DNA of 64,000 bases. Origin: Fidelibacterota bacterium. GTDB taxonomy: Bacteria; Fidelibacterota; Marinisomatia; Marinisomatales; TCS55. The DNA lies in contig SCKN01000003.1 in the NCBI GenBank assembly GCA_004124385.1, forward strand, positions 231,501-295,500. Direction: 5' to 3'. The translations under genes were made by a program, and so were the position numbers. Every line of letters begins with the position of its first letter. Position 1 is the stretch's first letter. The notes under the pieces are model-generated. The model was not told where the DNA came from. It was given only the letters and a program-made list of their open reading frames with translations, and did no database searches. This document shows, in pieces, positions 1-64,000 of the stretch.

Positions 1-830
1 AAAACTCGACCTGTACCTACTTCCATATAATGATCAATTCCATTTTGAGACATATTCGTAATTGTCTGGCTCCATAAAACAGGGTTTTCTAATTGATTTA
101 ACATTGCAGATCGAATATCATCTGCCAGAGTAATGGGATTTGCAGAAACATTGCTATAAACAGGCATAATGGAATCGCGAATTTCGATTGAATCTATCAT
201 TTCTGCAAGATTTCCCCGTGCATTTCTCATCAGTGGAGAATGGAAGGCTCCGCTCACATTTAAAGGTATCACCATTCTGGCACCATTTTCTTTGGCAGTT
301 GTCATAGCCGAATTTACAGCATCTAGCGTACCAGAAATAACAACTTGACCGGGCGCATTGTAATTTGCCGCTACAACAGTCCCGGAAACATTTTTTGCAA
401 TGTTTTCTACCATTTCATTATCTAAACCAATGATGGCTGCCATTGTACCCGGATGTTCTGTCCCGGCGTTTTGCATACTTTTGGCTCTGACGTTCACCAG
501 TTGAAGCCCTGTCTCAAAATCAAAAGCTCCTGTAAGAGCGTAGGCAGAATATTCACCTAAACTATGTCCGGCTGCGCAATCGGGTTTTATGCCTTTTTCT
601 ATGAGCAGTAATCCGATAGTAACTGCTACAATATATAATGCTGGTTGTGTGTATTGTGTTTGTTTTAGCGTTTCATCTGGGCCATTGAACATTATATCTT
701 GAATATCTACACCTAAAATATCATTTGCTGTTTCAAAATGAGATTTAGCTAAATCTGAATTCTCAAAAATGTCTTGGCCCATGCCTATTTTTTGAGATCC
801 TTGTCCCGGGCATAAAAAGGCTAAACTCAT
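1..830 (-). CDS. fabD: Malonyl-CoA:ACP transacylase, C-terminus off the window
   Basis: Transfers malonyl groups from CoA to acyl carrier protein to feed fatty acid elongation in the cytosol. The protein begins MSLAFLCPGQGSQKIG, with the GQGSQ loop of the family. It has the nucleophile elbow GHSLGEYSA with Ser at about residue 90, and the partner His in AFHSPLM near residue 198. About 276 codons are visible of a usual 305-315, so only the extreme C-terminus lies beyond the left edge. The ATG overlaps the fabH stop by 4 bp (ATGA), which fixes the start and indicates translational coupling in the plsX-fabH-fabD order. Confidence 0.95.
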   Translation of the reverse strand, partial: MSLAFLCPGQGSQKIGMGQDIFENSDLAKSHFETANDILGVDIQDIMFNGPDETLKQTQYTQPALYIVAVTIGLLLIEKGIKPDCAAGHSLGEYSAYALTGAFDFETGLQLVNVRAKSMQNAGTEHPGTMAAIIGLDNEMVENIAKNVSGTVVAANYNAPGQVVISGTLDAVNSAMTTAKENGARMVIPLNVSGAFHSPLMRNARGNLAEMIDSIEIRDSIMPVYSNVSANPITLADDIRSAMLNQLENPVLWSQTITNMSQNGIDHYMEVGTGRV

Positions 831-1816
831 GAAATTGCGCCCCAGCGAATAAGCATACTGCCCCAGGTGAATCCGCCGCCAAAAGCTGCTAATAATAATA
901 AATCGCCTTCAGCCAAGCGATTCAATTCAACTGCTTCATCTATGGCTATGGGAATGGTTCCGGCTGTTGTATTTCCGTAACGATTTATGTTGACAAATAC
1001 TTGATCTTTATGCAATCCGCAACGCTTTGCAGTAGCATCAATAATCCGTCTATTTGCTTGGTGAGGAATGAATAATGAGACATCGTCGCCATGTAATCCG
1101 TTTTTATCCAAAATTGCTTTACTGACTTCAGCCATTCGCTTTACAGCAAACTTGAATACTTTTTTTCCATCCTGGTAAATATAATGCATCTTTTTTTCCA
1201 GAGTATCTTTCGAAGCAGGATGGAGGCTTCCGCCAGCCTGTACTGTTAAATATTGACTTCCGCTGCCATCCGTGTGCAGGATCGAATCTAAAATACCTTC
1301 GTCATTGTCGCTGGGTTCTAATAAGACGCCGCCGCCGCCGTCACCGAAAATAATACAGGTATTGCGATCGGTATAATCAATAATTGAACTCATGGTATCA
1401 GCACCAATGACAACCACATTTTTATATTTTCCGGATTCGATCATTTTAGCGCCTGTTTCCATAGCGTAGACAAAACCTGTGCATGCAGCAACAATATCAA
1501 ATCCCCAGGCATTTTCAGCTTTTATTTTATCCTGAATAAGAGCTGCCGTCGATACGACTGGGTAATCCGGCGTACTTGTCGCCACTAAAATAAGATCAAT
1601 TTCAGACGCTTTTTTACCAGACCGTTCCAAAAGTTGTCTAACGATATGAGTTCCCATATCGGAAGTCGCTTCACCTTCGGAAACAAGGTGCCTTGTTTCG
1701 ATACCTGTTCGTGAACGTATCCAATCATCGGTGGTATCGACCATTTTTTCCAGATCAAAATTGGTAAGAATGCGTTCAGGTAAATAACGGGCTGTGGCGG
1801 TTATTTTAGCTTTCAT
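827..1816 (-). CDS. fabH: 3-oxoacyl-ACP synthase III (KAS III)
   Basis: Condenses an acyl-CoA primer with malonyl-ACP to start fatty acid synthesis. About 329 residues, normal for the family. The thiolase-fold triad is visible: Cys112 in AACTGFVYA, His in PHQANRR near residue 255, and Asn in GNTTAGT near residue 285. The reading frame stays open about 23 codons further upstream. I chose the internal ATG (MKAKITATARYLPE) because it overlaps the plsX stop as ATGA and begins exactly where KAS III homology should. It sits between plsX and fabD in one minus-strand operon. Confidence 0.96.
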   Translation of the reverse strand: MKAKITATARYLPERILTNFDLEKMVDTTDDWIRSRTGIETRHLVSEGEATSDMGTHIVRQLLERSGKKASEIDLILVATSTPDYPVVSTAALIQDKIKAENAWGFDIVAACTGFVYAMETGAKMIESGKYKNVVVIGADTMSSIIDYTDRNTCIIFGDGGGGVLLEPSDNDEGILDSILHTDGSGSQYLTVQAGGSLHPASKDTLEKKMHYIYQDGKKVFKFAVKRMAEVSKAILDKNGLHGDDVSLFIPHQANRRIIDATAKRCGLHKDQVFVNINRYGNTTAGTIPIAIDEAVELNRLAEGDLLLLAAFGGGFTWGSMLIRWGAIS

Positions 1817-2817
1817 TGATCGTTGTTTTCCATATGTTCTGCCAAGCCAATTCGTATATCGGCAATAAGCCGCCCCTTGAAACATTTTTTAGCCAGAAAA
1901 ATAGAATTTTTGATTGCCTTAACATTGGAACTCCCATGAGCGACAATACATACACCATTCACACCTAAAAGGGGAGATCCACCGTGTTCTTCATAATCAT
2001 ACTGGCTGCTAATGGATTGCAAGACAGGATAGAGCATTTTAGCTCCAAGTTTATATAAAAACTTTTCTTTTATTTTAAGTTTAACCAAATCACTGAACAT
2101 TTTAACCCAGCCTTCTGCAAATTTGATTAGTGTATTTCCAACAAAACCATCGCAAATGAGAACATCTGCTTCGGATGTTAGTATATCTCGACTTTCAACA
2201 TTACCAATGAAAGAAGGGAATTCCTGTTTCAATAATTCATACGCTTCACGATATAATTCGCTCCCTTTTCCCGGTTCTTTACCAATATTAATTAAACCAA
2301 TTTTTGGATTTTTTATATTTTCCACGTGATCCAGATAAATAGAAGCCATGACGGCAAATTGCAATAGTTGTCTAGGGTTCGCGTCGGGATTTGCTCCAAC
2401 GTCACATAACATTTTCCCACCTGTATCCGTAGGAATATACGCCCCCAACGCTGGTCGCTTTGCACCTTTAATTCTTCTCAATAATAATGTAGCTGATGTC
2501 AGGACAGCTCCCGTATGCCCGGCGCTGACAAAGGCATCGACTACTCCATCTCTCAAAAGTTCTATGCCTCGAACCAAAGAAGAATCGGGTTTATCTTTCA
2601 ACACCCGCGATCCTTTATCCTGCATGGATACGACTTGTGTAGTCGGTATCAGATGAACGTGTTCAGGATGGGCAGCGGGTAGAAATTCTTTAATTAGACT
2701 TTCATTTCCAACAAGGTACAATTCAAGAGAATTGTCTGCCTTCAATGCTTCTAGGGCACCATGTACTGTTGCCTCGGGAGCGAAATCTCCTCCCATGGCA
2801 TCTAAAGCTATTTTCAT
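1813..2817 (-). CDS. plsX: Phosphate acyltransferase
   Basis: Makes acyl-phosphate from acyl-ACP, the first committed step toward phosphatidic acid by the PlsX/PlsY route. The 334-residue protein opens with the family signature MKIALDAMGGDFAPE. It also carries SAGHTGAVL and the DVGAN motif, and has near-typical length. It lies between rpmF (9 bp upstream) and fabH (4 bp overlap), the classic yceD-rpmF-plsX-fabH order that couples phospholipid synthesis to ribosome production. Confidence 0.97.
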   Translation of the reverse strand: MKIALDAMGGDFAPEATVHGALEALKADNSLELYLVGNESLIKEFLPAAHPEHVHLIPTTQVVSMQDKGSRVLKDKPDSSLVRGIELLRDGVVDAFVSAGHTGAVLTSATLLLRRIKGAKRPALGAYIPTDTGGKMLCDVGANPDANPRQLLQFAVMASIYLDHVENIKNPKIGLINIGKEPGKGSELYREAYELLKQEFPSFIGNVESRDILTSEADVLICDGFVGNTLIKFAEGWVKMFSDLVKLKIKEKFLYKLGAKMLYPVLQSISSQYDYEEHGGSPLLGVNGVCIVAHGSSNVKAIKNSIFLAKKCFKGRLIADIRIGLAEHMENNDQ

Positions 2818-2826
2818 GAAGGGAAT

Positions 2827-3006
2827 TTACTCCGAAGCTGGAAAAATAGGACGTCCGCGATAGTACCCGCAATTGGGACAGGCGCGATGAGGCATTTTTG
2901 CTTGACTGCATTGTGGGCAGTTAGCTGTTTGCACATGACCTGCTTTATAATGGGTGCGACGTTTTCTGCCTCGAGCTTTTGATATTCGTGTTTTAGGTAA
3001 AGCCAT
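2827..3006 (-). CDS. rpmF: 50S ribosomal protein L32
   Basis: A 59-residue structural protein of the large ribosomal subunit. It starts MALPKTRISKARGRKRRTHY, the L32 N-terminus. It then has two CxxC pairs (CPQC near residues 30-33 and CPNC near 43-46) that form a zinc ribbon, so this is the zinc-binding (C+) form. Longer open frames in other phases hide it. The family signature, its size and its position between the DUF177 gene and plsX make the call firm. It ends 9 bp before the plsX start. Confidence 0.95.
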   Translation of the reverse strand: MALPKTRISKARGRKRRTHYKAGHVQTANCPQCSQAKMPHRACPNCGYYRGRPIFPASE

Positions 3007-3065
3007 ACGTACTCCAAATCTCCTAGATTAACTTCATTTAAATTTTCAAATCTTTCCAGATGAAA

Positions 3066-3524
3066 TCATGTGCTTTTCTTGCAACTACAATTTTGTTTAT
3101 TCTTATTGCAGCCGCATGAAGAACACAATCCTTTACAATCGTCAAAGCACAATTTCTTAAACGGTTGATTCAACGATATATTCTCTGCCAGAACAGGACC
3201 GATATCTACTGATTCTTCCTGATTTGTAAAGAAAATAACATTATGTTCATCATTATTGACAAGATCGGTTTTGTTTGTTAATAAAATCGAAAATTTGATT
3301 TTATTTTTAAAGTCAAAATCGATCAAGCAGCGATCACAAACATTTTGTGTCGATACTGCCATGAATCCTTTCAAGTAATATCCGTGAGATACACTTTCAG
3401 AATGGATGGCAACAGTTATCGTATCCTCGGAAAACTGAACATTATCCAATCCCAAGGATGTGCTGGAAATTTCAAAAAGCTTTTTATTCAGACCGATATG
3501 TAGATCGGTACGAAAAATCTTCAT
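3066..3524 (-). CDS. YceD/DUF177 family protein
   Basis: A 152-residue member of the DUF177 (YceD) family, recognised mainly from its place directly upstream of rpmF and from the CDRC pair at the centre of the protein (near residue 85). The C-terminus is Cys-rich, with CFDDCKGLCSSCGC followed by CSC, as in many bacterial family members, and probably binds zinc. YceD homologues in bacteria and plants are tied to 23S rRNA accumulation or processing; that role is carried over from the family. The gene ends 59 bp before rpmF. Confidence 0.8.
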   Translation of the reverse strand: MKIFRTDLHIGLNKKLFEISSTSLGLDNVQFSEDTITVAIHSESVSHGYYLKGFMAVSTQNVCDRCLIDFDFKNKIKFSILLTNKTDLVNNDEHNVIFFTNQEESVDIGPVLAENISLNQPFKKLCFDDCKGLCSSCGCNKNKQNCSCKKST

Positions 3525-3591
3525 TTTTTAGCGCGGGAAGATACTTCTTTTCGAAGAATGTTCATAAACTTAATTCTGTTTATAAACTGTC

Positions 3592-4812
3592 TTATTCTGT
3601 CGAATTTTCTTCATTTGTCGCAGAATCTGAATCATTTTCTTCATCTGTTGAATCATCGTCCGTTAAAGAAAGATCTTTAATCTCTTCGTCTTCATCGATA
3701 TCATCTTCATCTTTCCGTTCTAATATATTATCATCGTCGGAATTTTTCTTGAAAATGATAAACATGAGTGTTTCACCCACCGATAATATGGATAGTATAT
3801 ATCCAACTGCAGTTAACATAAGCAGAAACAGGAATACAGCTAAAATAACGCCTGCGGCAGTTTCAGTTCCGGATATGGATGCTAAATCAACATTAGGTGC
3901 ATACACACAGCCTGAAAGACCAGAACAGCAACTACCAGCACAACTAATAAAACAAGCTGTTACACTATTGCAAATACTTGATGGGCACACAATATTCGAA
4001 GCATATGCAACAATATTGGCTAATTTGCTTCCCATAAACCAATCACAACCAAAAAAGCTATTAATGAGGTGATAACCGGTAATCCAGAATTTTATAAAAA
4101 TATAACTCGCTAACGCACCGATGGGAATAAGAACACAATGGTAAAGGATTATTCTCCAAGGTTGAGACCACGTAATGGTGTAAGAATTGAATACGGTTCC
4201 CATGGTATCTTCTTCATATGCAGCAATAATTGCCGGCGCGTAAAGAAAGGAGACTCCAAAAACGATGGCAGTATAAATGGTAAATATTGCACCGAAAAAA
4301 TATAAGAGATACGGAATAACAAATAAGAAATCTCCTACATATGGGATTTTACCCACCAAAGCAAACACGGCTGCCATGCCAAAGAAAAATATCAAAATAA
4401 AGGCAAATGAAACAGAAGTAAAAACGATTGGATGCCAATGTTTCTTAACATATTTCCACGCATCACCCGATGAATAAAATTCATCCCCTTTTAATTGTTT
4501 AAAGGTAATACGAGAGACAGCAGTACATCCGAAATTGATTGCCAATAATAAACAAACAACTCCAATTCCGTAAACGACACATGCATACCATGGAGCGGGA
4601 TTACCTGACAAACAGGGATAAAGGCCATACTGGCTCCACGTTTCAGAAAAAGTATATCCTGCAAGGGCAAATGAAAGATATGTCAATATAAGGTAATCAG
4701 CATATCCGACAAAAAGCGCCTGTACAAATACAAGAATTTTTTTGCCGCTCAATGCTAATCGTGGTGCACGAAAAATATCACGCACATCAAAATGTAATTT
4801 CATTGGATCCAT
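3592..4812 (-). CDS. Polytopic membrane protein with Cys-rich loop and acidic tail, function unknown
   Basis: Not recognised. The 406 residues hold about six to seven hydrophobic spans (roughly 25-50, 76-98, 128-152, 158-190, 220-242 and 318-353). Between the last two spans lies a loop with eight Cys (256, 276, 281, 288, 291, 295, 296, 302), including a CC pair. That density suggests disulfides outside the cytoplasm or metal binding. The last 50 residues are almost entirely Asp, Glu, Ser and Thr, probably a disordered cytosolic tail. The start is supported by AGGAG five to eight bases before the ATG. It lies 26 bp downstream of the SPOR lipoprotein gene and may share its transcript. Confidence 0.7.
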   Translation of the reverse strand: MDPMKLHFDVRDIFRAPRLALSGKKILVFVQALFVGYADYLILTYLSFALAGYTFSETWSQYGLYPCLSGNPAPWYACVVYGIGVVCLLLAINFGCTAVSRITFKQLKGDEFYSSGDAWKYVKKHWHPIVFTSVSFAFILIFFFGMAAVFALVGKIPYVGDFLFVIPYLLYFFGAIFTIYTAIVFGVSFLYAPAIIAAYEEDTMGTVFNSYTITWSQPWRIILYHCVLIPIGALASYIFIKFWITGYHLINSFFGCDWFMGSKLANIVAYASNIVCPSSICNSVTACFISCAGSCCSGLSGCVYAPNVDLASISGTETAAGVILAVFLFLLMLTAVGYILSILSVGETLMFIIFKKNSDDDNILERKDEDDIDEDEEIKDLSLTDDDSTDEENDSDSATNEENSTE

Positions 4813-4838
4813 TTTATTCTCCTAGTAGTTAAAAAGTA

Positions 4839-5675
4839 TTATTCTTCATAGCGGACATAATCCACCCACGTGGTTGTACCCCGCGATTCTGAAATTATTT
4901 TTGCAAAAGACAGTGCTGTGGTACGGCTGTCATAACTACCAACCCGAACCCGAAACCAGACTTCATCTGTCTCTTTAAAATATGCCTTTTGGATATAGGC
5001 ATCAAACCCGTCATTGATCAATTTTGCCGCGATAACTTCTGCATCAGCTAATAACTTTTTCGAAACAATCTGTATCGTAAATCTACCTTCGTTTTTAGGA
5101 ATATTTAATCCTCGGGGAATTGGTTTTGATTTAATAACCGGTGGAGCAGAAGGTTTTTTAACTTCGTCATAAATTTTTTCAATGTGTTCAATGACAGGTG
5201 CTATTTCTGTTATGTCCGGTACTTCTACAATTGTATCCTCTGTAATCGATTCTTCTCCAAACCATTCTCGATCGTTTTCATTTTCATACCAATCAGGTTC
5301 TGTAGGTTCAGTTGGATTAACAGGAACAGCTTCGCCTTGTTCAACAACAAGTTTAAACGATTGATTTGACAATTCATCGCCATAGTGTGAAACACTCACC
5401 TCCAACGTGTATTCACCTGCAGCATCAGGAACAAATGAGACAATTGAACGGTCAGTCGAAAAATTGAAATGGTTGATATCCAGCATTGAGGCATCTGGTT
5501 GGTCCAAAAGTACCCAGTCATAAACAAGGTCATCACTATCTTCGACGATCTCGGCTTGCAAAGTTATTGCTTCACCGGTTCGTCCAGTCAATCCTTTATT
5601 CGAACAAGCTGTTACAAACAGAATTGTAAAGAGCGTAATAACGCTAAATCGATAAATATGTGAGTTAAACAGAAT
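4839..5675 (-). CDS. Lipoprotein with C-terminal SPOR domain, probable non-ATG start
   Basis: Probably an envelope lipoprotein that binds denuded septal peptidoglycan. The C-terminal ~80 residues (from GRFTIQIVSKK to the end) form a SPOR domain. The middle is Pro/Glu-rich, and a PKD/Ig-like module precedes it. The only canonical start in frame, TTG at 5591, lies after the signal peptide. Reading back from it gives a hydrophobic stretch ending in the lipobox VTAC|SN. Upstream in frame are only ATT (5675) and CTG (5672), set five to eight bases after AAGGA. I therefore place the start at ATT/CTG. Next to ndk, whose stop lies just before the ribosome site. Confidence 0.72.
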   Translation of the reverse strand: MLFNSHIYRFSVITLFTILFVTACSNKGLTGRTGEAITLQAEIVEDSDDLVYDWVLLDQPDASMLDINHFNFSTDRSIVSFVPDAAGEYTLEVSVSHYGDELSNQSFKLVVEQGEAVPVNPTEPTEPDWYENENDREWFGEESITEDTIVEVPDITEIAPVIEHIEKIYDEVKKPSAPPVIKSKPIPRGLNIPKNEGRFTIQIVSKKLLADAEVIAAKLINDGFDAYIQKAYFKETDEVWFRVRVGSYDSRTTALSFAKIISESRGTTTWVDYVRYEE

Positions 5676-5686
5676 ATGTGTCCTTA

Positions 5687-6109
5687 TTAGTAATCTAGAA
5701 TTTCATTTGAAGTATAGAAATATGCAATTTCTTTTTGAGCATTTTTATCGGAGTCAGATCCATGGACAGCATTGTTCTGAATATTCTCCGCAAAGTCTTT
5801 GCGAATAGTGCCTGCTTCTGCATCAGCCGGGTTAGTTGCGCCAATTAAACTGCGGAATGAATTCACTGCATCTTCTTTTTCTAATGCCATAGGCATACAG
5901 GGGCCGGATGTCATAAAATCGACCAGATCATTATAAAACGGACGTTCTTTATGAACAGCGTAAAATCCTTCTGCTTTTTCTCGACTCAAGTGTATTAATC
6001 GTGCAGCTTGGACTTTAAACCCTGCTTCAATTATTCTATCTATGATTTTACCTGTAAAACCATTTCCGACAGCATCGGGCTTTATGATTGCTAATGTTTT
6101 ATTGCTCAC
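5687..6109 (-). CDS. ndk: Nucleoside diphosphate kinase
   Basis: Exchanges the terminal phosphate between nucleoside triphosphates and diphosphates. The 140-residue protein begins [13 protein letters not shown]. It carries the active-site His at about residue 116 in NNAVHGSDS, the NDK signature. Its length is typical. It follows sucD by 17 bp, so it could be part of the sucCD transcript; succinyl-CoA ligase and NDK are known to cooperate in balancing ATP and GTP. Confidence 0.97.
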
Positions 6110-6126
6110 TCAAATCTCCTTGAATA

Positions 6127-7005
6127 TTATTTAGTATTAATTGCTTCTGCCATGGTTTTTCCGATATCAGCTGGACTGCTTACTACAGTTATACCCGCAG
6201 CTTTCAGTGCGGCAACTTTTTCTGATGCAGTTCCTTTTCCTCCGGCTATAATGGCGCCTGCGTGACCCATGCGCCGTCCCGGGGGAGCTGTTTGACCGGC
6301 GATGAAAGCGACGACCGGTTTTTGTAAGTTATTGTCTATCACCCATTGGGCTGCTTCTTCTTCAGCAGTACCGCCGATTTCACCAATCAAGACGATTCCT
6401 TCCGTTTCATCGTCTTCAGAAAATAACGACAACATATCGATAAATGTTGTTCCTATAATCGGATCACCGCCAATGCCAACCGATGTGGATTGACCTAATC
6501 CGGCTGCGACCAGTTGATGAACTGCTTCATATGTTAATGTTCCGGATCGGGAAACAACTCCGATGGATCCTTCTTGGTGTATAAAGCCGGGCATAATACC
6601 CACTTTGGCTTTTCCGGGAGAAATGACACCGGGGCAATTGGGCCCAACAAGTCGAGTGGATAGATTTTTAATAGTGTGATTCACTTTTACCATATCCGCC
6701 GCCGGGATGCCTTCGGTAATACAAATGATCAAATCCATTCCAGCTTCTGCAGCTTCAATGATAGCATTTGCAGCAAAAGCAGGGGGGACGAAAATGACGG
6801 ATGTGTTGCAATCGGTGGCAGTTTTTGCATCGGTCACTGAATTAAATACAGGGACACCTAATGCTTCCTGACCGCCTTTTCCGGGAGTGACACCTCCCAC
6901 AAGATTCGTACCGTATTCCTGAATCTGGCTGCCATGAAAAGATCCTTCTGTACCGGTGATGCCCTGGATGATGAGTCGTGTATCGTTGCCTACTAAAACA
7001 CTCAT
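6127..7005 (-). CDS. sucD: Succinyl-CoA ligase, alpha subunit
   Basis: The CoA-binding subunit of succinyl-CoA synthetase, the substrate-level phosphorylation step of the TCA cycle. It is 292 residues. The Rossmann CoA site is near the N-terminus ([11 protein letters not shown]). The phosphorylated His is in [13 protein letters not shown] near residue 248, and GGDPIIGT lies in the core. It overlaps the end of sucC by 4 bp, as expected for coupled subunits. The heterodimer is cytosolic. Confidence 0.97.
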
Positions 7006-8174
7006 TGTGCACCTCCCGTCACGGCTGCAACCGCTTTTTCAGCTGCATCAGCCAGACTAGTTGCAACAAGAAATTCCAAGGATGATTTTTCCAGCAATTC
7101 AGCGGCTTCTTTTGCATTGGTTCCTTCCAGCCGGACAACAACCGGAATGGAAACATTCACAGTATCCATGGCATCAATAACGCCTTGAGCTACACGATCA
7201 CAGCGGACAATACCTCCAAAAATATTAATTAAAATAGATTTTACATTTGGATCTGAAAGGATGATTTTGAAACCGTTTGCCACTGTTTCTGCATTAGCGA
7301 CTCCACCTACATCCAAGAAATTTGCAGGCTCACCGCCGTAGAGTTTAATGATATCCATTGTACCCATTGCCAGGCCGGCTCCATTAACCATGCAACCAAC
7401 ATTTCCATCTAGTTTGATATAATTCAATTGAAACTTACTCGCTTCCAGTTCTGCAGGATCTTCTTCACTTTCATCTTTGTAATCCAGAAGTTCTTTATGA
7501 CGGAATAAACCATTGTCATCAAAATTCATTTTTGCATCCAACGCCATTACTCTATTATCAGCAGTTACAACAAGAGGATTAATTTCCATCAGAGTACAAT
7601 CATATTGAATAAAGACCGTCCAGACAGCTAAAAATATGTCCACAGCAGAATCGATTTGCGTTCCGGTCATTTCCAGTGCAATAGCAAGATTACGAGCTTG
7701 GTCTGCAGTAAGACCTTTTTCCGGGTCTATCCATTCCTTAATGATTTTTTCGGGTGTTTCTGCAGCGACTTTTTCAATTTCCACGCCACCTTCGCTCGAA
7801 ACCATAAAAACAAATTTTCGTTCGGCTCTGTCTAAGACAATACCGGCATATAATTCTCGGGAGATATCCACTCCGGATTCAATTAAAATGCGTTGGACTT
7901 CTTTGCCTTCTGGGCCCGTTTGATGTGTAACAAGGGTCATACCCAATATTTGTTTAGCCACATTTTTGACTTCATCCCGAGAGTGGACTAATTTTACGCC
8001 GCCGCCTTTTCCTCGTCCACCGGCATGAATCTGCGCTTTTACAACGGCTGTTTTTACATTTAGTTTATCATAAGCCGCTAATGCTTCAGCTAATGAAAAA
8101 GCAATAATCCCATCGGGAACACTCACATTGTTCTTACGGAGAAGTTCTTTGGCTTGATATTCGTGTATTTTCAA
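7002..8174 (-). CDS. sucC: Succinyl-CoA ligase, beta subunit
   Basis: The nucleotide-binding, ATP-grasp subunit of succinyl-CoA synthetase. It is 390 residues with [14 protein letters not shown] at the N-terminus. It has the glycine loop [12 protein letters not shown] near residues 51-62 and the C-terminal [12 protein letters not shown] region that contacts the alpha subunit. Length and order are standard. It is the first gene of the run sucC-sucD-ndk on the minus strand. Confidence 0.97.
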
Positions 8175-8434
8175 TATTTTCCAGTATTATTTAATTAAAA
8201 CCAAATGAGTATTCTTTTAGAGAGAAAACAACGTGGTTTATAACAGCCTCAAATTTAATCTTTTCATTATACATCATTTTACTTAAATCAAGATTTAAAC
8301 ACCACTTCTATAGTTTTTTACTTCCCCAGGCTTTGTTTACGGCGGGCAGGCAAGACCGACCCCACGAGACCCCGGGGATGAGGAGGGGATTTAGGGGAGG
8401 TGGGAAATATTGTTTTTTTGTTCAAATTTTGATT
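8175..8434. other. Gap between sucC and carbamate kinase: AT-rich upstream region and a G-rich stretch
   Basis: No gene is seen. On the minus strand a perfect TATAAT (8266-8271) lies about 92 bases before sucC and could be its -10 box. The best upstream TTGATT (8286-8291) is only 14 bases away, so the promoter is tentative. Around 8340-8405 the plus strand becomes strongly G-rich, with repeated GGGGA and AGGGG blocks unlike the surroundings. It resembles the purine-rich intergenic repeats common in FCB-group genomes. Whether it recurs elsewhere in this genome cannot be seen here. Confidence 0.35.
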
Positions 8435-9379
8435 TCACGCTTTCACTATTGTTGTTCCCGCTTCACCATTCATCGCTTTTCGGATGTTTTCTATATTTGT
8501 AATAATTGTTTTTTCGCCATGGTGCTTTAAAAAATATATGGCAGATCTGATCTTCGGCCACATACTTCCTTTTTGAAATTGCCCCTCTTTCTGGTACTGT
8601 TTAGCCTCTATATCAGTCATTTGATTAATCGGGCTCTGTTTTGACGTATTGAAATTTAAATATACTTGATCCACATCTGTAATAATATAGTATTCCTGTG
8701 CGCGGATAACTCGTCCAAGTTTGGCTGCTGTCAGGTCTTTATCAATGACTGCATCCAATCCTTCCAGTTTATTATCTGCATCATTGTAAACGGGAATTCC
8801 GCCGCCGCCGGCAGCTAGAACAATTGTCCCGGCATCCACCAAGGTACGGATAGAAATCCCATGCATGACAAAATCAGGATCCGGGGACGGGACCACGCGA
8901 CGCCATTGGCCGGGTTCCTGTTCTTTGATTGTCCATCCGAATTTTTCTGCCAGAGCTTGCGCTTTTGTTTCTTCGTAGCGCTTACCCACATATTTTGTTG
9001 GATCGGCAATGGACGGATCATCCGCACGAACCATGACTTGTGTTACTAACGTAACAACCTCACGATCAACATTTTCTTCCCGAAGCGCATTTTGAAATGT
9101 CTGCTGAATCATATAACCGATCGTACCTTGTGTTCCGGCTACACATACACCCAAGGGCAATGGCGGAACAATGTTATGGGTGAGGTCCATGCGTAAAAGT
9201 TCATCGCCTACTTGAGGACCGTTGCCATGGGTCAAGCACAGGTTATAATCACGGCGGACAAATTCCATTATTTCATTAAGTGAATCCCGGGTATTTGCAA
9301 ATTGTTCATAAATCGTTCCGGTCTGGCCTTTTTGAGACAATGCATTCCCGCCTAAGGCAATAATTGCTGTTTTGTTCAC
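8435..9379 (-). CDS. arcC: Carbamate kinase
   Basis: Converts carbamoyl phosphate and ADP to carbamate and ATP, the energy-yielding last step of the arginine deiminase pathway. About 314 residues. It opens VNKTAIIALGGNALSQKGQ, the carbamate kinase/amino-acid kinase glycine loop. It has THGNGPQVG near residue 50 and AAGGGGIPV in the middle. I chose the GTG at 9379, which overlaps the arginine deiminase stop as TAGTG. The frame runs 10 codons further back, but those codons do not resemble the family. Confidence 0.94.
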   Translation of the reverse strand: MNKTAIIALGGNALSQKGQTGTIYEQFANTRDSLNEIMEFVRRDYNLCLTHGNGPQVGDELLRMDLTHNIVPPLPLGVCVAGTQGTIGYMIQQTFQNALREENVDREVVTLVTQVMVRADDPSIADPTKYVGKRYEETKAQALAEKFGWTIKEQEPGQWRRVVPSPDPDFVMHGISIRTLVDAGTIVLAAGGGGIPVYNDADNKLEGLDAVIDKDLTAAKLGRVIRAQEYYIITDVDQVYLNFNTSKQSPINQMTDIEAKQYQKEGQFQKGSMWPKIRSAIYFLKHHGEKTIITNIENIRKAMNGEAGTTIVKA

Positions 9380-10662
9380 TATGCGCGATCCAGCGGCATA
9401 GTTAAGCATCTGGGGCCGCCCCGTCCACGGGGTAACTCTGCACTATCAATTGTGATAACCATTTTACCTTCGTGTTTTATATATTTTTCAGTATCTAATC
9501 TAAAATCAACTTCAGCCACAACATCATATCCGGCTTTTTTCAATTCCTTGATAGTTTTGCGGTTTCGTGAATAGCTGATAATTTTTCCCGGTTCCAGTGT
9601 GAATGCATTGGCGCCATCTGACCATTGTTCCCGCTCTTGAAAAACAGATTCATTTCCACCACAATGAATCGGTGTCATATTAAAACCACACTTTTTCAAA
9701 CAATCTGAAAGAGATTCATTTTTGGACTCAACATCAAAGATGGATTGACCTTTTTCAATCAGGTAAGTGGAAATGGGGTGCCCTTTCATTTCTTTTTGGT
9801 GGAAAAGCGGGGGATAGACAAGTACTTCATTTTCGCTTATGCGGCTGAAGATAGTATCCAAGTGCATAATAGATCGCACTTTGGGTAGGTCTACCACCAC
9901 CACTTTGTTAAACCCTTCATCAAAACAAATGGGCAGAATTGCATCAATGGCTTCTTTGGAGTTGCGTTCACTCTTGCCGATAAAAACTGTATTTTCATCA
10001 AAAATAATCACATCGCCGCCTTCTATGGATAGATCCGGATGTAAACTGTGAAAATCGTACGTAGATATATTGCAGAAAACAGGATGGTGGTCAGCGATAA
10101 ATTTGGTAAGAAGCATTTCTCTTTTACGGGCTTCACGTTTACCCCACGTTAATAACAGTTTTTCTCCAATCATAGCGGCAATATCTCGTGTAAAAATAAG
10201 ATTCGGCAGGGGCCATTTGAACACAGATTGAATGGAATCATTTAAATACCGACCGGATAAGATAACATCAACAAAAGCCGAAGGATTCAAATCGATCAGT
10301 TTAGCAAAATCTCCTTTTTGTCTTTCGCCATAAATGTCTTCATCCAATGCCAGGCAGCTTTCCAAGAGTTCTTCTCTTTTACTCTGCTCTTGAACAACAT
10401 CCTGCAATAATTCCACAAAATGCAGCGTATCGCTTTTACTTGTAAAAGCGCTTAAAATATCCGCAAGCTGAAGATGTTCACCGGCCATGCGGCTGGGAGA
10501 AATGAGATCATCGAATAGAAGGTAATCGGGATTGTGGACCATTCCGCCGTGAGTATCTTCAATCCATTCGTAGGTATTCTCCGGGAGGGTGTAGTGGTGC
10601 TCGATACCGGGATTATGAATCACTACTTTTTTAAGGTGCGAGATTTCAGAACGTATGTTCAT
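9379..10662 (-). CDS. arcA: Arginine deiminase
   Basis: Hydrolyses arginine to citrulline and ammonia. It is 427 residues, slightly above the usual 405-415. Guanidino-group fold motifs are visible: SIEGGDVI (Asp/Glu binding), HCGGNESVFQEREQW with the catalytic His region, and near the end RGGPRCLTMPL with the nucleophile Cys at about residue 419. It is coupled to carbamate kinase by a 1-bp overlap. Ornithine carbamoyltransferase, the middle enzyme of the pathway, is not in this window. Confidence 0.93.
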   Translation of the reverse strand: MNIRSEISHLKKVVIHNPGIEHHYTLPENTYEWIEDTHGGMVHNPDYLLFDDLISPSRMAGEHLQLADILSAFTSKSDTLHFVELLQDVVQEQSKREELLESCLALDEDIYGERQKGDFAKLIDLNPSAFVDVILSGRYLNDSIQSVFKWPLPNLIFTRDIAAMIGEKLLLTWGKREARKREMLLTKFIADHHPVFCNISTYDFHSLHPDLSIEGGDVIIFDENTVFIGKSERNSKEAIDAILPICFDEGFNKVVVVDLPKVRSIMHLDTIFSRISENEVLVYPPLFHQKEMKGHPISTYLIEKGQSIFDVESKNESLSDCLKKCGFNMTPIHCGGNESVFQEREQWSDGANAFTLEPGKIISYSRNRKTIKELKKAGYDVVAEVDFRLDTEKYIKHEGKMVITIDSAELPRGRGGPRCLTMPLDRA

Positions 10663-10728
10663 TTATTAATTAATAGTTTATGCTAATAGTTGATGATGAA
10701 CAGAAATAACGGAACTTCGTGTACGGCA

Positions 10729-11076
10729 TTAGTCTAGCCCAAAATGTTTTAGTAAACTTGCTAATTCTTCTTGATAACTCTTTTTTCTGTGATGATCTTC
10801 TTGATTCAATATATAGTTTCTTACTTTATTAACTTGAGATTCAGAAACAGAAAATACTCCGTATCCTTTTTGCCAAGAAAATTTTCCTTTGATAAAATTA
10901 TTTTTATTGACCCAATTAGATGATTCCCCCTTTAAAAGATTTGCACAATCTGCTGGGTTTTGAGTAGGCGTTAACCGTACCAATAGGTGAATGTGATCTA
11001 AAACTCCATTAATTGAATCAATATAATATCCCTTTTCTTTACCGTTTTCTATTATATGTTTGGAGAGAGATTGCAT
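10729..11076 (-). pseudogene. REP-associated (IS200/IS605-like) transposase, N-terminally truncated
   Basis: A 115-residue Y1 (HUH) transposase of the TnpA_REP/RAYT type. It has the HUH motif DHIHLLVRL near residue 26, the family segment GKFSWQKGYGVFSVS, and a putative catalytic Tyr in RNYILNQEDHHRKKSYQEE. Full-length relatives have about 30-35 more N-terminal residues before the HUH motif and a longer tail. An in-frame TAA lies three codons before the ATG, so the front is missing. It sits about 40 bp from a cluster of paired hairpins that are its likely substrates. Probably inactive here. Confidence 0.75.
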
Positions 11077-11116
11077 AATTATTTACAAAGTGTATCTGAC
11101 GTAGATAATCATATTA

Positions 11117-11395
11117 ACGCCGTAAACGGCGTCCGGGTGATTATGTTTTTTACACCCAGACGTAAACGTCTGGGTTAGTTGAGATTCATCTTTGTTATAA
11201 TTCATGCTCGTAGAGGATTTTTTAATTTCTTGTTACTATTTACAATTAGAATTTTCTTCTTTCCCAATATAAGTGTTAGAATTAGTTGCTTTTCAATTTT
11301 GATAAAATTCATAACTTTTTAATAGAATTTAATTACCCAGTCGTTTACGGCTGGGTAATTAGAACTAAATAACAATTAGACGCTGTTTACGGCGT
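11117..11395. repeat. REPIN-like element: two pairs of hairpins in inverted order
   Basis: Four palindromes share a GTAAAC or GTTTAC core. 11117-11132 is a 6-bp stem ACGCCG/CGGCGT with loop TAAA. 11154-11175 is a 9-bp stem ACCCAGACG with loop TAAA. 11331-11360 is a 10-bp stem AATTACCCAG/CTGGGTAATT. 11380-11395 is ACGCTG/CGGCGT with loop TTTA and one wobble pair. The right pair is the inverted complement of the left pair (ACGCC..ACCCAG against CTGGGT..GGCGT), about 155 bp apart. This is the layout of a REPIN, next to a RAYT-type transposase. The interval holds no gene. Confidence 0.72.
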
Positions 11396-11411
11396 TTAAA
11401 CCAATAACCAA

Positions 11412-13040
11412 TCATTCTTCACCTAAAAACGGATATCGATAATCCGTAGGCGGATCGACGTTTTCTTTAATCGTTCTTTGTGAGACCCAACGCACTAAAT
11501 TAAACATGGAACCGGCTTTGTCATTCGTTCCTGATGCGCGGCTGCCCCCAAAAGGCTGCTGCCCCACGACCGCTCCTGTCGGTTTATCATTGATATAAAA
11601 ATTTCCTGCAGAGTGTGTCAATGCTTCTTTGGCTTGTGCAACTGCATCCATATCTTCTCCCATTACACAGCCCGTCAGAGCGTATTCCGAAGTGGAATCC
11701 ACGAGTTTAAGCGTTGCTTCCCAGTCTTTTGGATCATAGAGGTAAATAGTCAATACCGGGCCGAATATTTCCTCGCACATGGTTCGAAACTTCGGGTTGT
11801 CTGTTACGATAGTAGTGGGTTCGATGAAATATCCTTTTGCATCATCGCAACGACCTCCGGTGATAATCTCCGCATCGTCAGCTGCTTCAGCATAATCGAT
11901 GAATTCAGAAATAGAATCAAAAGCAGATTGATCGATAACCGCATTCATGAAATTCGAAAAATCTTCCGGATTGCCCATTTTGATGGTATTGACTTCTGCC
12001 GCATATTTATCTTTGATCTCTTCCCAGATAGGAGTGGGAATATAGGCCCGTGACATGGCCGAACATTTTTGCCCCTGATACTCAAAAGCACCCCGGACCA
12101 TGGCTGTCACTAAGGCATCTTTATTGACAGATTCGTGGGCGACGCAAAAGTCTTTTCCGCCTGTTTCACCTACAATTCGGGGATACGTTTTATACGTTTG
12201 AATATTTTCACCGATTTGCTTCCACATCCCTTGGAACACGCGTGTAGATCCGGTGAAATGCACGCCGGCTAAAAGGGGGCTGTTCATGACAGTCGGCCCG
12301 ACAAGTGAGCCGCGGCCGGGAATGAAATTGATAACACCGTCGGGTAATCCGGCTTCTTTAAGCATTTGCATAATAAAATAGGCCGGATATACTGCACTGG
12401 ATGCCGGTTTCCAGAGAGCGACATTGCCCATTAACGCCGGGGCGGAAGGGAGGTTGCCGCCGATGGATGTAAAATTAAATGGGGACACTGCAAAAACAAA
12501 TCCTTCCAAAGGACGTAATTCCACCGAATTTTTGGTAGGTTCCGGTGAATACATGGGCTGGTGATTGGCTAATTCTTGGGCATACCAGGGATTGAAGCGA
12601 AAGAAGTCAATCATTTCACAGGCGGAATCAATTTCGGCCTGGTAGGCATTTTTACTCATATTCAGCATAGTGGCGGCATTGATGGTATCTCGCCAAGGTC
12701 CAGCTAAAAGATCTGCCGCTTTTAGAAATATGTTCGCCCGTTCTTCCAATGACGTTTTGGACCAGGATTTCCAGGCGTCTTGGGACGCATCGATGGCCAG
12801 CTGTACTTCCTTTTCACCCGCCTGGTGGAAGGCAGCTAATACATGACTGTGATCGTGGGGCATAACGCAATTGGCCGTGTTGCCGGTGCGGATCTCTTCG
12901 CCGCCGATAATGAGAGGAATATCAATAATTTCAGTACTCATTTCATTGAGTTTGGTTAATAATGTTTCTTTTTCCGGGGAGCCGGGAGCATAATCCTTGA
13001 TGGGCTCATTCACCGGTTTTGGAATGGTAAATTGATTCAT
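11412..13040 (-). CDS. rocA: L-glutamate gamma-semialdehyde (1-pyrroline-5-carboxylate) dehydrogenase
   Basis: An NAD-dependent aldehyde dehydrogenase that oxidises glutamate semialdehyde to glutamate, the last step of proline and arginine/ornithine breakdown. It is 542 residues, typical of the single-domain P5C dehydrogenase. The general base is Glu292 in VGETGGKDF and the nucleophile is Cys326 in GQKCSAMSRAY. The cofactor motif PFNFTSIGGN is near residue 187. With arginine deiminase and carbamate kinase it makes an arginine-use neighbourhood. A 104-bp piece encoding residues 13-47 is copied at 17664-17767. Confidence 0.95.
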   Translation of the reverse strand: MNQFTIPKPVNEPIKDYAPGSPEKETLLTKLNEMSTEIIDIPLIIGGEEIRTGNTANCVMPHDHSHVLAAFHQAGEKEVQLAIDASQDAWKSWSKTSLEERANIFLKAADLLAGPWRDTINAATMLNMSKNAYQAEIDSACEMIDFFRFNPWYAQELANHQPMYSPEPTKNSVELRPLEGFVFAVSPFNFTSIGGNLPSAPALMGNVALWKPASSAVYPAYFIMQMLKEAGLPDGVINFIPGRGSLVGPTVMNSPLLAGVHFTGSTRVFQGMWKQIGENIQTYKTYPRIVGETGGKDFCVAHESVNKDALVTAMVRGAFEYQGQKCSAMSRAYIPTPIWEEIKDKYAAEVNTIKMGNPEDFSNFMNAVIDQSAFDSISEFIDYAEAADDAEIITGGRCDDAKGYFIEPTTIVTDNPKFRTMCEEIFGPVLTIYLYDPKDWEATLKLVDSTSEYALTGCVMGEDMDAVAQAKEALTHSAGNFYINDKPTGAVVGQQPFGGSRASGTNDKAGSMFNLVRWVSQRTIKENVDPPTDYRYPFLGEE

Positions 13041-13256
13041 AATTTTATCTTAACATTTTAGAATTTTGGATTAAAAACAGCCCGGGAATATACCAAGCTA
13101 ACAAAGAGTGAAACAAGGGAGTGAGAACATGATTTCTTTCCGAGTAAGAAAAACATGTATTAATTGGGTTCAGTAAAAACATGTACAAATAAAGTTGGTG
13201 GTGCTTTATCTTTTAGGTATGGTAAATGAATGTATAATTAAATTTTACTGAAAGAA
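13041..13256. other. Intergenic region at the left edge of the accessory island
   Basis: 216 bp between the divergent P5C dehydrogenase and HNH endonuclease genes. No gene is seen. A short repeat (AAACATGTAttaa at 13150, AAAACATGTAcaaa at 13176) may be part of a promoter or operator, but nothing decides this. Base composition becomes markedly more AT-rich toward the endonuclease, consistent with a junction to foreign DNA. Confidence 0.35.
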
Positions 13257-14141
13257 ATGATTGATTTAGAGATAAGAATTGCTGCTTTTACATGGCTAGA
13301 AGATCAAGTAAAGATATATGGCGGTATTTTGCCAAGAAATATTCTACAAACAGGTTTTATTTATAAAAATGACAGAGTTCCATTAGTGGCTCCAAATGGA
13401 ATATTTACGCCAAAAATAATGGAATTACCGCTCACTATTACTTCAATTTCAGATGGACCATATGATGATAGAGTCGAGAGTGATTATATACTTTATAAAT
13501 ACAGAGGAAAGGATCCTAATCATAGAGATAATGTTGGTTTGAGAAAAGCTATGGAAAATAATATTCCACTTATTTATATAAAGTCAATTATGCGAAACAA
13601 ATATTTATTGGAATGGCCTGCATATATTATAAATGATCTAAAAAATGAATTGACATTTAAAGTTGCTTTCGATGATATGATGTATATTAATAATGAATCA
13701 TACAATATTTCCGAAGATCCAAATCCCAGAAGAGCTTACATAACATCCTCTGTTAGAAAAAGGCTTCATCAAAAGAGTTTTAGAGAGAGAGTTTTGCATG
13801 CATATAAAACACAATGTTCACTTTGTAGATTAAAACATAAGGAACTACTTGACGCTGCACATATAATACCGGATAGTGAACCAGATAGTCAACCTACAGT
13901 AGATAATGGAATTTCATTATGTAAAATACATCATTCAGCTTATGATAATTTTTTTATAGGAATTTCCCCGGATTACAAAATCATTGTAAGAAAAGACATT
14001 TTAGAAGAAATTGATGGACCTATGCTTCAGCATGGTTTTAAAGATTTACATAATATATCAATCCAATTACCAGATATAGAAAAAAATAAACCCAATAAAA
14101 ACTTTTTAGACATTAAATATCAAAAATTTATGAAAGCATAA
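13257..14141 (+). CDS. HNH endonuclease with SRA-like N-terminal domain, probable modification-dependent restriction enzyme
   Basis: 294 residues. The C-terminal third holds an HNH module: CSLCRLKHKELLDAAHIIP (Cys pair, then the AAHIIP His) and DNGISLCKIHHSAYDNFF, about residues 183-230. The middle, with GPYDDR, LYKYRGKD and NVGLRKAMENNIPLIYIK, resembles the SRA (modified-cytosine reader) fold. SRA-HNH proteins are known type IV restriction enzymes that cut DNA with 5-methyl- or hydroxymethylcytosine. The HNH call is firm and the SRA call is by resemblance. It is the first gene of the island and very AT-rich. The following helicase stump starts 9 bp later. Confidence 0.78.
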   Translation: MIDLEIRIAAFTWLEDQVKIYGGILPRNILQTGFIYKNDRVPLVAPNGIFTPKIMELPLTITSISDGPYDDRVESDYILYKYRGKDPNHRDNVGLRKAMENNIPLIYIKSIMRNKYLLEWPAYIINDLKNELTFKVAFDDMMYINNESYNISEDPNPRRAYITSSVRKRLHQKSFRERVLHAYKTQCSLCRLKHKELLDAAHIIPDSEPDSQPTVDNGISLCKIHHSAYDNFFIGISPDYKIIVRKDILEEIDGPMLQHGFKDLHNISIQLPDIEKNKPNKNFLDIKYQKFMKA

Positions 14142-14149
14142 ATTAAAAT

Positions 14150-14368
14150 ATGAGTACAGATTTAACATTTTTTACAAACGAGCCAAATGCAGCATTAGTT
14201 GACCGATTTAAAAGCACACTTCACGCCGTTCAATATTTTGATGTTTTAGTCAGTTATTTCAGAACAAGCGGGTTTCATCAATTAGCCGATAGTTTAGAAA
14301 GTGTTGAAAAAATCAGAATCCTTGTAGGTCTAAATGTTGATCGAAAAACATTTGAGAATAATCATTGA
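14150..14368 (+). pseudogene. N-terminal stump of a PLD-type helicase (SNF2-like)
   Basis: A 72-codon frame reading MSTDLTFFTNEPNAALVDRF then FDVLVSYFRTSGFHQLADSL and IRILVGLNVDR. This is the start of large helicases that carry an N-terminal phospholipase-D-like nuclease domain, usually more than 900 residues long. Homology stops at about residue 67. The frame then enters the dispersed repeat at 14345 and ends in KTFENNH. The rest of the helicase is absent from the window. This is a deletion joint. Such helicases often belong to defence loci, which fits the restriction-type neighbour. Confidence 0.72.
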
Positions 14369-14522
14369 TATATAACTAGGATCAGAATAACTTTAACCAA
14401 CGTTATGGCCGTGCTTTAACCCAACTTGCAGGCGGCTCAAAAGAAACTGCTAAACCGGGAAGGAAATGACTCCTGCCCCGGAGTCATTTTTGTTTTCGGG
14501 TGTTCATTGAAAAACAACGTGG
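14345..14522 (+). repeat. Dispersed repeat, copy 1 (107-nt invariant core plus flank)
   Basis: Shared with 23618-23794. Both copies start with AAAACATTTGAGAATAATCA (28 bases shared) and then a variable stretch of about 25 bases. An identical core of about 107 bases follows, from CCAACGTTATGGCC (14397) to the GGGTGTT after the terminator (14503). The core holds a hairpin (GCCG-TGC / GCA-gg-CGGC, 14408-14436), a possible CCGGG/CCCGG pairing (14455-14459 with 14477-14481) and a rho-independent terminator. One frame through the core reads RYGRALTQLAGGSKETAKPG then stops, so it could instead be the 3' end of a lost gene. A clean gap region follows to 14633. Confidence 0.8.
14464..14496 (+). terminator. 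Rho-independent terminator in repeat copy 1
   Basis: Perfect 10-bp stem AAATGACTCC/GGAGTCATTT with loop TGCCCC and the tail TTGTTTT. The same sequence occurs at 23737-23769 in repeat copy 2. Confidence 0.85.
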
Positions 14523-14633
14523 AGATTTGCGAGGATTGCAGCCACGAAAAATATGTGCTAAACCCTTACGGCCGGACATAACGCCGGCTCTGAATTAGAT
14601 CCCCGCAGGTCTCCCAAAAAAAGGAGACTCAAC

Positions 14634-15026
14634 ATGTCTAGAAAATATCAACAAGGTGACGTACTGCTTGTGGCAGTAACAAAACGTACAGAGTCAGATA
14701 TTAGATCTGAATGCAAGATAGAAAAAGGCGGGGATAAAGAAGGTAAGGTCATTCTTGCCTTAGGTGAAGCCACGGGCCACCATCATCGTTTCGAATTGAA
14801 TAAACTGGATCCCGGCGTTATGGTGTCTACGGTACATGAAAGATATGGAGGATACGGGGGAAGTGGATACAGACGTGATGCATCATATTATTTAATAGAA
14901 GGTGGCCCTGCAACGCTGTACCACGAAGAGCACAACCCCTTAACTGTTCCGCCGGGGTTATACAGGCGGTCCATCATCCGGGAGTATGATCATATAAGTG
15001 ATACATTCCGGGAGGTGTTGGACTGA
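14634..15026 (+). CDS. Small conserved-looking protein with His-rich motifs, function unknown
   Basis: 130 residues, soluble. It opens YQQGDVLLVAV. It has the motif LGEATGHHHRFEL near residue 47 and LYHEEHNPLTVPPGLYR near residue 94; the clustered His and Glu look like a metal site or a cupin-like sheet. I recognise this style (GEATGHHHR ... HEEH.P...PPG.Y) as a widespread family without a known function that travels with a larger partner. Strong start: AAGGAG seven bases before the ATG. The stop overlaps the next start by 1 bp (TGATG), so the two genes form an operon. Confidence 0.7.
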   Translation: MSRKYQQGDVLLVAVTKRTESDIRSECKIEKGGDKEGKVILALGEATGHHHRFELNKLDPGVMVSTVHERYGGYGGSGYRRDASYYLIEGGPATLYHEEHNPLTVPPGLYRRSIIREYDHISDTFREVLD

Positions 15027-15964
15027 TGTGCACATTCAAGCAACATTACAACGAGCTGACTCGCAAAAAGAAATATGCAGCTAAAGAAACCATATTTAGT
15101 ACACTGTCTTTGATCTTTGTAAAAATAACGCCTTCCAAGGTGAATGGGTATGAAATGATATATTCGCGATTGAAAAATGACCCAGTGGTTTCTTTATATG
15201 AAAACCATTTGAAGCTCCACTATTGGCCTACCGCGGGTTACTACGCGATTACGCGTCATTTATCGTCCATTGCGAAATTTTCATTAAACTGCATTCAGGA
15301 TCGTCGTCTGGTTACCTTCTCTGATGGGTCAAAGTCTGTCTTCTTTAAAGGAATGAAAATAACATACACAGGCAGACCCAAAAGACCCTATCCAAAGAAA
15401 CAGGTGCAGGAGTCAAAAACTGCCCTAAACGAATTGCGAGAAAGGAAGAATGCATTTCAGCGCTTGTACTATCATCGGGCAATGGCAGGAAAACGATTCG
15501 AAGCTGCAGCGGTATTTGAAGATGAAAATAAACGGTGGCGAACACCGAAATATGTAGATGTAAGCCAATTGCCCATAGATGACGTGTTTAAGCTGCAGAA
15601 TGTATCCCACCGGAAATATATCATTGATCATTACGGGATGGATACGATACTGGCGGGTCTTGAATCCACGGTGATTGATTCGGATGTTAGCAACGATAAT
15701 CCATATGATTTGATCGAAATGGTTATTCCCTTTACAAACAGAGGCGATGGTGATGGGGAACAAAAAGGAACCTATTTACGAATGGTTAATCCGTCCACAG
15801 GCGAGATCCATTTTGAAGGTGTCCCGAATTACAATAAATACTTTGCATCGGATAGTGATCGACAATGGGCGAGAGATAATACCATTTTATCTCCCACGGT
15901 TCGTGCCGCCCTCGCCTGGCGGGATAATGAAACAAGATATACAATACCCATAAAACTAACTTAG
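15026..15964 (+). CDS. Partner protein of the preceding gene, DUF6745-like, function unknown
   Basis: 312 residues, soluble, no membrane span. The C-terminal half (VIDSDVSNDNPYDLIEMVIPF ... TYLRMVNPSTGEIHFEGVP ... TVRAALAWRDNE) recalls the C-terminus of DUF6745-type proteins, where a small partner gene of the preceding type is also usual. This is memory-based resemblance. The middle is rich in Arg and Lys (residues 115-180). It is cotranscribed with the 130-residue gene. Its last ~20 codons recur in altered form at 26820-26880, fused to something else. Confidence 0.6.
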   Translation: MCTFKQHYNELTRKKKYAAKETIFSTLSLIFVKITPSKVNGYEMIYSRLKNDPVVSLYENHLKLHYWPTAGYYAITRHLSSIAKFSLNCIQDRRLVTFSDGSKSVFFKGMKITYTGRPKRPYPKKQVQESKTALNELRERKNAFQRLYYHRAMAGKRFEAAAVFEDENKRWRTPKYVDVSQLPIDDVFKLQNVSHRKYIIDHYGMDTILAGLESTVIDSDVSNDNPYDLIEMVIPFTNRGDGDGEQKGTYLRMVNPSTGEIHFEGVPNYNKYFASDSDRQWARDNTILSPTVRAALAWRDNETRYTIPIKLT

Positions 15965-16005
15965 CATTTGTTTTTGGGAGTATACATTTCGAATAAAAAA
16001 TAAAC

Positions 16006-16866
16006 TTAAGACTTATACTTGTCTACAATCGTTATCTCCTCGACTCTGCCTAAAAACGGGCCTTCATAAACACTTTCTTTCAGCCATTCTATTTCAGAGT
16101 CGGTCTCTTCCAAATCGATCTGTTTCCACCAGTATTTATCTATTCCGTTCCAGTAGTAATTACGGGATTTTAGCATATCCTTTGTTTCGTACGGACTGTG
16201 CAACGCAGAAATCTTATAATATGGTTTATAAGCATTGTCTATTAATTCCAATACGGGTTTATTATCAGAATATTCTTCGTGAGTTACTAAATGAATCAGC
16301 GCATCAACATCTGTCATGGCTCTGTGTGAGTCATAATAAAATCCATGCCAAATACATAAAAGTTCCTGTTTGCTATTGCTAAAACCCCGTTCCATCCAAT
16401 TGATATTATTTATGGTACATGCCCAAATTTTGTCTTGTGACAATGGCAGGACCCTGTCCATAAATGCTCGGTCAAAACTTGCATTATGCGAAACAATCAA
16501 ATCTGATGATTCTATTATGTTGCTTACTGTTTCCCAGTCGATGCATTTACCGGAAATCATATTATCGGTAATTCCGTTGATAAGTGATGCTTCTTCTGTG
16601 ATAGGAATACCGGGATCATTCATCGATTCATAGGCATTGCTAACTTCTACGATTTCACCCGTTTCTTTATGAATGGACACAACTTTCATTGCCAACTCAA
16701 TGATACCGTCTTCCTGTTTATTTTTACCCGTGGTTTCAACATCCAGAAAACATATTCTGCAGACTTCTTCATTATGCTGTACCTGATTTGGTTCTAAGTC
16801 ATCACCATTGTATTTGACGATACTTACAGTTTCATTTTCCTGGATGATAGATTTAATAAAAGACAT
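16006..16866 (-). CDS. DEDDh 3'-5' exonuclease (DnaQ/RNase T-like)
   Basis: 286 residues. The exonuclease core lies between about residues 36 and 195. ExoI motif FLDVETTG supplies Asp and Glu. ExoII is SHNASFDRAFMD. ExoIII is HRAMTDVDAL with the His of the DEDDh class. After the core, about 90 residues containing RNYYWNGIDKYWWKQ resemble the C-terminal add-on of some phage and RecBCD-associated exonucleases. It lies 10 bp downstream of the PD-(D/E)XK gene, so the two are an operon. It probably degrades single-stranded ends; partners and target are unknown. Confidence 0.82.
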   Translation of the reverse strand: MSFIKSIIQENETVSIVKYNGDDLEPNQVQHNEEVCRICFLDVETTGKNKQEDGIIELAMKVVSIHKETGEIVEVSNAYESMNDPGIPITEEASLINGITDNMISGKCIDWETVSNIIESSDLIVSHNASFDRAFMDRVLPLSQDKIWACTINNINWMERGFSNSKQELLCIWHGFYYDSHRAMTDVDALIHLVTHEEYSDNKPVLELIDNAYKPYYKISALHSPYETKDMLKSRNYYWNGIDKYWWKQIDLEETDSEIEWLKESVYEGPFLGRVEEITIVDKYKS

Positions 16867-16876
16867 AAATCCTCCG

Positions 16877-17584
16877 TTAGTTTAATGCAGCTATAGTCGC
16901 TGAAATATGTTTGTTGTAATAGGGAGTGATGAAGCTGGTACACGTTTCATCCTGTAGATGGGCAATCATTTGGCTGCGCACTGTTATATTATAATACTTT
17001 TCCAATAAATATCTATAAAATGACAACTGCATGGCATAATGATTATGATTGCAGTCCATTAAGTCAGCTGTAATAGGATGTATTCCCATTTTTCCTCCAT
17101 AAGATTGCATTTTGATTTTTTTACTGGTTTTCCAATCAATGATTTCATAAACGTCTTCTTTTTTATCATAAGCAAGTATATCCACAGTGCCGGCAATTTG
17201 TAGATCAGTGCTGTAAATAATAATTTCTGGTATAATTTCAATATCTGATTTCATGCAGTATTTCTTCAGCCATTGTAAGGCAGTTATTGCTTTTTGTTCT
17301 GAGGGTTCGATGCCTTCTTTAAGACATAATTCTATTTCATCATGTACTTTGCTTCCGTGGTCTCTGGCGGCATGCCATTTCGAAATCAGATCAGCCGGAT
17401 CCATGCCAATATATTTATGATGTGTGCTGCATAAGTTTGTGGCTATGGCCACCTCATCAAAAGGCTCGAAGTATTTTTCAATCACTGTTGTCACACTGCT
17501 GAATATTAATTCAGGCTGATCTTCCAGCACATACTGGTGAGTTTCTTTGATCAAAGAGATACGGTTATCAATGATTGGTCTCAT
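16877..17584 (-). CDS. PD-(D/E)XK nuclease (RecB/Cas4-like)
   Basis: 235 residues. The N-terminal part reads SSVTTVIEKYFEPFDEVAIA, then HGSKVHDEIE supplies the motif-I His. AGTVDILAYDKK with EIIDWKTSKKIKM gives the Asp and the D-W-K of the PD-(D/E)XK core, about residues 135-160. A QLSFYRYLLEKYY helix (QxxxY box) follows, as in RecB-family nucleases. No C-terminal iron-sulfur cysteine set is evident, so it is not a classical Cas4. The start overlaps the preceding 82-codon frame by 4 bp (ATGA). With the DEDDh exonuclease it forms a two-nuclease operon. Confidence 0.78.
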   Translation of the reverse strand: MRPIIDNRISLIKETHQYVLEDQPELIFSSVTTVIEKYFEPFDEVAIATNLCSTHHKYIGMDPADLISKWHAARDHGSKVHDEIELCLKEGIEPSEQKAITALQWLKKYCMKSDIEIIPEIIIYSTDLQIAGTVDILAYDKKEDVYEIIDWKTSKKIKMQSYGGKMGIHPITADLMDCNHNHYAMQLSFYRYLLEKYYNITVRSQMIAHLQDETCTSFITPYYNKHISATIAALN

Positions 17585-17829
17585 TTTTTATCCTTGGCGT
17601 GTTTTTTAGTGTACTTATCCAAAAGTACCTTATTCTGGTTACACCACATCAATGGTAAATCAGCGCCGATAATGAGAGGAATATCAATAATTTCAGTGCT
17701 CATTTCATTGAGTTTGGTTAATAATGTTTCTTTTTCCGGTAAACCGGGAGCATAATCCTTGATGGGCATGCTTTGGTTAATCGTTGGGGTATATCCAACA
17801 AACAAGAGATAGAAGATGAAAGACAACAT
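17581..17829 (-). pseudogene. Chimeric frame containing a copied piece of P5C dehydrogenase
   Basis: 82 codons. Bases 17664-17767 match 12902-13005 inside the P5C dehydrogenase gene with 4 differences in 104 (96 percent), in the same strand and reading frame; both read IKDYAPG.PEKETLLTKLNE. The N-terminal 20 residues are a hydrophobic stretch of other origin (FIFYLLFVGYTP). The last 30 residues (LMWCNQNKVLLDKY...) match neither. A real short protein is possible because the frame ends in ATGA with the nuclease gene, but a recombination scar is more likely. Confidence 0.7.
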
Positions 17830-17852
17830 TTAATGATGGAAAAAGAGAAGAA

Positions 17853-18272
17853 TTAATAAATGACTTTGAATCTTTTTTTAGCATAATAATCAGCAATCTC
17901 ATTCATTTCAATTCCGCTATGAGCATCCGCTTTATTTATGACAACATCAAGATTATTTGTTCTGTTAATCTCAAGGAATCTTTTACGGAGATCAGCATAA
18001 ATTTTACATTCTGATGGCAGCCGCTTGTTTGCTAATATTTTCTTTGCTGTAAGGCTGTCTGTATAAATAACCATTTTTTGTTTACTGACCCCTGTCAAAT
18101 GTTGAAAAATATCTACTGCTGCTAAAATTGCCATTATTTCTGCAGCATCGACACTATAGTTTAATATTTCTCCGGTTAAAATACACATTTCTTCTGATGA
18201 TTCTGGCTCAAAACGAATATTGTATTTAGTTAGTGTTTTTAAAGGTACATCGAAACTGAATGGCACATTCAT
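17853..18272 (-). CDS. RNase H-like protein, N-terminus atypical
   Basis: 139 residues with the RNase HI pattern after the first strand. AAEIMAILAAVDIF supplies the Glu helix, VIYTDSLTAKKIL the second Asp, and KADAHSGIEMNEIADYYAK the His and last Asp. The usual opening strand with the first catalytic Asp (Y-x-D-G-S) is not visible; the start reads FSFDVPLKTLTKYNI instead. Either Asp8 does the job or the gene has lost its front. It is upstream of the two nuclease genes on the same strand. Head-to-head with the chimeric gene at 18287. Confidence 0.62.
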   Translation of the reverse strand: MNVPFSFDVPLKTLTKYNIRFEPESSEEMCILTGEILNYSVDAAEIMAILAAVDIFQHLTGVSKQKMVIYTDSLTAKKILANKRLPSECKIYADLRKRFLEINRTNNLDVVINKADAHSGIEMNEIADYYAKKRFKVIY

Positions 18273-18286
18273 GGCTATGATAGAAA

Positions 18287-18613
18287 ATGCATGCTTATAA
18301 AGATGCTATTCGAAGAACTGCAGGTGCTTATGTACTTTACCCTGGAACAGAAAAATCCCATCCATTTAAAGGATTTCAACAAACTGGCTGTACTACTAAT
18401 GAATGTATTGTTGAGGTGGGAAAACTAATTGGTGTAGAGAAAATAATTGGTGGTAGTATCAGTCAGGTTGGAAATATCTTTTCCATATCTTCAAGAATAG
18501 TAAATGTTGAAACAGGTGAAATTGAAAACACAGGCGTATTTGACCATATAGGAAATATCGGCCAATTACTCACGGAGGGTATGAGAATAGTTGCAGTTGA
18601 TTTAATTGAGTGA
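18287..18613 (+). pseudogene. Fusion of a restriction-type nuclease fragment to a CsgG/LpoB-like fragment
   Basis: 108 codons of two unrelated parts. Residues 1-30, MHAYKDAIRRTAGAYVLYPG onward, are the catalytic-domain segment of DUF2357/McrC-type PD-(D/E)XK proteins, where the Met is internal (KMHAYKDAI). Here a stop lies one codon before that Lys. From about residue 33 (TGCTTNECIVEVGKLIGVEK, IGGSISQVGNIFSISSRIV) the frame is a C-terminal piece of a CsgG/LpoB-like secreted protein. The joint is near 18371-18383. Neither half should work. A terminator follows. Confidence 0.68.
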
Positions 18614-18651
18614 ATATTGTAAATCCCCAAGGAATAGGATTTAAGCAAGAG

Positions 18652-18680
18652 CCCCGCAGTAGCGGGTTTTTTTGTTTGTG
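18652..18680 (+). terminator. Rho-independent terminator
   Basis: Stem CCCGC/GCGGG with loop AGTA and a seven-T tail followed by GTTTG. It is preceded by the recurring string ATAGGATTTAAGCAAGAG, seen again in whole or part near 20332, 23467 and 26705. Confidence 0.75.
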
Positions 18681-18724
18681 GGATTATGGGTAGATTTAGT
18701 TTCCAAAAGACACTGGCTTTTTAA

Positions 18725-19126
18725 ATGAAACCTAAATTGCAAAATATTGACCATATTCACGTTTTTGTACCAGATAGACAAAAGGCCCTTGATTGGTACA
18801 GTGCTATTTTGGGATTTAAACCTGTAAATAGATTACTTTTTTGGGCAAAAACTGGTCCACTTACAATTGGAAATGAAGAGGGTAGTATTCAAATCGCCCT
18901 TTTTGAAGGTGAACCGGATAATAACCGGTCTGTTATCGCATTTAATGCGACTGGAGAAGAATTTATTAATTGGCATAAAAGAATCAATAATGCACTAAGT
19001 AAATTTATTGAAGTTGAAGACCATAGTGTTTCATTTTCGATTTATTTTGAAGACCCATATGGAAATCCTTATGAAATCACATCCTATGACTATGAGATTT
19101 TATCAAATCACTATAATGAAAAATGA
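18725..19126 (+). CDS. VOC-fold (glyoxalase/bleomycin resistance-like) protein
   Basis: 133 residues with the paired beta-alpha-beta-beta-beta modules of the vicinal oxygen chelate superfamily. The N-terminal signature is IDHIHVFVPDRQKALDWYSAILGF, with a metal-type His in DHIHVF. The C-terminal end is YFEDPYGNPYEITSYDYE, with the closing Glu. The second-module His is not obvious, so metal binding and substrate are unclear. It stands alone between two terminators, like a cassette. Confidence 0.8.
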   Translation: MKPKLQNIDHIHVFVPDRQKALDWYSAILGFKPVNRLLFWAKTGPLTIGNEEGSIQIALFEGEPDNNRSVIAFNATGEEFINWHKRINNALSKFIEVEDHSVSFSIYFEDPYGNPYEITSYDYEILSNHYNEK

Positions 19127-19145
19127 TTTTTGTTAGAACTATGGT

Positions 19146-19172
19146 CCCCGCACAGCAGCGGGGTTTTTTGTT
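19146..19172 (+). terminator. Rho-independent terminator
   Basis: Stem CCCCGC/GCGGGG with loop ACAGCA and tail TTTTTTGTTTG. It closes the VOC gene and resembles the hairpins at 18652 and 23483. Confidence 0.75.
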
Positions 19173-19198
19173 TGCGAGGTTGGTGGTAGATTTAAAGT

Positions 19199-20320
19199 AT
19201 GATTAATCACATCACACGTTTTCTGTTACTTTTTTTATTGGCTATTACTTTCTTGCAGCAAAATAAAGTATATGCTTGGGGTTGGGAAACACACCGCTAT
19301 ATTAATAAAAATGCGGTAGACTACCTGCCGTCTGAAATGGATTTTTTTCAAGATCACAGAGATTACCTCCGTGAGCATTCAACTGATCCAGACGTAGATA
19401 ATTTACCCGGATATTATCATTACATAGACATTGATTATTATCCCGAGTTTTTTGAAGGAACATTTCCTCATGATTGGGATCAAGCTGTAGAGCAGTTTGG
19501 ATACAGTGTAATTATTGATAATGGTACCATACCCTGGGTTATTGAATCATGGACAGATAGTTTAACTATTCTCATGGCCAGTGGACAATGGGAGACAGTT
19601 TGGCAGTTAGCTGCAGAGCTTGGCCATTATGTTGCAGATTCCCACCAGCCTTTACATCTCACATTGAATTATAATGGGCAATTAACTGGTAATTATGGTA
19701 TTCATTCGAGATATGAAACCCATATGATCAATCCCCATTTATCAGAATTACCATTGCCTGACTCATCAAGTATCTATTGGAGTTCTGTAATTGACTCAGT
19801 TTTTCGATATATTGATGAAATATATCCTTATGTTAGTGAAATTATTGCTGCAGATGATTTAGCAGTAGGTCAAGATCCAAATTACAATTCAACTTATTAT
19901 AACATACTTTGGGAAGAACTTGATTCATTGACAATTAGTGTGATTCATGGTGCTATTGTTGATTTAGCGTCTATTTGGCAAACAGCATGGATAAATGCGG
20001 GAAGTCCCACCCTGTCATTTATTAATGAACAATCAATACCAAATATTTATTTATTTGATCAAAACTACCCCAACCCGTTCAATCCAATAACAAAACTTCA
20101 ATATGAACTACCAGAGAATAGTTTTGTGAACATAACGGTCTACGATTTACTGGGGAAAAAAGTGAAGACACTCGTTAATACAACCCAAGATGCTGGTTTT
20201 AAATCAGTTTTTTGGGATGCTACCAACAATCAAGGTGATCCAGTGAGTGCAGGTGTGTATCTATATCAGATAAAGGCAGGAGATTTCATGCAGACCAAGA
20301 AGATGGTGTTGTTGAAATAA
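19199..20320 (+). CDS. Secreted S1/P1 nuclease-like (zinc phospholipase C fold) protein with type IX sorting domain
   Basis: 373 residues. A signal peptide (about 1-26, ending KVYAWGWETH) places the mature N-terminal Trp exactly as in S1/P1 nucleases and zinc-dependent phospholipases C, where that Trp binds zinc. Further ligands are visible in WETHRYIN, DVDNLPGYYHYID and LGHYVADSHQPLHLT (about residue 145). The last ~85 residues, from NYPNPFNPITKLQYELPEN to VSAGVYLYQIKAG, are a FlgD-like C-terminal sorting domain of the type IX system. Predicted secreted hydrolase; the substrate is unknown. Confidence 0.82.
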   Translation: MINHITRFLLLFLLAITFLQQNKVYAWGWETHRYINKNAVDYLPSEMDFFQDHRDYLREHSTDPDVDNLPGYYHYIDIDYYPEFFEGTFPHDWDQAVEQFGYSVIIDNGTIPWVIESWTDSLTILMASGQWETVWQLAAELGHYVADSHQPLHLTLNYNGQLTGNYGIHSRYETHMINPHLSELPLPDSSSIYWSSVIDSVFRYIDEIYPYVSEIIAADDLAVGQDPNYNSTYYNILWEELDSLTISVIHGAIVDLASIWQTAWINAGSPTLSFINEQSIPNIYLFDQNYPNPFNPITKLQYELPENSFVNITVYDLLGKKVKTLVNTTQDAGFKSVFWDATNNQGDPVSAGVYLYQIKAGDFMQTKKMVLLK

Positions 20321-20388
20321 CCCCCACACAAATGATTTAAGCAAGAAGAAGATTGTTAGAAAATGAAGGGAACCAATTTGTCTCTCTT

Positions 20389-21270
20389 ATGAAAAGTGTG
20401 ATGATCATAATCTCAATAATTACAACTGAACTTTTTCCTCAAATTTGTGAAACAGAAATTCCAGAAATTTATATTGACGATAAAGCTCGGTTGATCTATG
20501 AAAACAAGTTAACCGAAGCCAAACTTAATTTTTCTAAAGACGCCAGCCCTGATAATTTGATATGGCTTGGTCGACGATTAGCTTATCTTGGCAAATATGA
20601 TGAGGCAATTGAGATCTACTCAAAGGGTATATTAAAATATCCAAAAGATGCCCGTTTCTATCGCCATAGAGGTCATCGTTATATTTCATCCCGCTGTTTT
20701 GAATTTGCCATCAAGGACTTTAAAAAAGCGGCTAGCATCACCAGGAATAAACCTAATAAAGTAGAACCGGATGGTCTTCCCAACTCTTTAAATATCCCAA
20801 CTAGCACATTACAGGGTAATATCTATTACCATCTTGGACTCACTTATTATATCCAAGGAAACTATAATCAAGCGCTTAGAGCTTATGAAAAATCTTTGAC
20901 CCTGGCAGAAAACCCTGACAGCTATGTGGCAGCAGCTAACTGGCTTTATATAATCAATCGACATTTAGGTCGTAATGTTAAAGCGGAAGATTTATTGGAA
21001 ACAATTACTGATGATATGGCTATTATTGAAAATCATACCTACTTTGAAATATTAAAATTATATAAAGGCCAAAATGATCCGACTGAAATAAAAAAACAAA
21101 TCATGACTGGCCAATCACTGGTTAATGCAACCATGGCTTTTGGATTGGGAAATTATTATTTTTTGCAGGGAAGAGAAAAAGAGGCAACGGAAATGTTTAG
21201 ATTTGTTGTAGATGGAAACCAGTGGTCTTCTTTTGGTTATATTTGCGCGGAAGCCCGTTTAAACAAATAA
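20389..21270 (+). CDS. Secreted TPR-repeat protein
   Basis: About 293 residues from the ATG at 20389. A TTG 12 codons earlier (20353) also opens the frame, but the ATG directly precedes a hydrophobic signal-like stretch (VMIIISIITTELFP). Tetratricopeptide repeats are clear, for example IWLGRRLAYLGKYDEAIEIY and YYHLGLTYYIQGNYNQALRA, with about five to six helical pairs in all. Likely a periplasmic scaffold; no specific partner can be named. The gene follows the type IX cargo gene by 68 bp. Confidence 0.75.
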   Translation: MKSVMIIISIITTELFPQICETEIPEIYIDDKARLIYENKLTEAKLNFSKDASPDNLIWLGRRLAYLGKYDEAIEIYSKGILKYPKDARFYRHRGHRYISSRCFEFAIKDFKKAASITRNKPNKVEPDGLPNSLNIPTSTLQGNIYYHLGLTYYIQGNYNQALRAYEKSLTLAENPDSYVAAANWLYIINRHLGRNVKAEDLLETITDDMAIIENHTYFEILKLYKGQNDPTEIKKQIMTGQSLVNATMAFGLGNYYFLQGREKEATEMFRFVVDGNQWSSFGYICAEARLNK

Positions 21271-21389
21271 TTATTTGTAATTTATAGTATGAAACGCCTC
21301 TGGCTCAAATAGTTTGTTATTAAGTGAAATTCAAGGATTAGCATTACTGTTTATATTGGGTATGGGGTTAGGTTAGGTGCAATTGAACA

Positions 21390-21971
21390 ATGAATAATAT
21401 AATCTTAATGAAAACAATAATCTTAGGTATTCTAATTACTTTAAGTACCAACTTATTTGCGCAGACAAACGATAGTTTAAAGAATTACTTTTTAGATATT
21501 GAGTTAAGTATAATTCATCCCTTACTGGGAGGCTTTGGCGGTACAATCGGAATAGAAAGAAATCATTCCAGCTTCGGGGTAATGGGTTTTGGGACAAAAC
21601 TCAATCACATGATGAAACATTACTTTATAGAGGATGCTGAAGAACTGGCAGTATATAACTGGGGAGTTGAATTATATTCAGATTATTACATCAAACAAAA
21701 TCATAGAGGATTATTCATCGGCTCATTAGTAAGTATTAATGGCTTTTTATTTACTGATATTCCAAATCCCCAGACAATACTTGTATTATATGCAGTCCCG
21801 AGAGTTGGGTATAGAATATGTCTTCCAAAAAAGCTTAACGCATTTTATTTTCAGCCTTCACTTACAGCGCATATCAAGTTTTGGGATAACCAGGAACAGT
21901 TCTTATATCGAGAAATAGATACAAAGAGTATCTTTCTTCTATCTCAACTAACATTAGGAATGAAAATATAA
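21390..21971 (+). CDS. Probable outer-membrane beta-barrel or secreted protein, unknown
   Basis: 193 residues. A signal peptide ends at TNLFAQ|TND near residue 25; if the second Met is used (21408) the peptide is shorter. The mature part alternates hydrophobic and polar residues with many aromatic residues and Gly (GGFGGTIGIERN, GLFIGSLVSINGF, VPRVGYRICLP). It ends in a strand finishing LGMKI, which looks like a small DUF3575-type barrel. Not otherwise recognised. Confidence 0.6.
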   Translation: MNNIILMKTIILGILITLSTNLFAQTNDSLKNYFLDIELSIIHPLLGGFGGTIGIERNHSSFGVMGFGTKLNHMMKHYFIEDAEELAVYNWGVELYSDYYIKQNHRGLFIGSLVSINGFLFTDIPNPQTILVLYAVPRVGYRICLPKKLNAFYFQPSLTAHIKFWDNQEQFLYREIDTKSIFLLSQLTLGMKI

Positions 21972-22115
21972 TCTTTGTACCAGAAGCAATTTATTTAATG
22001 AAAATAGAAGAGTTGATTTTAAAATAATACAAATAAATGCACCTAACAAAAAATAAACGCCATTAAAACGAGCGTTTATTCAAACGATTCCTTAAATTAT
22101 TAAAAAGAGGGAAAA

Positions 22116-22319
22116 ATGACTGAACAAAAAATATCTTATGAAGAAATCGCCTACTCAAATATGATGAGTATTGAGGCATTAGTTAGCCTACTGACTCGTA
22201 AAGGGTTGATTACAGAGCAAGAGATATTGGATGAGCTGAAGGCGATTAAAATTAGGGATGAGAAAGGACAAGAATTAATTAAGTTCAGCTATTATCAGAG
22301 GCATATATGTATCAGTTAA
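22116..22319 (+). CDS. Small helical protein, unknown
   Basis: 67 residues, soluble, strongly helical (YSNMMSIEALVSLLTRKGLI, then TEQEILDELKAIKIRDEKG). The GLITEQEILDEL form is like short proteins whose next step is a 'second helix of a paired subunit', but I do not recognise a family. AGAGGG lies before the ATG. The end overlaps the YggT gene start by 13 bp, so the two are probably translated together. Confidence 0.6.
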   Translation: MTEQKISYEEIAYSNMMSIEALVSLLTRKGLITEQEILDELKAIKIRDEKGQELIKFSYYQRHICIS

Positions 22320-22555
22320 TCAATCTAATTTTTCAAATATTAAACATGTGCTTGATTGCACGTGTAGTACTATCATGGATAGACCACAATCCAAACAACG
22401 AAATAATTCAATGGGTTTATAAAATAACAGACCCGATAATCAGACCAATTCAGCGCATCCTGCCTTCTATGAGCATCGGGATTGATATTTCGCCCGTTAT
22501 TGCTATTATTGCCTTGGGGTTTGTTAAAAGGTTAATTATTGGAGTGATGTTTTAG
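22307..22555 (+). CDS. yggT: YggT family integral membrane protein
   Basis: 82 residues with two membrane spans. The family signature is CLIARVVLSWIDHNPNNE followed by TDPIIRPIQRILP, then DISPVIAIIALGFVKRLI. YggT proteins usually lie near yggS, proC or cell-division genes and are linked to osmotic stress and septum or chloroplast membrane biology in other organisms. Here the gene is isolated in the accessory island, so it is probably an extra copy. It overlaps the preceding 67-residue gene. Confidence 0.85.
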   Translation: MYQLINLIFQILNMCLIARVVLSWIDHNPNNEIIQWVYKITDPIIRPIQRILPSMSIGIDISPVIAIIALGFVKRLIIGVMF

Positions 22556-22612
22556 GGTATATTAAAATTGAAAAAGAAAAAAGATTTATAGGATTTAACC
22601 GAGGAGAATAAA

Positions 22613-22918
22613 ATGAAAAAGCCACTCGTCATACTGCTTGTTTTTTCCCTGCTTAGCCCGTATTTGGTGTCTGCTCAGCCCGACTCCTGCCAAGACAAGG
22701 AGTTCATCCGATTAAAGGATGTGAACATCAGCGATATGACGGACAGAGAGTATCAATACTTTATGATGATGTCGAAGGAGTGTGCTGATGATAAGGGCGA
22801 AAAAAAGTTAATGCTGAAACTCAAACCCAAACTATTATGGTTCATAACTGGTATTGCAATTATTTACTTTTTGTATGATGAAGTGATTGATGATAAAGAC
22901 GAAGATAATGACGATTAA
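22613..22918 (+). CDS. Small secreted/anchored protein, unknown
   Basis: 101 residues. A signal peptide ends in YLVSAQ|PDS near residue 22. There is one Cys in the first 30 residues of the mature part and a second near residue 62. A single membrane span follows (LLWFITGIAIIYFLY, about 77-92) and an acidic tail of Asp and Glu. GAGGAG lies before the ATG. I do not recognise the family. The pattern (signal, short ectodomain, membrane span, acidic cytosolic end) fits a type I membrane protein. Confidence 0.55.
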   Translation: MKKPLVILLVFSLLSPYLVSAQPDSCQDKEFIRLKDVNISDMTDREYQYFMMMSKECADDKGEKKLMLKLKPKLLWFITGIAIIYFLYDEVIDDKDEDNDD

Positions 22919-23000
22919 ATTTTATTTTAATTGGTGTTTACTAACCCCCACCCAGAGGGATAGGAACTAAACAACATTTAAAAGGTTTATTTATTGAACC

Positions 23001-23033
23001 AAGGGAATGCCGCAGGGTATTCCCTTTTTTTTA
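23001..23033 (+). terminator. Rho-independent terminator
   Basis: Hairpin AAGGGAAT-gccgcaggg-TATTCCCTT with an eight-T tail, after the 101-residue gene and before the next. Confidence 0.75.
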
Positions 23034-23055
23034 AAAAATAATAAAAGGACAATCA

Positions 23056-23475
23056 ATGAATAAACAGTTAATAGTTGTTACATCACTCTTATGCGTTTTG
23101 AATGGGCAGATTACTTATAATGAATGGAAAGAAATACAAGAAACCTCTCCCGCTTATGCTACAGTTTATTTATGTAGTCAAATCAGTGGACAGGATATAG
23201 CTTTGCGATATGCAAAGAAAATAACATCTCAAATGTTAGTGGAATCAGATTCAACAAAAAGAAAGCTTGATGATATATATGCAATGCCTGATAATGGCAT
23301 AATGGTAGGTGAATTATTATTAAATATTATCGATTGGATAACTGAGCGACCACAACTGTGGAATCTTGATATACTTGATTTAACTCTATATGCTCGTCTT
23401 GATATCTATGGTGATGATGAAACGAAAAAATATGTTAAGGAAAAAATAGTTAGGGCTTTGTCAATAAAGATTTAA
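23056..23475 (+). CDS. Small secreted protein, unknown
   Basis: 139 residues. The first 18 are hydrophobic and end CVLNGQITYNEW, a probable signal peptide. The rest is helical and mildly acidic with no recognised motif. AAAGGA lies at the right distance before the ATG. It stands alone between two terminators, like other genes of this stretch. Confidence 0.55.
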   Translation: MNKQLIVVTSLLCVLNGQITYNEWKEIQETSPAYATVYLCSQISGQDIALRYAKKITSQMLVESDSTKRKLDDIYAMPDNGIMVGELLLNIIDWITERPQLWNLDILDLTLYARLDIYGDDETKKYVKEKIVRALSIKI

Positions 23476-23482
23476 GCAAGAG

Positions 23483-23506
23483 CCCTGCATTAGCGGGGTT
23501 TTTTTG
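23483..23506 (+). terminator. Rho-independent terminator
   Basis: Stem CCCTGC/GCGGGG (one T-G pair) with loop ATTA and seven T. It is preceded by GATTTAAGCAAGAG, as at 18652. Confidence 0.72.
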
Positions 23507-23511
23507 CGGGA

Positions 23512-23610
23512 GTGGTGGTGAGAGATATCGGTCATGGCACTCAAGGAGATTTAGAATTATTACAAGAGGATTTGAGTGATGAAGGATTTAAGGTTATTAC
23601 ATTCAGCTAG
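23512..23610 (+). pseudogene. C-terminal gene fragment, family unknown
   Basis: A 32-codon frame opening with GTG codons directly after the terminator tail. It reads RDIGHGTQGDLELLQ then EDLSDEGFKVITFS and a stop. It looks like the tail of a longer protein rather than a complete gene, because there is no ribosome site and no start context. It ends eight bases before dispersed repeat copy 2. Confidence 0.4.
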
Positions 23611-23617
23611 TCAATTC

Positions 23618-23794
23618 AAAACATTTGAGAATAATCATTGATATAAAATCAAGAATAGTATACATTCAACCAACGTTATGGCCGTGCTTTAACCCAACTT
23701 GCAGGCGGCTCAAAAGAAACTGCTAAACCGGGAAGGAAATGACTCCTGCCCCGGAGTCATTTTTGTTTTCGGGTGTTAATTGAAATAACCGTGG
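23618..23794 (+). repeat. Dispersed repeat, copy 2
   Basis: Partner of 14345-14522, 9.3 kb away. The 28-base left block and the ~107-base core are identical to copy 1, while the stretch between them and the right flank differ. Copy 1 is joined to a helicase stump; copy 2 is joined to a different gene fragment. In both cases the next plus-strand gene begins about 100-130 bp after the core. Confidence 0.8.
23737..23769 (+). terminator. Rho-independent terminator in repeat copy 2
   Basis: Identical to the terminator at 14464-14496: 10-bp stem AAATGACTCC/GGAGTCATTT, loop TGCCCC, T-rich tail. Confidence 0.85.
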
Positions 23795-23878
23795 AAACAT
23801 GACAAAATTCCTCTTGATTTATACATACGATTAACAGTACACTAAACAGTACTATTAATAAACTATTGAAGGTCATCT

Positions 23879-24136
23879 ATGAGTAAACTCACAGCCAATG
23901 AATTAAAAACAAGGGGAGTATCCGTCTTGGATGAAGCGCTTCATGGGGATGATGAAGCAACCATTTCCGTAAGGGGCAAGGATAAATATGTCGTTATGGA
24001 TCTGGAGCGCTATAACTATTTACGCGTGTGCGAACTGGAAGCGGCCTACCGGGAAACCATGGCTGATATAGAAAGCGGACATTATATAAAAGAGAGTGTT
24101 GCAGATCATATAAAGCGCCTGGATGAAGACATATAA
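23879..24136 (+). CDS. Antitoxin of the Phd/YefM type
   Basis: 85 residues. The N-terminal half has the Phd/YefM pattern: TANELKTRGVSVLDEAL, then EATISVRGKDKYVVMDLERYNYLR. This beta-alpha fold binds the operator, and the C-terminal half is the helical toxin-binding arm. AAGGTC lies before the ATG. The end overlaps the toxin gene by 14 bp. Such antitoxins usually repress their own operon; no operator palindrome is obvious in the ~80 bases upstream. Confidence 0.85.
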   Translation: MSKLTANELKTRGVSVLDEALHGDDEATISVRGKDKYVVMDLERYNYLRVCELEAAYRETMADIESGHYIKESVADHIKRLDEDI

Positions 24137-24401
24137 AATTTGGTATTCCGCTGCGTACATAAAGCGGGCCAAACGATTTAATAAACGACATCCGGAATTA
24201 AGAAAGCAGTATGAAAAAACACTGCAAATTTTGGAAGTGAACCCGGCACATCCGTCCCTGCGGCTCCATCGCTTGAAGGGAAAACTGGAAAATCTTCATT
24301 CCGTCTCCATCAATCGCCAATACCGGATTTCACTCTATTTTATTATCAGGGATGATGTGATTATTCCAGTGGATGTGGGCAGTCATGATGAGGTGTATTG
24401 A
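24123..24401 (+). CDS. RelE/ParE superfamily toxin (YafQ/YoeB-like)
   Basis: 92 residues of RelE fold: YSAAYIKRAKRFNKRHPELRKQ, HPSLRLHRLKGKLENLHS, then VSINRQYRISLYF and VDVGSHDEVY. The LRLHRLKG.L....S....YRI core and the terminal GSHDEVY with His near the end match mRNA-cutting RelE/YafQ toxins more than ParE gyrase poisons. It is coupled to the antitoxin by overlap. A type II toxin-antitoxin pair, common in accessory islands. Confidence 0.87.
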   Translation: MKTYKIWYSAAYIKRAKRFNKRHPELRKQYEKTLQILEVNPAHPSLRLHRLKGKLENLHSVSINRQYRISLYFIIRDDVIIPVDVGSHDEVY

Positions 24402-24587
24402 TGCAGTGAAATAACACCACGCTTTCCGGTGAATACCCGCCTATGCTTTCTCCTGCGTTCCGTCTGCGTTGGGCTCGCGTCAGACAAAGTATGTCGTTCA
24501 ATTAAAATAATACTGTCATATTGATTGTAATTTTGCGTTTTCTTCACTAGTTTGATTAAATATTGAAACAACCAAAAGGAGACACGA

Positions 24588-25049
24588 ATGTGTATAATAC
24601 GAATACTAGTTACTATTGGAATTGTCGTTTCTTTTTCAACCCAGGCAACGGCACAAACCACCGCCCTAACCAGAGCCGCCGTTGATGAGCGTGTATGGGT
24701 GGTCTTAAACCACATCAAGTATGATAAAAAAGAGCAGTTTGATGACGTTTTGTCCAATGAGGTCATGACAGCAGTAAAAGAATATCGCGATCCGGACGAT
24801 GAAAAGCATGCCCTGAATCTGCAAGCCTTTAAAGAATTTAGAGTGCTCCGCCCCACAGCAATGAATGAAGATTCTACATGGACATTTATTTTTATTGCTG
24901 ATCCCTACATTGAAGGGGCGAATTATTATATCGACAGACCATTGAGGCAAAAGTATGGTGAAGACGGCGCTGAAGAGGTCTTTGGTAGATGGAGCGAATG
25001 TTTTAACAGTGGACAGCTGATTTATATGGTCAACCAGACCGATTTATAA
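24588..25049 (+). CDS. Secreted protein, unknown
   Basis: 153 residues with a signal peptide ending near TQATAQ|TTA. The mature part has the segment NHIKYDKKEQFDDVL and later WTFIFIADPYIEGANYYIDR, and resembles small NTF2-like or DUF periplasmic proteins of FCB bacteria. No catalytic motif is seen. AAGGAG lies 7 bases before the ATG. Between the toxin gene and this one, 24402-24587, I see nothing convincing. Confidence 0.6.
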   Translation: MCIIRILVTIGIVVSFSTQATAQTTALTRAAVDERVWVVLNHIKYDKKEQFDDVLSNEVMTAVKEYRDPDDEKHALNLQAFKEFRVLRPTAMNEDSTWTFIFIADPYIEGANYYIDRPLRQKYGEDGAEEVFGRWSECFNSGQLIYMVNQTDL

Positions 25050-25064
25050 CGAAGCATAGGTTAT

Positions 25065-25140
25065 GCCAATATGCTCACCGCGGGATTCCAGCAATAGATC
25101 CAAATGCCGTTGGCGCATGGCAATGCGATCGTGAGTGCTT
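25065..25140 (-). pseudogene. Copied fragment of dusB
   Basis: 76 bp matching 30433-30508 inside dusB with 4 differences, all transitions (95 percent). It covers dusB residues about 253-277, in the same strand sense. No start or frame extends beyond it. It lies just after the secreted-protein gene and 5 kb from dusB, the core gene that bounds the island on the right. No gene is seen from here to 25290. Confidence 0.82.
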
Positions 25141-25251
25141 GAGTTCTGGTTGGATTATTTATAATTAATCCAGGTTCGGCGCGGTTTTTTGTTTATCAAA
25201 ATTTTAAAAATATTAGATAAAAATAATTAGTCACTTGCCGCACCATTCAAA

Positions 25252-25280
25252 ACCCCGTTTTGCACGGGGTATTTGTTTGT
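25252..25280 (+). terminator. Terminator-like hairpin
   Basis: Stem ACCCCGT/ACGGGGT with loop TTTGC, followed by ATTTGTTTG. It lies directly before the next gene. Confidence 0.6.
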
Positions 25281-25290
25281 AGATTAAAAT

Positions 25291-25539
25291 ATGAAAAATT
25301 GGTTTAAAAATAATTCAGAATCATTGAACTGGAAATTGATCGGCTGGCTGGGTGCCGGCCTGGTTATTTTTGGATATTACCTCAATGCTAATGAATATAT
25401 ATTATCCTGGCTTGTCTGGATGGCAGGAAACACTATGGTAGGCATCTATTCCATATATAAAAAAGCCTACGCTATTGCAGCAATGTCATTTATTATTACG
25501 ATCATGAATATTTATGGTTACATACGCTGGCTTTCATGA
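25291..25539 (+). CDS. Small membrane protein, PnuC/SemiSWEET-like size, unknown
   Basis: 82 residues with three predicted membrane spans (about 16-30, 36-55 and 60-80: IGWLGAGLVIFGYYL, YILSWLVWMAGNTMVGIYS, AIAAMSFIITIMNIYGY). The W-x-x-GN-T-x-G pattern and the size recall a single repeat of PnuC/SWEET-type transporters. It overlaps the aminotransferase start by 4 bp (ATGA), so the two are cotranscribed. Confidence 0.6.
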   Translation: MKNWFKNNSESLNWKLIGWLGAGLVIFGYYLNANEYILSWLVWMAGNTMVGIYSIYKKAYAIAAMSFIITIMNIYGYIRWLS

Positions 25540-26684
25540 AACCGATCGTTTCTGAAAAAGACTTCCCCACAGCAGCTAAGTTTGTTTATCTCAATGCAGC
25601 CAATGTGGCGCTCATGTATCGCGGCGCGGAGCAGGTTATTAAAGAATGGGTTACAGACGTGGCCCAATATGGCAGCAATAATTTTGATGAACATGCCGAA
25701 GAAAATGTCTTCAAAGACCTGCACCGGGCAGCTGCGCACTTGATCAACGCTGCAGCGGATGATATTGCTGCCGGTTCAAGCGCCACAGAACTGCTTTGTT
25801 CACTGGCCTGGGCCGTGTCGCCAGGAAAGGACCAAAATGTTGTCAGCACTGAAATAGTTTTCCCCAGTACGGTGTATCCCTGGCAGCGAGTGGCCAACTC
25901 TACGGGGTGTGAGATCAGGCTGGCCAAAGAAAAAAATAATTTCATGTACACCGATGATATCATTGCCTTGATTGATCAGCATACAGCGGTTGTCTGTATT
26001 TCACACGTAGAATACGGAAATGGCCAAACCTTTGATCTACAGCTGTTAGCTGAGGCGGCTCATGAGCATGATGCACTCTTGGTTGTGGATGCGACTCAAT
26101 CTGCGGGAGCCATACCTATTGACGTCCAGGCAAGTCCGGTGGATGCCTTAATCAGCGGGGCCTATAAATGGCTGTGTGGTCCATTTGGCGCAGCATTCAT
26201 GTATGTTGCGCCCCATCTTTCGGAAAAACTGGAACCAGGCCTGGTTGGCTTTCGCAGTCATAAGAATATGTGGGATCTGGATGCCAGCCGGATCGACTAT
26301 CCGCAAGGGACCCAAAAGTTTGAATTCAGTACCATGGCCTTCGGCTGTGCTGTAGGACTGACCAGAGCGATCGATTTTCTTAATGAGGTTGGGGTTGAGA
26401 ACATTTTTCAATACAATCGCCAGTTGGCGGATAGATTGATCACGGGTCTGCGTTCTCGTGATGCGGTGATCACATCACCTTTGGATGATCAGGACCGGTC
26501 ATCCATTATAACCGCCTATTTTGAAAACATTGACTCAAAGGAAATTATTAAAGGTCTCAAGGCCGCCCAGGTTTTTGTTTCCAGCCGGGCCGGTGCAATA
26601 CGATTTTCGCCCCATCTTTATAATACCGCTGAAGATACGGACAGCGCCCTGGCGGAGATCGATAACTGTATTGCGCAACTATGA
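25536..26684 (+). CDS. Class V aminotransferase (cysteine desulfurase/isopenicillin-N epimerase-like fold)
   Basis: 382 residues of a PLP-dependent fold-type I enzyme. The PLP Lys is in SGAYKWLCGPFGAAF near residue 209, preceded by the Asp-x-x-Gln-Ser motif VVDATQSAGAIPID near residue 188 and by SSATELL. No catalytic-loop Cys like that of SufS/IscS is evident at the C-terminal side, so sulfur transfer is not assured. It is coupled to a small three-span membrane protein. GC content is higher than in neighbouring island genes. Confidence 0.8.
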   Translation: MKPIVSEKDFPTAAKFVYLNAANVALMYRGAEQVIKEWVTDVAQYGSNNFDEHAEENVFKDLHRAAAHLINAAADDIAAGSSATELLCSLAWAVSPGKDQNVVSTEIVFPSTVYPWQRVANSTGCEIRLAKEKNNFMYTDDIIALIDQHTAVVCISHVEYGNGQTFDLQLLAEAAHEHDALLVVDATQSAGAIPIDVQASPVDALISGAYKWLCGPFGAAFMYVAPHLSEKLEPGLVGFRSHKNMWDLDASRIDYPQGTQKFEFSTMAFGCAVGLTRAIDFLNEVGVENIFQYNRQLADRLITGLRSRDAVITSPLDDQDRSSIITAYFENIDSKEIIKGLKAAQVFVSSRAGAIRFSPHLYNTAEDTDSALAEIDNCIAQL

Positions 26685-26779
26685 AAAACATCCACCTAAA
26701 GGGATAGGATTTAAACAAAATCATCACAAAGCAATGTATTTTTTATACATGAGTGGTGAGAAGATTCGAGAGTGATTAA

Positions 26780-26880
26780 ATATTTTTTTACCAATAACTC
26801 TGATTGCGCAAACTGCAACTGCGCCCTCGCCTGGCGGGATGGCGAAACGCGGTATACGGTGCCAAAAATACGCACTTGAT
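26780..26880 (+). pseudogene. Chimeric scrap: signal-peptide piece joined to the tail of the 312-residue gene
   Basis: The left part (26790-26830) resembles 30158-30200: both encode I.LIAQTATAPS in one frame. The right part (26820-26880) resembles 15905-15964 and, in another frame, reads ALAWRDGETRYTVP against ALAWRDNETRYTIP. The two sources overlap at a short shared string around CCTCGCCTGGCGGGAT, so the joint probably formed at microhomology. It encodes nothing complete. Confidence 0.62.
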
Positions 26881-26920
26881 TTTTATTCATTTACAGGGTA
26901 AATAATCTATAGGATTTAAT

Positions 26921-27082
26921 ATGCACAGACTGTTCTGCTCCAAATGTTCAAGCGTTAAAGACGTAATCCCTATCGCATACGGCTTACCCGGTGTAGAAAT
27001 GATGGAAGAGGGACGGTCTGGAAAAATCCGCCTAGTGCGGGGTTTTTTGTTTTCCCATATTTATCCTTACATTCCAGCGTGA
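26921..27082 (+). pseudogene. Truncated small protein of CxxC type running into a terminator
   Basis: A 53-codon frame. Residues 1-38 (MHRLFCSKCSS ... IAYGLPGVEMMEEGRSGKI) look like the front of a small zinc-ribbon protein; relatives I recall end in a second Cys motif shortly after. Here the frame instead runs through the hairpin at 27024 into low-complexity sequence. Probably a 3'-truncated gene joined at the hairpin. Confidence 0.45.
27024..27050 (+). terminator. Terminator-like hairpin
   Basis: Short stem CCGC/GCGG with loop CTAGT, followed by GGTTTTTTGTTTT. Same style as the other hairpins of the island. Confidence 0.55.
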
Positions 27083-27158
27083 GTATTAGTTATGCAACAA
27101 TAAGGCTTTACTCCCCATTTTTTTCTCCTAACTAGTAATCATATTAACCCAACTTACT

Positions 27159-27653
27159 TTGACGATGTCCATTAGAAAAATATTTACCTCTATTAGATAT
27201 TCAAGACTAAACCTGGTCTTTTTCGGGATACTCTTTTTTTATTGTTGTCAAAAAACAGAAGAGGCATCAGTGAGAATAATTGGCGAAGATTCAGCAGTTT
27301 TGTTACCCATGTACTTACTAAAAACAAAAGGACGAAGGGATGGATACTATGCCTATATTTATGCAAAGTTTGTTTCTGATAATCATTTTATCTCAAGTGA
27401 AGAACTAATTGCACCTGACAGTATCATCATGGAGATTTCCATTAAAATTGGAGTGCCGTCTCAGCTTTCTTCTGGCAATTACCGATTGCACAAAAATAGA
27501 CAATTGTTTAAAGGATCTGTGAGCTCATCTTATATATACTTTACAGGTGGCCAAGGTGGACTGCCAGGTTTTGGAGGTGTCTTTCTCTTTAAAACATCAG
27601 GCGGAGCTTCATACAAAATCAATCTGCCTCCAGCAGAGTTAAAAAGAAGGTGA
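27159..27653 (+). CDS. Small lipoprotein, unknown
   Basis: 164 residues. The N-terminus is basic, then hydrophobic (LNLVFFGILFFYC|CQKTEE), with a Cys at the lipobox position near residue 30. The mature part is beta-rich with a Gly-rich segment (TGGQGGLPGFGGVF) near residue 132. Not recognised. Three possible ATG/Met starts lie within the first few codons, so the exact start is uncertain. Confidence 0.55.
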   Translation: MTMSIRKIFTSIRYSRLNLVFFGILFFYCCQKTEEASVRIIGEDSAVLLPMYLLKTKGRRDGYYAYIYAKFVSDNHFISSEELIAPDSIIMEISIKIGVPSQLSSGNYRLHKNRQLFKGSVSSSYIYFTGGQGGLPGFGGVFLFKTSGGASYKINLPPAELKRR

Positions 27654-27796
27654 TATGAAAAGATGCGAATAGAATGGATTGGTTGTCACATGTTTGCAAA
27701 GGTTTGCACTAAGTTGACTTGAGATGCAATAAGAATGATACCTGCAGAAGAATTTGAAACTATTTATGATTATAAAATTGATTAAGGAGAAATAAA

Positions 27797-28093
27797 ATGA
27801 CCTACATTATAGCAGAACCTTGTGTTGGAATTTGTGATACTGCTTGTGTAGAAGTTTGTCCAGTGGATTGTATTCATTTTACAAAGGATAAAGATATTGG
27901 TGTGGAAGCCAAAGCAGAAGGATTTGACCCAGAGGGAAAACAACTATACATAGACCCAGAGGAATGTATAGATTGTGGAGCCTGTGAACCAGAATGTCCA
28001 GTTGAGGCAATTTTTGAAGAAACAGAAGTACCAGAAGAATGGGATAAATATATTAAAATTAACTATGAATTTTTTGGACAAGAGGCCCCGTAA
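27797..28093 (+). CDS. Bacterial-type ferredoxin (two clusters)
   Basis: 98 residues. The first cluster ligands are in [17 protein letters not shown] (residues 9-25). The second are in [17 protein letters not shown] (about 58-74), the CxxCxxCxxxCP pattern. The 30-residue insert between them and the C-terminal INYEFFGQ tail are as in 7Fe/8Fe ferredoxins of the FdxA kind. AAGGAG lies before the ATG. It starts a group with a small ORF, HspQ, a broken persulfide dioxygenase and a rhodanese. Confidence 0.9.
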
Positions 28094-28320
28094 TGAAAAC
28101 ATTAAATGTATATGACAAAGACCCGAATGAAATAAGTTCTTTGGTTGAACAGTTTATTGATACTGGTGAAAGACCAATTCAGATAATTACTGATAATGCA
28201 TTTTACTCTAAGCGAAAGAAAGTTGTTGGCGAGATTTTAAATAGAAAAAGAAAAGAGGAAGGAATAAAATTTTATTGTCTGTTTAATACACCCTATATTA
28301 CTTGGAGGATTTCTGACTAA
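28093..28320 (+). CDS. Small protein, weakly Smr-like, unknown
   Basis: 75 residues. The core reads LVEQFIDTGERPIQIITDN followed by RKKVVGEILNRKRKEEG, somewhat like the HGxG-lacking part of small MutS-related (Smr) domains, but the key motif is absent. The start overlaps the ferredoxin stop by 1 bp (TAATG). The end overlaps the probable start of HspQ. It is probably translated with both. Confidence 0.5.
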   Translation: MKTLNVYDKDPNEISSLVEQFIDTGERPIQIITDNAFYSKRKKVVGEILNRKRKEEGIKFYCLFNTPYITWRISD

Positions 28321-28657
28321 GTTTAAACCAGGACAAATTATGTGTCACAAATTGTTTCATTATAGAGGTGTAATACTAAAAGTTGATGAAACTTTCAAAT
28401 CGACAAATGAATGGTATGATCTTATGGCAAAATCAAAACCTCCCAAAGATAAGCCATGGTATCATATTATAGTAGACAATAAATCTCATATGACATATGT
28501 TGCCGAAAGAAATTTACAGCCGGATCATTCAAGTAAAAATATTACACATCCTTTAATGACAATTTATTTTACAGAAATTATAGATGGTATTTATCAAAGG
28601 AATCTGAATTGGGAAGGAGATGTCCCAGTGCCGGTAGGAAATATTGGGTCTGCATAA
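28313..28657 (+). CDS. hspQ: HspQ/YccV family (hemimethylated-DNA-binding-like) protein, probable CTG start
   Basis: About 114 residues. The domain reads KFKPGQIMCHKLFHYRGVIL, then KPWYHIIVDNKSHMTYVAE, and matches HspQ, a small beta-barrel that in E. coli is a Lon protease specificity factor. The first ATG (28340) would cut off the opening strand (KFKPGQI). GGAGG at 28304-28308 stands four bases before an in-frame CTG (28313), which I take as the start. The family call is good; the start is an inference. Confidence 0.75.
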   Translation: MTKFKPGQIMCHKLFHYRGVILKVDETFKSTNEWYDLMAKSKPPKDKPWYHIIVDNKSHMTYVAERNLQPDHSSKNITHPLMTIYFTEIIDGIYQRNLNWEGDVPVPVGNIGSA

Positions 28658-28664
28658 TATATTT

Positions 28665-28759
28665 AAAATAATTGTGAATATTTCGGACAAGCATCCTCAG
28701 CGGAAAGTATAACATTAGCTGGATTAGAAATATCAGAAAATTGGTGTTCTGATATATGA
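28665..28759 (+). pseudogene. C-terminal scrap of a second ferredoxin
   Basis: A frame reading NNCEYFGQASSAESITLAG and then ISENWCSDI before a stop. It corresponds to the INYEFFGQ tail of the intact ferredoxin at 27797, with Tyr changed to Cys and a longer end. The iron-sulfur domain is missing. It is directly joined to the persulfide dioxygenase pseudogene. Confidence 0.5.
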
Positions 28760-29219
28760 TGGGTCTGAGTCTGGTGTTGATGGGGCTGATGTTTTATTAA
28801 AGGATGGAGCTGCTATTCAAGTTGGATAATTTGATATTAAAACTATCCATACTCCTGGTCATACTGCAGGTTGTGTATGTTATTAGACATGCGGAATGTT
28901 ATTTACTGGGGATACGTTGTTTATAGGTGGGGCTGGCAGAACTGATTTCCAAGGGGGATCTGCTGGTCTATTGTATGACAATGTAGTAAAGAAATTGTTC
29001 TGCTATCCGGATAATACAATTGTATATCCGGCCCATGATTATTCCGGGAAGTCACTATCGGCAATTGGTGAGGAAAAGAAGTGGTATCCAAATGTTGGAG
29101 TAAAAATTACTAAAAGTGAATTTATTGAAAATGAAAGAAATAAAAGCAGGCCATACCCTAAAAAAATTGATACCGCAGTACCCGCCAACATCAAGTGTGG
29201 ACAAACTTCGACATTCTAG
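28752..29219 (+). pseudogene. Persulfide dioxygenase (ETHE1-like) pseudogene with two nonsense codons
   Basis: The metallo-beta-lactamase-fold C-terminal two thirds are readable: ADVLLKDGAAIQVG, stop TAA (28827), FDIKTIHTPGHTAGCVCY, stop TAG (28884), then MLFTGDTLFIGGAGRTDF and TIVYPAHDYSG. These include the TPGHT His, the GDTLF and GRTDF motifs and the AHDY His of ETHE1 enzymes. The N-terminal THxHxDH part is gone, replaced by the ferredoxin scrap. Intact relatives oxidise glutathione persulfide to sulfite. The neighbouring rhodanese is a usual partner. Confidence 0.82.
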
Positions 29220-29276
29220 GCAAAAATTTATATGAATCATTTATTAAATTGTATGTAATAAAAGGTTCACTTTATT

Positions 29277-29597
29277 ATGAATAATGAAATGCAAAGCTAT
29301 AAGTGTATTGATGTAAATGAGGCGAAAGAATTAATAAAAAACAATAAGGTCACTATTGCCGATATTAGGGATACTGGTTCTTATCAAGAAGGAAATATAC
29401 CGGACTCGATCAATCTGACCGATCAAAATATTAAAGAATTTATAGAGACTGCGGATCGCAGCGCACCTTTACTAGTTTATTGTTATCATGGTAATAACAG
29501 TCTGGGCGCAGCACAACATTTTGCCAATAATGGTTTTACGTCAGTTTTCAGCCTTGATGGCGGTTATGTTGGATATACTCAGCATGATTCAAGATAG
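29277..29597 (+). CDS. Single-domain rhodanese (thiosulfate sulfurtransferase, GlpE-like)
   Basis: 106 residues. IADIRDTGSYQEGNIPDSIN is the CH2A/substrate strand. LLVYCYHGNNSLGAAQ gives the active-site loop with the nucleophile Cys near residue 66, and the CYHGNNS loop matches GlpE. Moves sulfane sulfur between thiosulfate or persulfides and acceptors, in the cytosol. It follows the ETHE1 pseudogene by 57 bp, keeping the usual pairing of these functions. Confidence 0.87.
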   Translation: MNNEMQSYKCIDVNEAKELIKNNKVTIADIRDTGSYQEGNIPDSINLTDQNIKEFIETADRSAPLLVYCYHGNNSLGAAQHFANNGFTSVFSLDGGYVGYTQHDSR

Positions 29598-29685
29598 AAA
29601 AAATATAGTTTATAATGTATGATCGCGAAGAACGTTCACAACGGGTCAATGATGGAAAGTATGATTTAATATGAAAGGTCAATCA

Positions 29686-30057
29686 ATGCGGCTTGCGCAC
29701 ACAATGATTCGTGTTAGAGATCTTGATGCGTCTCTTGAATTCTACTGTGATTTTTTAGGGTTACAAGAAATTCGTCGCAAAGATCTTGGTGATGAGGCTA
29801 CTTTAGTATTTTTGACTGACGATAGTCAAAATTATCACATTGAACTGACATTTAATAAAGATGGGCGTGATTATACAATTGGTAATCAGTTTGGGCACCT
29901 CGCATTCCATGTGGATGATTTAGATACGGTAATTTCTGATGTTAAAAATCGTGGTTGGTGGTTTCGGCAATCAAAACCAACATCTTCATCTCAATATATT
30001 TTTATCCATGATCCAGATGGTTATGATGTAGAAATACTTCAAGCTCCATCCACTTAA
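29686..30057 (+). CDS. gloA: Glyoxalase I-like VOC protein
   Basis: About 123 residues from MRLAHTMIRVRDLDAS. This ATG has AAAGG at the proper distance; a frame-opening ATG 5 codons earlier lacks one. All four metal-ligand positions of glyoxalase I are visible: His in RLAHTMIRV, Glu in YHIELTFN, His in GHLAFHVDD and Glu in YDVEILQAP. Probably isomerises the methylglyoxal-thiol adduct to a lactoyl thioester. A 19-codon scrap (29617-29676, MYDREERSQRVNDGKYD) precedes it. Confidence 0.85.
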   Translation: MRLAHTMIRVRDLDASLEFYCDFLGLQEIRRKDLGDEATLVFLTDDSQNYHIELTFNKDGRDYTIGNQFGHLAFHVDDLDTVISDVKNRGWWFRQSKPTSSSQYIFIHDPDGYDVEILQAPST

Positions 30058-30136
30058 AATTATTTGCCTTAAAATATTTAGAACCCCCCGCAAAGTAGCA
30101 AGGTGTTTTAATGCGGGATAGAGAGTATATTTGAGC

Positions 30137-30265
30137 ATGAAAAGATATTTCTATTTAATTTTTTTCCCAATCGCACTAATTGCGCAAACTGCAACCGCAC
30201 CGTCGTCTGGTGATGGATCTTCGGGCGATCCCTATCAAATAGCCACCTTGAACAATCTCTGCTGA
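30137..30265 (+). pseudogene. 5' stump of a large secreted adhesin-type gene
   Basis: 42 codons: a signal peptide MKRYFYLIFFPIALIAQ|TATAPSS followed by GDGSSGDPYQIATLNNL, the usual opening of large GLUG-repeat or adhesin proteins of FCB bacteria. A stop then comes five bases before the end of dusB. The body of the gene is missing. A degraded GC hairpin (30086-30117) precedes it. It marks the right edge of the island. A related signal-peptide piece is in the scrap at 26790. Confidence 0.65.
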
Positions 30266-30270
30266 AGAGT

Positions 30271-31263
30271 TTACACAGACGCGAAAGATGTTACTTCTGA
30301 AGTAGAGAGAGTTTGATTTAGCAGAGTAGTCATTTCATCTCTATTCTTTGCCGTAACTAACGACTGCCGGAGGATCGCTGCCCCGGAAAAACCTTTAATA
30401 TACCAGCCAAAATGCTTGCGCATAAGATTGGTGCCAATATGCTCACCGCGGGATTCCAGCAATAGATCCAAATGTCGTCGGCACATGGTAATGCGATCGT
30501 GAGTGCTTGGTTCAGGCGGGAGGGAAGAGCCATTCAATAATGCAGATGCTTCTTTAAAGAACCAGGGGTTTCCTAATGCGGCACGTGCCACCATAACCGC
30601 ATCACAACCTGTTTCTTCGAACATACGAATAATATCTTCCGGTTTCTTGATATCGCCATTCCCAATGACAGGAATGGACACAACCTCTTTTAATTCCTTG
30701 ATCCATTCCCATTTCGCATCACCTTTATAACTCTGTTTAGTAGTGCGCGGGTGGAGTGCGATAGCCTTTACACCGATTTTTTCCAGTCGCGGTCCGGCCT
30801 CAATGGCTACAATATTTGATATATCCCAGCCGGCGCGCATTTTTACGGTTACCGGCAGTTCCGGCACAGATTCAACCACAGCTGCAGTAATATCATCCAT
30901 GAGACAAAGGTCTTTCAATGCTGCAGAACCGGCCCCTTTTTTCGTTATCTTGGGCACGGGACAACCATAATTAATATCGATAATATCCGGATTGAATTTG
31001 TCAGCTACCACACGGGCTGCCTGCGCCATGACTTCAGGTGCATCGCCAAATATCTGGATGCCGATTGGTCGCTCCATTTTTGTAAAACGAATCATATCCA
31101 ACGTTTTTTCATTTTCTCGAATGATCCCGTGGGCCGAGACGAATTCAGAATAAACCACACCGGCCCCCATCTCTTTACACAAGATGCGAAATGAGTAATC
31201 CGTTACTCCTGCCATGGGCGCCAGGAGGATGGGTGTGTTTATCTTAACATTACCAATCTGCAT
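30271..31263 (-). CDS. dusB: tRNA-dihydrouridine synthase
   Basis: 330 residues. A flavin TIM barrel that reduces uridines in tRNA D-loops. It opens ILLAPMAGVTDYSFR. The catalytic Cys is in INYGCPVPKITKKGAGSAA near residue 100, with FMN-binding VIGNGDIKKPED and VMVARAALGNPWFF. The four-helix tRNA-binding C-terminal domain is intact to the end. dus genes are known insertion sites for genomic islands in other bacteria. Here the island's right edge is exactly at the 3' end of this gene. Confidence 0.95.
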   Translation of the reverse strand: MQIGNVKINTPILLAPMAGVTDYSFRILCKEMGAGVVYSEFVSAHGIIRENEKTLDMIRFTKMERPIGIQIFGDAPEVMAQAARVVADKFNPDIIDINYGCPVPKITKKGAGSAALKDLCLMDDITAAVVESVPELPVTVKMRAGWDISNIVAIEAGPRLEKIGVKAIALHPRTTKQSYKGDAKWEWIKELKEVVSIPVIGNGDIKKPEDIIRMFEETGCDAVMVARAALGNPWFFKEASALLNGSSLPPEPSTHDRITMCRRHLDLLLESRGEHIGTNLMRKHFGWYIKGFSGAAILRQSLVTAKNRDEMTTLLNQTLSTSEVTSFASV

Positions 31264-31700
31264 GATAGAATTTACACATTTAAGGTCATCCCGATTGCCG
31301 AAGGTAAGCAGGATTTATATGATGGGTTGTTGTCAAAAAATTTGGACGTTAATTTAAAAAGCAAAATCCTCTCCGCCAGCCGGCGGATAAGAATGACAAT
31401 TTATTTTCTCCCCAGATAGCGGGGGAGCTTACAGTACCGAATTTTATGTCGGGGCTGCCGTTAGGCGGAGGAGGATTTCAAATACGTTTTAAAAGGGGTG
31501 GTGGACAATAGTTTTCAATCAACCAACCAAGAATAGAATAAACCTAGATGTGCTCCCCCTGATAATATGTATTTGCTGTGGAAAGCTTCCCAATCCTAAT
31601 CTAAATCTTAATCTTTATCCCAATACAATAATTCTTTGGACACGGAAGGTTAATTTAATTAAATTCGCGGGCAATTTTAAGACCTAATAGGAATAATATT
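31264..31700. other. Intergenic region between dusB and rpmB
   Basis: 437 bp with no gene seen. The middle (31340-31490) has GC-rich blocks (CCGCCAGCCGGCGG near 31372, CCCCAGATAGCGGGGG near 31411, and CCGTTAGGCGGAGG near 31457) that can fold into short hairpins and look like degenerate intergenic repeats. Before rpmB, TTGGAC (31634) and TTAAAT 17 bases later could be a promoter; this is weak. Confidence 0.35.
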
Positions 31701-31937
31701 ATGAGTAGAATGTGTGACGTAACCGGCAAAAAACCCATGTTTGGGAATAATGTGAGCCATGCTCACAATAAAACACGTCGTCGGTTCAATATAAATCTCC
31801 AGAAGAAACGTTTCTGGCTACCGGATGAAAAGCGCTATGTAACGCTGAATGTATCCACCCAGGGAATGCGCCTGATTGATAAAAAAGGTATTACCAAAGT
31901 ATTAAAGGAAATGCGCTCCCGCGGTGTAAAAGTTTAA
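31701..31937 (+). CDS. rpmB: 50S ribosomal protein L28
   Basis: 78 residues, normal size. It opens [29 protein letters not shown], which is the L28 signature; the single Cys in the N-terminal CDVTGK and no second pair indicate the zinc-free form. It stands alone between dusB and ftsZ, with an RBS-like AGGAAT upstream and a strong terminator downstream. Confidence 0.96.
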
Positions 31938-31966
31938 TAGACTTTATTACCCTCCCTAAAAAGAAA

Positions 31967-32000
31967 AGCCCTCTTGCTTTAAGCAGAGGGTTTTTCTTTT
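31967..32000 (+). terminator. Rho-independent terminator after rpmB
   Basis: Stem CCCTCTTGC/GCAGAGGG with loop TTTAA region and the tail TTTTTCTTTT. It separates rpmB from the converging ftsZ. Confidence 0.85.
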
Positions 32001-32100
32001 ATTACCTGATCTCCTTCGATTAGGTCAACCCAAAATGACCAAACTTACTATATGCCATTGCGAATGTTAATAACGATGTAAACTCCTGGTTACGAATAAT

Positions 32101-32135
32101 GTAAGGAGATCGCTTCGCTACGCTCGCGATGACAA
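32101..32135. repeat. Short palindromic intergenic repeat of the ATCGCttcgc...GCGAT type
   Basis: GAGATCGCTTCGCTACGCTC then GCGATGAC forms an imperfect palindrome (ATCGC/GCGAT outer stem). Strings of this type are dispersed intergenic repeats in many genomes. It ends just after the ftsZ stop and could act as its terminator. Only one copy is in this window. Confidence 0.45.
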
Positions 32136-32139
32136 AATT

Positions 32140-33345
32140 TTACTCCTGTTGACGCCGGATGAATGCCGGTATGTCCAAGTCATCTCCATAAATCACTGGA
32201 TTGGTATCATCGAAGTGAAATTTGGAAGTCGGGACGTGTAACTGACCGGAATTGTCTGTCGTCTGATCATCAACAATTTTTTGATTAAACAGTGGCACAT
32301 TTTCTTGTTCTGCCAGAATTCGAGCCTGTTTTTGCTTGGGTCGGATAATAATCTCTTGTTCTTCATTTTCGACTTCTTTAGGCGCTTTTCGACTGAAACC
32401 GGTAGCAATAACTGTTACCCGAATCTCTTCAGTCATTCTCGGATCGATAACTGCACCAAAAATGATATTGGCATCATTTCCCGCTTCCTCAAAAATGATG
32501 GACGTTGCTTCATCGACTTCCATGAGAGTTAAGTCAGGACCACCGGTAATATTAACCAACACACCTTGGGCGCCACTGATGGATGCATTATCCAATAAAG
32601 GACTGGAAATTGCCTGCTGGGCTGCTAAAACGGCCCGTTCTTCACCACTGGCTGATCCAGTTCCCATGATCGCTTCACCCATATTTTTCATGATGGTTTC
32701 CACATCAGCAAAATCAAGGTTTATTAATCCATGAACATTGATCAGGTCAGAAATCCCTTTTGCAGCTTGATGGAGTATGGAATCAGCAAGCTTAAAAGCA
32801 TCTACGACTGTCGTATTTTTATCCACAATGGACATGAGTTTCTGGTTGGGAATAGAAATGACTGTATCACAGGCTTTTCGCAGATCAGACAGTCCGCCCA
32901 TTCCGCGATTCATACGTTTAGGGCCTTCAAAATTGAAGGGTAAAGTCACAATCCCTACGGTTAGTATTTCCATCTCACGAGCCATCTGCGCAATACTGGC
33001 TGCAGCTCCTGTTCCGGTTCCGCCGCCCATTCCTCCGGTGATGAATACCATATCAGCCCCTTCAAGTATGGCTGCAATAGCTTCACGATCAGCAGCGACG
33101 GCTTCTCGACCGACATCTGCTTTAGCGCCGGCTCCGAGGCCTTTGGTCAGGTTTTTTCCAATTTGGATTTTATATTTAGCTGCGTTGTTCTCAAGATCCT
33201 GGGCATCGGTATTTATGGCGACAAAATCTACGCCTTGCATCCCTGCCTGAATCATTCGGTTAATAGCATTTCCGCCGGCTCCGCCAACGCCTATGACTTT
33301 CAGCTTCGCTTTTTGCTCAGCTATACTGTTGAATTCAAATAACAT
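32140..33345 (-). CDS. ftsZ: Cell division protein FtsZ
   Basis: 401 residues. The tubulin-like GTPase that forms the division ring. GTP-binding loop GGMGGGTGTGAAA is near residue 105 and VIGVGGAGGNAINRM at residues 17-31. The T7 loop NLDFADV is near residue 208. The C-terminal end DLDIPAFIRRQQE holds the conserved peptide (DIPAFIR) that binds FtsA and other membrane anchors. Last gene of the dcw operon, 46 bp after ftsA. Confidence 0.98.
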   Translation of the reverse strand: MLFEFNSIAEQKAKLKVIGVGGAGGNAINRMIQAGMQGVDFVAINTDAQDLENNAAKYKIQIGKNLTKGLGAGAKADVGREAVAADREAIAAILEGADMVFITGGMGGGTGTGAAASIAQMAREMEILTVGIVTLPFNFEGPKRMNRGMGGLSDLRKACDTVISIPNQKLMSIVDKNTTVVDAFKLADSILHQAAKGISDLINVHGLINLDFADVETIMKNMGEAIMGTGSASGEERAVLAAQQAISSPLLDNASISGAQGVLVNITGGPDLTLMEVDEATSIIFEEAGNDANIIFGAVIDPRMTEEIRVTVIATGFSRKAPKEVENEEQEIIIRPKQKQARILAEQENVPLFNQKIVDDQTTDNSGQLHVPTSKFHFDDTNPVIYGDDLDIPAFIRRQQE

Positions 33346-33391
33346 AGGTCAACTCCTCTGGTTTGGTTTTTTTTGGGTATGTTTTGCATTC

Positions 33392-34666
33392 TTAATAGAA
33401 TCCTTTTATCCACGTTTTCAGCCAATTTACAGCTCGTTCAACCGTGGGTTTAGTGGGTGAGTCAGCAGGTGCTAATTCCGCCTTAACATCGTTCCAGTGC
33501 AATAGGCCAATAACGGCTGTATGTTCTGGATTCGAAGCAATGTCTACTGCACCGCTTAAATTTTTTGGTATACCAAGGCGTACACGCATTTTTAAAATTT
33601 CCTGGGCGAGAGGAACTATATTCCGCAACTGTGCGCCACCGCCGGTCAGGACGACGCCATACGTCAATCGTTCTCTAATATCCGCACGTTGGATTTCTCT
33701 GGCGATTAATTGCAAAATTTCCTGGGCTCGCGCTTCCACATAACGGGACAGTTCATGTTCTGATACTTTACGTGCCAGACCGCCGTTTTTTACCGGGAGG
33801 TCAAATTCAAGTTCAGTTGAAGACATGGATGCTTTTGCAGACGCATATTTTTTTTTGATGTCTTCTGCCTCGCTCATACCGATTTGAAGCATTACGGCAA
33901 TATCATTTGTGATACTTTTGGATCCGATACCCAATACTGCAGAGTGACGAATTCCGTCATTATGATAGACGACAACTTCGGTTGTATCACCGCCGATATT
34001 GATTAATGCGACGCCCAGTTCTTTTTCATCACTATCCAGTGAAGTGAGTCCGGAAGCCAATCCTTGAAAAACAAGTCCTTCTACTTGAATGCCCCATTCT
34101 TCCGCACAATTCACGAGGTTTTTTGTAGCTGTGCTGGGAACGGTTATCAAGTGAACTTTTGCTTCCAGACGTCGACCGGACATGCCAACAGGATCCTTGA
34201 TATTATCCATGGTATCAATTACATATTCCTGGGGCAAGACGTGCATAATATCTCTATCGGGCGGAAGGGAAAGAGCACGGGCCATTTCCATAACACGAAA
34301 CACATCATTTTCTGTAATCTCATTTTCAACAAACATAGAAGAATGCTGGCTCTTTTGAATGGCAATAGCACCTTGTGTATTGATACTGCGAATATTCACG
34401 CCGGAAATACTTAATACAGCTTTATCCACTTTATGACCGGACATTAATTCAGCATCTTTCACTGCAGTTTCGATAGCATCCATGAGTTTATCCCGATGAA
34501 CAACCGATCCGTTTTTTAAACCTGCGGAAGGTGCACGGCCGATGCCCATGAGCTTCATTTCATCTGTTTCATTTGATTTTTCAGCGATGGCGCACGATAT
34601 AAAAGATGAACCAATATCCAAGCCGACTCTGAGTGTGGTTGAGGTATTCATATTGATACCCTTCAT
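33392..34666 (-). CDS. ftsA: Cell division protein FtsA
   Basis: 424 residues. An actin-like ATPase that anchors FtsZ to the membrane. VGLDIGSSFISCAIAE is the phosphate-1 motif, VALINIGGDTTEVVVY is phosphate-2 and VVLTGGGAQL is the adenosine motif. The end (TVERAVNWLKTWIKGFY) is an amphipathic membrane-targeting helix. The start ATG overlaps the ftsQ stop as ATGA; a second Met 5 codons later is the alternative. Confidence 0.97.
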   Translation of the reverse strand: MKGINMNTSTTLRVGLDIGSSFISCAIAEKSNETDEMKLMGIGRAPSAGLKNGSVVHRDKLMDAIETAVKDAELMSGHKVDKAVLSISGVNIRSINTQGAIAIQKSQHSSMFVENEITENDVFRVMEMARALSLPPDRDIMHVLPQEYVIDTMDNIKDPVGMSGRRLEAKVHLITVPSTATKNLVNCAEEWGIQVEGLVFQGLASGLTSLDSDEKELGVALINIGGDTTEVVVYHNDGIRHSAVLGIGSKSITNDIAVMLQIGMSEAEDIKKKYASAKASMSSTELEFDLPVKNGGLARKVSEHELSRYVEARAQEILQLIAREIQRADIRERLTYGVVLTGGGAQLRNIVPLAQEILKMRVRLGIPKNLSGAVDIASNPEHTAVIGLLHWNDVKAELAPADSPTKPTVERAVNWLKTWIKGFY

Positions 34667-35430
34667 ACACGTACCTTGGCAATAATCTGGCGGTTGTAAC
34701 GCAAGTCCAGCTTGGAATAATGATGAAGCCCTGTATCCTTCGGCAATGCATGCTCAAATGAAATTAATATTTCGATTTTTTCATTAAATCTCTCTGATCC
34801 TAAAATCACTTTGGTGGGATAATTTGCCAGAATCAACACAAATTCATCGTTGCTGTTCAATGTGACTTCAGAAAGATTTTCATACAATAATGGATAATGG
34901 TCAATGATATAATCGATGAGCTGGATCGATTCCAATACTTTTTGTGAAATGGTTTGATCTCCGATAGGATACAGTTCCCGAGCAGAATTAAAACCGGACA
35001 TGATAGGAACAATCCTATCGTTTACGTTTCCAAGGTCAGGAAGAATAACACCTTCTTGATCAATGAAAAGTATTGGATTCATATTCAGCAGTGCTACGGG
35101 TTTACGTTCTATGATTTCCACTATAATCTTATTTGGGAATTTTTTACTAATGCGCGCAACGTGAACAAAGGGGTGACTTTCCAGCAGTAAACTCATATTG
35201 CGAGTATCAAGATCATGTATGGATGTTCCCAAAACTGGAATAAGTGATTCACGGTAATCCTCTGCGGGGATAATTACGGCACCTTTAATTTCAATTTCAT
35301 CCAAGAGATTCATTTTGGTAAACGTTGACCAGTTAAAAGCCAAAATGGTAACCACAATCCACACGGTGACGAGGGAAGACCCGATTAATACTCTCATGTT
35401 TAATTGCTGCTTTTTCTTGCGTGTACTCAT
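34663..35430 (-). CDS. ftsQ: Cell division protein FtsQ
   Basis: 255 residues. A short Lys/Arg-rich cytosolic tail (MSTRKKKQQ), one membrane span (about residues 12-31), then a periplasmic POTRA domain (LLDEIEIKGAVIIPAEDY onward, with HPFVHVARISKKFPN) and the FtsQ beta domain. It bridges early and late division proteins. It overlaps murB and ftsA by 4 bp each side (ATGA), typical of tight coupling in this cluster. Confidence 0.92.
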   Translation of the reverse strand: MSTRKKKQQLNMRVLIGSSLVTVWIVVTILAFNWSTFTKMNLLDEIEIKGAVIIPAEDYRESLIPVLGTSIHDLDTRNMSLLLESHPFVHVARISKKFPNKIIVEIIERKPVALLNMNPILFIDQEGVILPDLGNVNDRIVPIMSGFNSARELYPIGDQTISQKVLESIQLIDYIIDHYPLLYENLSEVTLNSNDEFVLILANYPTKVILGSERFNEKIEILISFEHALPKDTGLHHYSKLDLRYNRQIIAKVRV

Positions 35431-36338
35431 GGGGTAAAAATATCCTCTGTGAAGCCCAGTGTTTTTATTTCCAGTTCCAACATAATATCAAATTTTTCCT
35501 GAACTGCTTTGCGGGCGATGCGTATCAGTTTTGCTATGTCGCTGGCGTTGGCATTGCCGTGATTAATGAAAAAATTGGCGTGCTTTTCAGAAATTTCTGC
35601 ATTACCGCTACGGGTTCCTTTTAAACCGGCTTGATCAATTAAATATCCCGCTGCTACGTCTGGTTTTGGATTTTTGAATACACTTCCTGCAGAACGAAAT
35701 TTCAGCGGTTGATTATCTTTTCTGCCTTGGCTGGCTTTGCTGCGATTTTCTTGTATGACTGCTGTGCTGGTTTCCAGCATTTCGAAGTCAGCACTAATAA
35801 TTATTTCATCATCCTTAAAGGTAGAGTGGCGGTAACTGAAATCAATCTCATCTACGGCATATTCTTTTAATTCACCTGATAATGTCATGACATCTACTTT
35901 TTGCAGACAATTTGAAATTTCACCGCCAAATGCTCCGGCATTCATAATCAATGCACCGCCTACTGTTCCGGGAACGCCAATCATACTTTCTAATCCGCTT
36001 AAATTCCGTTTAACACATTCTTTCACCATGCGCCCCAGCATAACACCTGTTTCTGCATACACATGGTTCCCTTGTATTTCTAATTGTGTAAATGATTTAC
36101 CCAACGTCAACACAATACCGTCAATGCCTTCATCCGCAACTAATAGGTTAGACCCCGAACCTACGAAATGAACCTGAATATCCGCTGCGGTTGCAAAATG
36201 TAAAATATTGCCAAGGTCTACACTGTCTTTAGGAGTGATGTATGCCCAAGCCGGTCCGCCGATACCATAGGAGGTGTGTCTTGACATAGGCTCATTTTCC
36301 ATTAATATTCCCTGGACTGTTGCTTTTAATTCTGCCAT
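35427..36338 (-). CDS. murB: UDP-N-acetylenolpyruvoylglucosamine reductase
   Basis: About 303 residues from MAELKATVQG. An FAD enzyme that reduces enolpyruvyl-UDP-GlcNAc to UDP-MurNAc. SRHTSYGIGGPAWAYI opens the FAD domain. YRHSTF is in the centre, and SAGSVFKNP holds the catalytic Ser (type I MurB). The C-terminal Glu region is SEKHANFFIN. The GTG three codons upstream also fits the frame, but AAGGTGG is spaced correctly for the ATG chosen. It lies ten bases after murC. Confidence 0.95.
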   Translation of the reverse strand: MAELKATVQGILMENEPMSRHTSYGIGGPAWAYITPKDSVDLGNILHFATAADIQVHFVGSGSNLLVADEGIDGIVLTLGKSFTQLEIQGNHVYAETGVMLGRMVKECVKRNLSGLESMIGVPGTVGGALIMNAGAFGGEISNCLQKVDVMTLSGELKEYAVDEIDFSYRHSTFKDDEIIISADFEMLETSTAVIQENRSKASQGRKDNQPLKFRSAGSVFKNPKPDVAAGYLIDQAGLKGTRSGNAEISEKHANFFINHGNANASDIAKLIRIARKAVQEKFDIMLELEIKTLGFTEDIFTP

Positions 36339-36348
36339 CCGATCCACC

Positions 36349-37737
36349 TTACGCAGCCTCCTCCAGAGTTTTTAAATGATTAAAATATGCATCTGAATAA
36401 CGCCAGATTGTACCGGCACCGATCGTTAAAACCATATCGCCGGGTTGCACGACTCTATCCAAATAATTAACAATATCATCAAGGTTGGGAACGTAATGAA
36501 CATGTTCAACTCCGGCTTTGCGAGCTTCATTTGATACCATTGCACCACTGACACCTGAAATGGGTTTTTCACGCGCCGGGTAAACATCCGTAACAAATAG
36601 TATATCACAGTCTTTAAATGCGACGGCAAATTCTTTATAAAATTCTTGCGTACGAGTAAATAAATGGGGTTGAAATACAACTACAATCCTCCGGTCCCAA
36701 CCTTCCCTTGCTGCTTGCAATGTTGCCGTAACTTCGGTAGGATGATGGGCATAATCATCCACGACCATTATATCATTGGAAATACCTTTTATTTCAAATC
36801 GTCGTCGAACACCACTGTACGCTTCCAACCCTGCTGCGATTGCATCAATTTTCAATCCTAATTCTATGCCCAAGGCAATAGCCGCTAATGAATTCACCAC
36901 ATTGTGCTCACCGGGAACATTAAGCTTAATCGTTCCATTCTCATGTTGATTTTCCCACAGTGTATACACTGTTTGCGATTCATTGTAACAAATATTCGTT
37001 GCTCTTATTTCAGCATCAACACTCAATCCATACGTAATGACAGGGCGTTTAATTTCCGGAATGATTTCCAATAGAGCTGGTGAGTCTGCGCAGGCAATAA
37101 CGGCGCCATAAAACGGAGCCGCATTAGCAAATTGAATGAATGCCTGCTGCAAATCTTCAAGATCATCATAACAATCTGTATGTTCAAGTTCAATATTGGT
37201 AATAATACTAATAGTCGGTCGTAAAGCCAGAAAACTGCGGTCAAACTCATCCGCTTCCACCACGATAATATTTCCGGCACCCAGTTTTGCATTGGAATCG
37301 ATTGTTTTAACCAAACCACCCACAACCAAGGTGGGATCCAAATGCCCTGCGGATAAAACCGTTCCGATCATGGAAGTCGTCGTCGTTTTACCGTGAGTGC
37401 CACCGACACCGACACTGGTTTCTTTCACAGCAATTAATTCGCCCAACATTTCCGCTCTCCGTATGACAGGAATATTTTGTTTATACGCTGCCTGAATTTC
37501 AGGGTTATCTTTTTGGACAGCGCTGGAATACACTAAAACATCTGCATCAGTAAGATTAATGGCACTATGGCCCAAATGAATATCTGCCCCAAGACGAATC
37601 AGTTTTTCGATTATTGAGGATTTATTAATGTCCGAACCGCTAATATCAAAACCGAGGTTTAATAATAGTTCTGCAATTCCACTCATACCGATTCCGCCAA
37701 TCCCGACAAAATGGACTTTTTTCACACGACGGAACAT
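36349..37737 (-). CDS. murC: UDP-N-acetylmuramate-L-alanine ligase
   Basis: 462 residues. Adds L-Ala to UDP-MurNAc. It starts MFRRVKKVHFVGIGGIGMSG, the MurC signature. The ATP loop is GVGGTHGKTTTTSM near residue 108. Further Mur ligase motifs are EADEFDRSF, NIELEHTDCYDD and VVDDYAHHPTEV. It shares one base with the murG stop region and comes immediately after murG in the cluster. Confidence 0.97.
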   Translation of the reverse strand: MFRRVKKVHFVGIGGIGMSGIAELLLNLGFDISGSDINKSSIIEKLIRLGADIHLGHSAINLTDADVLVYSSAVQKDNPEIQAAYKQNIPVIRRAEMLGELIAVKETSVGVGGTHGKTTTTSMIGTVLSAGHLDPTLVVGGLVKTIDSNAKLGAGNIIVVEADEFDRSFLALRPTISIITNIELEHTDCYDDLEDLQQAFIQFANAAPFYGAVIACADSPALLEIIPEIKRPVITYGLSVDAEIRATNICYNESQTVYTLWENQHENGTIKLNVPGEHNVVNSLAAIALGIELGLKIDAIAAGLEAYSGVRRRFEIKGISNDIMVVDDYAHHPTEVTATLQAAREGWDRRIVVVFQPHLFTRTQEFYKEFAVAFKDCDILFVTDVYPAREKPISGVSGAMVSNEARKAGVEHVHYVPNLDDIVNYLDRVVQPGDMVLTIGAGTIWRYSDAYFNHLKTLEEAA

Positions 37738-38827
37738 CAGGCGCGTACCTGTTCTAATATTTTATTAACGATCACCTTTGCAGCATCAGGCTTACCCAAT
37801 CGTTTAGATTTAACAGCCATTTCATTGAGCGCATTTTCATTATGGATTAAAGTGGATATTTTTCCAGACATAATATCAGTGTCTAATTCGGATTCCGGTA
37901 CCATTTCAGCAGCGCCGGCATCAGCCAGCGAACGGGCATTATGGGTTTGATGATCAGCTGCAGCTGAAGGAAACGGTACAAGAATACTCGGCAAACCGCA
38001 GGCAGTTAATTCTGCAATGGTGAGGGCACCGCTCCGGGAAAAGACTAAATCAGATAATGCGTATGCAGATTTCATATCATCAATAAAGGGCAGAACGCGC
38101 ACCGTCTTTGATTCGTATTGTTTATATTTTTCAACATTATGTTTTCCTGTTTGCCATAAAACAGAGATTGTATCAAAATGTCCGATCATCCCGGCAACAC
38201 ATTGATTCAAGGCTTCAGACCCTTGACTTCCACCAAAAACAAATAATGTTTTATTATGTCCATCTAGATCAAACGTGTTTGCTGCAGTCATGCGATTCCC
38301 ATTAGTAATGTCTCCCCGAATCGGGTTGCCTGCCAAAAAACAGTTTTTTTTTTAAGATAAATATCAACGCCTGGGAATGCTGTAAAAACAGTTTTTGCAT
38401 TTTCAGCAAAATGCCGAGTAGTGATTCCCGGATAGGAATTTTGTTCCTGGATAAAAAATGGTATTTCACTTTTTGATGCAATATAAAGGGGCAGGGCAGA
38501 CCCATAGCCTCCAGTTCCAATTACTGCATCCGGTTTCAAGTCATTAAATAATTTATTGGTCTTTCGCTTGGATGATAAGAGTCTTCCGGGCAGCAAGGCA
38601 TTGCGACCCAATGATTGCAGTGAAAAGGAGCGTTGCAATCCACGTATGGGAAGTAGAGTATGATTAACATTCATAGCCGGTAATTTTTCCGCCTCAATTC
38701 CAAACGTTGAGCCAACATAATGTATATTAACATCCTCTTGATTGTTTAATTCCGCACCGATAGCCAACGCCGGATATAAATGCCCACCCGTTCCGCCGCC
38801 AGCGATAATGAATGTCAGTTTACCCAT
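37737..38827 (-). CDS. murG: UDP-GlcNAc:lipid-I transferase MurG, frameshifted at an A10 run
   Basis: Makes lipid II at the inner membrane face. Two overlapping frames together give a full MurG (~363 residues). The N-terminal part (38827 leftward) has IIAGGGTGGHLYPALA and EQNSYPG. The C-terminal part has LFVFGGSQGSEALN and the SRSGALTIAELTACGLPS sugar-nucleotide site. They join at a run of ten A (plus-strand T, 38344-38353) after IYLKKK. One extra A restores NCFLAGNPIRG. The cause may be a sequencing error, slippage-corrected expression or a real mutation. It is essential and no second copy is in the window, so some functional product is expected. Confidence 0.9.
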
Positions 38828-39974
38828 AAATGCGTTTCCTCCAATCTGAATCAGTTTGAACGGATCGTTTGGATTGGCTAATATTTAATAGGATGCCCAA
38901 ACTGGCTAAATGGACTACAACTCCTGATCCGCCATAACTGACAAGGGGCATAGCCAGCCCGGTTGTGGGTACAAGATTTGTCACCACTGCCACATTGATA
39001 AATGCATACAGAATAAAACTGCAGGAAATTCCCAGAGCCAGCAAAACACCAAATATGTCCGGGCTTTCTTTGGCAATATGAATGCCTCTTTGGAAAATGA
39101 ACATAAATAATGTTAATATAAATATTGTTCCAATAAGTCCTGTTTCTTCACCCACAATTGCAAAAATAAAATCAGTATGGGGTGTAGGTAGAAAATGGTT
39201 TTTACCGTAACTATTGCCTAATCCTAAACCAAAAAATCCGCCGTTTGCCAGACTAATCATCGATTGTTTAATTTGAAGCAAACTATCTGGGTTGACTGTA
39301 TCAGGATTAATAAATGAGTCTATCCTGCGTCGCATATAGTCCCAATTCATAATAACTATAGACAGGAATGTAAATGAAACTCCAGCCGTTGCCATCATAT
39401 GCTGCAGTCTGGCTCCTCCTAGAAACAGCATCACGAAAGAAATAATCAATATCATGGCTGTGGTACTTAAATCAGGCTGCAAAAGAATGAGCGTTGTTAC
39501 CGAGCCTATGGCCAAGATACATGTTAGATAACCATTATAAAAATCTTTTATATTTCCCCTTTTTCCATGTATAAATGCAGCCAGAAATATGATAAGTGAA
39601 ACCCGTGCTATATCACTTGTTTGAATAGAGAAAGATCCTATATATAACCAGCGCGTTGGCCCAGATGAACTTTGAAATAAACTCATAACCAATGTCAAAA
39701 CCAATAATCCGACAGCGCCACCTAAAATATGCAATGACCATTCTTTCAGCTTGCGATAGTCAAGCATCATAAAAAAGAACATGAATATGACTCCGACCAG
39801 TAATCGTTTTAAATGAGCTTGCAGATACAATGTGTCCGTTCGACTGTTGGTAATTTCCAATGAGCGAATAGAACTGGCGCTGAAAAGCATGACGGTTCCG
39901 AATACGCAAAGGACAATAATTGCACCCAGAAGAACTTTATCATATTTTTTGACGATAACGTTCAGATAATTCAC
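38820..39974 (-). CDS. ftsW: Lipid II polymerase FtsW
   Basis: 384 residues with about ten membrane spans. A SEDS-family glycosyltransferase for septal peptidoglycan. Motifs are MMLDYRKLKEWS, FGLGLGNSYGKNHFLPTPHTDFIFAIVGEETG and LVPTTGLAMPLVSYGGSG. It overlaps murD by 4 bp and murG by 8 bp. Partner transpeptidase FtsI lies upstream in the same cluster. Confidence 0.96.
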   Translation of the reverse strand: MNYLNVIVKKYDKVLLGAIIVLCVFGTVMLFSASSIRSLEITNSRTDTLYLQAHLKRLLVGVIFMFFFMMLDYRKLKEWSLHILGGAVGLLVLTLVMSLFQSSSGPTRWLYIGSFSIQTSDIARVSLIIFLAAFIHGKRGNIKDFYNGYLTCILAIGSVTTLILLQPDLSTTAMILIISFVMLFLGGARLQHMMATAGVSFTFLSIVIMNWDYMRRRIDSFINPDTVNPDSLLQIKQSMISLANGGFFGLGLGNSYGKNHFLPTPHTDFIFAIVGEETGLIGTIFILTLFMFIFQRGIHIAKESPDIFGVLLALGISCSFILYAFINVAVVTNLVPTTGLAMPLVSYGGSGVVVHLASLGILLNISQSKRSVQTDSDWRKRIYG

Positions 39975-41350
39975 GAATACTCCTTTAATCCCTGTACGAG
40001 TTCGCGGAAAACATCGCCGCGATGTTCATAATTATCGAATTGATCAAAGCTGGCACAGCCCGGAGACAACAAAACGACGTCCCCGGGTTGTGCATTAGAA
40101 TGAGCGACCTCAACGGCGGACATAAGACTTCCGCAAGAACGCAGTCTCACCGCATCCCCTAAAACCGTTGCGATCGCTTCTTCTGACTCACCAATGGTGA
40201 GCACTTCTTTCACTAAGTGGGTATGTGGGTAAAGTGAAAGAAAATTTCCGCCTTTATCCCGACCGCCTAATATCAGCAGGATTGGGCTATTGAAACTCTC
40301 CAAAGCAACCTTTACCGCATCGATATTTGTTGCTTTGGAATCGTTTATATATGTGACACCTTTAACTGTGCCGACATTTTCAAGTCGATGCGGGACTCCG
40401 CAAAATGTTTTCATGACTTGAGATATTCTGGATGGCGCAATGCCCAATAGGCTAGCCGAGGTAGCTGATCCGAGGTAGTTGGATAGATTGTGCTTACCGG
40501 GCAATGCGATTTCATCCAGTTTAATAAGAGTGGCGTGCTCTTTATCATAAATTTTGGTATCGTTAAGCTTAAATAAAACATGAGAATCTGATTTCAAGCT
40601 AAAGGGAATTTTTGTTGCTTGGGCAGGAGCGATTCGTTCAGATAACATTTCATCATCTGCATTGAAAACTAAAAAATCATTATGAGTTTGATTTGACCAC
40701 ATATTCATCTTGGCTGATACATAATCATCCATATCATCATAACGGTTTAAATGGTCAGGTGTGAGGTTGAGAAATAATGATATGTATGGCTTAAAATGCT
40801 GAATAAATTCCATTTGAAAACTGGAAATTTCTAAAATATGAACTCTTTTTTCGTCAGGTATGGTTAAATCGTTTCTGACAACATTAGCAAATGCATTTCC
40901 TACATTTCCAGATAGAACAGGATGAATATCTTTCGTTTTGCACATCTCATACAGCATATGTGCAGTTGTCGTTTTACCATTCGAACCGGTTATCGCCAAT
41001 ATGGGCGCTAAAGTAAACCAACTGGCAAATTCTATTTCACTGACAATGGGAATATCTTTTGATTGAGCATTTTGAATGATTTCAGCATTTTTAGGTACGC
41101 CAGGTGAAATAACCCAGAGGTCCGCATCATATATTTTATCCGTATGTCCATTTATTTCACCATCAATTCCGTATTTTTGTAATTCGTTGAATGCTTTTTT
41201 TACGATAGTCGAATCAGATGCGTCACTGAAAAAGACATGGGCGCCAACTTCTTGAGCCAATTTCGCTACCGCAACTCCACTTCGGGCTAAACCGATCACA
41301 GTAACATGCTTAAAATTCATATCGATTGAATCTTTTTTGGAAATATCCAT
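39971..41350 (-). CDS. murD: UDP-N-acetylmuramoylalanine-D-glutamate ligase
   Basis: 459 residues. Adds D-Glu to the stem peptide. A Rossmann opening is VTVIGLARSGVAVAKLA. The ATP loop is ITGSNGKTTTAHM near residue 118. Further on are LNLTPDHLNRYDD, YINDSKATNIDAV and LGGRDKGGNF. I kept the ATG at 41350, directly after the TAA of the preceding small ORF. A Met 10 codons later could also serve, and neither has a strong ribosome site. Confidence 0.96.
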   Translation of the reverse strand: MDISKKDSIDMNFKHVTVIGLARSGVAVAKLAQEVGAHVFFSDASDSTIVKKAFNELQKYGIDGEINGHTDKIYDADLWVISPGVPKNAEIIQNAQSKDIPIVSEIEFASWFTLAPILAITGSNGKTTTAHMLYEMCKTKDIHPVLSGNVGNAFANVVRNDLTIPDEKRVHILEISSFQMEFIQHFKPYISLFLNLTPDHLNRYDDMDDYVSAKMNMWSNQTHNDFLVFNADDEMLSERIAPAQATKIPFSLKSDSHVLFKLNDTKIYDKEHATLIKLDEIALPGKHNLSNYLGSATSASLLGIAPSRISQVMKTFCGVPHRLENVGTVKGVTYINDSKATNIDAVKVALESFNSPILLILGGRDKGGNFLSLYPHTHLVKEVLTIGESEEAIATVLGDAVRLRSCGSLMSAVEVAHSNAQPGDVVLLSPGCASFDQFDNYEHRGDVFRELVQGLKEYS

Positions 41351-41461
41351 TTAGAAAGCAGTCAGTGTTATTTTAATGATTGTAAATACCATCACTAAGC
41401 ACAAGCCATATAAAATAATTTGTAGCCAAGGATAATGTCTTTCATCTTCGTAACTAACCAT
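41351..41461 (-). CDS. 36-residue single-span membrane ORF inside the dcw cluster, undescribed
   Basis: The frame MVSYEDERHYPWLQIILYGL and on to FTIIKITLTAF fits exactly between mraY (one base after its stop) and murD (TAA directly followed by the murD ATG). It has a short acidic, aromatic N-terminus and one 22-residue hydrophobic helix (about 12-34). The perfect fit without slack in an otherwise gapless operon argues for a translated gene. I know no named dcw protein at this position. It could be a small regulator or partner of MraY, MurD or FtsW. Confidence 0.6.
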   Translation of the reverse strand: MVSYEDERHYPWLQIILYGLCLVMVFTIIKITLTAF

Positions 41462-41462
41462 G

Positions 41463-42566
41463 CTAACGAATCTTGAATGTAGTGAGTGAAAATAACGCAA
41501 GTAATAAACCGATAATCCAAAACCGCACAACTACACGCGATTCCGGCCAGCCCTTCAATTCAAAATGATGATGTATAGGTGCCATGAGAAAAAGACGCTT
41601 TCCTTCTCCCAGCCTCTTTTTTGTATAACGAAAATATGTTACCTGAAGGATGACGGAGACTGCTTCCCAGACAAATACACCGCCGATTATGAATAGCAAT
41701 AATTCTTTTTTAAGCAGTACAGCAAGTGTGCCTAACGCTGCACCAGTGGAAAGGGAACCCACATCGCCCATAAAGACTTCAGCCGGTGTTGCATTAAACC
41801 ATAAATAGCCAATGCAGGCACCTGTTATTGCGGCAGCAAAAATGGTTAACTCTCCCGCACCTGGAAGGTAGAGAATATTCAAATAACTTGAAAAGTCTAC
41901 ACGCCCGCTCATATAAGCAATTGCAGCAAAAACTGTAAAACATATAGCTAGCAATCCCGCAGCTAATCCGTCCAGACCATCTGTCAGGTTGACGGCATTT
42001 GATGTTCCTGTTATAACCAAAATGATGGCTAGGGGATACAGATATCCAAAATCTAATTCCAGGTTTTTGAAAAAAGGCACGCTGGTTACACTTTTAAATT
42101 CTGCAAAAACAGGATTGTTAAAAATCCAAATACTGATTACAACGCCCAACAAAATTTGGCCGATGAGTTTATAACGTGCCACCAACCCTTTCTTCATTTT
42201 TTTAACTACTTTCAGGTAATCATCTAAAAATCCAATGAATCCCATCCAAACCATTGCTAACATTACTATCTGGATATAGACATTGGTCAAATCAGCAAAG
42301 AGAAGGGTAGGAATGAGGACTGAACAGATTATAATCAGACCGCCCATTGTGGGTGTGCCGCGTTTTTTCTGGTGACTTTCCGGTCCGTCATGGCGAATTT
42401 CTTCACCAATTTGATGTTTATGAAGTAGGCGAATAACCCATGGTCCGATTATAAAGGTAAATAACAAAGCAATGATCGCGGCAGCTGCAGAACGGAACGT
42501 GATATATTGAATAACATTGAAAGGTGAGAATATATCACGTAAGGGATTGAGTAAATGATACAGCAT
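41463..42566 (-). CDS. mraY: Phospho-MurNAc-pentapeptide transferase
   Basis: 367 residues, ten membrane spans. Makes lipid I. Motifs are KRGTPTMGG near residue 69, FLDDYLKV near residue 118, NLTDGLDGLA near residue 194 and the HHHFELKGWPESRVV loop near residue 328. The start shares one base with the murF stop (TGATG). Confidence 0.98.
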   Translation of the reverse strand: MLYHLLNPLRDIFSPFNVIQYITFRSAAAAIIALLFTFIIGPWVIRLLHKHQIGEEIRHDGPESHQKKRGTPTMGGLIIICSVLIPTLLFADLTNVYIQIVMLAMVWMGFIGFLDDYLKVVKKMKKGLVARYKLIGQILLGVVISIWIFNNPVFAEFKSVTSVPFFKNLELDFGYLYPLAIILVITGTSNAVNLTDGLDGLAAGLLAICFTVFAAIAYMSGRVDFSSYLNILYLPGAGELTIFAAAITGACIGYLWFNATPAEVFMGDVGSLSTGAALGTLAVLLKKELLLFIIGGVFVWEAVSVILQVTYFRYTKKRLGEGKRLFLMAPIHHHFELKGWPESRVVVRFWIIGLLLALFSLTTFKIR

Positions 42567-43909
42567 CAGTTTTTTGATAACCCTTTAATGATGGTTTCCA
42601 TAGCCATTCCGCGAGAACCTTTTACGAGAAGTTTGTCACCGGCTGTTATCCATTTTTGCAATGCTGCTAATAAATCATTTTTTGAATCAAAATGCTGATG
42701 ATAAACTGAATCATTTAATGCCCTGTCCGTTGCAGTCGTTTCGGTCCCTGTGGAAAAGACAGCGTCTAATTCCATATCAAGGCAATGTTCTCCGATTTGA
42801 CGATGGTGAGCCATGGATCCTTCACCAAGTTCAAACATATCACCAAACACCAGCACCCTGCGGCCGTTACCGCTAAAGGCTTTCAAATAATCAATAGATG
42901 CTAATGTAGAATTGAGGTTGGCGTTATACGTATCATCAATAATGGTTATATCGTTCATCTGTTTGACTTCGCAACGTCCTTTTGGCGCCTTAAATGATTT
43001 TACCTTTTCGCGAAATGTATCCCAACCGATACCCAAATGAATGGCGATGGAAGAGGCTGCAATCACATTTTTAATAAATGACAGATTATGTGAACCGGTG
43101 ACAATCTCCTCCGCATTGATTGTCACGGTAATTGTACCATCTTCTTCGTGGTGGATGTCAGCAGGAAAATTGCAATCAGGCGTTATTCCATACGTTATTG
43201 CGTCACCGTTAATTTCCAGTTCACGAATGTGGTCATCAGCCATATTTATAAATGCCGTTCCATTTTCCAGAGAATTAAATAAGGCACCTTTTGTTCGTGC
43301 AACTTCTTCGATTGAACCAAACCCTTCAAGATGGGCAGGGGCAATATTTGTGATCAAACCATGGGTGGGTTCAGCGATTGCACATAAGTATGCAATATCA
43401 CCGGGCTGATTTGCACCCATTTCAATAATGGAAATTGTATGCTTGACCGTTAGCTGCAACAGAGTTAACGGTAGTCCAATGGATGTATTAAAATTTCCGG
43501 TTGTTGCAAGAACATTTTCTTTATCTTCAAAGATATGCTTCAACAGCTCTTTTGTGGATGTTTTACCATTAGAACCGGTAATTCCAATAACCGGTATATT
43601 AAATTGTTTCCGCCAAGCGTGTGCTAGGTTGCCCATCGTTTCTAACACATCATCTACAATAAAATAGTCCATCTCGTTCGAAACGGATTCAGTATACTCA
43701 ACAAGGCTTGCCACAGCTCCATTTTTTTCTGCTTGTTTGATAAATTGGTGTCCATCGACTTTTTCACCCTTCAATGCAATATATAAATCACCGGTAATAC
43801 ACTCGCGGCTGTCTGTGGCAATGCCGGTTATAGGCGACGTGGGTTCCTGGCCTCTAAGTTGAGTTAATAAAGTACTGAATGCTTCAGGTTCAGTTAGCGT
43901 TATGCGCAC
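42566..43909 (-). CDS. murF: UDP-MurNAc-tripeptide-D-alanyl-D-alanine ligase
   Basis: About 447 residues. Adds D-Ala-D-Ala. ATP loop GITGSNGKTSTKELL, then EMGANQPGDIAYL, NIAPAHLEGFGS and IDDTYNANLNS. I start at the GTG (43909) four bases after AGGAG; the frame also opens at a TTG four codons earlier. The beginning lies 20 bp inside the end of murE. Confidence 0.95.
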   Translation of the reverse strand: MRITLTEPEAFSTLLTQLRGQEPTSPITGIATDSRECITGDLYIALKGEKVDGHQFIKQAEKNGAVASLVEYTESVSNEMDYFIVDDVLETMGNLAHAWRKQFNIPVIGITGSNGKTSTKELLKHIFEDKENVLATTGNFNTSIGLPLTLLQLTVKHTISIIEMGANQPGDIAYLCAIAEPTHGLITNIAPAHLEGFGSIEEVARTKGALFNSLENGTAFINMADDHIRELEINGDAITYGITPDCNFPADIHHEEDGTITVTINAEEIVTGSHNLSFIKNVIAASSIAIHLGIGWDTFREKVKSFKAPKGRCEVKQMNDITIIDDTYNANLNSTLASIDYLKAFSGNGRRVLVFGDMFELGEGSMAHHRQIGEHCLDMELDAVFSTGTETTATDRALNDSVYHQHFDSKNDLLAALQKWITAGDKLLVKGSRGMAMETIIKGLSKN

Positions 43910-45353
43910 AAAACTCCTCAATAATTTCTATATCTGAATAAGGATGACGGACACCCTCAATTTCTTGGTATGTTTCCCGGCCTTTACCCAGAATCACCAA
44001 AACATCATTACTATTTAAATCATTCAATGCGTTTAAAATGGCAGCGCCCCGATCATCATAAATGTCGTAATGATCAGAAGACAAACCGCCCAGAATTTCT
44101 TGTATAATATCTTCCTGTTTTTCAAAACGAGGATTATCCGGCGTAATATAAAAATAGTCAGAATATTGCTCTACCAAACGGCCCATAATAGGACGATTGG
44201 AGGCGTCGCGGTTGCCGCCGCAACCGAAAATTGTAATCAGACGCCCATTCTCCGGAACGAGGTTATAGATGGTGTTTAATGCTTTTTCATAGGCATCCGG
44301 CGTGTGCGCGTAATCCACAATGATGGGCGCACCATTTGGAGCTGTGATTGTTTCCATACGTCCGGTAACAACTTTACAGTCATTTATTCCTTCTGCGATT
44401 GTACCAAGCGGTATCCCCATGGCAAGTGCTGATCCAACTGCACATAGAATATTCTCCTGATTGAAGTCACCTATAAGTTCTGAATTAAAATTGATTTCAT
44501 GCTCCCCGGCAACAATGATACCGGAAATGCCTCTTAATGAAGAATGAATTTCTTTAAAGTGCACATCACTGTTATTTGTCACAGACACTTTTATAACCGG
44601 CGCTGTACTTTCGGTTATCAATCGTTTGCCATATTCATCATTGGAATTGATGATAGCAGTAGCTGATAATGGTAAAGATTTAAACAATTTCGCTTTCGCG
44701 TTATAATAATCTTCCATCGTCCCGTGATAGTCAAGGTGTTCTGGAGTCAAATTGGTAAAAACAGTTGTATCAAATTCAACATCTGCAACTCTGTATTGAT
44801 GGATAGCATGTGACGACACTTCCATGACTACATGGGAAAAATCGTCATCTGCAAGATCACGAAGAAGCTTCTGGAGATTAATGGCGTCCATAGTTGTAAG
44901 CGTTTTACCCTGTTCATGCTGCTTGGCGATGACGCCTAACGTTCCAAGCTGCGCTGTTTTACAACCTGCTTTATTTAAAATCGATGTAATGATCGTTGCC
45001 GTACTCGTTTTGCCATTTGTTCCGGTAATCCCAACAATGTGGAGCTCTTTGGAAGGATGCCCATAATATTCAGCGGCAACAAAGGATGCAGCTTTACGAG
45101 GATTCGACACTTTAACCTGTGGGACAGGAAGGCTGCCAACATCACGTCCATTCGTGATGATTGCTGATGCACCATTTTCCAATGCTTCCGGAATAAAATC
45201 ATGACCATCAGCTTGCGTTCCATAAACTGCAATGTAGAGGTCTCCAGGCTTAACATTACCTGAATGGAGTTGTATATTTTTAATGGGAGTCGCCGGAACA
45301 TCACCATTTGCGGATATAATTCCTTTGACGAGGTTGTTTAATGTTGGCTTCAT
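43890..45353 (-). CDS. murE: UDP-MurNAc-L-alanyl-D-glutamate ligase, meso-diaminopimelate type
   Basis: About 487 residues. ATP loop GITGTNGKTSTATI; NLTPEHLDYHG; DYAHTPDAYEKAL; and the substrate motif DNPR in ITPDNPRFEKQED, which marks meso-diaminopimelate rather than lysine as the added residue. Start chosen at the ATG whose ATGA overlaps the ftsI stop and which has AGGA five bases upstream; an earlier ATG six codons back is less likely. Confidence 0.96.
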   Translation of the reverse strand: MKPTLNNLVKGIISANGDVPATPIKNIQLHSGNVKPGDLYIAVYGTQADGHDFIPEALENGASAIITNGRDVGSLPVPQVKVSNPRKAASFVAAEYYGHPSKELHIVGITGTNGKTSTATIITSILNKAGCKTAQLGTLGVIAKQHEQGKTLTTMDAINLQKLLRDLADDDFSHVVMEVSSHAIHQYRVADVEFDTTVFTNLTPEHLDYHGTMEDYYNAKAKLFKSLPLSATAIINSNDEYGKRLITESTAPVIKVSVTNNSDVHFKEIHSSLRGISGIIVAGEHEINFNSELIGDFNQENILCAVGSALAMGIPLGTIAEGINDCKVVTGRMETITAPNGAPIIVDYAHTPDAYEKALNTIYNLVPENGRLITIFGCGGNRDASNRPIMGRLVEQYSDYFYITPDNPRFEKQEDIIQEILGGLSSDHYDIYDDRGAAILNALNDLNSNDVLVILGKGRETYQEIEGVRHPYSDIEIIEEFCAHNAN

Positions 45354-47347
45354 TTCAATCCTATAGTGCATATAGAACCATTGGCCACAATAGTTCCCGG
45401 TCTAGGGCTTTGCCAAATCACTTTACCAGACCCTTTAAAAAATGTTCTTAACCCAATCTGCCTCAAAACGGTTCGAGCCTTCCGCAAACTCATACCCCGC
45501 ACATCGGGAAGATATGAATCTCCGTTCTCTTTTTGAACGACGGGAATGATTGTCATTACATTGGATAAAACCACTGGTTTAGCCACTGTGTAATCCGAGG
45601 TATGCGGGAGGGGTAGACGCTCTTGGGCCAATAATGAGCCATTTTTGATCGTCTGTGGTTTGAGTAGGCGAATGGAATCATCCATATTAATGATGCGTTC
45701 CATTACCCTTTTGAAGACAGGAGCAGCACCATGGCCACCCCAGTGGTATCCAATTTTTGGTTCATCTAAAATTATAACGCCAACAAGTTGGGGATTATCA
45801 GCAGGTAAAAAGCCAACAAAGTTGGAAATAAATTTTTTCTTCGAATAGCGTCCATCAATATATTTTTGAGCCGTTCCTGTTTTCCCCGCAACAGACCAGC
45901 CATTTATTGCTGCTTTTGTTCCTGTACCGGTATCCACAACCCGACAAAGCATGTCCGTCATTATGTCCATCACATTTTTTGAAGCAACTTTTCTAATAAC
46001 TTCAGGTTGTTCAGCGTAGACTGTTTTTCCAGATGACGATATTATTTGTTTTATCAATCTCGGTTTCATTAGAAAACCACCGTTAGCGATTGCTGCATAA
46101 GCCATCCCGAGCTGCAATGCTGTTACGCCTACTTCATGTCCAAGGGATATTTGTGCCAACGAAATATGACTCCATTCAGTTACTTGTCGCAGCGTCCCCG
46201 GATGTTCTCCTGCCAAGCTAATATTAGTGGCCATTCCGAACCCAAGATTTCTGCTATAGCGATAAAGATTATTTCGCCCTAATGTTTCTGCAATTTTTAT
46301 TACACCTACATTACTTGAGTTTTCCATTATTTGCGGCACGGTCAATAGACCGAAATCATCCCAATCCTTAATGGTTTGCCCGGCAAACGTATAACTTCCA
46401 TTTTCACAATTAAATTCCTGCCATAATGAAACTGTGTTTTGATCCAAAGCTCCAGTAATGGGAACTATTTTAAATGTTGAGCCCGGTTCAAACTGATCTG
46501 TTATGACTTTATTTCGCTGCCAACCGATTTCGCCTCTGCCAGGATAATTCGGATCAAAATCAGGAACAGTTGCCATGGCTAAAATATCCCCTGTTTGCGG
46601 ATTAAGTATCAGTCCCATGGCAGAAGACGCACTGGTTTTTTCAACTTGCATCGTTAGCTCTTCCTGCAAGATTGCTTGATATTCAAGGTCAATTGTTAAT
46701 TGAATACTTGCCCCATCTACCGGTGGTTTTTGGGGTAGATTTGTTTTATACCTGGTATTTCCTCGTCCGCTCATTTGACGAACAACCCAGCCGGGTACGC
46801 CGGTTAAATAACTATTATATTTTTGTTCAATTCCGGATATACCTTTATCATCCAGATCAACAAATCCGATTGCTTGAGCTGCAAGATTACCGTGGGGATA
46901 ATAGCGCCGTGAATCGCGTTCTACTATCAATCCATTCGGTTTATTGACAAGCAATTTCTCACAGTGTTTGCGTTGTAGATTCCGTTCTAGATATTCGAAA
47001 CTCCTTGAAGAATTCAATTTTTTTAAGTATTTACTTTTATCTTCACCTGTGGCATCGCTAATCCATTCTGCAAATTCATCTTTATTCTCTATCTGCGACG
47101 GATGGACTCCAAATGAATAGTGAATTATATTGCGGGTGAACGCAACATTATCGCGGTCATAAATATTCCCCCGGACTGCATTTAACGGTTTTTGAACCAT
47201 ACTCTGACTTTGCCCCTTTAACCGTAACTCTTCGCCATCAATAATTTGGATTTGAAATAAGCGCACGGATAACCCGACCCAGAAAAAAACAATGAATCCC
47301 GATGTAATTATAACTCGAGATCGATACTTGAGATACGTTTTAGTCAA
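45350..47347 (-). CDS. ftsI: Septal transpeptidase FtsI (PBP3-type) with PASTA domain
   Basis: 665 residues. Short cytosolic tail, one span (about 13-30), a pedestal domain, then a class B transpeptidase domain. SxxK is in EPGSTFKI near residue 289, SSN in MENSSNVGVI near 340, and KTGTAQ near 489. The last 60 residues (YLPDVRGMSLRKARTVLRQIG...) are a PASTA domain, uncommon in proteobacterial FtsI but usual in Bacteroidota-type relatives. It overlaps ftsL by 8 bp and murE by 4 bp. Confidence 0.95.
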   Translation of the reverse strand: MTKTYLKYRSRVIITSGFIVFFWVGLSVRLFQIQIIDGEELRLKGQSQSMVQKPLNAVRGNIYDRDNVAFTRNIIHYSFGVHPSQIENKDEFAEWISDATGEDKSKYLKKLNSSRSFEYLERNLQRKHCEKLLVNKPNGLIVERDSRRYYPHGNLAAQAIGFVDLDDKGISGIEQKYNSYLTGVPGWVVRQMSGRGNTRYKTNLPQKPPVDGASIQLTIDLEYQAILQEELTMQVEKTSASSAMGLILNPQTGDILAMATVPDFDPNYPGRGEIGWQRNKVITDQFEPGSTFKIVPITGALDQNTVSLWQEFNCENGSYTFAGQTIKDWDDFGLLTVPQIMENSSNVGVIKIAETLGRNNLYRYSRNLGFGMATNISLAGEHPGTLRQVTEWSHISLAQISLGHEVGVTALQLGMAYAAIANGGFLMKPRLIKQIISSSGKTVYAEQPEVIRKVASKNVMDIMTDMLCRVVDTGTGTKAAINGWSVAGKTGTAQKYIDGRYSKKKFISNFVGFLPADNPQLVGVIILDEPKIGYHWGGHGAAPVFKRVMERIINMDDSIRLLKPQTIKNGSLLAQERLPLPHTSDYTVAKPVVLSNVMTIIPVVQKENGDSYLPDVRGMSLRKARTVLRQIGLRTFFKGSGKVIWQSPRPGTIVANGSICTIGLK

Positions 47348-47678
47348 TTGAATTATCCACTAAAAGGGGGTCAATATGAATGATGATTGATTCTGGTTGA
47401 GCAACTACCATTCCCAAATTTCTTTGGGCGAATGATGTAATTCTATCTACTCTACTCAATCTGGAAACATCACTCTTTAATTCTTTAATTGAATTATCTA
47501 ATTCTGAAAAGGTCGATTTTTGTATCTCGATAGCCATCAATGTTTCATCAATCTCAGTATACACCCAAAGGTAAATGATGAGTCCGCCAATAGAGGATAC
47601 AGTCACAAGGAAGAAAGACAGAGTCTGTAAAAAGTCTCTTTGTCTGGTTATCCGTTTATTTTTACGTCGTTTTGGCAT
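47340..47678 (-). CDS. ftsL: Cell division protein FtsL
   Basis: 112 residues. Basic cytosolic end (MPKRRKNKRITRQRD), one membrane span (about 19-38), then a periplasmic coiled coil (STFSELDNSIKELKSDVSRLS) and a LGMVVAQPESI end. This is the FtsL plan, placed between rsmH and ftsI as usual. One base overlaps rsmH. Called mainly on topology and position. Confidence 0.82.
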   Translation of the reverse strand: MPKRRKNKRITRQRDFLQTLSFFLVTVSSIGGLIIYLWVYTEIDETLMAIEIQKSTFSELDNSIKELKSDVSRLSRVDRITSFAQRNLGMVVAQPESIIIHIDPLLVDNSID

Positions 47679-48571
47679 CAGATTCTTTCTGCTGCACGCA
47701 ATTTTGCACTTCGCGAGCGGCTATTTATGGTTTGTTCTTTTTGGGTAGGTGGAAGGGGTTTTTTTGTTACAATTGATAACATATTTTTCTTTGCTAAATT
47801 TTTAAATGCATGTTTTACCATTCTATCTTCCAACGAATGATAACTCAAAATGACAATTCTGCCATTTGGCGCAAGATAATCGATGAATACTTCCAAGAAA
47901 TTCTGCAATCGTCCCAATTCATCATTTACAGCAATACGTAATGCCTGGAAAATGCGAGCTAAAGATTTATGGCGATGTTTCGGAGGCGTGCTTCTCCGAA
48001 CCGCTTCTTTCAAATCAGCGATTGATTCCATGACTGCCATATTTTTAACAGATTTTGCAATACGTCTCGAAAGCCTTTCTTCTCCATATGTATAAAAAAT
48101 ATCGGCTAGATCACTTTCGGACGTATAACGAATTAGTTGAGCAGCTGTTTTGCCTTCTGTTGGATTAAAGCGCATATCCAGATTACCGGATTGCTTAAAA
48201 CTGAATCCCAGGATGGGGGAGTCCAATTGGAACGAAGAAAGTCCCAAATCAAGAAGGAATCCATTCACAGTAGTCAGACCTTCCTGCTTAAGTATGTTTG
48301 GAAAAGTGTCGTACGAAGTGTGGTGGCAAGAGAAGGCACCGCTGTTAGACAGCCGTTTATTACATATCTCAAGTGCCTTCTCATCCCGGTCAAGTCCTAA
48401 AAGCCTCGCTGAATCTGATAAGGCATTCAGGATATGTGCGGCGTGCCCGCCGAGACCAACTGTCCCGTCGAGATAAATTCCGTTCGGATGTGTAATGAGT
48501 AAGTCCATTACTTCGTTGACCATTACAGGAATATGATACGGTGGTTGTTCCTGCGATTGGTTGGATAACAT
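47678..48571 (-). CDS. rsmH: 16S rRNA (cytosine-1402-N4) methyltransferase
   Basis: 297 residues. SAM-dependent methyltransferase: HIPVMVNEVMDLL opening, GTVGLGGHAAHIL SAM loop near residue 38, FLLDLGLSSFQLD, DMRFNP, ALRIAVNDELGRL and the closing ILSYHSLEDRMVKHAF. Length typical. Second gene of the dcw cluster, overlapping mraZ by one base. Confidence 0.97.
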   Translation of the reverse strand: MLSNQSQEQPPYHIPVMVNEVMDLLITHPNGIYLDGTVGLGGHAAHILNALSDSARLLGLDRDEKALEICNKRLSNSGAFSCHHTSYDTFPNILKQEGLTTVNGFLLDLGLSSFQLDSPILGFSFKQSGNLDMRFNPTEGKTAAQLIRYTSESDLADIFYTYGEERLSRRIAKSVKNMAVMESIADLKEAVRRSTPPKHRHKSLARIFQALRIAVNDELGRLQNFLEVFIDYLAPNGRIVILSYHSLEDRMVKHAFKNLAKKNMLSIVTKKPLPPTQKEQTINSRSRSAKLRAAERI

Positions 48572-49041
48572 CAGAGAATAATTTTATCTGCCAGTTCATC
48601 ATATTCAGATGAGTCCATTTTTAAATTTTGCTGGTCCACTTTTGCTAATATGCTCGGATCCCAAATCTCTATTTTGTTCACCATGCCAATAATTAAAGCG
48701 TCCTTTTTTAAGTGTGAATATTCTAAGAGGTTCGTTGAAAGCATAATACGCCCTTGTTTATCAAACGTAACGGATGAAGCATAGCGTACTGTATTTCGTA
48801 TAAAAGACCTGTTGATTCCGGAGATAGCCGATAGATCTTTAAGATCATCTTCAATAATTTGCCAAGCAGTCAGGGGGTAAACCCAAATACACGGATCCAT
48901 TCCCCGAGTGATCACAAATGTCTGATCATTCTCAGGTGCTAGGCTTTGGCGAAATTTCGCAGGAATATTGACGCGGCCTTTGGCGTCAATCGTAAAGGAA
49001 AATTCACCTGTAAATGTGTCTTGGTTTATTGTCATACCCAC
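48571..49041 (-). CDS. mraZ: Transcriptional regulator MraZ
   Basis: 156 residues with two SpoVT/AbrB-like swapped-hairpin halves. TGEFSFTIDAKGRVNIPAKFRQ near residue 10 and YASSVTFDKQGRIMLSTNLL near residue 88 carry the paired DxxGR motifs. MraZ represses its own dcw operon by binding TGGG repeats, and such repeats lie directly upstream. Two Met starts exist, two codons apart (49041, 49035). Confidence 0.95.
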   Translation of the reverse strand: MGMTINQDTFTGEFSFTIDAKGRVNIPAKFRQSLAPENDQTFVITRGMDPCIWVYPLTAWQIIEDDLKDLSAISGINRSFIRNTVRYASSVTFDKQGRIMLSTNLLEYSHLKKDALIIGMVNKIEIWDPSILAKVDQQNLKMDSSEYDELADKIIL

Positions 49042-49106
49042 ATAAAGTTGTTAATAGCTTACCCACTATTACCCATAATATATTTCATCTTACCCACTTT
49101 TGTCAA
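49035..49106 (-). promoter_or_regulatory. dcw promoter with MraZ-type operator repeats
   Basis: On the minus strand: -35 TTGACA (49101-49106), spacer 18, -10 TATATT (49077-49082), about 36-40 bases before mraZ. TGGGTA repeats stand at 49091-49096 (inside the spacer), 49070-49075, 49060-49065 and 49035-49040 (over the start codon). The middle two are 10 bp apart, matching the known MraZ repeat spacing; the outer ones are 21 and 25 bp away. Binding here would block RNA polymerase. Confidence 0.75.
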
Positions 49107-49206
49107 CTTATTTTATTAATAAAATAAAAATAAATACAGGTTTATAGACGACAAAATGCTTCAACTGATAGTTGAAGTGAGGGGCGGGATTAAAGTAATC
49201 CCTTAA

Positions 49207-50031
49207 TTATCTTTGAGGAATGTAGTGCTTTACGGTTATTGTGCTTTGATCAGCGTAGAACTGAACATCAGCAGGGTGGTTGAAGTTTCCAAGTTCTTCT
49301 ACTTTGATGCCATTGATATACAAGGTTGTACCAGCAGTTTGATTCAGACGAACATGAATTTGGTTTTCAAATGTTAAACTTTTTTCTTCTCCAATAGGAA
49401 GAATACCCGCTTGGGCGTCAGATGAGTCTGCAGTCATACTATACCAAATCCTATCAGTGGTTACTATTTTCAATGTAAGAGGAGGATTGACAGCCATGGC
49501 AACTGTATGAGACACAGCTTCTACATAATCATTTACTAGTTGAAGATCGGTGACGGCATCCGGATTTTCTGCTAAAACGATTTCACCATTTTGGATAGTA
49601 GCAGAACTTTTTTCATCACTGATTTTTTTAATGATAAATATGGCAAATAGAAATACAATGAGTAACACTCCGCCTTTGATCAAATCTTGGCGTACTTTTG
49701 TCGGGGGTCGTGATTGAGCAGGTGCTTTTGTTATCTGACCCGATGATGGAATTTTCAGATCATTTTGTTCCGTTTTTTTAGGCGCCTTTTTCCCAACTTT
49801 TCTTCCCAGAAAAATATCGAGCTGCTGCAGAGCTTCATCACCATCACCGCCGATTTCAGTTACATATGCTCTCAAAAATAAACGTATATACGGCAACGGT
49901 AGAACGTCAAACTGACCGTTTTCTAATGCAAGGAGATATTCCATATTGATCTTCGTTCGTGAATGTATCTCATCCAGATCAATATTCTGGGACTCTCTCA
50001 ATTCTTTTAATTCGGTATAAAATTCACTCAT
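49207..50031 (-). CDS. rodZ: Cytoskeleton-associated protein RodZ
   Basis: 274 residues. N-terminal Cro-type helix-turn-helix (ELRESQNIDLDEIHSRTKIN to YIRLFLRAYVTE, about 1-70), basic linker, one membrane span (LIKGGVLLIVFLFAIFII, about 115-133), and a periplasmic DUF4115 beta domain (TDRIWYSMTADSSDAQ ... VKHYIPQR). RodZ links MreB to the wall machinery. It lies directly upstream of the dcw cluster; the ~165 bp gap carries the mraZ promoter. Confidence 0.9.
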   Translation of the reverse strand: MSEFYTELKELRESQNIDLDEIHSRTKINMEYLLALENGQFDVLPLPYIRLFLRAYVTEIGGDGDEALQQLDIFLGRKVGKKAPKKTEQNDLKIPSSGQITKAPAQSRPPTKVRQDLIKGGVLLIVFLFAIFIIKKISDEKSSATIQNGEIVLAENPDAVTDLQLVNDYVEAVSHTVAMAVNPPLTLKIVTTDRIWYSMTADSSDAQAGILPIGEEKSLTFENQIHVRLNQTAGTTLYINGIKVEELGNFNHPADVQFYADQSTITVKHYIPQR

Positions 50032-50095
50032 GATGTAATTATACAGTCAAGAAAATTAATTGACTCAATGACTAGCTAACAATACAATTGTCAAA

Positions 50096-50671
50096 TTATT
50101 TTATATATTTTTTATAATGTGAATAAAAAGCGGCGAGCGGGAACCCCATAACATTATAAAAACAACCTTCTATACGATTTACACAAACAGCAAACCAATC
50201 CTGTATGCCATAACTCCCAGCTTTATCTAAAGGCTTGTAAGTTTCAATATAATAAGATATATCTTCATCTGTTAATTTATTAAATGTTACATGTGTTTGT
50301 TCGAAAAATGTCTCACTTATCCCTTCATCAATTTTGTTTATTGAAACACCAGTATAAACAGAATGGGTTTGCCCGGACAGAGATTTTAGCATATTAAAAC
50401 TATCATCTATATTTTTGGGTTTACCTAATATTTTTTGGTTATAAACAACGACTGTATCTGCGCCGATGACAAAATGATCGTGATTTTTATTTGCAATGTC
50501 CAACGATTTTTCCCGGGCGTAGTGCTGCACAAAATCTTCCGGGCTTAAATCCAAATTAAAATCTTCATAAACGTTGCTTGGTTTCACTTCAAAATCGATA
50601 TCGATCATTTCCAGAAGTTGTTTTCGGCGTGGAGAATTAGATGCGAGAATAATAGGAAATGGTTGAATCAT
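50096..50671 (-). CDS. maf: Maf-type nucleotide pyrophosphatase
   Basis: 191 residues. The Maf signature is IILASNSPRRKQLLEMIDI (residues 7-25), with GADTVVVYNQKILGKP near residue 70 and the SYGIQDWFAV segment near residue 153. Removes pyrophosphate from non-canonical or modified nucleotides; associated with septum formation in other bacteria. The start overlaps the stop of the C25 peptidase gene by 4 bp. Confidence 0.94.
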   Translation of the reverse strand: MIQPFPIILASNSPRRKQLLEMIDIDFEVKPSNVYEDFNLDLSPEDFVQHYAREKSLDIANKNHDHFVIGADTVVVYNQKILGKPKNIDDSFNMLKSLSGQTHSVYTGVSINKIDEGISETFFEQTHVTFNKLTDEDISYYIETYKPLDKAGSYGIQDWFAVCVNRIEGCFYNVMGFPLAAFYSHYKKYIK

Positions 50672-53600
50672 TGAAACTTCGCAAGTTTTCTGATAACAGA
50701 AACACGTTGATTACCGTCATCTGCTTTCAATTTATACACATATACACCATTGGCTAATCGCTCTCCATACGCATCTCGACCATCCCAATTAATATAATTA
50801 TACCCGCTCGAAAATGATTCTTCCTGTATAGAAACGACACGTCGTCCTCCCAACGTATATATGTCAATTGAAACGGTCGCAGAAGCTGTTAATTCGAAGG
50901 CAAATTGTGTAGTAGATGCATAAGGGTTCGGAAAATTCAATACATTCATAACCTGTAGATTTTGCTTGGACAAAATATGGAGTGTTATATTTTTTTCAGA
51001 AGGATTATTGGCATTATCCCATGCTTTTATATGCAAGTTTAGGGTTTCTTGATACGGATTAAATGATATGGATAAAATACCTGTTGTTATGCTGTTTTCG
51101 TCATAAATAAATCGATTAGATAGATTACTTTTTGAATCATCACTCAAATCTGTAATCATGATTTCATGTCCAACTTCTCCAGTTACATTAATACCCAAGG
51201 GGTCTGAAAGTCGCAAGTAGACATCTTCATCACTTTGCAAATGATCATTGTGACGCAGCAGTCTACCGGATTTTGTTTCAAATGAAATAATAGGTCCCTG
51301 ATCGTCTAATACGGGATCGCCCCCCGCCAAAAATACATTTTCTAACATACCCAATGCTTCTACAGATGGGTCTGTTTCCATTTGTACATACACATTGCAA
51401 TGTGCTGCAGTTGAAGAATATGATATATCTTTTGGAATACGCAACCGAGCGCTGAAATCAGTCCCCTTAATTGAAAATTGTCCTTTAAAAAGGGTAGGCC
51501 CTGGTAGAGTATAAGAAATTTCTTGTGTAGTTGAATTAATATTATACTGTCGAGTGATTTGGCGTTCTGCATCTACGAGCCTTATAATGCCGGTGCCGGA
51601 TGCAGTTGAAGAAAATGATTGGTTACCAAATACACGAGCTGTATCCAAAGATTTTAATGTATCCGGATTTACATCCGTTAAATTAACAGTCAAATTGGGA
51701 ATGGGTAAGGGCATGGCAGGATCACCAAACAAATGAAACAACTCACCACTACTGTTTCCATCTTTAACAGACTGAAGTATAATGCCGATCGGTTCATCCG
51801 TAATTCCCAAATCAGGAAAGATCGCTTTAAATATTTTAACAATATAGTTTGCATTGGATGTAACACCTATGGCTCGGCTGGTTGTGATTATAGCTGATGC
51901 GCCCTCCATGGGTTGCCGTATTAATTCTTCTGCAAATGATTCTACATCCAGGAAATCAAAATGTCCCCATGAACATGTTCCGGCTATCCAGATGGGCAAT
52001 TTCATATTCGTACTTATTCTTTCAATATCACCCCGATCTTGAACCAAAAGTTTTTCTTGTGCCCATTGATGCTCTGATCCATGTCCAATATAATTGATAA
52101 TTGCCGTCCCTTCTGAAAGTATTTCCATAAGCGCATTGGTTGCATCTGGTTTTATGACTCCATATGATGATGCATCACTTACTTCCGGGTATTCAAGCAT
52201 ATAGAGTTTATTGACTTCAATATTGGGTGAAACCCATCCAGCCACGATTTGTGAGTTATTTGTATGGCTTTTACCTGTAGAGATTGATCCGCCTGAAGAA
52301 CCATCTTCAGGGCGTGCTCCGTCATCGGCAACAAGTGTAATACGCTGTCGCCAATAGCCCATGACAGGATTTGTTTCATATTCTATTATTTTATCCACAA
52401 AGTTTTCAACTTCACCTATAGATTTTGCTTGAAAGCGACCTATGGCTAAATCAGGTATTCGTCCATTAATTGCCGCCAATCTGTCATCGACAGCCCGATT
52501 GTTAAATGAACCAGTTATAATTGTCGGAACTTTACTTGTGGATTCGCCGCTAATATTTCTGTAATCGTAATCGGTGTCTCCCATAAGTAATACACAATAT
52601 GGTTTTGGGTCTGACCATTCTTCCTGTGTCCATTGTAAAAAAGAACGTATGGCAGTGGGATCAGCATTTCCTCCGGAAAATTCATTATAAATTATTTCAA
52701 GAGCGATAAATTTTGAGCTGCCTCGATGGTCAACGAGTACTTGAGAAGCATTCCGAAATTCTTCAGGACCGATTACAAGATGATCTACTCCAGGGTTTTG
52801 GTTGCGCAATACATCGAATTCTTGATTAGTCACATGTTCCAATTCGGTGATAGGGAATACATCCTCTTCAATAAAAACAATAAATCGTGCGAGTGTATCA
52901 ACTGGGAGATTGACTGATAGTGTATATTCATCTCCACTTTCTTCAACAACTGTAATTTTTGGCTCTGTGATATGTGTAATATCCCAGACGGAAGGCAATG
53001 AAGATCCTGTTAGTGTAAATGCAACTGAATTGCTATGAATTGGAGCAAAAAACTCAAACGGACTGTTTTCAGCATTCAGTTTTCGACCATATTTAATTGT
53101 AGCGTGATCGAAATGGGGTAGTGAATAACTTGATGAAGAATTATTATCTAAATAAACAAGATTAACTCCATCTTGAAGTTCTGATCCACTAACTGTGAAA
53201 GTTTTGATTTGTTTGCTTAAACCGGAATAATTGAAATTTGTTTTTAGATCGTCTCTTGAATTCAGATATACATCAATAATATGCCTTGGATTTTGTATGT
53301 ATTCAATATCCGTTGAACTGCCGCGAATGGCAATTTCAAAATCTGCATTGACTGATGTTTTGACGTCATTTAATGTTGGAATGAGTGTGTAGCTGGCTCC
53401 TCGACCAAATGAAGGGCCCGTCCAAGCCAATCCACTTTTAAAAGGATTATAAACATCGTTTTCAATATGAATATATGAAGTTGCATAATCCAATGTAAGG
53501 CTGGGTGATGAATGACTATCTAAATATGTAACCCTTTTCCCACGAAGAGATGAGTCTTGGGGAATTAGAAGCCAATACGTATTTTCGGAGAAATAAATAT

Positions 53601-54429
53601 TTTGATGATGGTCTATTTTATCAATATCCAAATCAATTCCGCTTGATCCCCGTCCGTAAAATAGAATTTTATCATTTGCATCCAACACTCCGTTTTCTTC
53701 ACCGGTAAATTTGATTCCTATTTCCACTAGGTTCTCCGTCATAGCATTATATGCAATTGAATTAATGACCGTCACACTGCGATCTCTTCCCAAAGTAGAA
53801 CCAGTGAAAACCATAAAACTGCGTGGATCGCTTTGTTGGAATGAACTACTCAAATTAATTAATTCTGAACCGCTGATGGAAACCATATGGTCCGCATCTA
53901 TTTTAAATTTTATCCAATTTCCATCAGGAAGAACGATACTTTTTTTCAGTTTTCTTTTTTTGGGTTGGAACCAATTTTGAGCGATATTCCAATTCAATAT
54001 ACGCTGATGTAAGAATGATCGAGTTGTTTTATCAGCTCGAATTATTTTTGAGGAATTTGAATTAAACGTTATATCAATGATAAAATTTTGATGATAATAA
54101 TTATCCTCAGTTTGAGGATGTATTTCCAGTGTGGCCGTTTCTAGTTGACGCACTTTTTGTTGGTTGATCCATTTAACACCGCTATTTTCAAATGGAAAAT
54201 CAAAATTCAATTTTCGTTTATTGAAAGACCGCACCTGCATACTTGGTAATTCATTTGATGGTAATCCGATAAGTAGAGTGAGAGGTTCCGGTTGTTCATC
54301 AGCATTTAAGTCAAAAATAACTTCAATGGTTAATTTGTCTGCAGATGAAAATAATGTATGCCAATCTGTTTTGGCAGATAAAAAAGAAATAGCTAAAAGA
54401 TATAAAATGGGTATGCGGATCATTTTCAT
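50668..54429 (-). CDS. C25 (gingipain-fold) peptidase, PorU-like, of the type IX secretion system
   Basis: 1253 residues with a signal peptide (about 1-20, ending SFLSAKT). The caspase-like C25 domain spans about residues 540-910: PYCVLLMGDTDYDYRNI, NYIGHGSEHQW with the catalytic His near 783, and AGTCSWGHFDFL with the catalytic Cys near 818. The C-terminus (NFPNPYASTTQFAFELTAS ... LANGVYVYKLKADDG) is a FlgD-like domain. Length and layout match PorU, the sortase that removes sorting domains and attaches cargo at the cell surface. It could instead be an exported C25 protease carrying the sorting tag. Confidence 0.8.
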   Translation of the reverse strand: MKMIRIPILYLLAISFLSAKTDWHTLFSSADKLTIEVIFDLNADEQPEPLTLLIGLPSNELPSMQVRSFNKRKLNFDFPFENSGVKWINQQKVRQLETATLEIHPQTEDNYYHQNFIIDITFNSNSSKIIRADKTTRSFLHQRILNWNIAQNWFQPKKRKLKKSIVLPDGNWIKFKIDADHMVSISGSELINLSSSFQQSDPRSFMVFTGSTLGRDRSVTVINSIAYNAMTENLVEIGIKFTGEENGVLDANDKILFYGRGSSGIDLDIDKIDHHQNIYFSENTYWLLIPQDSSLRGKRVTYLDSHSSPSLTLDYATSYIHIENDVYNPFKSGLAWTGPSFGRGASYTLIPTLNDVKTSVNADFEIAIRGSSTDIEYIQNPRHIIDVYLNSRDDLKTNFNYSGLSKQIKTFTVSGSELQDGVNLVYLDNNSSSSYSLPHFDHATIKYGRKLNAENSPFEFFAPIHSNSVAFTLTGSSLPSVWDITHITEPKITVVEESGDEYTLSVNLPVDTLARFIVFIEEDVFPITELEHVTNQEFDVLRNQNPGVDHLVIGPEEFRNASQVLVDHRGSSKFIALEIIYNEFSGGNADPTAIRSFLQWTQEEWSDPKPYCVLLMGDTDYDYRNISGESTSKVPTIITGSFNNRAVDDRLAAINGRIPDLAIGRFQAKSIGEVENFVDKIIEYETNPVMGYWRQRITLVADDGARPEDGSSGGSISTGKSHTNNSQIVAGWVSPNIEVNKLYMLEYPEVSDASSYGVIKPDATNALMEILSEGTAIINYIGHGSEHQWAQEKLLVQDRGDIERISTNMKLPIWIAGTCSWGHFDFLDVESFAEELIRQPMEGASAIITTSRAIGVTSNANYIVKIFKAIFPDLGITDEPIGIILQSVKDGNSSGELFHLFGDPAMPLPIPNLTVNLTDVNPDTLKSLDTARVFGNQSFSSTASGTGIIRLVDAERQITRQYNINSTTQEISYTLPGPTLFKGQFSIKGTDFSARLRIPKDISYSSTAAHCNVYVQMETDPSVEALGMLENVFLAGGDPVLDDQGPIISFETKSGRLLRHNDHLQSDEDVYLRLSDPLGINVTGEVGHEIMITDLSDDSKSNLSNRFIYDENSITTGILSISFNPYQETLNLHIKAWDNANNPSEKNITLHILSKQNLQVMNVLNFPNPYASTTQFAFELTASATVSIDIYTLGGRRVVSIQEESFSSGYNYINWDGRDAYGERLANGVYVYKLKADDGNQRVSVIRKLAKFQ

Positions 54430-54732
54430 ATTGAAATTTACTGATATTGTCCTGTATTGAAATTGAATAATGATGGGTTAAGTGTGTAGGAATCCTTTGT
54501 AAAGCTCTGTACATGAAGAAAAATAAAATAATTCTTTTTTGATTGAGGCAGGAAATAAAGTCAATAATGGTATTATGGACAAAATTCCCAACGAAAAGCA
54601 GGGGAATTTTAGAAAGATTAATTTGTGTATCAGGTTTTTCAAAGGATTCTGTAAGTTTATCTACTGAAATCGTACGAGAATTAATTAAATCTGTTCCAAT
54701 TTCTTAAATCAGTTAAAAAAATAGGAAAAAGT
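54430..54732. other. Divergent intergenic region between the C25 peptidase and aconitase genes
   Basis: 303 bp without a supported gene. It must hold two outward promoters. Before aconitase, AGGAAAAA stands as the ribosome site. No strong hairpin or repeat is seen. Confidence 0.5.
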
Positions 54733-56991
54733 GTGTTTGACCTAAATATGATAAAGAGTGTCTATGACACTTTAGAGGCAAGAGTAAATGCTGCTCGAAA
54801 AATAGTTAACCGCCCATTAACGCTGTCAGAAAAAATTCTTTATGCTCATTTGTTTAATGAAAACATTGAAAAATATGAACGAGGTAAATCATATGTAGAC
54901 TTTGCGCCGGATCGCGTGGCAATGCAGGATGCAACCGCACAAATGGCCTTATTGCAATTCATGATGGCAGGGAAAAATAAAACAGCTGTTCCATCTACTG
55001 TTCATTGTGATCACTTGATTCAAGCTAAAGTGGATGCCGGTCGGGATTTAGAGACTGCCAAGGATGTCAATGCTGAAGTATATGATTTTTTGGAAACTGT
55101 TTCGAATAAATATGGCATTGGTTTTTGGAAACCGGGTGCAGGTATTATCCATCAGGTTGTATTGGAAAATTATGCATTTCCCGGAGGTATGATGATTGGC
55201 ACTGACAGTCACACCGTCAATGCCGGAGGCTTGGGAATGATTGCCATCGGTGTCGGCGGAGCAGATGCTGTGGATGTAATGGCTGATATGCCTTGGGAAT
55301 TGAAATTTCCAAAACTGATTGGAATCAAACTTACGGGCGAGTTGGACGGTTGGACATCAGCGAAAGATGTTATTTTAAAAGCAGCCGGCATTTTAACCGT
55401 AAAAGGCGGAACGGATGCAATTGTTGAATATTTTGGCCCAGGTGCTGAAAAGATGTCCTGCACGGGTAAAGGTACAATTTGTAATATGGGAGCGGAAATT
55501 GGTGCCACCACATCCATTTTTGCCTATGATGATCACATGGCAAAATATTTATCGGCTACCGGACGCACTGAAGTAGCACAATTAGCTAATCAAGTAGCCG
55601 AGCACCTTCGGGCTGATGATGCTGTTTTAGAAAATCCTGAAGAATTTTATGATCAGGTTTTTGAGATAAATTTGTCAGAGTTGGAACCTCATTTAAATGG
55701 TCCTTTTACACCCGACAGAGCAACACCAATATCTGAAATGGCAAAAGTAGCAGCTGATAATAATTGGCCTACAGATATAGAGGTTGGACTGATTGGTTCA
55801 TGCACAAATTCATCATACGAGGATATTTCCCGTTCGGCCTCCATCGCCAAACAGGCCGTTGAAAAAAAGTTGAAAGTAAAGAGTGAATTCACAATCACAC
55901 CGGGAAGCGAACAAGTACGTTTTACAGTTGAACGGGATGGATTTCTTGAAATATTCGTTAAAATGGGCGGTGTTGTACTGGCAAATGCCTGTGGACCGTG
56001 CATCGGACAGTGGGCAAGGCATAGTGATGATCCCGAAAGGAAGAATACAATTGTGACTTCCTTCAATCGCAATTTTGCCAAACGAAATGATGGCAACCCG
56101 AATACTCATGCATTTGTGGGCTCACCGGAATTGGTGACTGCCCTGGCAATTGCAGGTGACTTGACCTTCGATCCTACCAGAGATATATTGATCAATGAGC
56201 AGGGGGAAGAAGTGAAATTGGATCCGCCGGTTGGTGATGATCTGCCTAAAAATGGTTTTGCGGTAGAAGATCTTGGTTACCAGGAAGCTGCTGCTGACGG
56301 CAGTGGAATTGAAGTGGTGATTAATCCAGGTTCGGAGCGTTTAGCATTACTATCACCTTTTGAACCATGGGATGGCGAAAATATCACTGGTATGAAATTA
56401 CTAATTAAAACAAAAGGTAAATGCACAACTGATCATATTTCTATGGCTGGCCCATGGCTGCGATTTCGCGGTCATTTGGACAATATTTCCAACAATATGC
56501 TCACCGGTGCAGTCAATTATTACACTGATAAAACGAATAGTGTAAAAAATCAATTGACTGGAGAAAATGACTCTGTACCAGATGTGCAGCGTGCATATAA
56601 AGCTGCAGGTGTTTCTACAATCGTTGTGGGTGATGAAAATTATGGGGAGGGATCTTCCCGTGAACATGCTGCCATGGAGCCAAGGCATTTGGGTGTTCGT
56701 GTGGTACTCGTACGGTCATTTGCCAGGATTCATGAAACCAATTTGAAGAAACAGGGTATGCTGGCCCTTACGTTTGCTGATAAAGATGACTATGACAAAA
56801 TTCAGGAAGATGACTCCTTCGATTTTGTTGATTTAGATCAATTTTCTCCCGGAAAGCAATTGACTTTAAACGTAACTCATGATGACGGTTCAACAGCTAC
56901 GATTATGTGTAACCATACCTGCAATCAAACGCAGATTGATTGGTTCAAAGCAGGTTCAGCCCTTAACTTGATACGCTCTAAAAAAAGCTAA
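54733..56991 (+). CDS. acn: Aconitate hydratase
   Basis: 752 residues, the mitochondrial-type length (no IRP-like extension). Citrate/isocitrate isomerase with a [4Fe-4S] cluster: Cys in [10 protein letters not shown] near 356 and CGPCIGQW near 420-423. Substrate residues lie in [10 protein letters not shown] and [14 protein letters not shown]. The swivel domain has [17 protein letters not shown] with the catalytic Ser. The GTG at 54733 follows AGGAAAAAGT; an ATG five codons later is an alternative. Together with sucCD it points to an oxidative TCA cycle. Confidence 0.96.
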
Positions 56992-56998
56992 ATCCACC

Positions 56999-58573
56999 AT
57001 GAAAATTCTCGTTTCTGATCCCATAACCGATGCCGGTATGGCTATCCTGAAAGATGCCAATATGGAAGTCGTTTATCTTCCCGATGCATCTGCAGAAGAA
57101 AAAGCGGAAGCCAGTAAAGATATTCGTGGCTGGGTTGTCCGCAGCGGCACAAAAATCACCGCAGATATGATAAATAACGCCAAACATTTACTCGTCATTG
57201 GCCGGGCCGGGGTGGGTATTGATAATATTAATCTTGAGGCTGCAACCCGGAAAGGTGTTGTAGTCATGAACACTCCCGATGTGAATACAATTTCTGCTGC
57301 TGAACACACCTTAGCAATGATGCTCGCGTTATCTCGTAATATCCCTTTGGGGCATGGGAGCCTTATAAAAGGAGAGTGGAACCGCAATGAATTGGTCGGT
57401 TCGGAATTACGAAATAAGACATTGGGTGTAGTTGGATTAGGAAAAATTGGTAAAGAAGTAATCCAGCGTTGCCGATCGTTTAATATGAATATCATGGGTT
57501 ATGATCCGTATGTGAGTCAGGAAATGTTTGATGAAGATGAAGTCAGTGTTGTTGAACTTGAAACACTTACGGCTGAAGCGGATTATATCACGCTTCATGT
57601 TCCCTTAATTGATGCTACAAAAGATTTATTTAATTACGATCGTCTTTGCCGAATGAAAGATACAGCGCGAATCATTAATGTGGCACGAGGTGGTATTATC
57701 CATGAATCTGATTTAGCTAAAGCGCTAAACGAAGGCAAGATTGCCGGAGCGGCTATTGATGTATTTACATCAGAACCTTTGAGCGTAGACAGTCCTTTAT
57801 TGAATGCAAAAAATATTGTTTTGACTCCTCATTTAGGTGCTTCAACTACAGAAGCGAAAGAAGGTGTCAGCTTGGCGATATGTGAACAGGTTCGGGATTA
57901 TTTACTCCATGAAAAATTGGCAAATGCTGTCAACATGCCTATTTCTGATTTGGCAAAGCTAAAAGAAATACAACCCAGTTTGGAATTATCAGAAATAATG
58001 GGAAAACTGCAAAGTCAATTGAAATCAGGGTCCATCAATAAAGTCCAAGTGGAATGCGCCGGTTCTATGGATGAAGCCAAGCCGGCTGCATTGGCATTTT
58101 TGAAAGGGTTGTTATCGTCCAGAATACCTGATCGTGTGAATTATATCAATGCAGAAACATTAGCAGTGGATTTGGGTATTAAGATTGAGTATAGTTATTC
58201 TTCAGATTGCGGCTCATATATGAATCTGATACGGACAAAAGTAACGGGTTCAAAAAGTACGAATCAGATTGATGGTAGTGTATTTGAAGGCAATCGATTA
58301 CGTCTGGTAAATATCCTCGGTTATGAGATGGATATTACACCTACAGGAATAATGCTTTTTGTACGCAATAAGGATGTTCCGGGAGTCATTGGTAAAGTAG
58401 GTACTACTTTAGGAGCAGCCAAAATTAACATTGGTGCATATTTATTAAGCCGGGATTCTGAAGATGGTGAAGCGTTCGCAGTTATTCGAGTAGATAATGA
58501 AGTACCAAAAGACATTCTTTCCATAGTCGCTGATATGTCGGAAATTGTTTCCATCCAGCAAATGCATTGCTGA
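56999..58573 (+). CDS. serA: D-3-phosphoglycerate dehydrogenase
   Basis: 524 residues, the long form with substrate/NAD domain, intervening domain and ACT domain. VGLGKIGKEVIQRC near residue 145 binds NAD. Catalytic residues: Arg in NVARGGIIHESD near 236, Glu near 262 and His in PHLGASTTEA near 281. The end (DVPGVIGKVGTTLGAAKINI ... VIRVDN) is the ACT domain, the usual serine feedback site. It starts 7 bp after aconitase and is the first step of serine synthesis. Confidence 0.95.
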   Translation: MKILVSDPITDAGMAILKDANMEVVYLPDASAEEKAEASKDIRGWVVRSGTKITADMINNAKHLLVIGRAGVGIDNINLEAATRKGVVVMNTPDVNTISAAEHTLAMMLALSRNIPLGHGSLIKGEWNRNELVGSELRNKTLGVVGLGKIGKEVIQRCRSFNMNIMGYDPYVSQEMFDEDEVSVVELETLTAEADYITLHVPLIDATKDLFNYDRLCRMKDTARIINVARGGIIHESDLAKALNEGKIAGAAIDVFTSEPLSVDSPLLNAKNIVLTPHLGASTTEAKEGVSLAICEQVRDYLLHEKLANAVNMPISDLAKLKEIQPSLELSEIMGKLQSQLKSGSINKVQVECAGSMDEAKPAALAFLKGLLSSRIPDRVNYINAETLAVDLGIKIEYSYSSDCGSYMNLIRTKVTGSKSTNQIDGSVFEGNRLRLVNILGYEMDITPTGIMLFVRNKDVPGVIGKVGTTLGAAKINIGAYLLSRDSEDGEAFAVIRVDNEVPKDILSIVADMSEIVSIQQMHC

Positions 58574-59652
58574 TTGTGAATTCTACTCCGGCAATCCAAA
58601 CTAATATTCCAATCACAATAGCAGGCGCCGGTATAGCCGGAATGACGGCAGCGATACAACTCAAAAAAGTCGGTCACAATGTTGTTGTTTTTGAGCAACA
58701 ATCAAATGTTGGGGGCAGCAGGCATGGTGATTATGAAGGACTAGAAAATTGGATATTCGATCAATCTATTCCAGAATTTTTTACAGAACATGGATTTGAT
58801 TACGAAACGTTGACAACAATCCCTATTCACAAATTCACAGTTCATTCTGAATATAAAAAACCGTTTTTGGTGCAGTCATCACGACCGTTTTTTCAAATGA
58901 TCAAACGCGGACCAGATGAAGATTGTCTGGATCATCAACTGTATGTGCAATGCAAAAAAGAAGGAATTGACTTTAGATTAGGTGAAAAAGCTCCCAAAAG
59001 TATTGATGTGGACAGCACAGGATCCAAAAAAGCAGCTGCATATATTAAAGGGTTAAACTTTGAAACTAGATTAAGTAATCAAGTCCATTTATTATTAGGT
59101 AAAAAATTTGCACCAAAAGGTTATACATACTTGATAATTATCAATGGAAGAGCCACTTTAGCAACTGCGTTTAAAAAAGTGAAAAATAATAAAACAGATC
59201 CATTTGAAAATTCCATAGAATACTTTCGAAATAGAGGGTTTATTATTCCTGAACGAAATTCGTTTGGGAGTAGGGGTAGTTTTTCAATTTTGGACTTAAA
59301 ATTATTTCAGCGACCATTTCGAATTGGTGAAGCGGGTGGTTTTCAGGATTTTCTATTTGGTTTTGGGATTAGAATGGCCATGCATTCCGGTCTGGCAGCG
59401 GCACACCAATTAAATGATGACGTTTATTTAGCAAGGCGTATTCTACGAAATTTGAACAGGAAAAGAAATGTATCTTTCATTAACCGTATTTTGTATGAAC
59501 GGCTTTCTGATAAACAATTAGTTAAAATTGCAGTAAAATTATCGCACGTTTCAGAACCGCTTGATATTTTATCACAAGCGTATAAATGGAACTTTAAAAA
59601 TATATTACGTTGGTTTAGATTTAAGGAAAGATATGAAGTTCGCCCTGCTTAG
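58567..59652 (+). CDS. FAD-dependent oxidoreductase, geranylgeranyl-reductase-like
   Basis: About 358-361 residues. The FAD dinucleotide fold is ITIAGAGIAGMTAAIQLKKVGH followed by FEQQSNVGG. The second FAD motif is near residue 255 (FRIGEAGGFQDFLFGFGIRMA), the GDAA-like segment of the PHBH/geranylgeranyl-reductase superfamily. Substrate cannot be told; lipid or quinone reduction is possible. The frame opens at a TTG inside the end of serA; a GTG three codons later (58576) is as likely. Confidence 0.7.
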   Translation: MLIVNSTPAIQTNIPITIAGAGIAGMTAAIQLKKVGHNVVVFEQQSNVGGSRHGDYEGLENWIFDQSIPEFFTEHGFDYETLTTIPIHKFTVHSEYKKPFLVQSSRPFFQMIKRGPDEDCLDHQLYVQCKKEGIDFRLGEKAPKSIDVDSTGSKKAAAYIKGLNFETRLSNQVHLLLGKKFAPKGYTYLIIINGRATLATAFKKVKNNKTDPFENSIEYFRNRGFIIPERNSFGSRGSFSILDLKLFQRPFRIGEAGGFQDFLFGFGIRMAMHSGLAAAHQLNDDVYLARRILRNLNRKRNVSFINRILYERLSDKQLVKIAVKLSHVSEPLDILSQAYKWNFKNILRWFRFKERYEVRPA

Positions 59653-59800
59653 AAGTGTACAATTATTCGCCATGATAATTACTTTATCAGGTCTTTATAT
59701 AGGTATTCGTGATAATAATGTAATGTTGGAATTAAATGCATTGATAATAGGTGCTGGCATTTTTTATGTAGCAAATACTGTAATTAAAAACAGCTATTGA
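59633..59800 (+). CDS. 55-residue two-span membrane protein, unknown
   Basis: MKFALLRSVQLFAMIITLSG, then a short hydrophilic turn (IRDNNVMLE) and a second span ending FYVANTVIKNSY. AAGGAAAG lies at the right distance before this ATG. The frame also opens 24 codons earlier inside the oxidoreductase gene, but those codons belong to that gene's other frame. Overlaps the oxidoreductase end by 20 bp, so cotranslated. Confidence 0.6.
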   Translation: MKFALLRSVQLFAMIITLSGLYIGIRDNNVMLELNALIIGAGIFYVANTVIKNSY

Positions 59801-59853
59801 TTGTATTACTATCAATACTCTAATAAATTCATTTTTGGAATGAGAGGAAAAAC

Positions 59854-60315
59854 ATGACAAAACTCTGGGATGACCTGAAAAAAAATATGAAAGATTGGAG
59901 TTCCGTCGCTGTTGAAAAAGCGGAGGAAGTCAGTAAAATTGCAGTAGCTAAAACTGAAGAACTAACAAAAATAAGTAAAATTAAAATTGAAATTCATCAA
60001 TTGCAGCGGGATTTATCCAAAACGTATGAAAATCTTGGAAGGCTTGTTTCACATCATGCCAAAGAAGAAAACATGGTCAATTTTACCGGTAATAAGGAAT
60101 TTTACAGATCTCTTGAAAAAATAGAAGAAACACAATTAAAAATCACTGATAAAGAAGGTAAAATTCAAAAAGTCAAAGATGAATTTAATACACAAGAAGA
60201 AGTATCGTCTGCAACAGAGCTGAATATTGAAGCTGAAAGTGTTGTAGAAGAACCCAGTACTTCAGAAGAGGAATCACACACTGAATCCTCTGATTCCGAT
60301 ATACCAACATCTTGA
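59854..60315 (+). CDS. Coiled-coil protein, unknown
   Basis: 153 residues, no signal or span. Residues 1-100 are Lys/Glu-rich helices (KIEIHQLQRDLSKTYENLG, EKIEETQLKITDKEGKIQK) with the feel of a long coiled coil. The last 50 are acidic and Ser-rich (VVEEPSTSEEESHTESSDSD). Such proteins appear before sigma factor genes in some FCB genomes. The stop overlaps the sigma factor start (TTGA). Function cannot be inferred. Confidence 0.6.
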   Translation: MTKLWDDLKKNMKDWSSVAVEKAEEVSKIAVAKTEELTKISKIKIEIHQLQRDLSKTYENLGRLVSHHAKEENMVNFTGNKEFYRSLEKIEETQLKITDKEGKIQKVKDEFNTQEEVSSATELNIEAESVVEEPSTSEEESHTESSDSDIPTS

Positions 60316-61151
60316 CCAAACCTTCTTCCGTTTCTGAGCGCAGAGCCCTTGATTTATACTTAAAAGAAATAAAATTAATAGAACCTCTTTCTCCCCAAGA
60401 GGAAATATCCTTGGCACAGAAAGCCAAAGCAGGCGATACAGTTGCATATCAAAAATTGGTAACGCATAATTTGCGTTTTGTCGTTGCAATGGCCAAAAAA
60501 TTTCAGGGTCAGGGAGTCCCCTTTGAGGATTTGATTAATGAAGGAAATTTGGGTTTAATCAGAGCTGTAAGAACATTTGATGAAACGCGTGGATTTAAAT
60601 TTATTTCTTATGCAGTTTGGTGGATTACCCAGAGGATTCGGACAGCCATCCAAAAAACGGGACGAGTTGTAAGGTTACCTTCTCACATTACTGAATCCAT
60701 AGGCAAGTTATACCGTAAATCATTGGAACTAGAGCAGGAATATGAGCGTGAACCCACCACAGAGGAATTGGCAGAAATTTCCGATACGACCATTAAATGG
60801 ATTGAAGACTTGGTAAAGGCATATAGTGGTCCGGTATCTCTAGAAGATAGCAGTATAGAAGATCGTCCCTTAATTGAATATTTGACCTCAAGTGATCCCC
60901 GGCCGGAAATGCAATTAATGCAAGACTCATTAAAGAATGAGATTAGCAATCTTGTTAAAACATTAAAAATACGCGAATCACAAGTGTTAACTGAATATTA
61001 TGGATTGGGAGAAGATGATCCTAAAACATTGGAGCAAATTGGTGAAATCCTGAACCTTTCCAGCGAACGTGTTCGGCAGATCAAAGAGCGAGCATTGCAG
61101 AGATTACGGAAATCCACGACATCGCAATTGCTAAAATTGTATTTAGGTTAG
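60312..61151 (+). CDS. rpoD: RNA polymerase primary sigma factor (short, Bacteroidota-like)
   Basis: 279 residues. Regions 1.2 (LDLYLKEIKLIEPLSPQEE), 2 (NLRFVVAMAKKFQGQGVPFEDLINEGNLGLI, AVWWITQRIRTAIQ), 3 and 4 (GLGEDDPKTLEQIGEILNLSSERVRQIKERALQRLR) are complete. There is no region 1.1 or long spacer, as in the ~285-residue primary sigma of Bacteroidota and relatives. The start is TTG, overlapping the previous stop. Probably the housekeeping factor; a close alternative sigma is possible. Confidence 0.9.
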   Translation: MTKPSSVSERRALDLYLKEIKLIEPLSPQEEISLAQKAKAGDTVAYQKLVTHNLRFVVAMAKKFQGQGVPFEDLINEGNLGLIRAVRTFDETRGFKFISYAVWWITQRIRTAIQKTGRVVRLPSHITESIGKLYRKSLELEQEYEREPTTEELAEISDTTIKWIEDLVKAYSGPVSLEDSSIEDRPLIEYLTSSDPRPEMQLMQDSLKNEISNLVKTLKIRESQVLTEYYGLGEDDPKTLEQIGEILNLSSERVRQIKERALQRLRKSTTSQLLKLYLG

Positions 61152-61210
61152 CATTTGGTTTATATAGTTACAAATCTTAAAATCAGGGCACTAATAAAAC
61201 ATATAAAATC

Positions 61211-62137
61211 ATGTTTGGCCGCAAGAAAACAATACAAAAACATTATATAATTATTTCTCAAGATGACCACGGTGTTCATCAGCGCAACGTATCGCGTCGC
61301 CGATTATTCACATTTTTAGCGATGGCTGTCATTGTTTTAGCGGCTGTTTTCTTTGTCAGCGCTGACTCATTGACTGATTATCTATATAAATCAAAAATAG
61401 CCAAGATTAAACAAAATTATTCAATGCTATCACTGACTCTTGAAAAACTTCAAACTGAAGTAGCCGTGATGGCTGATAATATGGAATCCATTGAAGATAA
61501 AGATGAAGCTATTCGAACCTATGCTGATATGCCCCAGATTGATAAGGATATTCGTAAGTTGGGAATTGGCGGTATCCGTCTTGCCAAAAAAACCAGTGTT
61601 GAAGATGGGCTAACAGATCGAATTAAATCCCTGGTGTTGGATGTGCAAACATTATCCAGAAAAGTAAAACTGGAATTATCAAGTTATAGCGATATTTACA
61701 AGAAGGTCACTGAAGATATTGACATGATTCATGCAATACCATCGATTCGACCCATAGACGGCGGTTATTTAAATTCTAGTTTTGGTTACCGTAAAGATCC
61801 CATTAACGGAAAAGTTCGTTTTCACTATGGGCAGGATATTACTGTCAAAACTGGAGAAATTATATTAGCTCCCGCTGATGGAATAATTAAAGAAGCTCGT
61901 TATCGCGCTGGGTATGGTAAAGTTGTAAAAATTGATCATGGGTATGGTTACACAACTTTATTCGGTCACTTATCAGACTACAAAGTGAAAGGGGGCCAAA
62001 AGGTCAGCCGTGGCGATATTATTGGTTTATCCGGAAATACAGGCCGCTCTACAGCTCCGCACTTACATTATGAGGTCCACCATTACGGTACGCCGCAGAA
62101 TCCACTGGATTATTTTTTCAGCGGCTATCTGCAGTAA
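61211..62137 (+). CDS. M23 (LytM) peptidase, membrane-anchored
   Basis: 308 residues. Cytosolic basic tail, one span (about 33-52), a coiled coil, then the M23 domain from about 180. Zinc ligands: His208 and Asp212 in FHYGQDITVK; His284 and His286 in PHLHYEVHHYG. All four are present, so it is likely an active peptidoglycan endopeptidase rather than an EnvC-type activator. Follows the sigma factor by 59 bp. Confidence 0.92.
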   Translation: MFGRKKTIQKHYIIISQDDHGVHQRNVSRRRLFTFLAMAVIVLAAVFFVSADSLTDYLYKSKIAKIKQNYSMLSLTLEKLQTEVAVMADNMESIEDKDEAIRTYADMPQIDKDIRKLGIGGIRLAKKTSVEDGLTDRIKSLVLDVQTLSRKVKLELSSYSDIYKKVTEDIDMIHAIPSIRPIDGGYLNSSFGYRKDPINGKVRFHYGQDITVKTGEIILAPADGIIKEARYRAGYGKVVKIDHGYGYTTLFGHLSDYKVKGGQKVSRGDIIGLSGNTGRSTAPHLHYEVHHYGTPQNPLDYFFSGYLQ

Positions 62138-62172
62138 ACTGTTTATTCCTCAAACTTCAGTTTTTCAAATCT

Positions 62173-63501
62173 ATGAATAAATCCTATTTTATTGAAACAT
62201 TTGGCTGCCAAATGAATGTTGCCGATTCTGAATTGGTAGAAGGATTGCTGCAAAAAGAAGGTTATAAGCCCGCGGATAATATTAATAGTGCTGATGCAAT
62301 TTTTGTTAATACATGTGCTATTAGAGAGCACGCCGAAGAGAAAGTGCATTCGCAATTGGGCAGATATAATCTCATTAAAAAACAAAAGCCAGATATTATC
62401 ATTGGAGTGTTGGGATGTATGGCTCAAAATTTGAAAGACAGTATTCTGGAAAGTCGACCCTATGTCGATATTGTGTTAGGTCCGGATTCCTATCGAAAAC
62501 TACCAGAGATTTTAAATCGGAAAGCCAATAATGCAAAAAGCATTGTTGATACGAAACTGTCCCGATATGAAGTATATGATGATCTTTTCCCAAGCCGAAA
62601 TGAAGGAATAAATGCTTGGATTTCAATTATGCGTGGTTGTGATAAGTTCTGCACATTTTGTATTGTTCCCTTCACTCGGGGTCGTGAGCGAAGCAGAAGC
62701 ATCGCCAGTATTGTTGCTGAAGCGGAACAAGCCGTCAGAGATGGATTTGTTGAAATTACCATGCTGGGTCAGAATGTGAATTCGTACAAACATGAGCAAG
62801 AAGGTTTTCCTGAATTGCTGGAAGCTGTGGCAAGCATAAGTGGGCTAAAAAGAATTCGTTATACATCGCCTCACCCACAGGATATAAATACCGAATTATT
62901 GGAGGTCATGGCTGCACATGATACTATTTGCAACTATATCCATTTACCATTGCAAGCCGGTAGCAATCGTATTTTGAAACGAATGAATCGTACATATACG
63001 AAAGAGCATTTTTTAGGATTAGCGGATCATATTCGTGATAGTCTGCCTAATGTCGGCATTAGTACAGATATTATTGTTGGCTTCCCGGGAGAAACAAATG
63101 CCGAATTTGAAGAAACGCTTGATGTGATGGAAAAAATAAAATTTGATTCAGCGTTCACGTTTAAATACTCATCGCGCCCTGGAACCAAAGCAGCTGGATA
63201 CAGTAATCATTTATCAGAAGAAGAAAAAAAGGAAAGATTACAGCGTGTTATAGAATTACAGAAAAACCATACGCTGGATAGAAATTTGAACACTGTCGGT
63301 AATGTTGAAACAGTCCTTATTGAAAAGGAAAGCAAAAAATCCACACAACATTGGGCAGGACGTACAGATTCAAATAAATGGGTAATTTTTGAGAAACATA
63401 ATTCAAAAATAAAAGACTTCGTTCCAGTATTGATTACAGCAGCAAAAGGCGTTAGTTTACATGGAGATTTGATATACAAAGAAGAAGCGCACGTCATATG
63501 A
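62173..63501 (+). CDS. miaB: tRNA-2-methylthio-N6-dimethylallyladenosine synthase
   Basis: 442 residues, radical-SAM methylthiotransferase. N-terminal UPF0004 domain with Cys in FGCQMNVADS, FVNTCAIREHAEEK and GCMAQ. Radical-SAM motif RGCDKFCTFCIVPF with the three-Cys set near residue 157. C-terminal TRAM domain near 380-440. MiaB modifies A37 of tRNAs reading UNN codons. Overlaps the next gene by 4 bp. Confidence 0.97.
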   Translation: MNKSYFIETFGCQMNVADSELVEGLLQKEGYKPADNINSADAIFVNTCAIREHAEEKVHSQLGRYNLIKKQKPDIIIGVLGCMAQNLKDSILESRPYVDIVLGPDSYRKLPEILNRKANNAKSIVDTKLSRYEVYDDLFPSRNEGINAWISIMRGCDKFCTFCIVPFTRGRERSRSIASIVAEAEQAVRDGFVEITMLGQNVNSYKHEQEGFPELLEAVASISGLKRIRYTSPHPQDINTELLEVMAAHDTICNYIHLPLQAGSNRILKRMNRTYTKEHFLGLADHIRDSLPNVGISTDIIVGFPGETNAEFEETLDVMEKIKFDSAFTFKYSSRPGTKAAGYSNHLSEEEKKERLQRVIELQKNHTLDRNLNTVGNVETVLIEKESKKSTQHWAGRTDSNKWVIFEKHNSKIKDFVPVLITAAKGVSLHGDLIYKEEAHVI

Positions 63502-63815
63502 AACTTGTAAAAATATTTTTAATACTGGTGTCCATCGTCCTAGCTCTGCTTTTCTTAATGCAGAATACAGATAATGTTAACATTAATCTTATTTTCGTTC
63601 AATACGAAGATGTGGAAGTTGCTTTAGTCATCCTTGGAGCTCTTTCTGTGGGATTATTTATAGGCTTCAGTACTGCAGTAGCTTTTATACTTTCTGGAAA
63701 ATCGGAATTACGTTCGCTACGGACCAAAAACCGCAGATTATCTGACGAATTAAATGATCTGCGAAATGTAGCAATTGATGAAGGGATTTATGATCTGGAT
63801 GACGGAGACGAATAG
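63498..63815 (+). CDS. lapA: LapA family (DUF1049) membrane protein
   Basis: 105 residues with two spans (about 4-20 and 44-66) and a coiled C-terminal tail (ELRSLRTKNRRLSDELNDLR). The MQNTDNVNINLIF segment after span one is the LapA/DUF1049 signature. In E. coli LapA works with LapB in controlling lipopolysaccharide assembly. The next gene starts 3 bp later and looks like lapB. Confidence 0.82.
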   Translation: MKLVKIFLILVSIVLALLFLMQNTDNVNINLIFVQYEDVEVALVILGALSVGLFIGFSTAVAFILSGKSELRSLRTKNRRLSDELNDLRNVAIDEGIYDLDDGDE

Positions 63816-63817
63816 CT

Positions 63818-64000
63818 TTGAATACAACGTTTTTGATCGCTGTCATTGTACTGATAGCCACTGGAATAGCCGCTGCTCTATTCTATAGGCCTAACCCCCC
63901 CCGCCGCTTCGAATCTCTATATACAGATGCCTTGAACGCCATTGTCCGTGGTGATTCTAAAACCGCTTTAAAATATCTTCGCGAAGTTGTAAAGAATGAT
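63818..64000 (+). CDS. lapB: LapB-like TPR membrane protein, C-terminus off the window
   Basis: 61 codons from a TTG three bases after lapA. One span at the start (FLIAVIVLIATGIAAALFY), then RRFESLYTDALNAIVRGDSKTALKYLREVV, a first TPR. N-terminal anchor plus TPR plus LapA neighbour matches LapB (YciM), which in E. coli controls LpxC turnover. The family cannot be fully confirmed from this portion; AGGAGA is not seen before the TTG. Confidence 0.7.
   Translation, partial: MNTTFLIAVIVLIATGIAAALFYRPNPPRRFESLYTDALNAIVRGDSKTALKYLREVVKND

Follow-up and report, generated by a model that had tools for sequence, protein, structure and literature searches.

SAM-II riboswitches are regulators of methionine and sulphur genes. 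In the two Rfam families RF00521 (SAM_alpha) and RF01726 (SAM-II long loop), an H-type pseudoknot of P1 and P2 bearing the motifs UUU, UUGC and GCUAAA is joined to a terminator or a ribosome-binding-site (RBS) platform. The three motifs mark what we take to be the SAM-contacting positions of the SAM-II crystal structure. Aptamers also occur in series: 44 tandem SAM-II riboswitches have been described, some with a terminator first and RBS control second, along with two examples of SAM-I/IV followed by SAM-II (PMC9481103), and in Pelagibacter SAM-II and SAM-V precede bhmT (PMC2704228, PMC11508383).

The 64-kb stretch of DNA analyzed here (the window) contains two copies of an element that shares the pseudoknot, the motifs and the platforms of these RNAs. 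We put at about 90% the probability that each copy is a 5′ leader, with promoter, SAM-II-type aptamer and terminator, controlled by S-adenosylmethionine (SAM), copy 1 doubly so; the reading draws on sequence, structure, architecture and phylogenetic pattern. Copy 1 consists of two SAM-II aptamers in series, the first with a terminator and the second with RBS control, as in the published tandems (PMC9481103), and copy 2 of the first only. In the marine bacterium Pelagibacter ubique (PMC2704228, PMC11508383) one SAM sensor likewise follows another, and the pair is regarded as controlling transcription and translation, but the second aptamer here matches SAM-II, and SAM-V (RF01826) gives no match up to E 10 in 14300–14650. 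Compared with SAM-II as described, the window elements score below the gathering threshold, the first aptamer has an AACC loop and a shifted P1, and the leaders do not precede methionine or sulphur genes. In PMC9481103 neither Marinimicrobia nor phage genes are named in the main text; here the leader is conserved while the genes behind it vary. The type of switch is already known, since tandem SAM-II with terminator and RBS control has been published (PMC9481103); as far as checked, the genes it accompanies and the swapping of leaders are new, and the open-access literature yielded no papers on Marinimicrobia SAM riboswitches or on the present gene association.

BLASTN and exact-block comparison confirm the two-copy repeat reported in the first-pass annotation (14345–14522 and 23618–23794; 92.8% identity over 181 columns within the window, E 8.5e-71), including its 28-nt left block, which is identical in both copies. 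The core described there as 107 nt long is indeed free of mismatches, although the longest exact block is 110 nt (14395–14504 = 23668–23777). The outer flanks were said to have diverged, but likeness continues as far as 14523/23795 and reaches into CGTGGA, where the second aptamer starts. The ‘helicase stump’ fused to copy 1 is a 72-aa ORF (14150–14368) with no Pfam or PADLOC match, which leaves the helicase assignment unverified. The genome (2.09 Mb, 11 contigs) contains exactly two copies and no third, 100 shuffled windows contain no match to the 42-nt 5′ part of the core, and plasmid and phage collections contain no match to the element.

The 22-nt stretch between left block and core has diverged, as had been noted, yet it holds a promoter spacer of fixed length. 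With the −35 element in the left block and the −10 element before the core, the diverged gap would be mostly the 17-nt spacer, which leads up to the −10, and transcription would start approximately where the core begins. Both copies read TTGATA, N17, then TAACTT or TACATT, and the leaders of two relatives (G002, G004) have TTGAAT-N17-TAACTT at the equivalent place. The predicted promoter elements are:

14365–14370, + strand: −35 element TTGATA of copy 1, inside the left block (14345–14372), identical in copy 2
14388–14393, + strand: −10 element TAACTT of copy 1, a sequence match with presumed activity
23618–23645, + strand: left block of copy 2, with −35 at 23638–23643 and −10 TACATT at 23661–23666

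With default settings, an Rfam search of the window returns nothing at gathering thresholds, and the core subfamily has been overlooked at these thresholds. A permissive scan (cmscan) of 351 bases (14300–14650) gives an RF00521 match that coincides exactly with the core and an RF01726 match behind it, scoring 27.9 and 34.7 bits against gathering scores of 36 and 44. The gathering score being a detection threshold, the elements are labeled ‘SAM-II-type’. Both matches recur in relatives of the element.

14398–14474, + strand: first aptamer of copy 1, SAM-II type (RF00521, 27.9 bits, E 1.6e-4)
14407–14412/14432–14437, + strand: P1 of the first aptamer
14420–14422/14457–14459, + strand: pseudoknot P2 of the first aptamer
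23671–23747, + strand: aptamer of copy 2, identical to copy 1
14464–14496, + strand: intrinsic terminator of copy 1, AAATGACTCC-TGCCCC-GGAGTCATTT plus U-tract, which folds
23737–23769, + strand: terminator of copy 2, identical to copy 1

In an alignment of 39 aptamers (27 metH-type, 7 core type and 5 second-aptamer type), the P1 and P2 pseudoknot forms throughout. The ligand-pocket motifs UUU, UUGC and GCUAAA are present in the window, metH and tandem copies, 39/39 aptamers in all, a count to be read with the motifs' second role as alignment anchors. P2 is compensated across groups (CCC/GGG, ACC/GGT, ACCA/TGGT, GAGG/CCTT). Within the narrow core subfamily the compensatory change is limited to one pair: P1 keeps 6/6 pairs in every core copy, one of them changing from G-U to A-U, and the three pairs of P2 include one C-G to A-U double change. 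Loop-to-tail complementarity is 325, against a shuffled mean of 291 (sd 11) reached or exceeded by 14 of 5000 shuffles, a control in which relatedness is still present. Single-sequence folding z-scores are −1.3 to −1.4, unconvincing values that are expected for a pseudoknot. The terminator hairpin is kept while its arms change (ATGACTCC/GGAGTCAT in some copies, AAAAGCGC/GCGCTTTT in others). The structured-RNA option of the first-pass annotation is upheld by the significant though sub-threshold SAM-II matches, the kept stem and pseudoknot with compensatory change, and the swapped terminator arms: the core comprises a diverged aptamer of SAM-II type with an intrinsic terminator behind it, and is neither coding nor a transposon.

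That the core could instead be the 3′ end of a lost gene family had been proposed from a frame, RYGRALTQLAGGSKETAKPGRK, that is open in both window copies. Two homologs (L006, L008) carry a one-base insertion and different stops within this frame, inside ‘RYGRALTQLAGG’, and a third (L005) has an extra hairpin inserted in the aptamer loop, tolerable in an RNA and not in a protein, which excludes the coding explanation. Changes among homologs track pairing and not codons. The coding reading is refuted by these three sequences, and its probability is vanishingly small.

The first aptamer deviates in its details. The base before UUU is C and not A in most core-subfamily copies, both window copies included, and P1 is displaced away from the pocket by one or two bases. 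These features, the sub-threshold scores and the lack of methionine genes behind the leader would fit a SAM-II-derived RNA whose ligand has changed to a SAM-related accessory signal and which is no longer a SAM switch, and variants with changed ligands are known for SAM-I, where one that senses spermidine offers a precedent (PMC10853860). We consider this improbable: UUU, UUGC and GCUAAA are unaltered, two relatives (G013, G054) retain the A, the second aptamer in series fits SAM-II better, and the same accessory genes follow SAM-I/IV in other lineages, above gathering in G081 for example.

Sensing of SAM remains our preferred reading, and the two expression platforms suggest how it may act. 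Behind the first aptamer, CCGGG, the 3′ strand of P2, could pair with CCCGG in the terminator loop. This candidate antiterminator reaches −13.8 kcal/mol as a nascent fold in the window and −13.2 and −11.2 in two G004 copies; the fold is weak in G054 and G013, and the G002 value is uninformative, with the cut placed at an earlier CCGG. Pairing of the terminator 5′ arm with P1 was rejected as an antiterminator, being no better than with shuffled arms and showing nothing beyond composition. The platform of the second aptamer, whose P1 and P2 are present and whose relatives are conserved (alignment A4), appears clearer than that of the first. An anti-Shine-Dalgarno (anti-SD) sequence, GGTCTCC (14608–14614), pairs either with the aptamer (14521–14531) or with the Shine-Dalgarno (SD) sequence GGAGAC (14623–14628). 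In the free RNA the aptamer sequence GGAGAUUUGC pairs with the anti-SD and the SD is open; when P1 is forced, the anti-SD pairs with the SD. The same switch is predicted in 5/5 homologs (window, two G002 loci, G004, G064). Copy 1 has a leader layout of terminator after aptamer 1, SD-sequestering fold after aptamer 2, and an ORF from 14634.

14455–14481, + strand: candidate antiterminator, CCGGG (3′ strand of P2) with CCCGG (terminator loop)
14513–14571, + strand: second SAM-II aptamer, 3′ of copy 1 (RF01726, 34.7 bits, E 4.3e-5)
14604–14628, + strand: translational platform, mutually exclusive folds in 5/5 homologs

Very probably, judging from the sequence, the RNA of the element senses SAM and halts transcription of the gene behind it; SAM binding, the direction of switching, the antiterminator and a physiological role are what we infer. 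Plentiful SAM would bind the pseudoknot, in which P2 takes up the GGG otherwise available to the antiterminator; with the antiterminator lost, the terminator would fold and transcription would stop. At low SAM, transcription would read through. In copy 1 the read-through RNA would reach the second aptamer, where the decision would be repeated at translation: with SAM bound, P1 would free the anti-SD to mask the ribosome site, and without SAM the anti-SD would pair with the aptamer 5′ arm and leave the site open. The operon at 14634–15964 would be on solely when SAM is scarce, gated in transcription and then in translation.

14634–15026, + strand: leader-controlled ORF of 130 aa, ‘QGDVLL’ protein, with marine viral homologs (PHROG 27831, E 7e-7)
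15026–15964, + strand: second operon ORF of 312 aa, with a homolog next to QGDVLL in each of two viral contigs

This operon is phage-like and has no association with methionine or SAM genes. The 312-aa protein is 38% identical over 300 aa to its relative in one viral contig (L094) and 35% to that in another (L095). Both relatives adjoin QGDVLL, despite a peptide-pattern search that found no viral relatives of the 312-aa protein, of gene B (the ORF behind a G002 leader), of MoxR or of MetK. AlphaFold gives no usable model of the 312-aa protein (pLDDT 40) and a moderate one of the 130-aa protein (75.5), the latter without a credible match in the PDB. PADLOC found no defense-system match among the leader-controlled ORFs tested. 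Neither the core nor the SAM-I/IV leader has an exact match in the viral contigs, and these searches lend no support to a phage origin of the leaders. Just upstream lies an HNH endonuclease (13257–14141) that is 63% identical to the HNH just upstream of the G064 leader. On the other strand, RNase_T-type and Cas4/PD-(D/E)XK-like nucleases follow the QGDVLL and 312-aa genes, and the region 14634–17584 is possibly a prophage remnant.

Copy 2 is probably an orphan relic that has kept only the first switch. Its likeness to copy 1 breaks off inside CGTGGA, with which aptamer 2 begins, and a second aptamer was therefore probably once present and has since been lost. A toxin–antitoxin pair, possibly with a promoter of its own, starts about 80 nt beyond this end.

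23790–23795, + strand: stub ‘CGTGGA’ of the presumably lost second aptamer, 6 nt, where the copy alignment ends
23879–24136, + strand: Phd/YefM-like antitoxin ORF (PF02604, E 2.8e-5, below cut-off)
24123–24401, + strand: YafQ/RelE-like toxin ORF (PF15738, E 7.5e-6, below cut-off)

The stretch 23499–29532 is 99.4% identical to SCKP01000042.1 (strain D37C17), in which the upstream sequence differs, indicating that the region around copy 2 is rearranging. Positions 23499–25247 are also 99.7% identical to a genome of another family (G136), with the breakpoint directly after a terminator; this may be a recent transfer or a mis-binned contig.

The named relatives of the leader belong to Candidatus Neomarinimicrobiota/Marinimicrobia, and the window is assigned to this phylum accordingly. 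RF00521 is matched in 82 of 101 related genomes. Of the 30 best matches, 29 lie 22–64 nt before metH, the ordinary use of SAM-II in the phylum. The present genome (G000) is among them, with a canonical SAM-II 36 nt upstream of metH that scores 47.6 bits, above gathering. The core-subfamily model is strong in eight genomes (G000, G002, G004, G006, G013, G054, G131, G136) and weaker elsewhere; the second-aptamer type occurs in about 11, the weakest two of which (G008, G015) overlap metH-type matches. Tandem leaders with aptamers about 80–130 nt apart are found in G000, G002, G142, G169, G235, G237 and G239, and a further one, in G131, is truncated where its contig stops; many of the related genomes are fragmentary MAGs in which leaders lie at contig ends. 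The tandem leaders span several families of Neomarinimicrobiota and precede short accessory ORFs of varying identity: QGDVLL and the 312-aa protein in the window, gene B in G002, and short Cys-rich or unknown proteins in the remaining five. The window and G002 leaders are 91% identical over 287 bases, ending at the start codon, compared with 80% for metH.

Near-identical leaders before different genes in sister species bear out part of the ‘recent mobility’ suggested in the first-pass annotation, but not a transposon. Two identical copies would also be accounted for by a small non-autonomous mobile element or a site of recombination (an integron attC among the candidates) carrying a terminator by chance, and this reading could draw on the integron integrase of this genome and on a row of partial and full related copies among toxin–antitoxin genes in G004. 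We regard it as highly improbable. Neither transposase nor flanking duplications were seen, the core occurs only twice in the genome, and elsewhere the element directly precedes start codons as a 5′ leader whose layout has the logic of a promoter and ribosome site. Identity with attC was rejected, since the attC-like sites beside the genome's own IntI differ from the core in sequence. The integrase itself (G000:C7:29920–30858) scores 432.8 bits, above the curated cut-off, and attC-like sites and cassettes adjoin it. The G004 row (L016, G004:C135, 2700–9100) comprises toxin–antitoxin or Fic genes (RHH/PIN, AbiE, Fic), with full, terminator-only and end-only leader copies between genes and Fic between direct repeats of roughly 100 bp.

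Control by a SAM riboswitch is further supported by exchange of the sensor. SAM-I/IV (RF01725) is found above gathering in 23 of 200 relatives, often in one shared terminator/SD leader with varied short ORFs behind it. Gene B follows SAM-II leaders in G002 and G004 and SAM-I/IV in G081 (50.4 bits). A zinc-ribbon-like ORF is preceded by a SAM-II leader in both G002 and G004; in G026, at the end of a contig, it is preceded by the 3′ half of a leader that Rfam did not report and that was assigned to SAM-I/IV by its 83% identity to the G064 leader. That the same accessory gene can be preceded by either of two unrelated SAM aptamers supports SAM as the ligand. In G064 and G131 the two sensors are combined as SAM-I/IV, short ORF and window-type SAM-II, resembling the published SAM-I/IV-then-SAM-II pairs (PMC9481103), but G064 continues through an operon that ends in SAM synthetase. 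The G064 order is SAM-I/IV, a 93-aa ORF, SAM-II, a MoxR-like ATPase, two unassigned proteins (one without a Pfam match, VWA-like on reading of its sequence) and SAM synthetase. The same four genes recur at a contig end in G040.

G064:C25 (L096 10282–15256) and G040:C55 (L103): MoxR-to-SAM synthetase operon

Behind closely related, unchanging leaders the genes differ, and SAM-II and SAM-I/IV swap before the same accessory genes, which suggests SAM level as an input signal for uncharacterised accessory genes of a mostly uncultured marine phylum. A more tentative proposal, which we hold to be rather unlikely as a whole, is that Neomarinimicrobiota possess a recombining cassette of one or two interchangeable SAM riboswitches (SAM-II or SAM-I/IV) that places a varying set of phage-like and conflict-type genes, in one case with SAM synthetase among them, under SAM-depletion control. 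It is tempting to speculate that such genes would be switched on at SAM collapse, for instance upon consumption of SAM by a phage.

Two further repeats were observed in the window. Intergenic terminators of the form ‘GATTTAAGCAAGAGCCCCGC...GCGGG’ recur between scattered genes (18638, 19148, 23469). A 78-nt near-identical repeat (95%) occupies 25064–25141 and 30432–30509; its second copy lies inside a minus-strand ORF (30271–31263), and the first may accordingly be a gene fragment.
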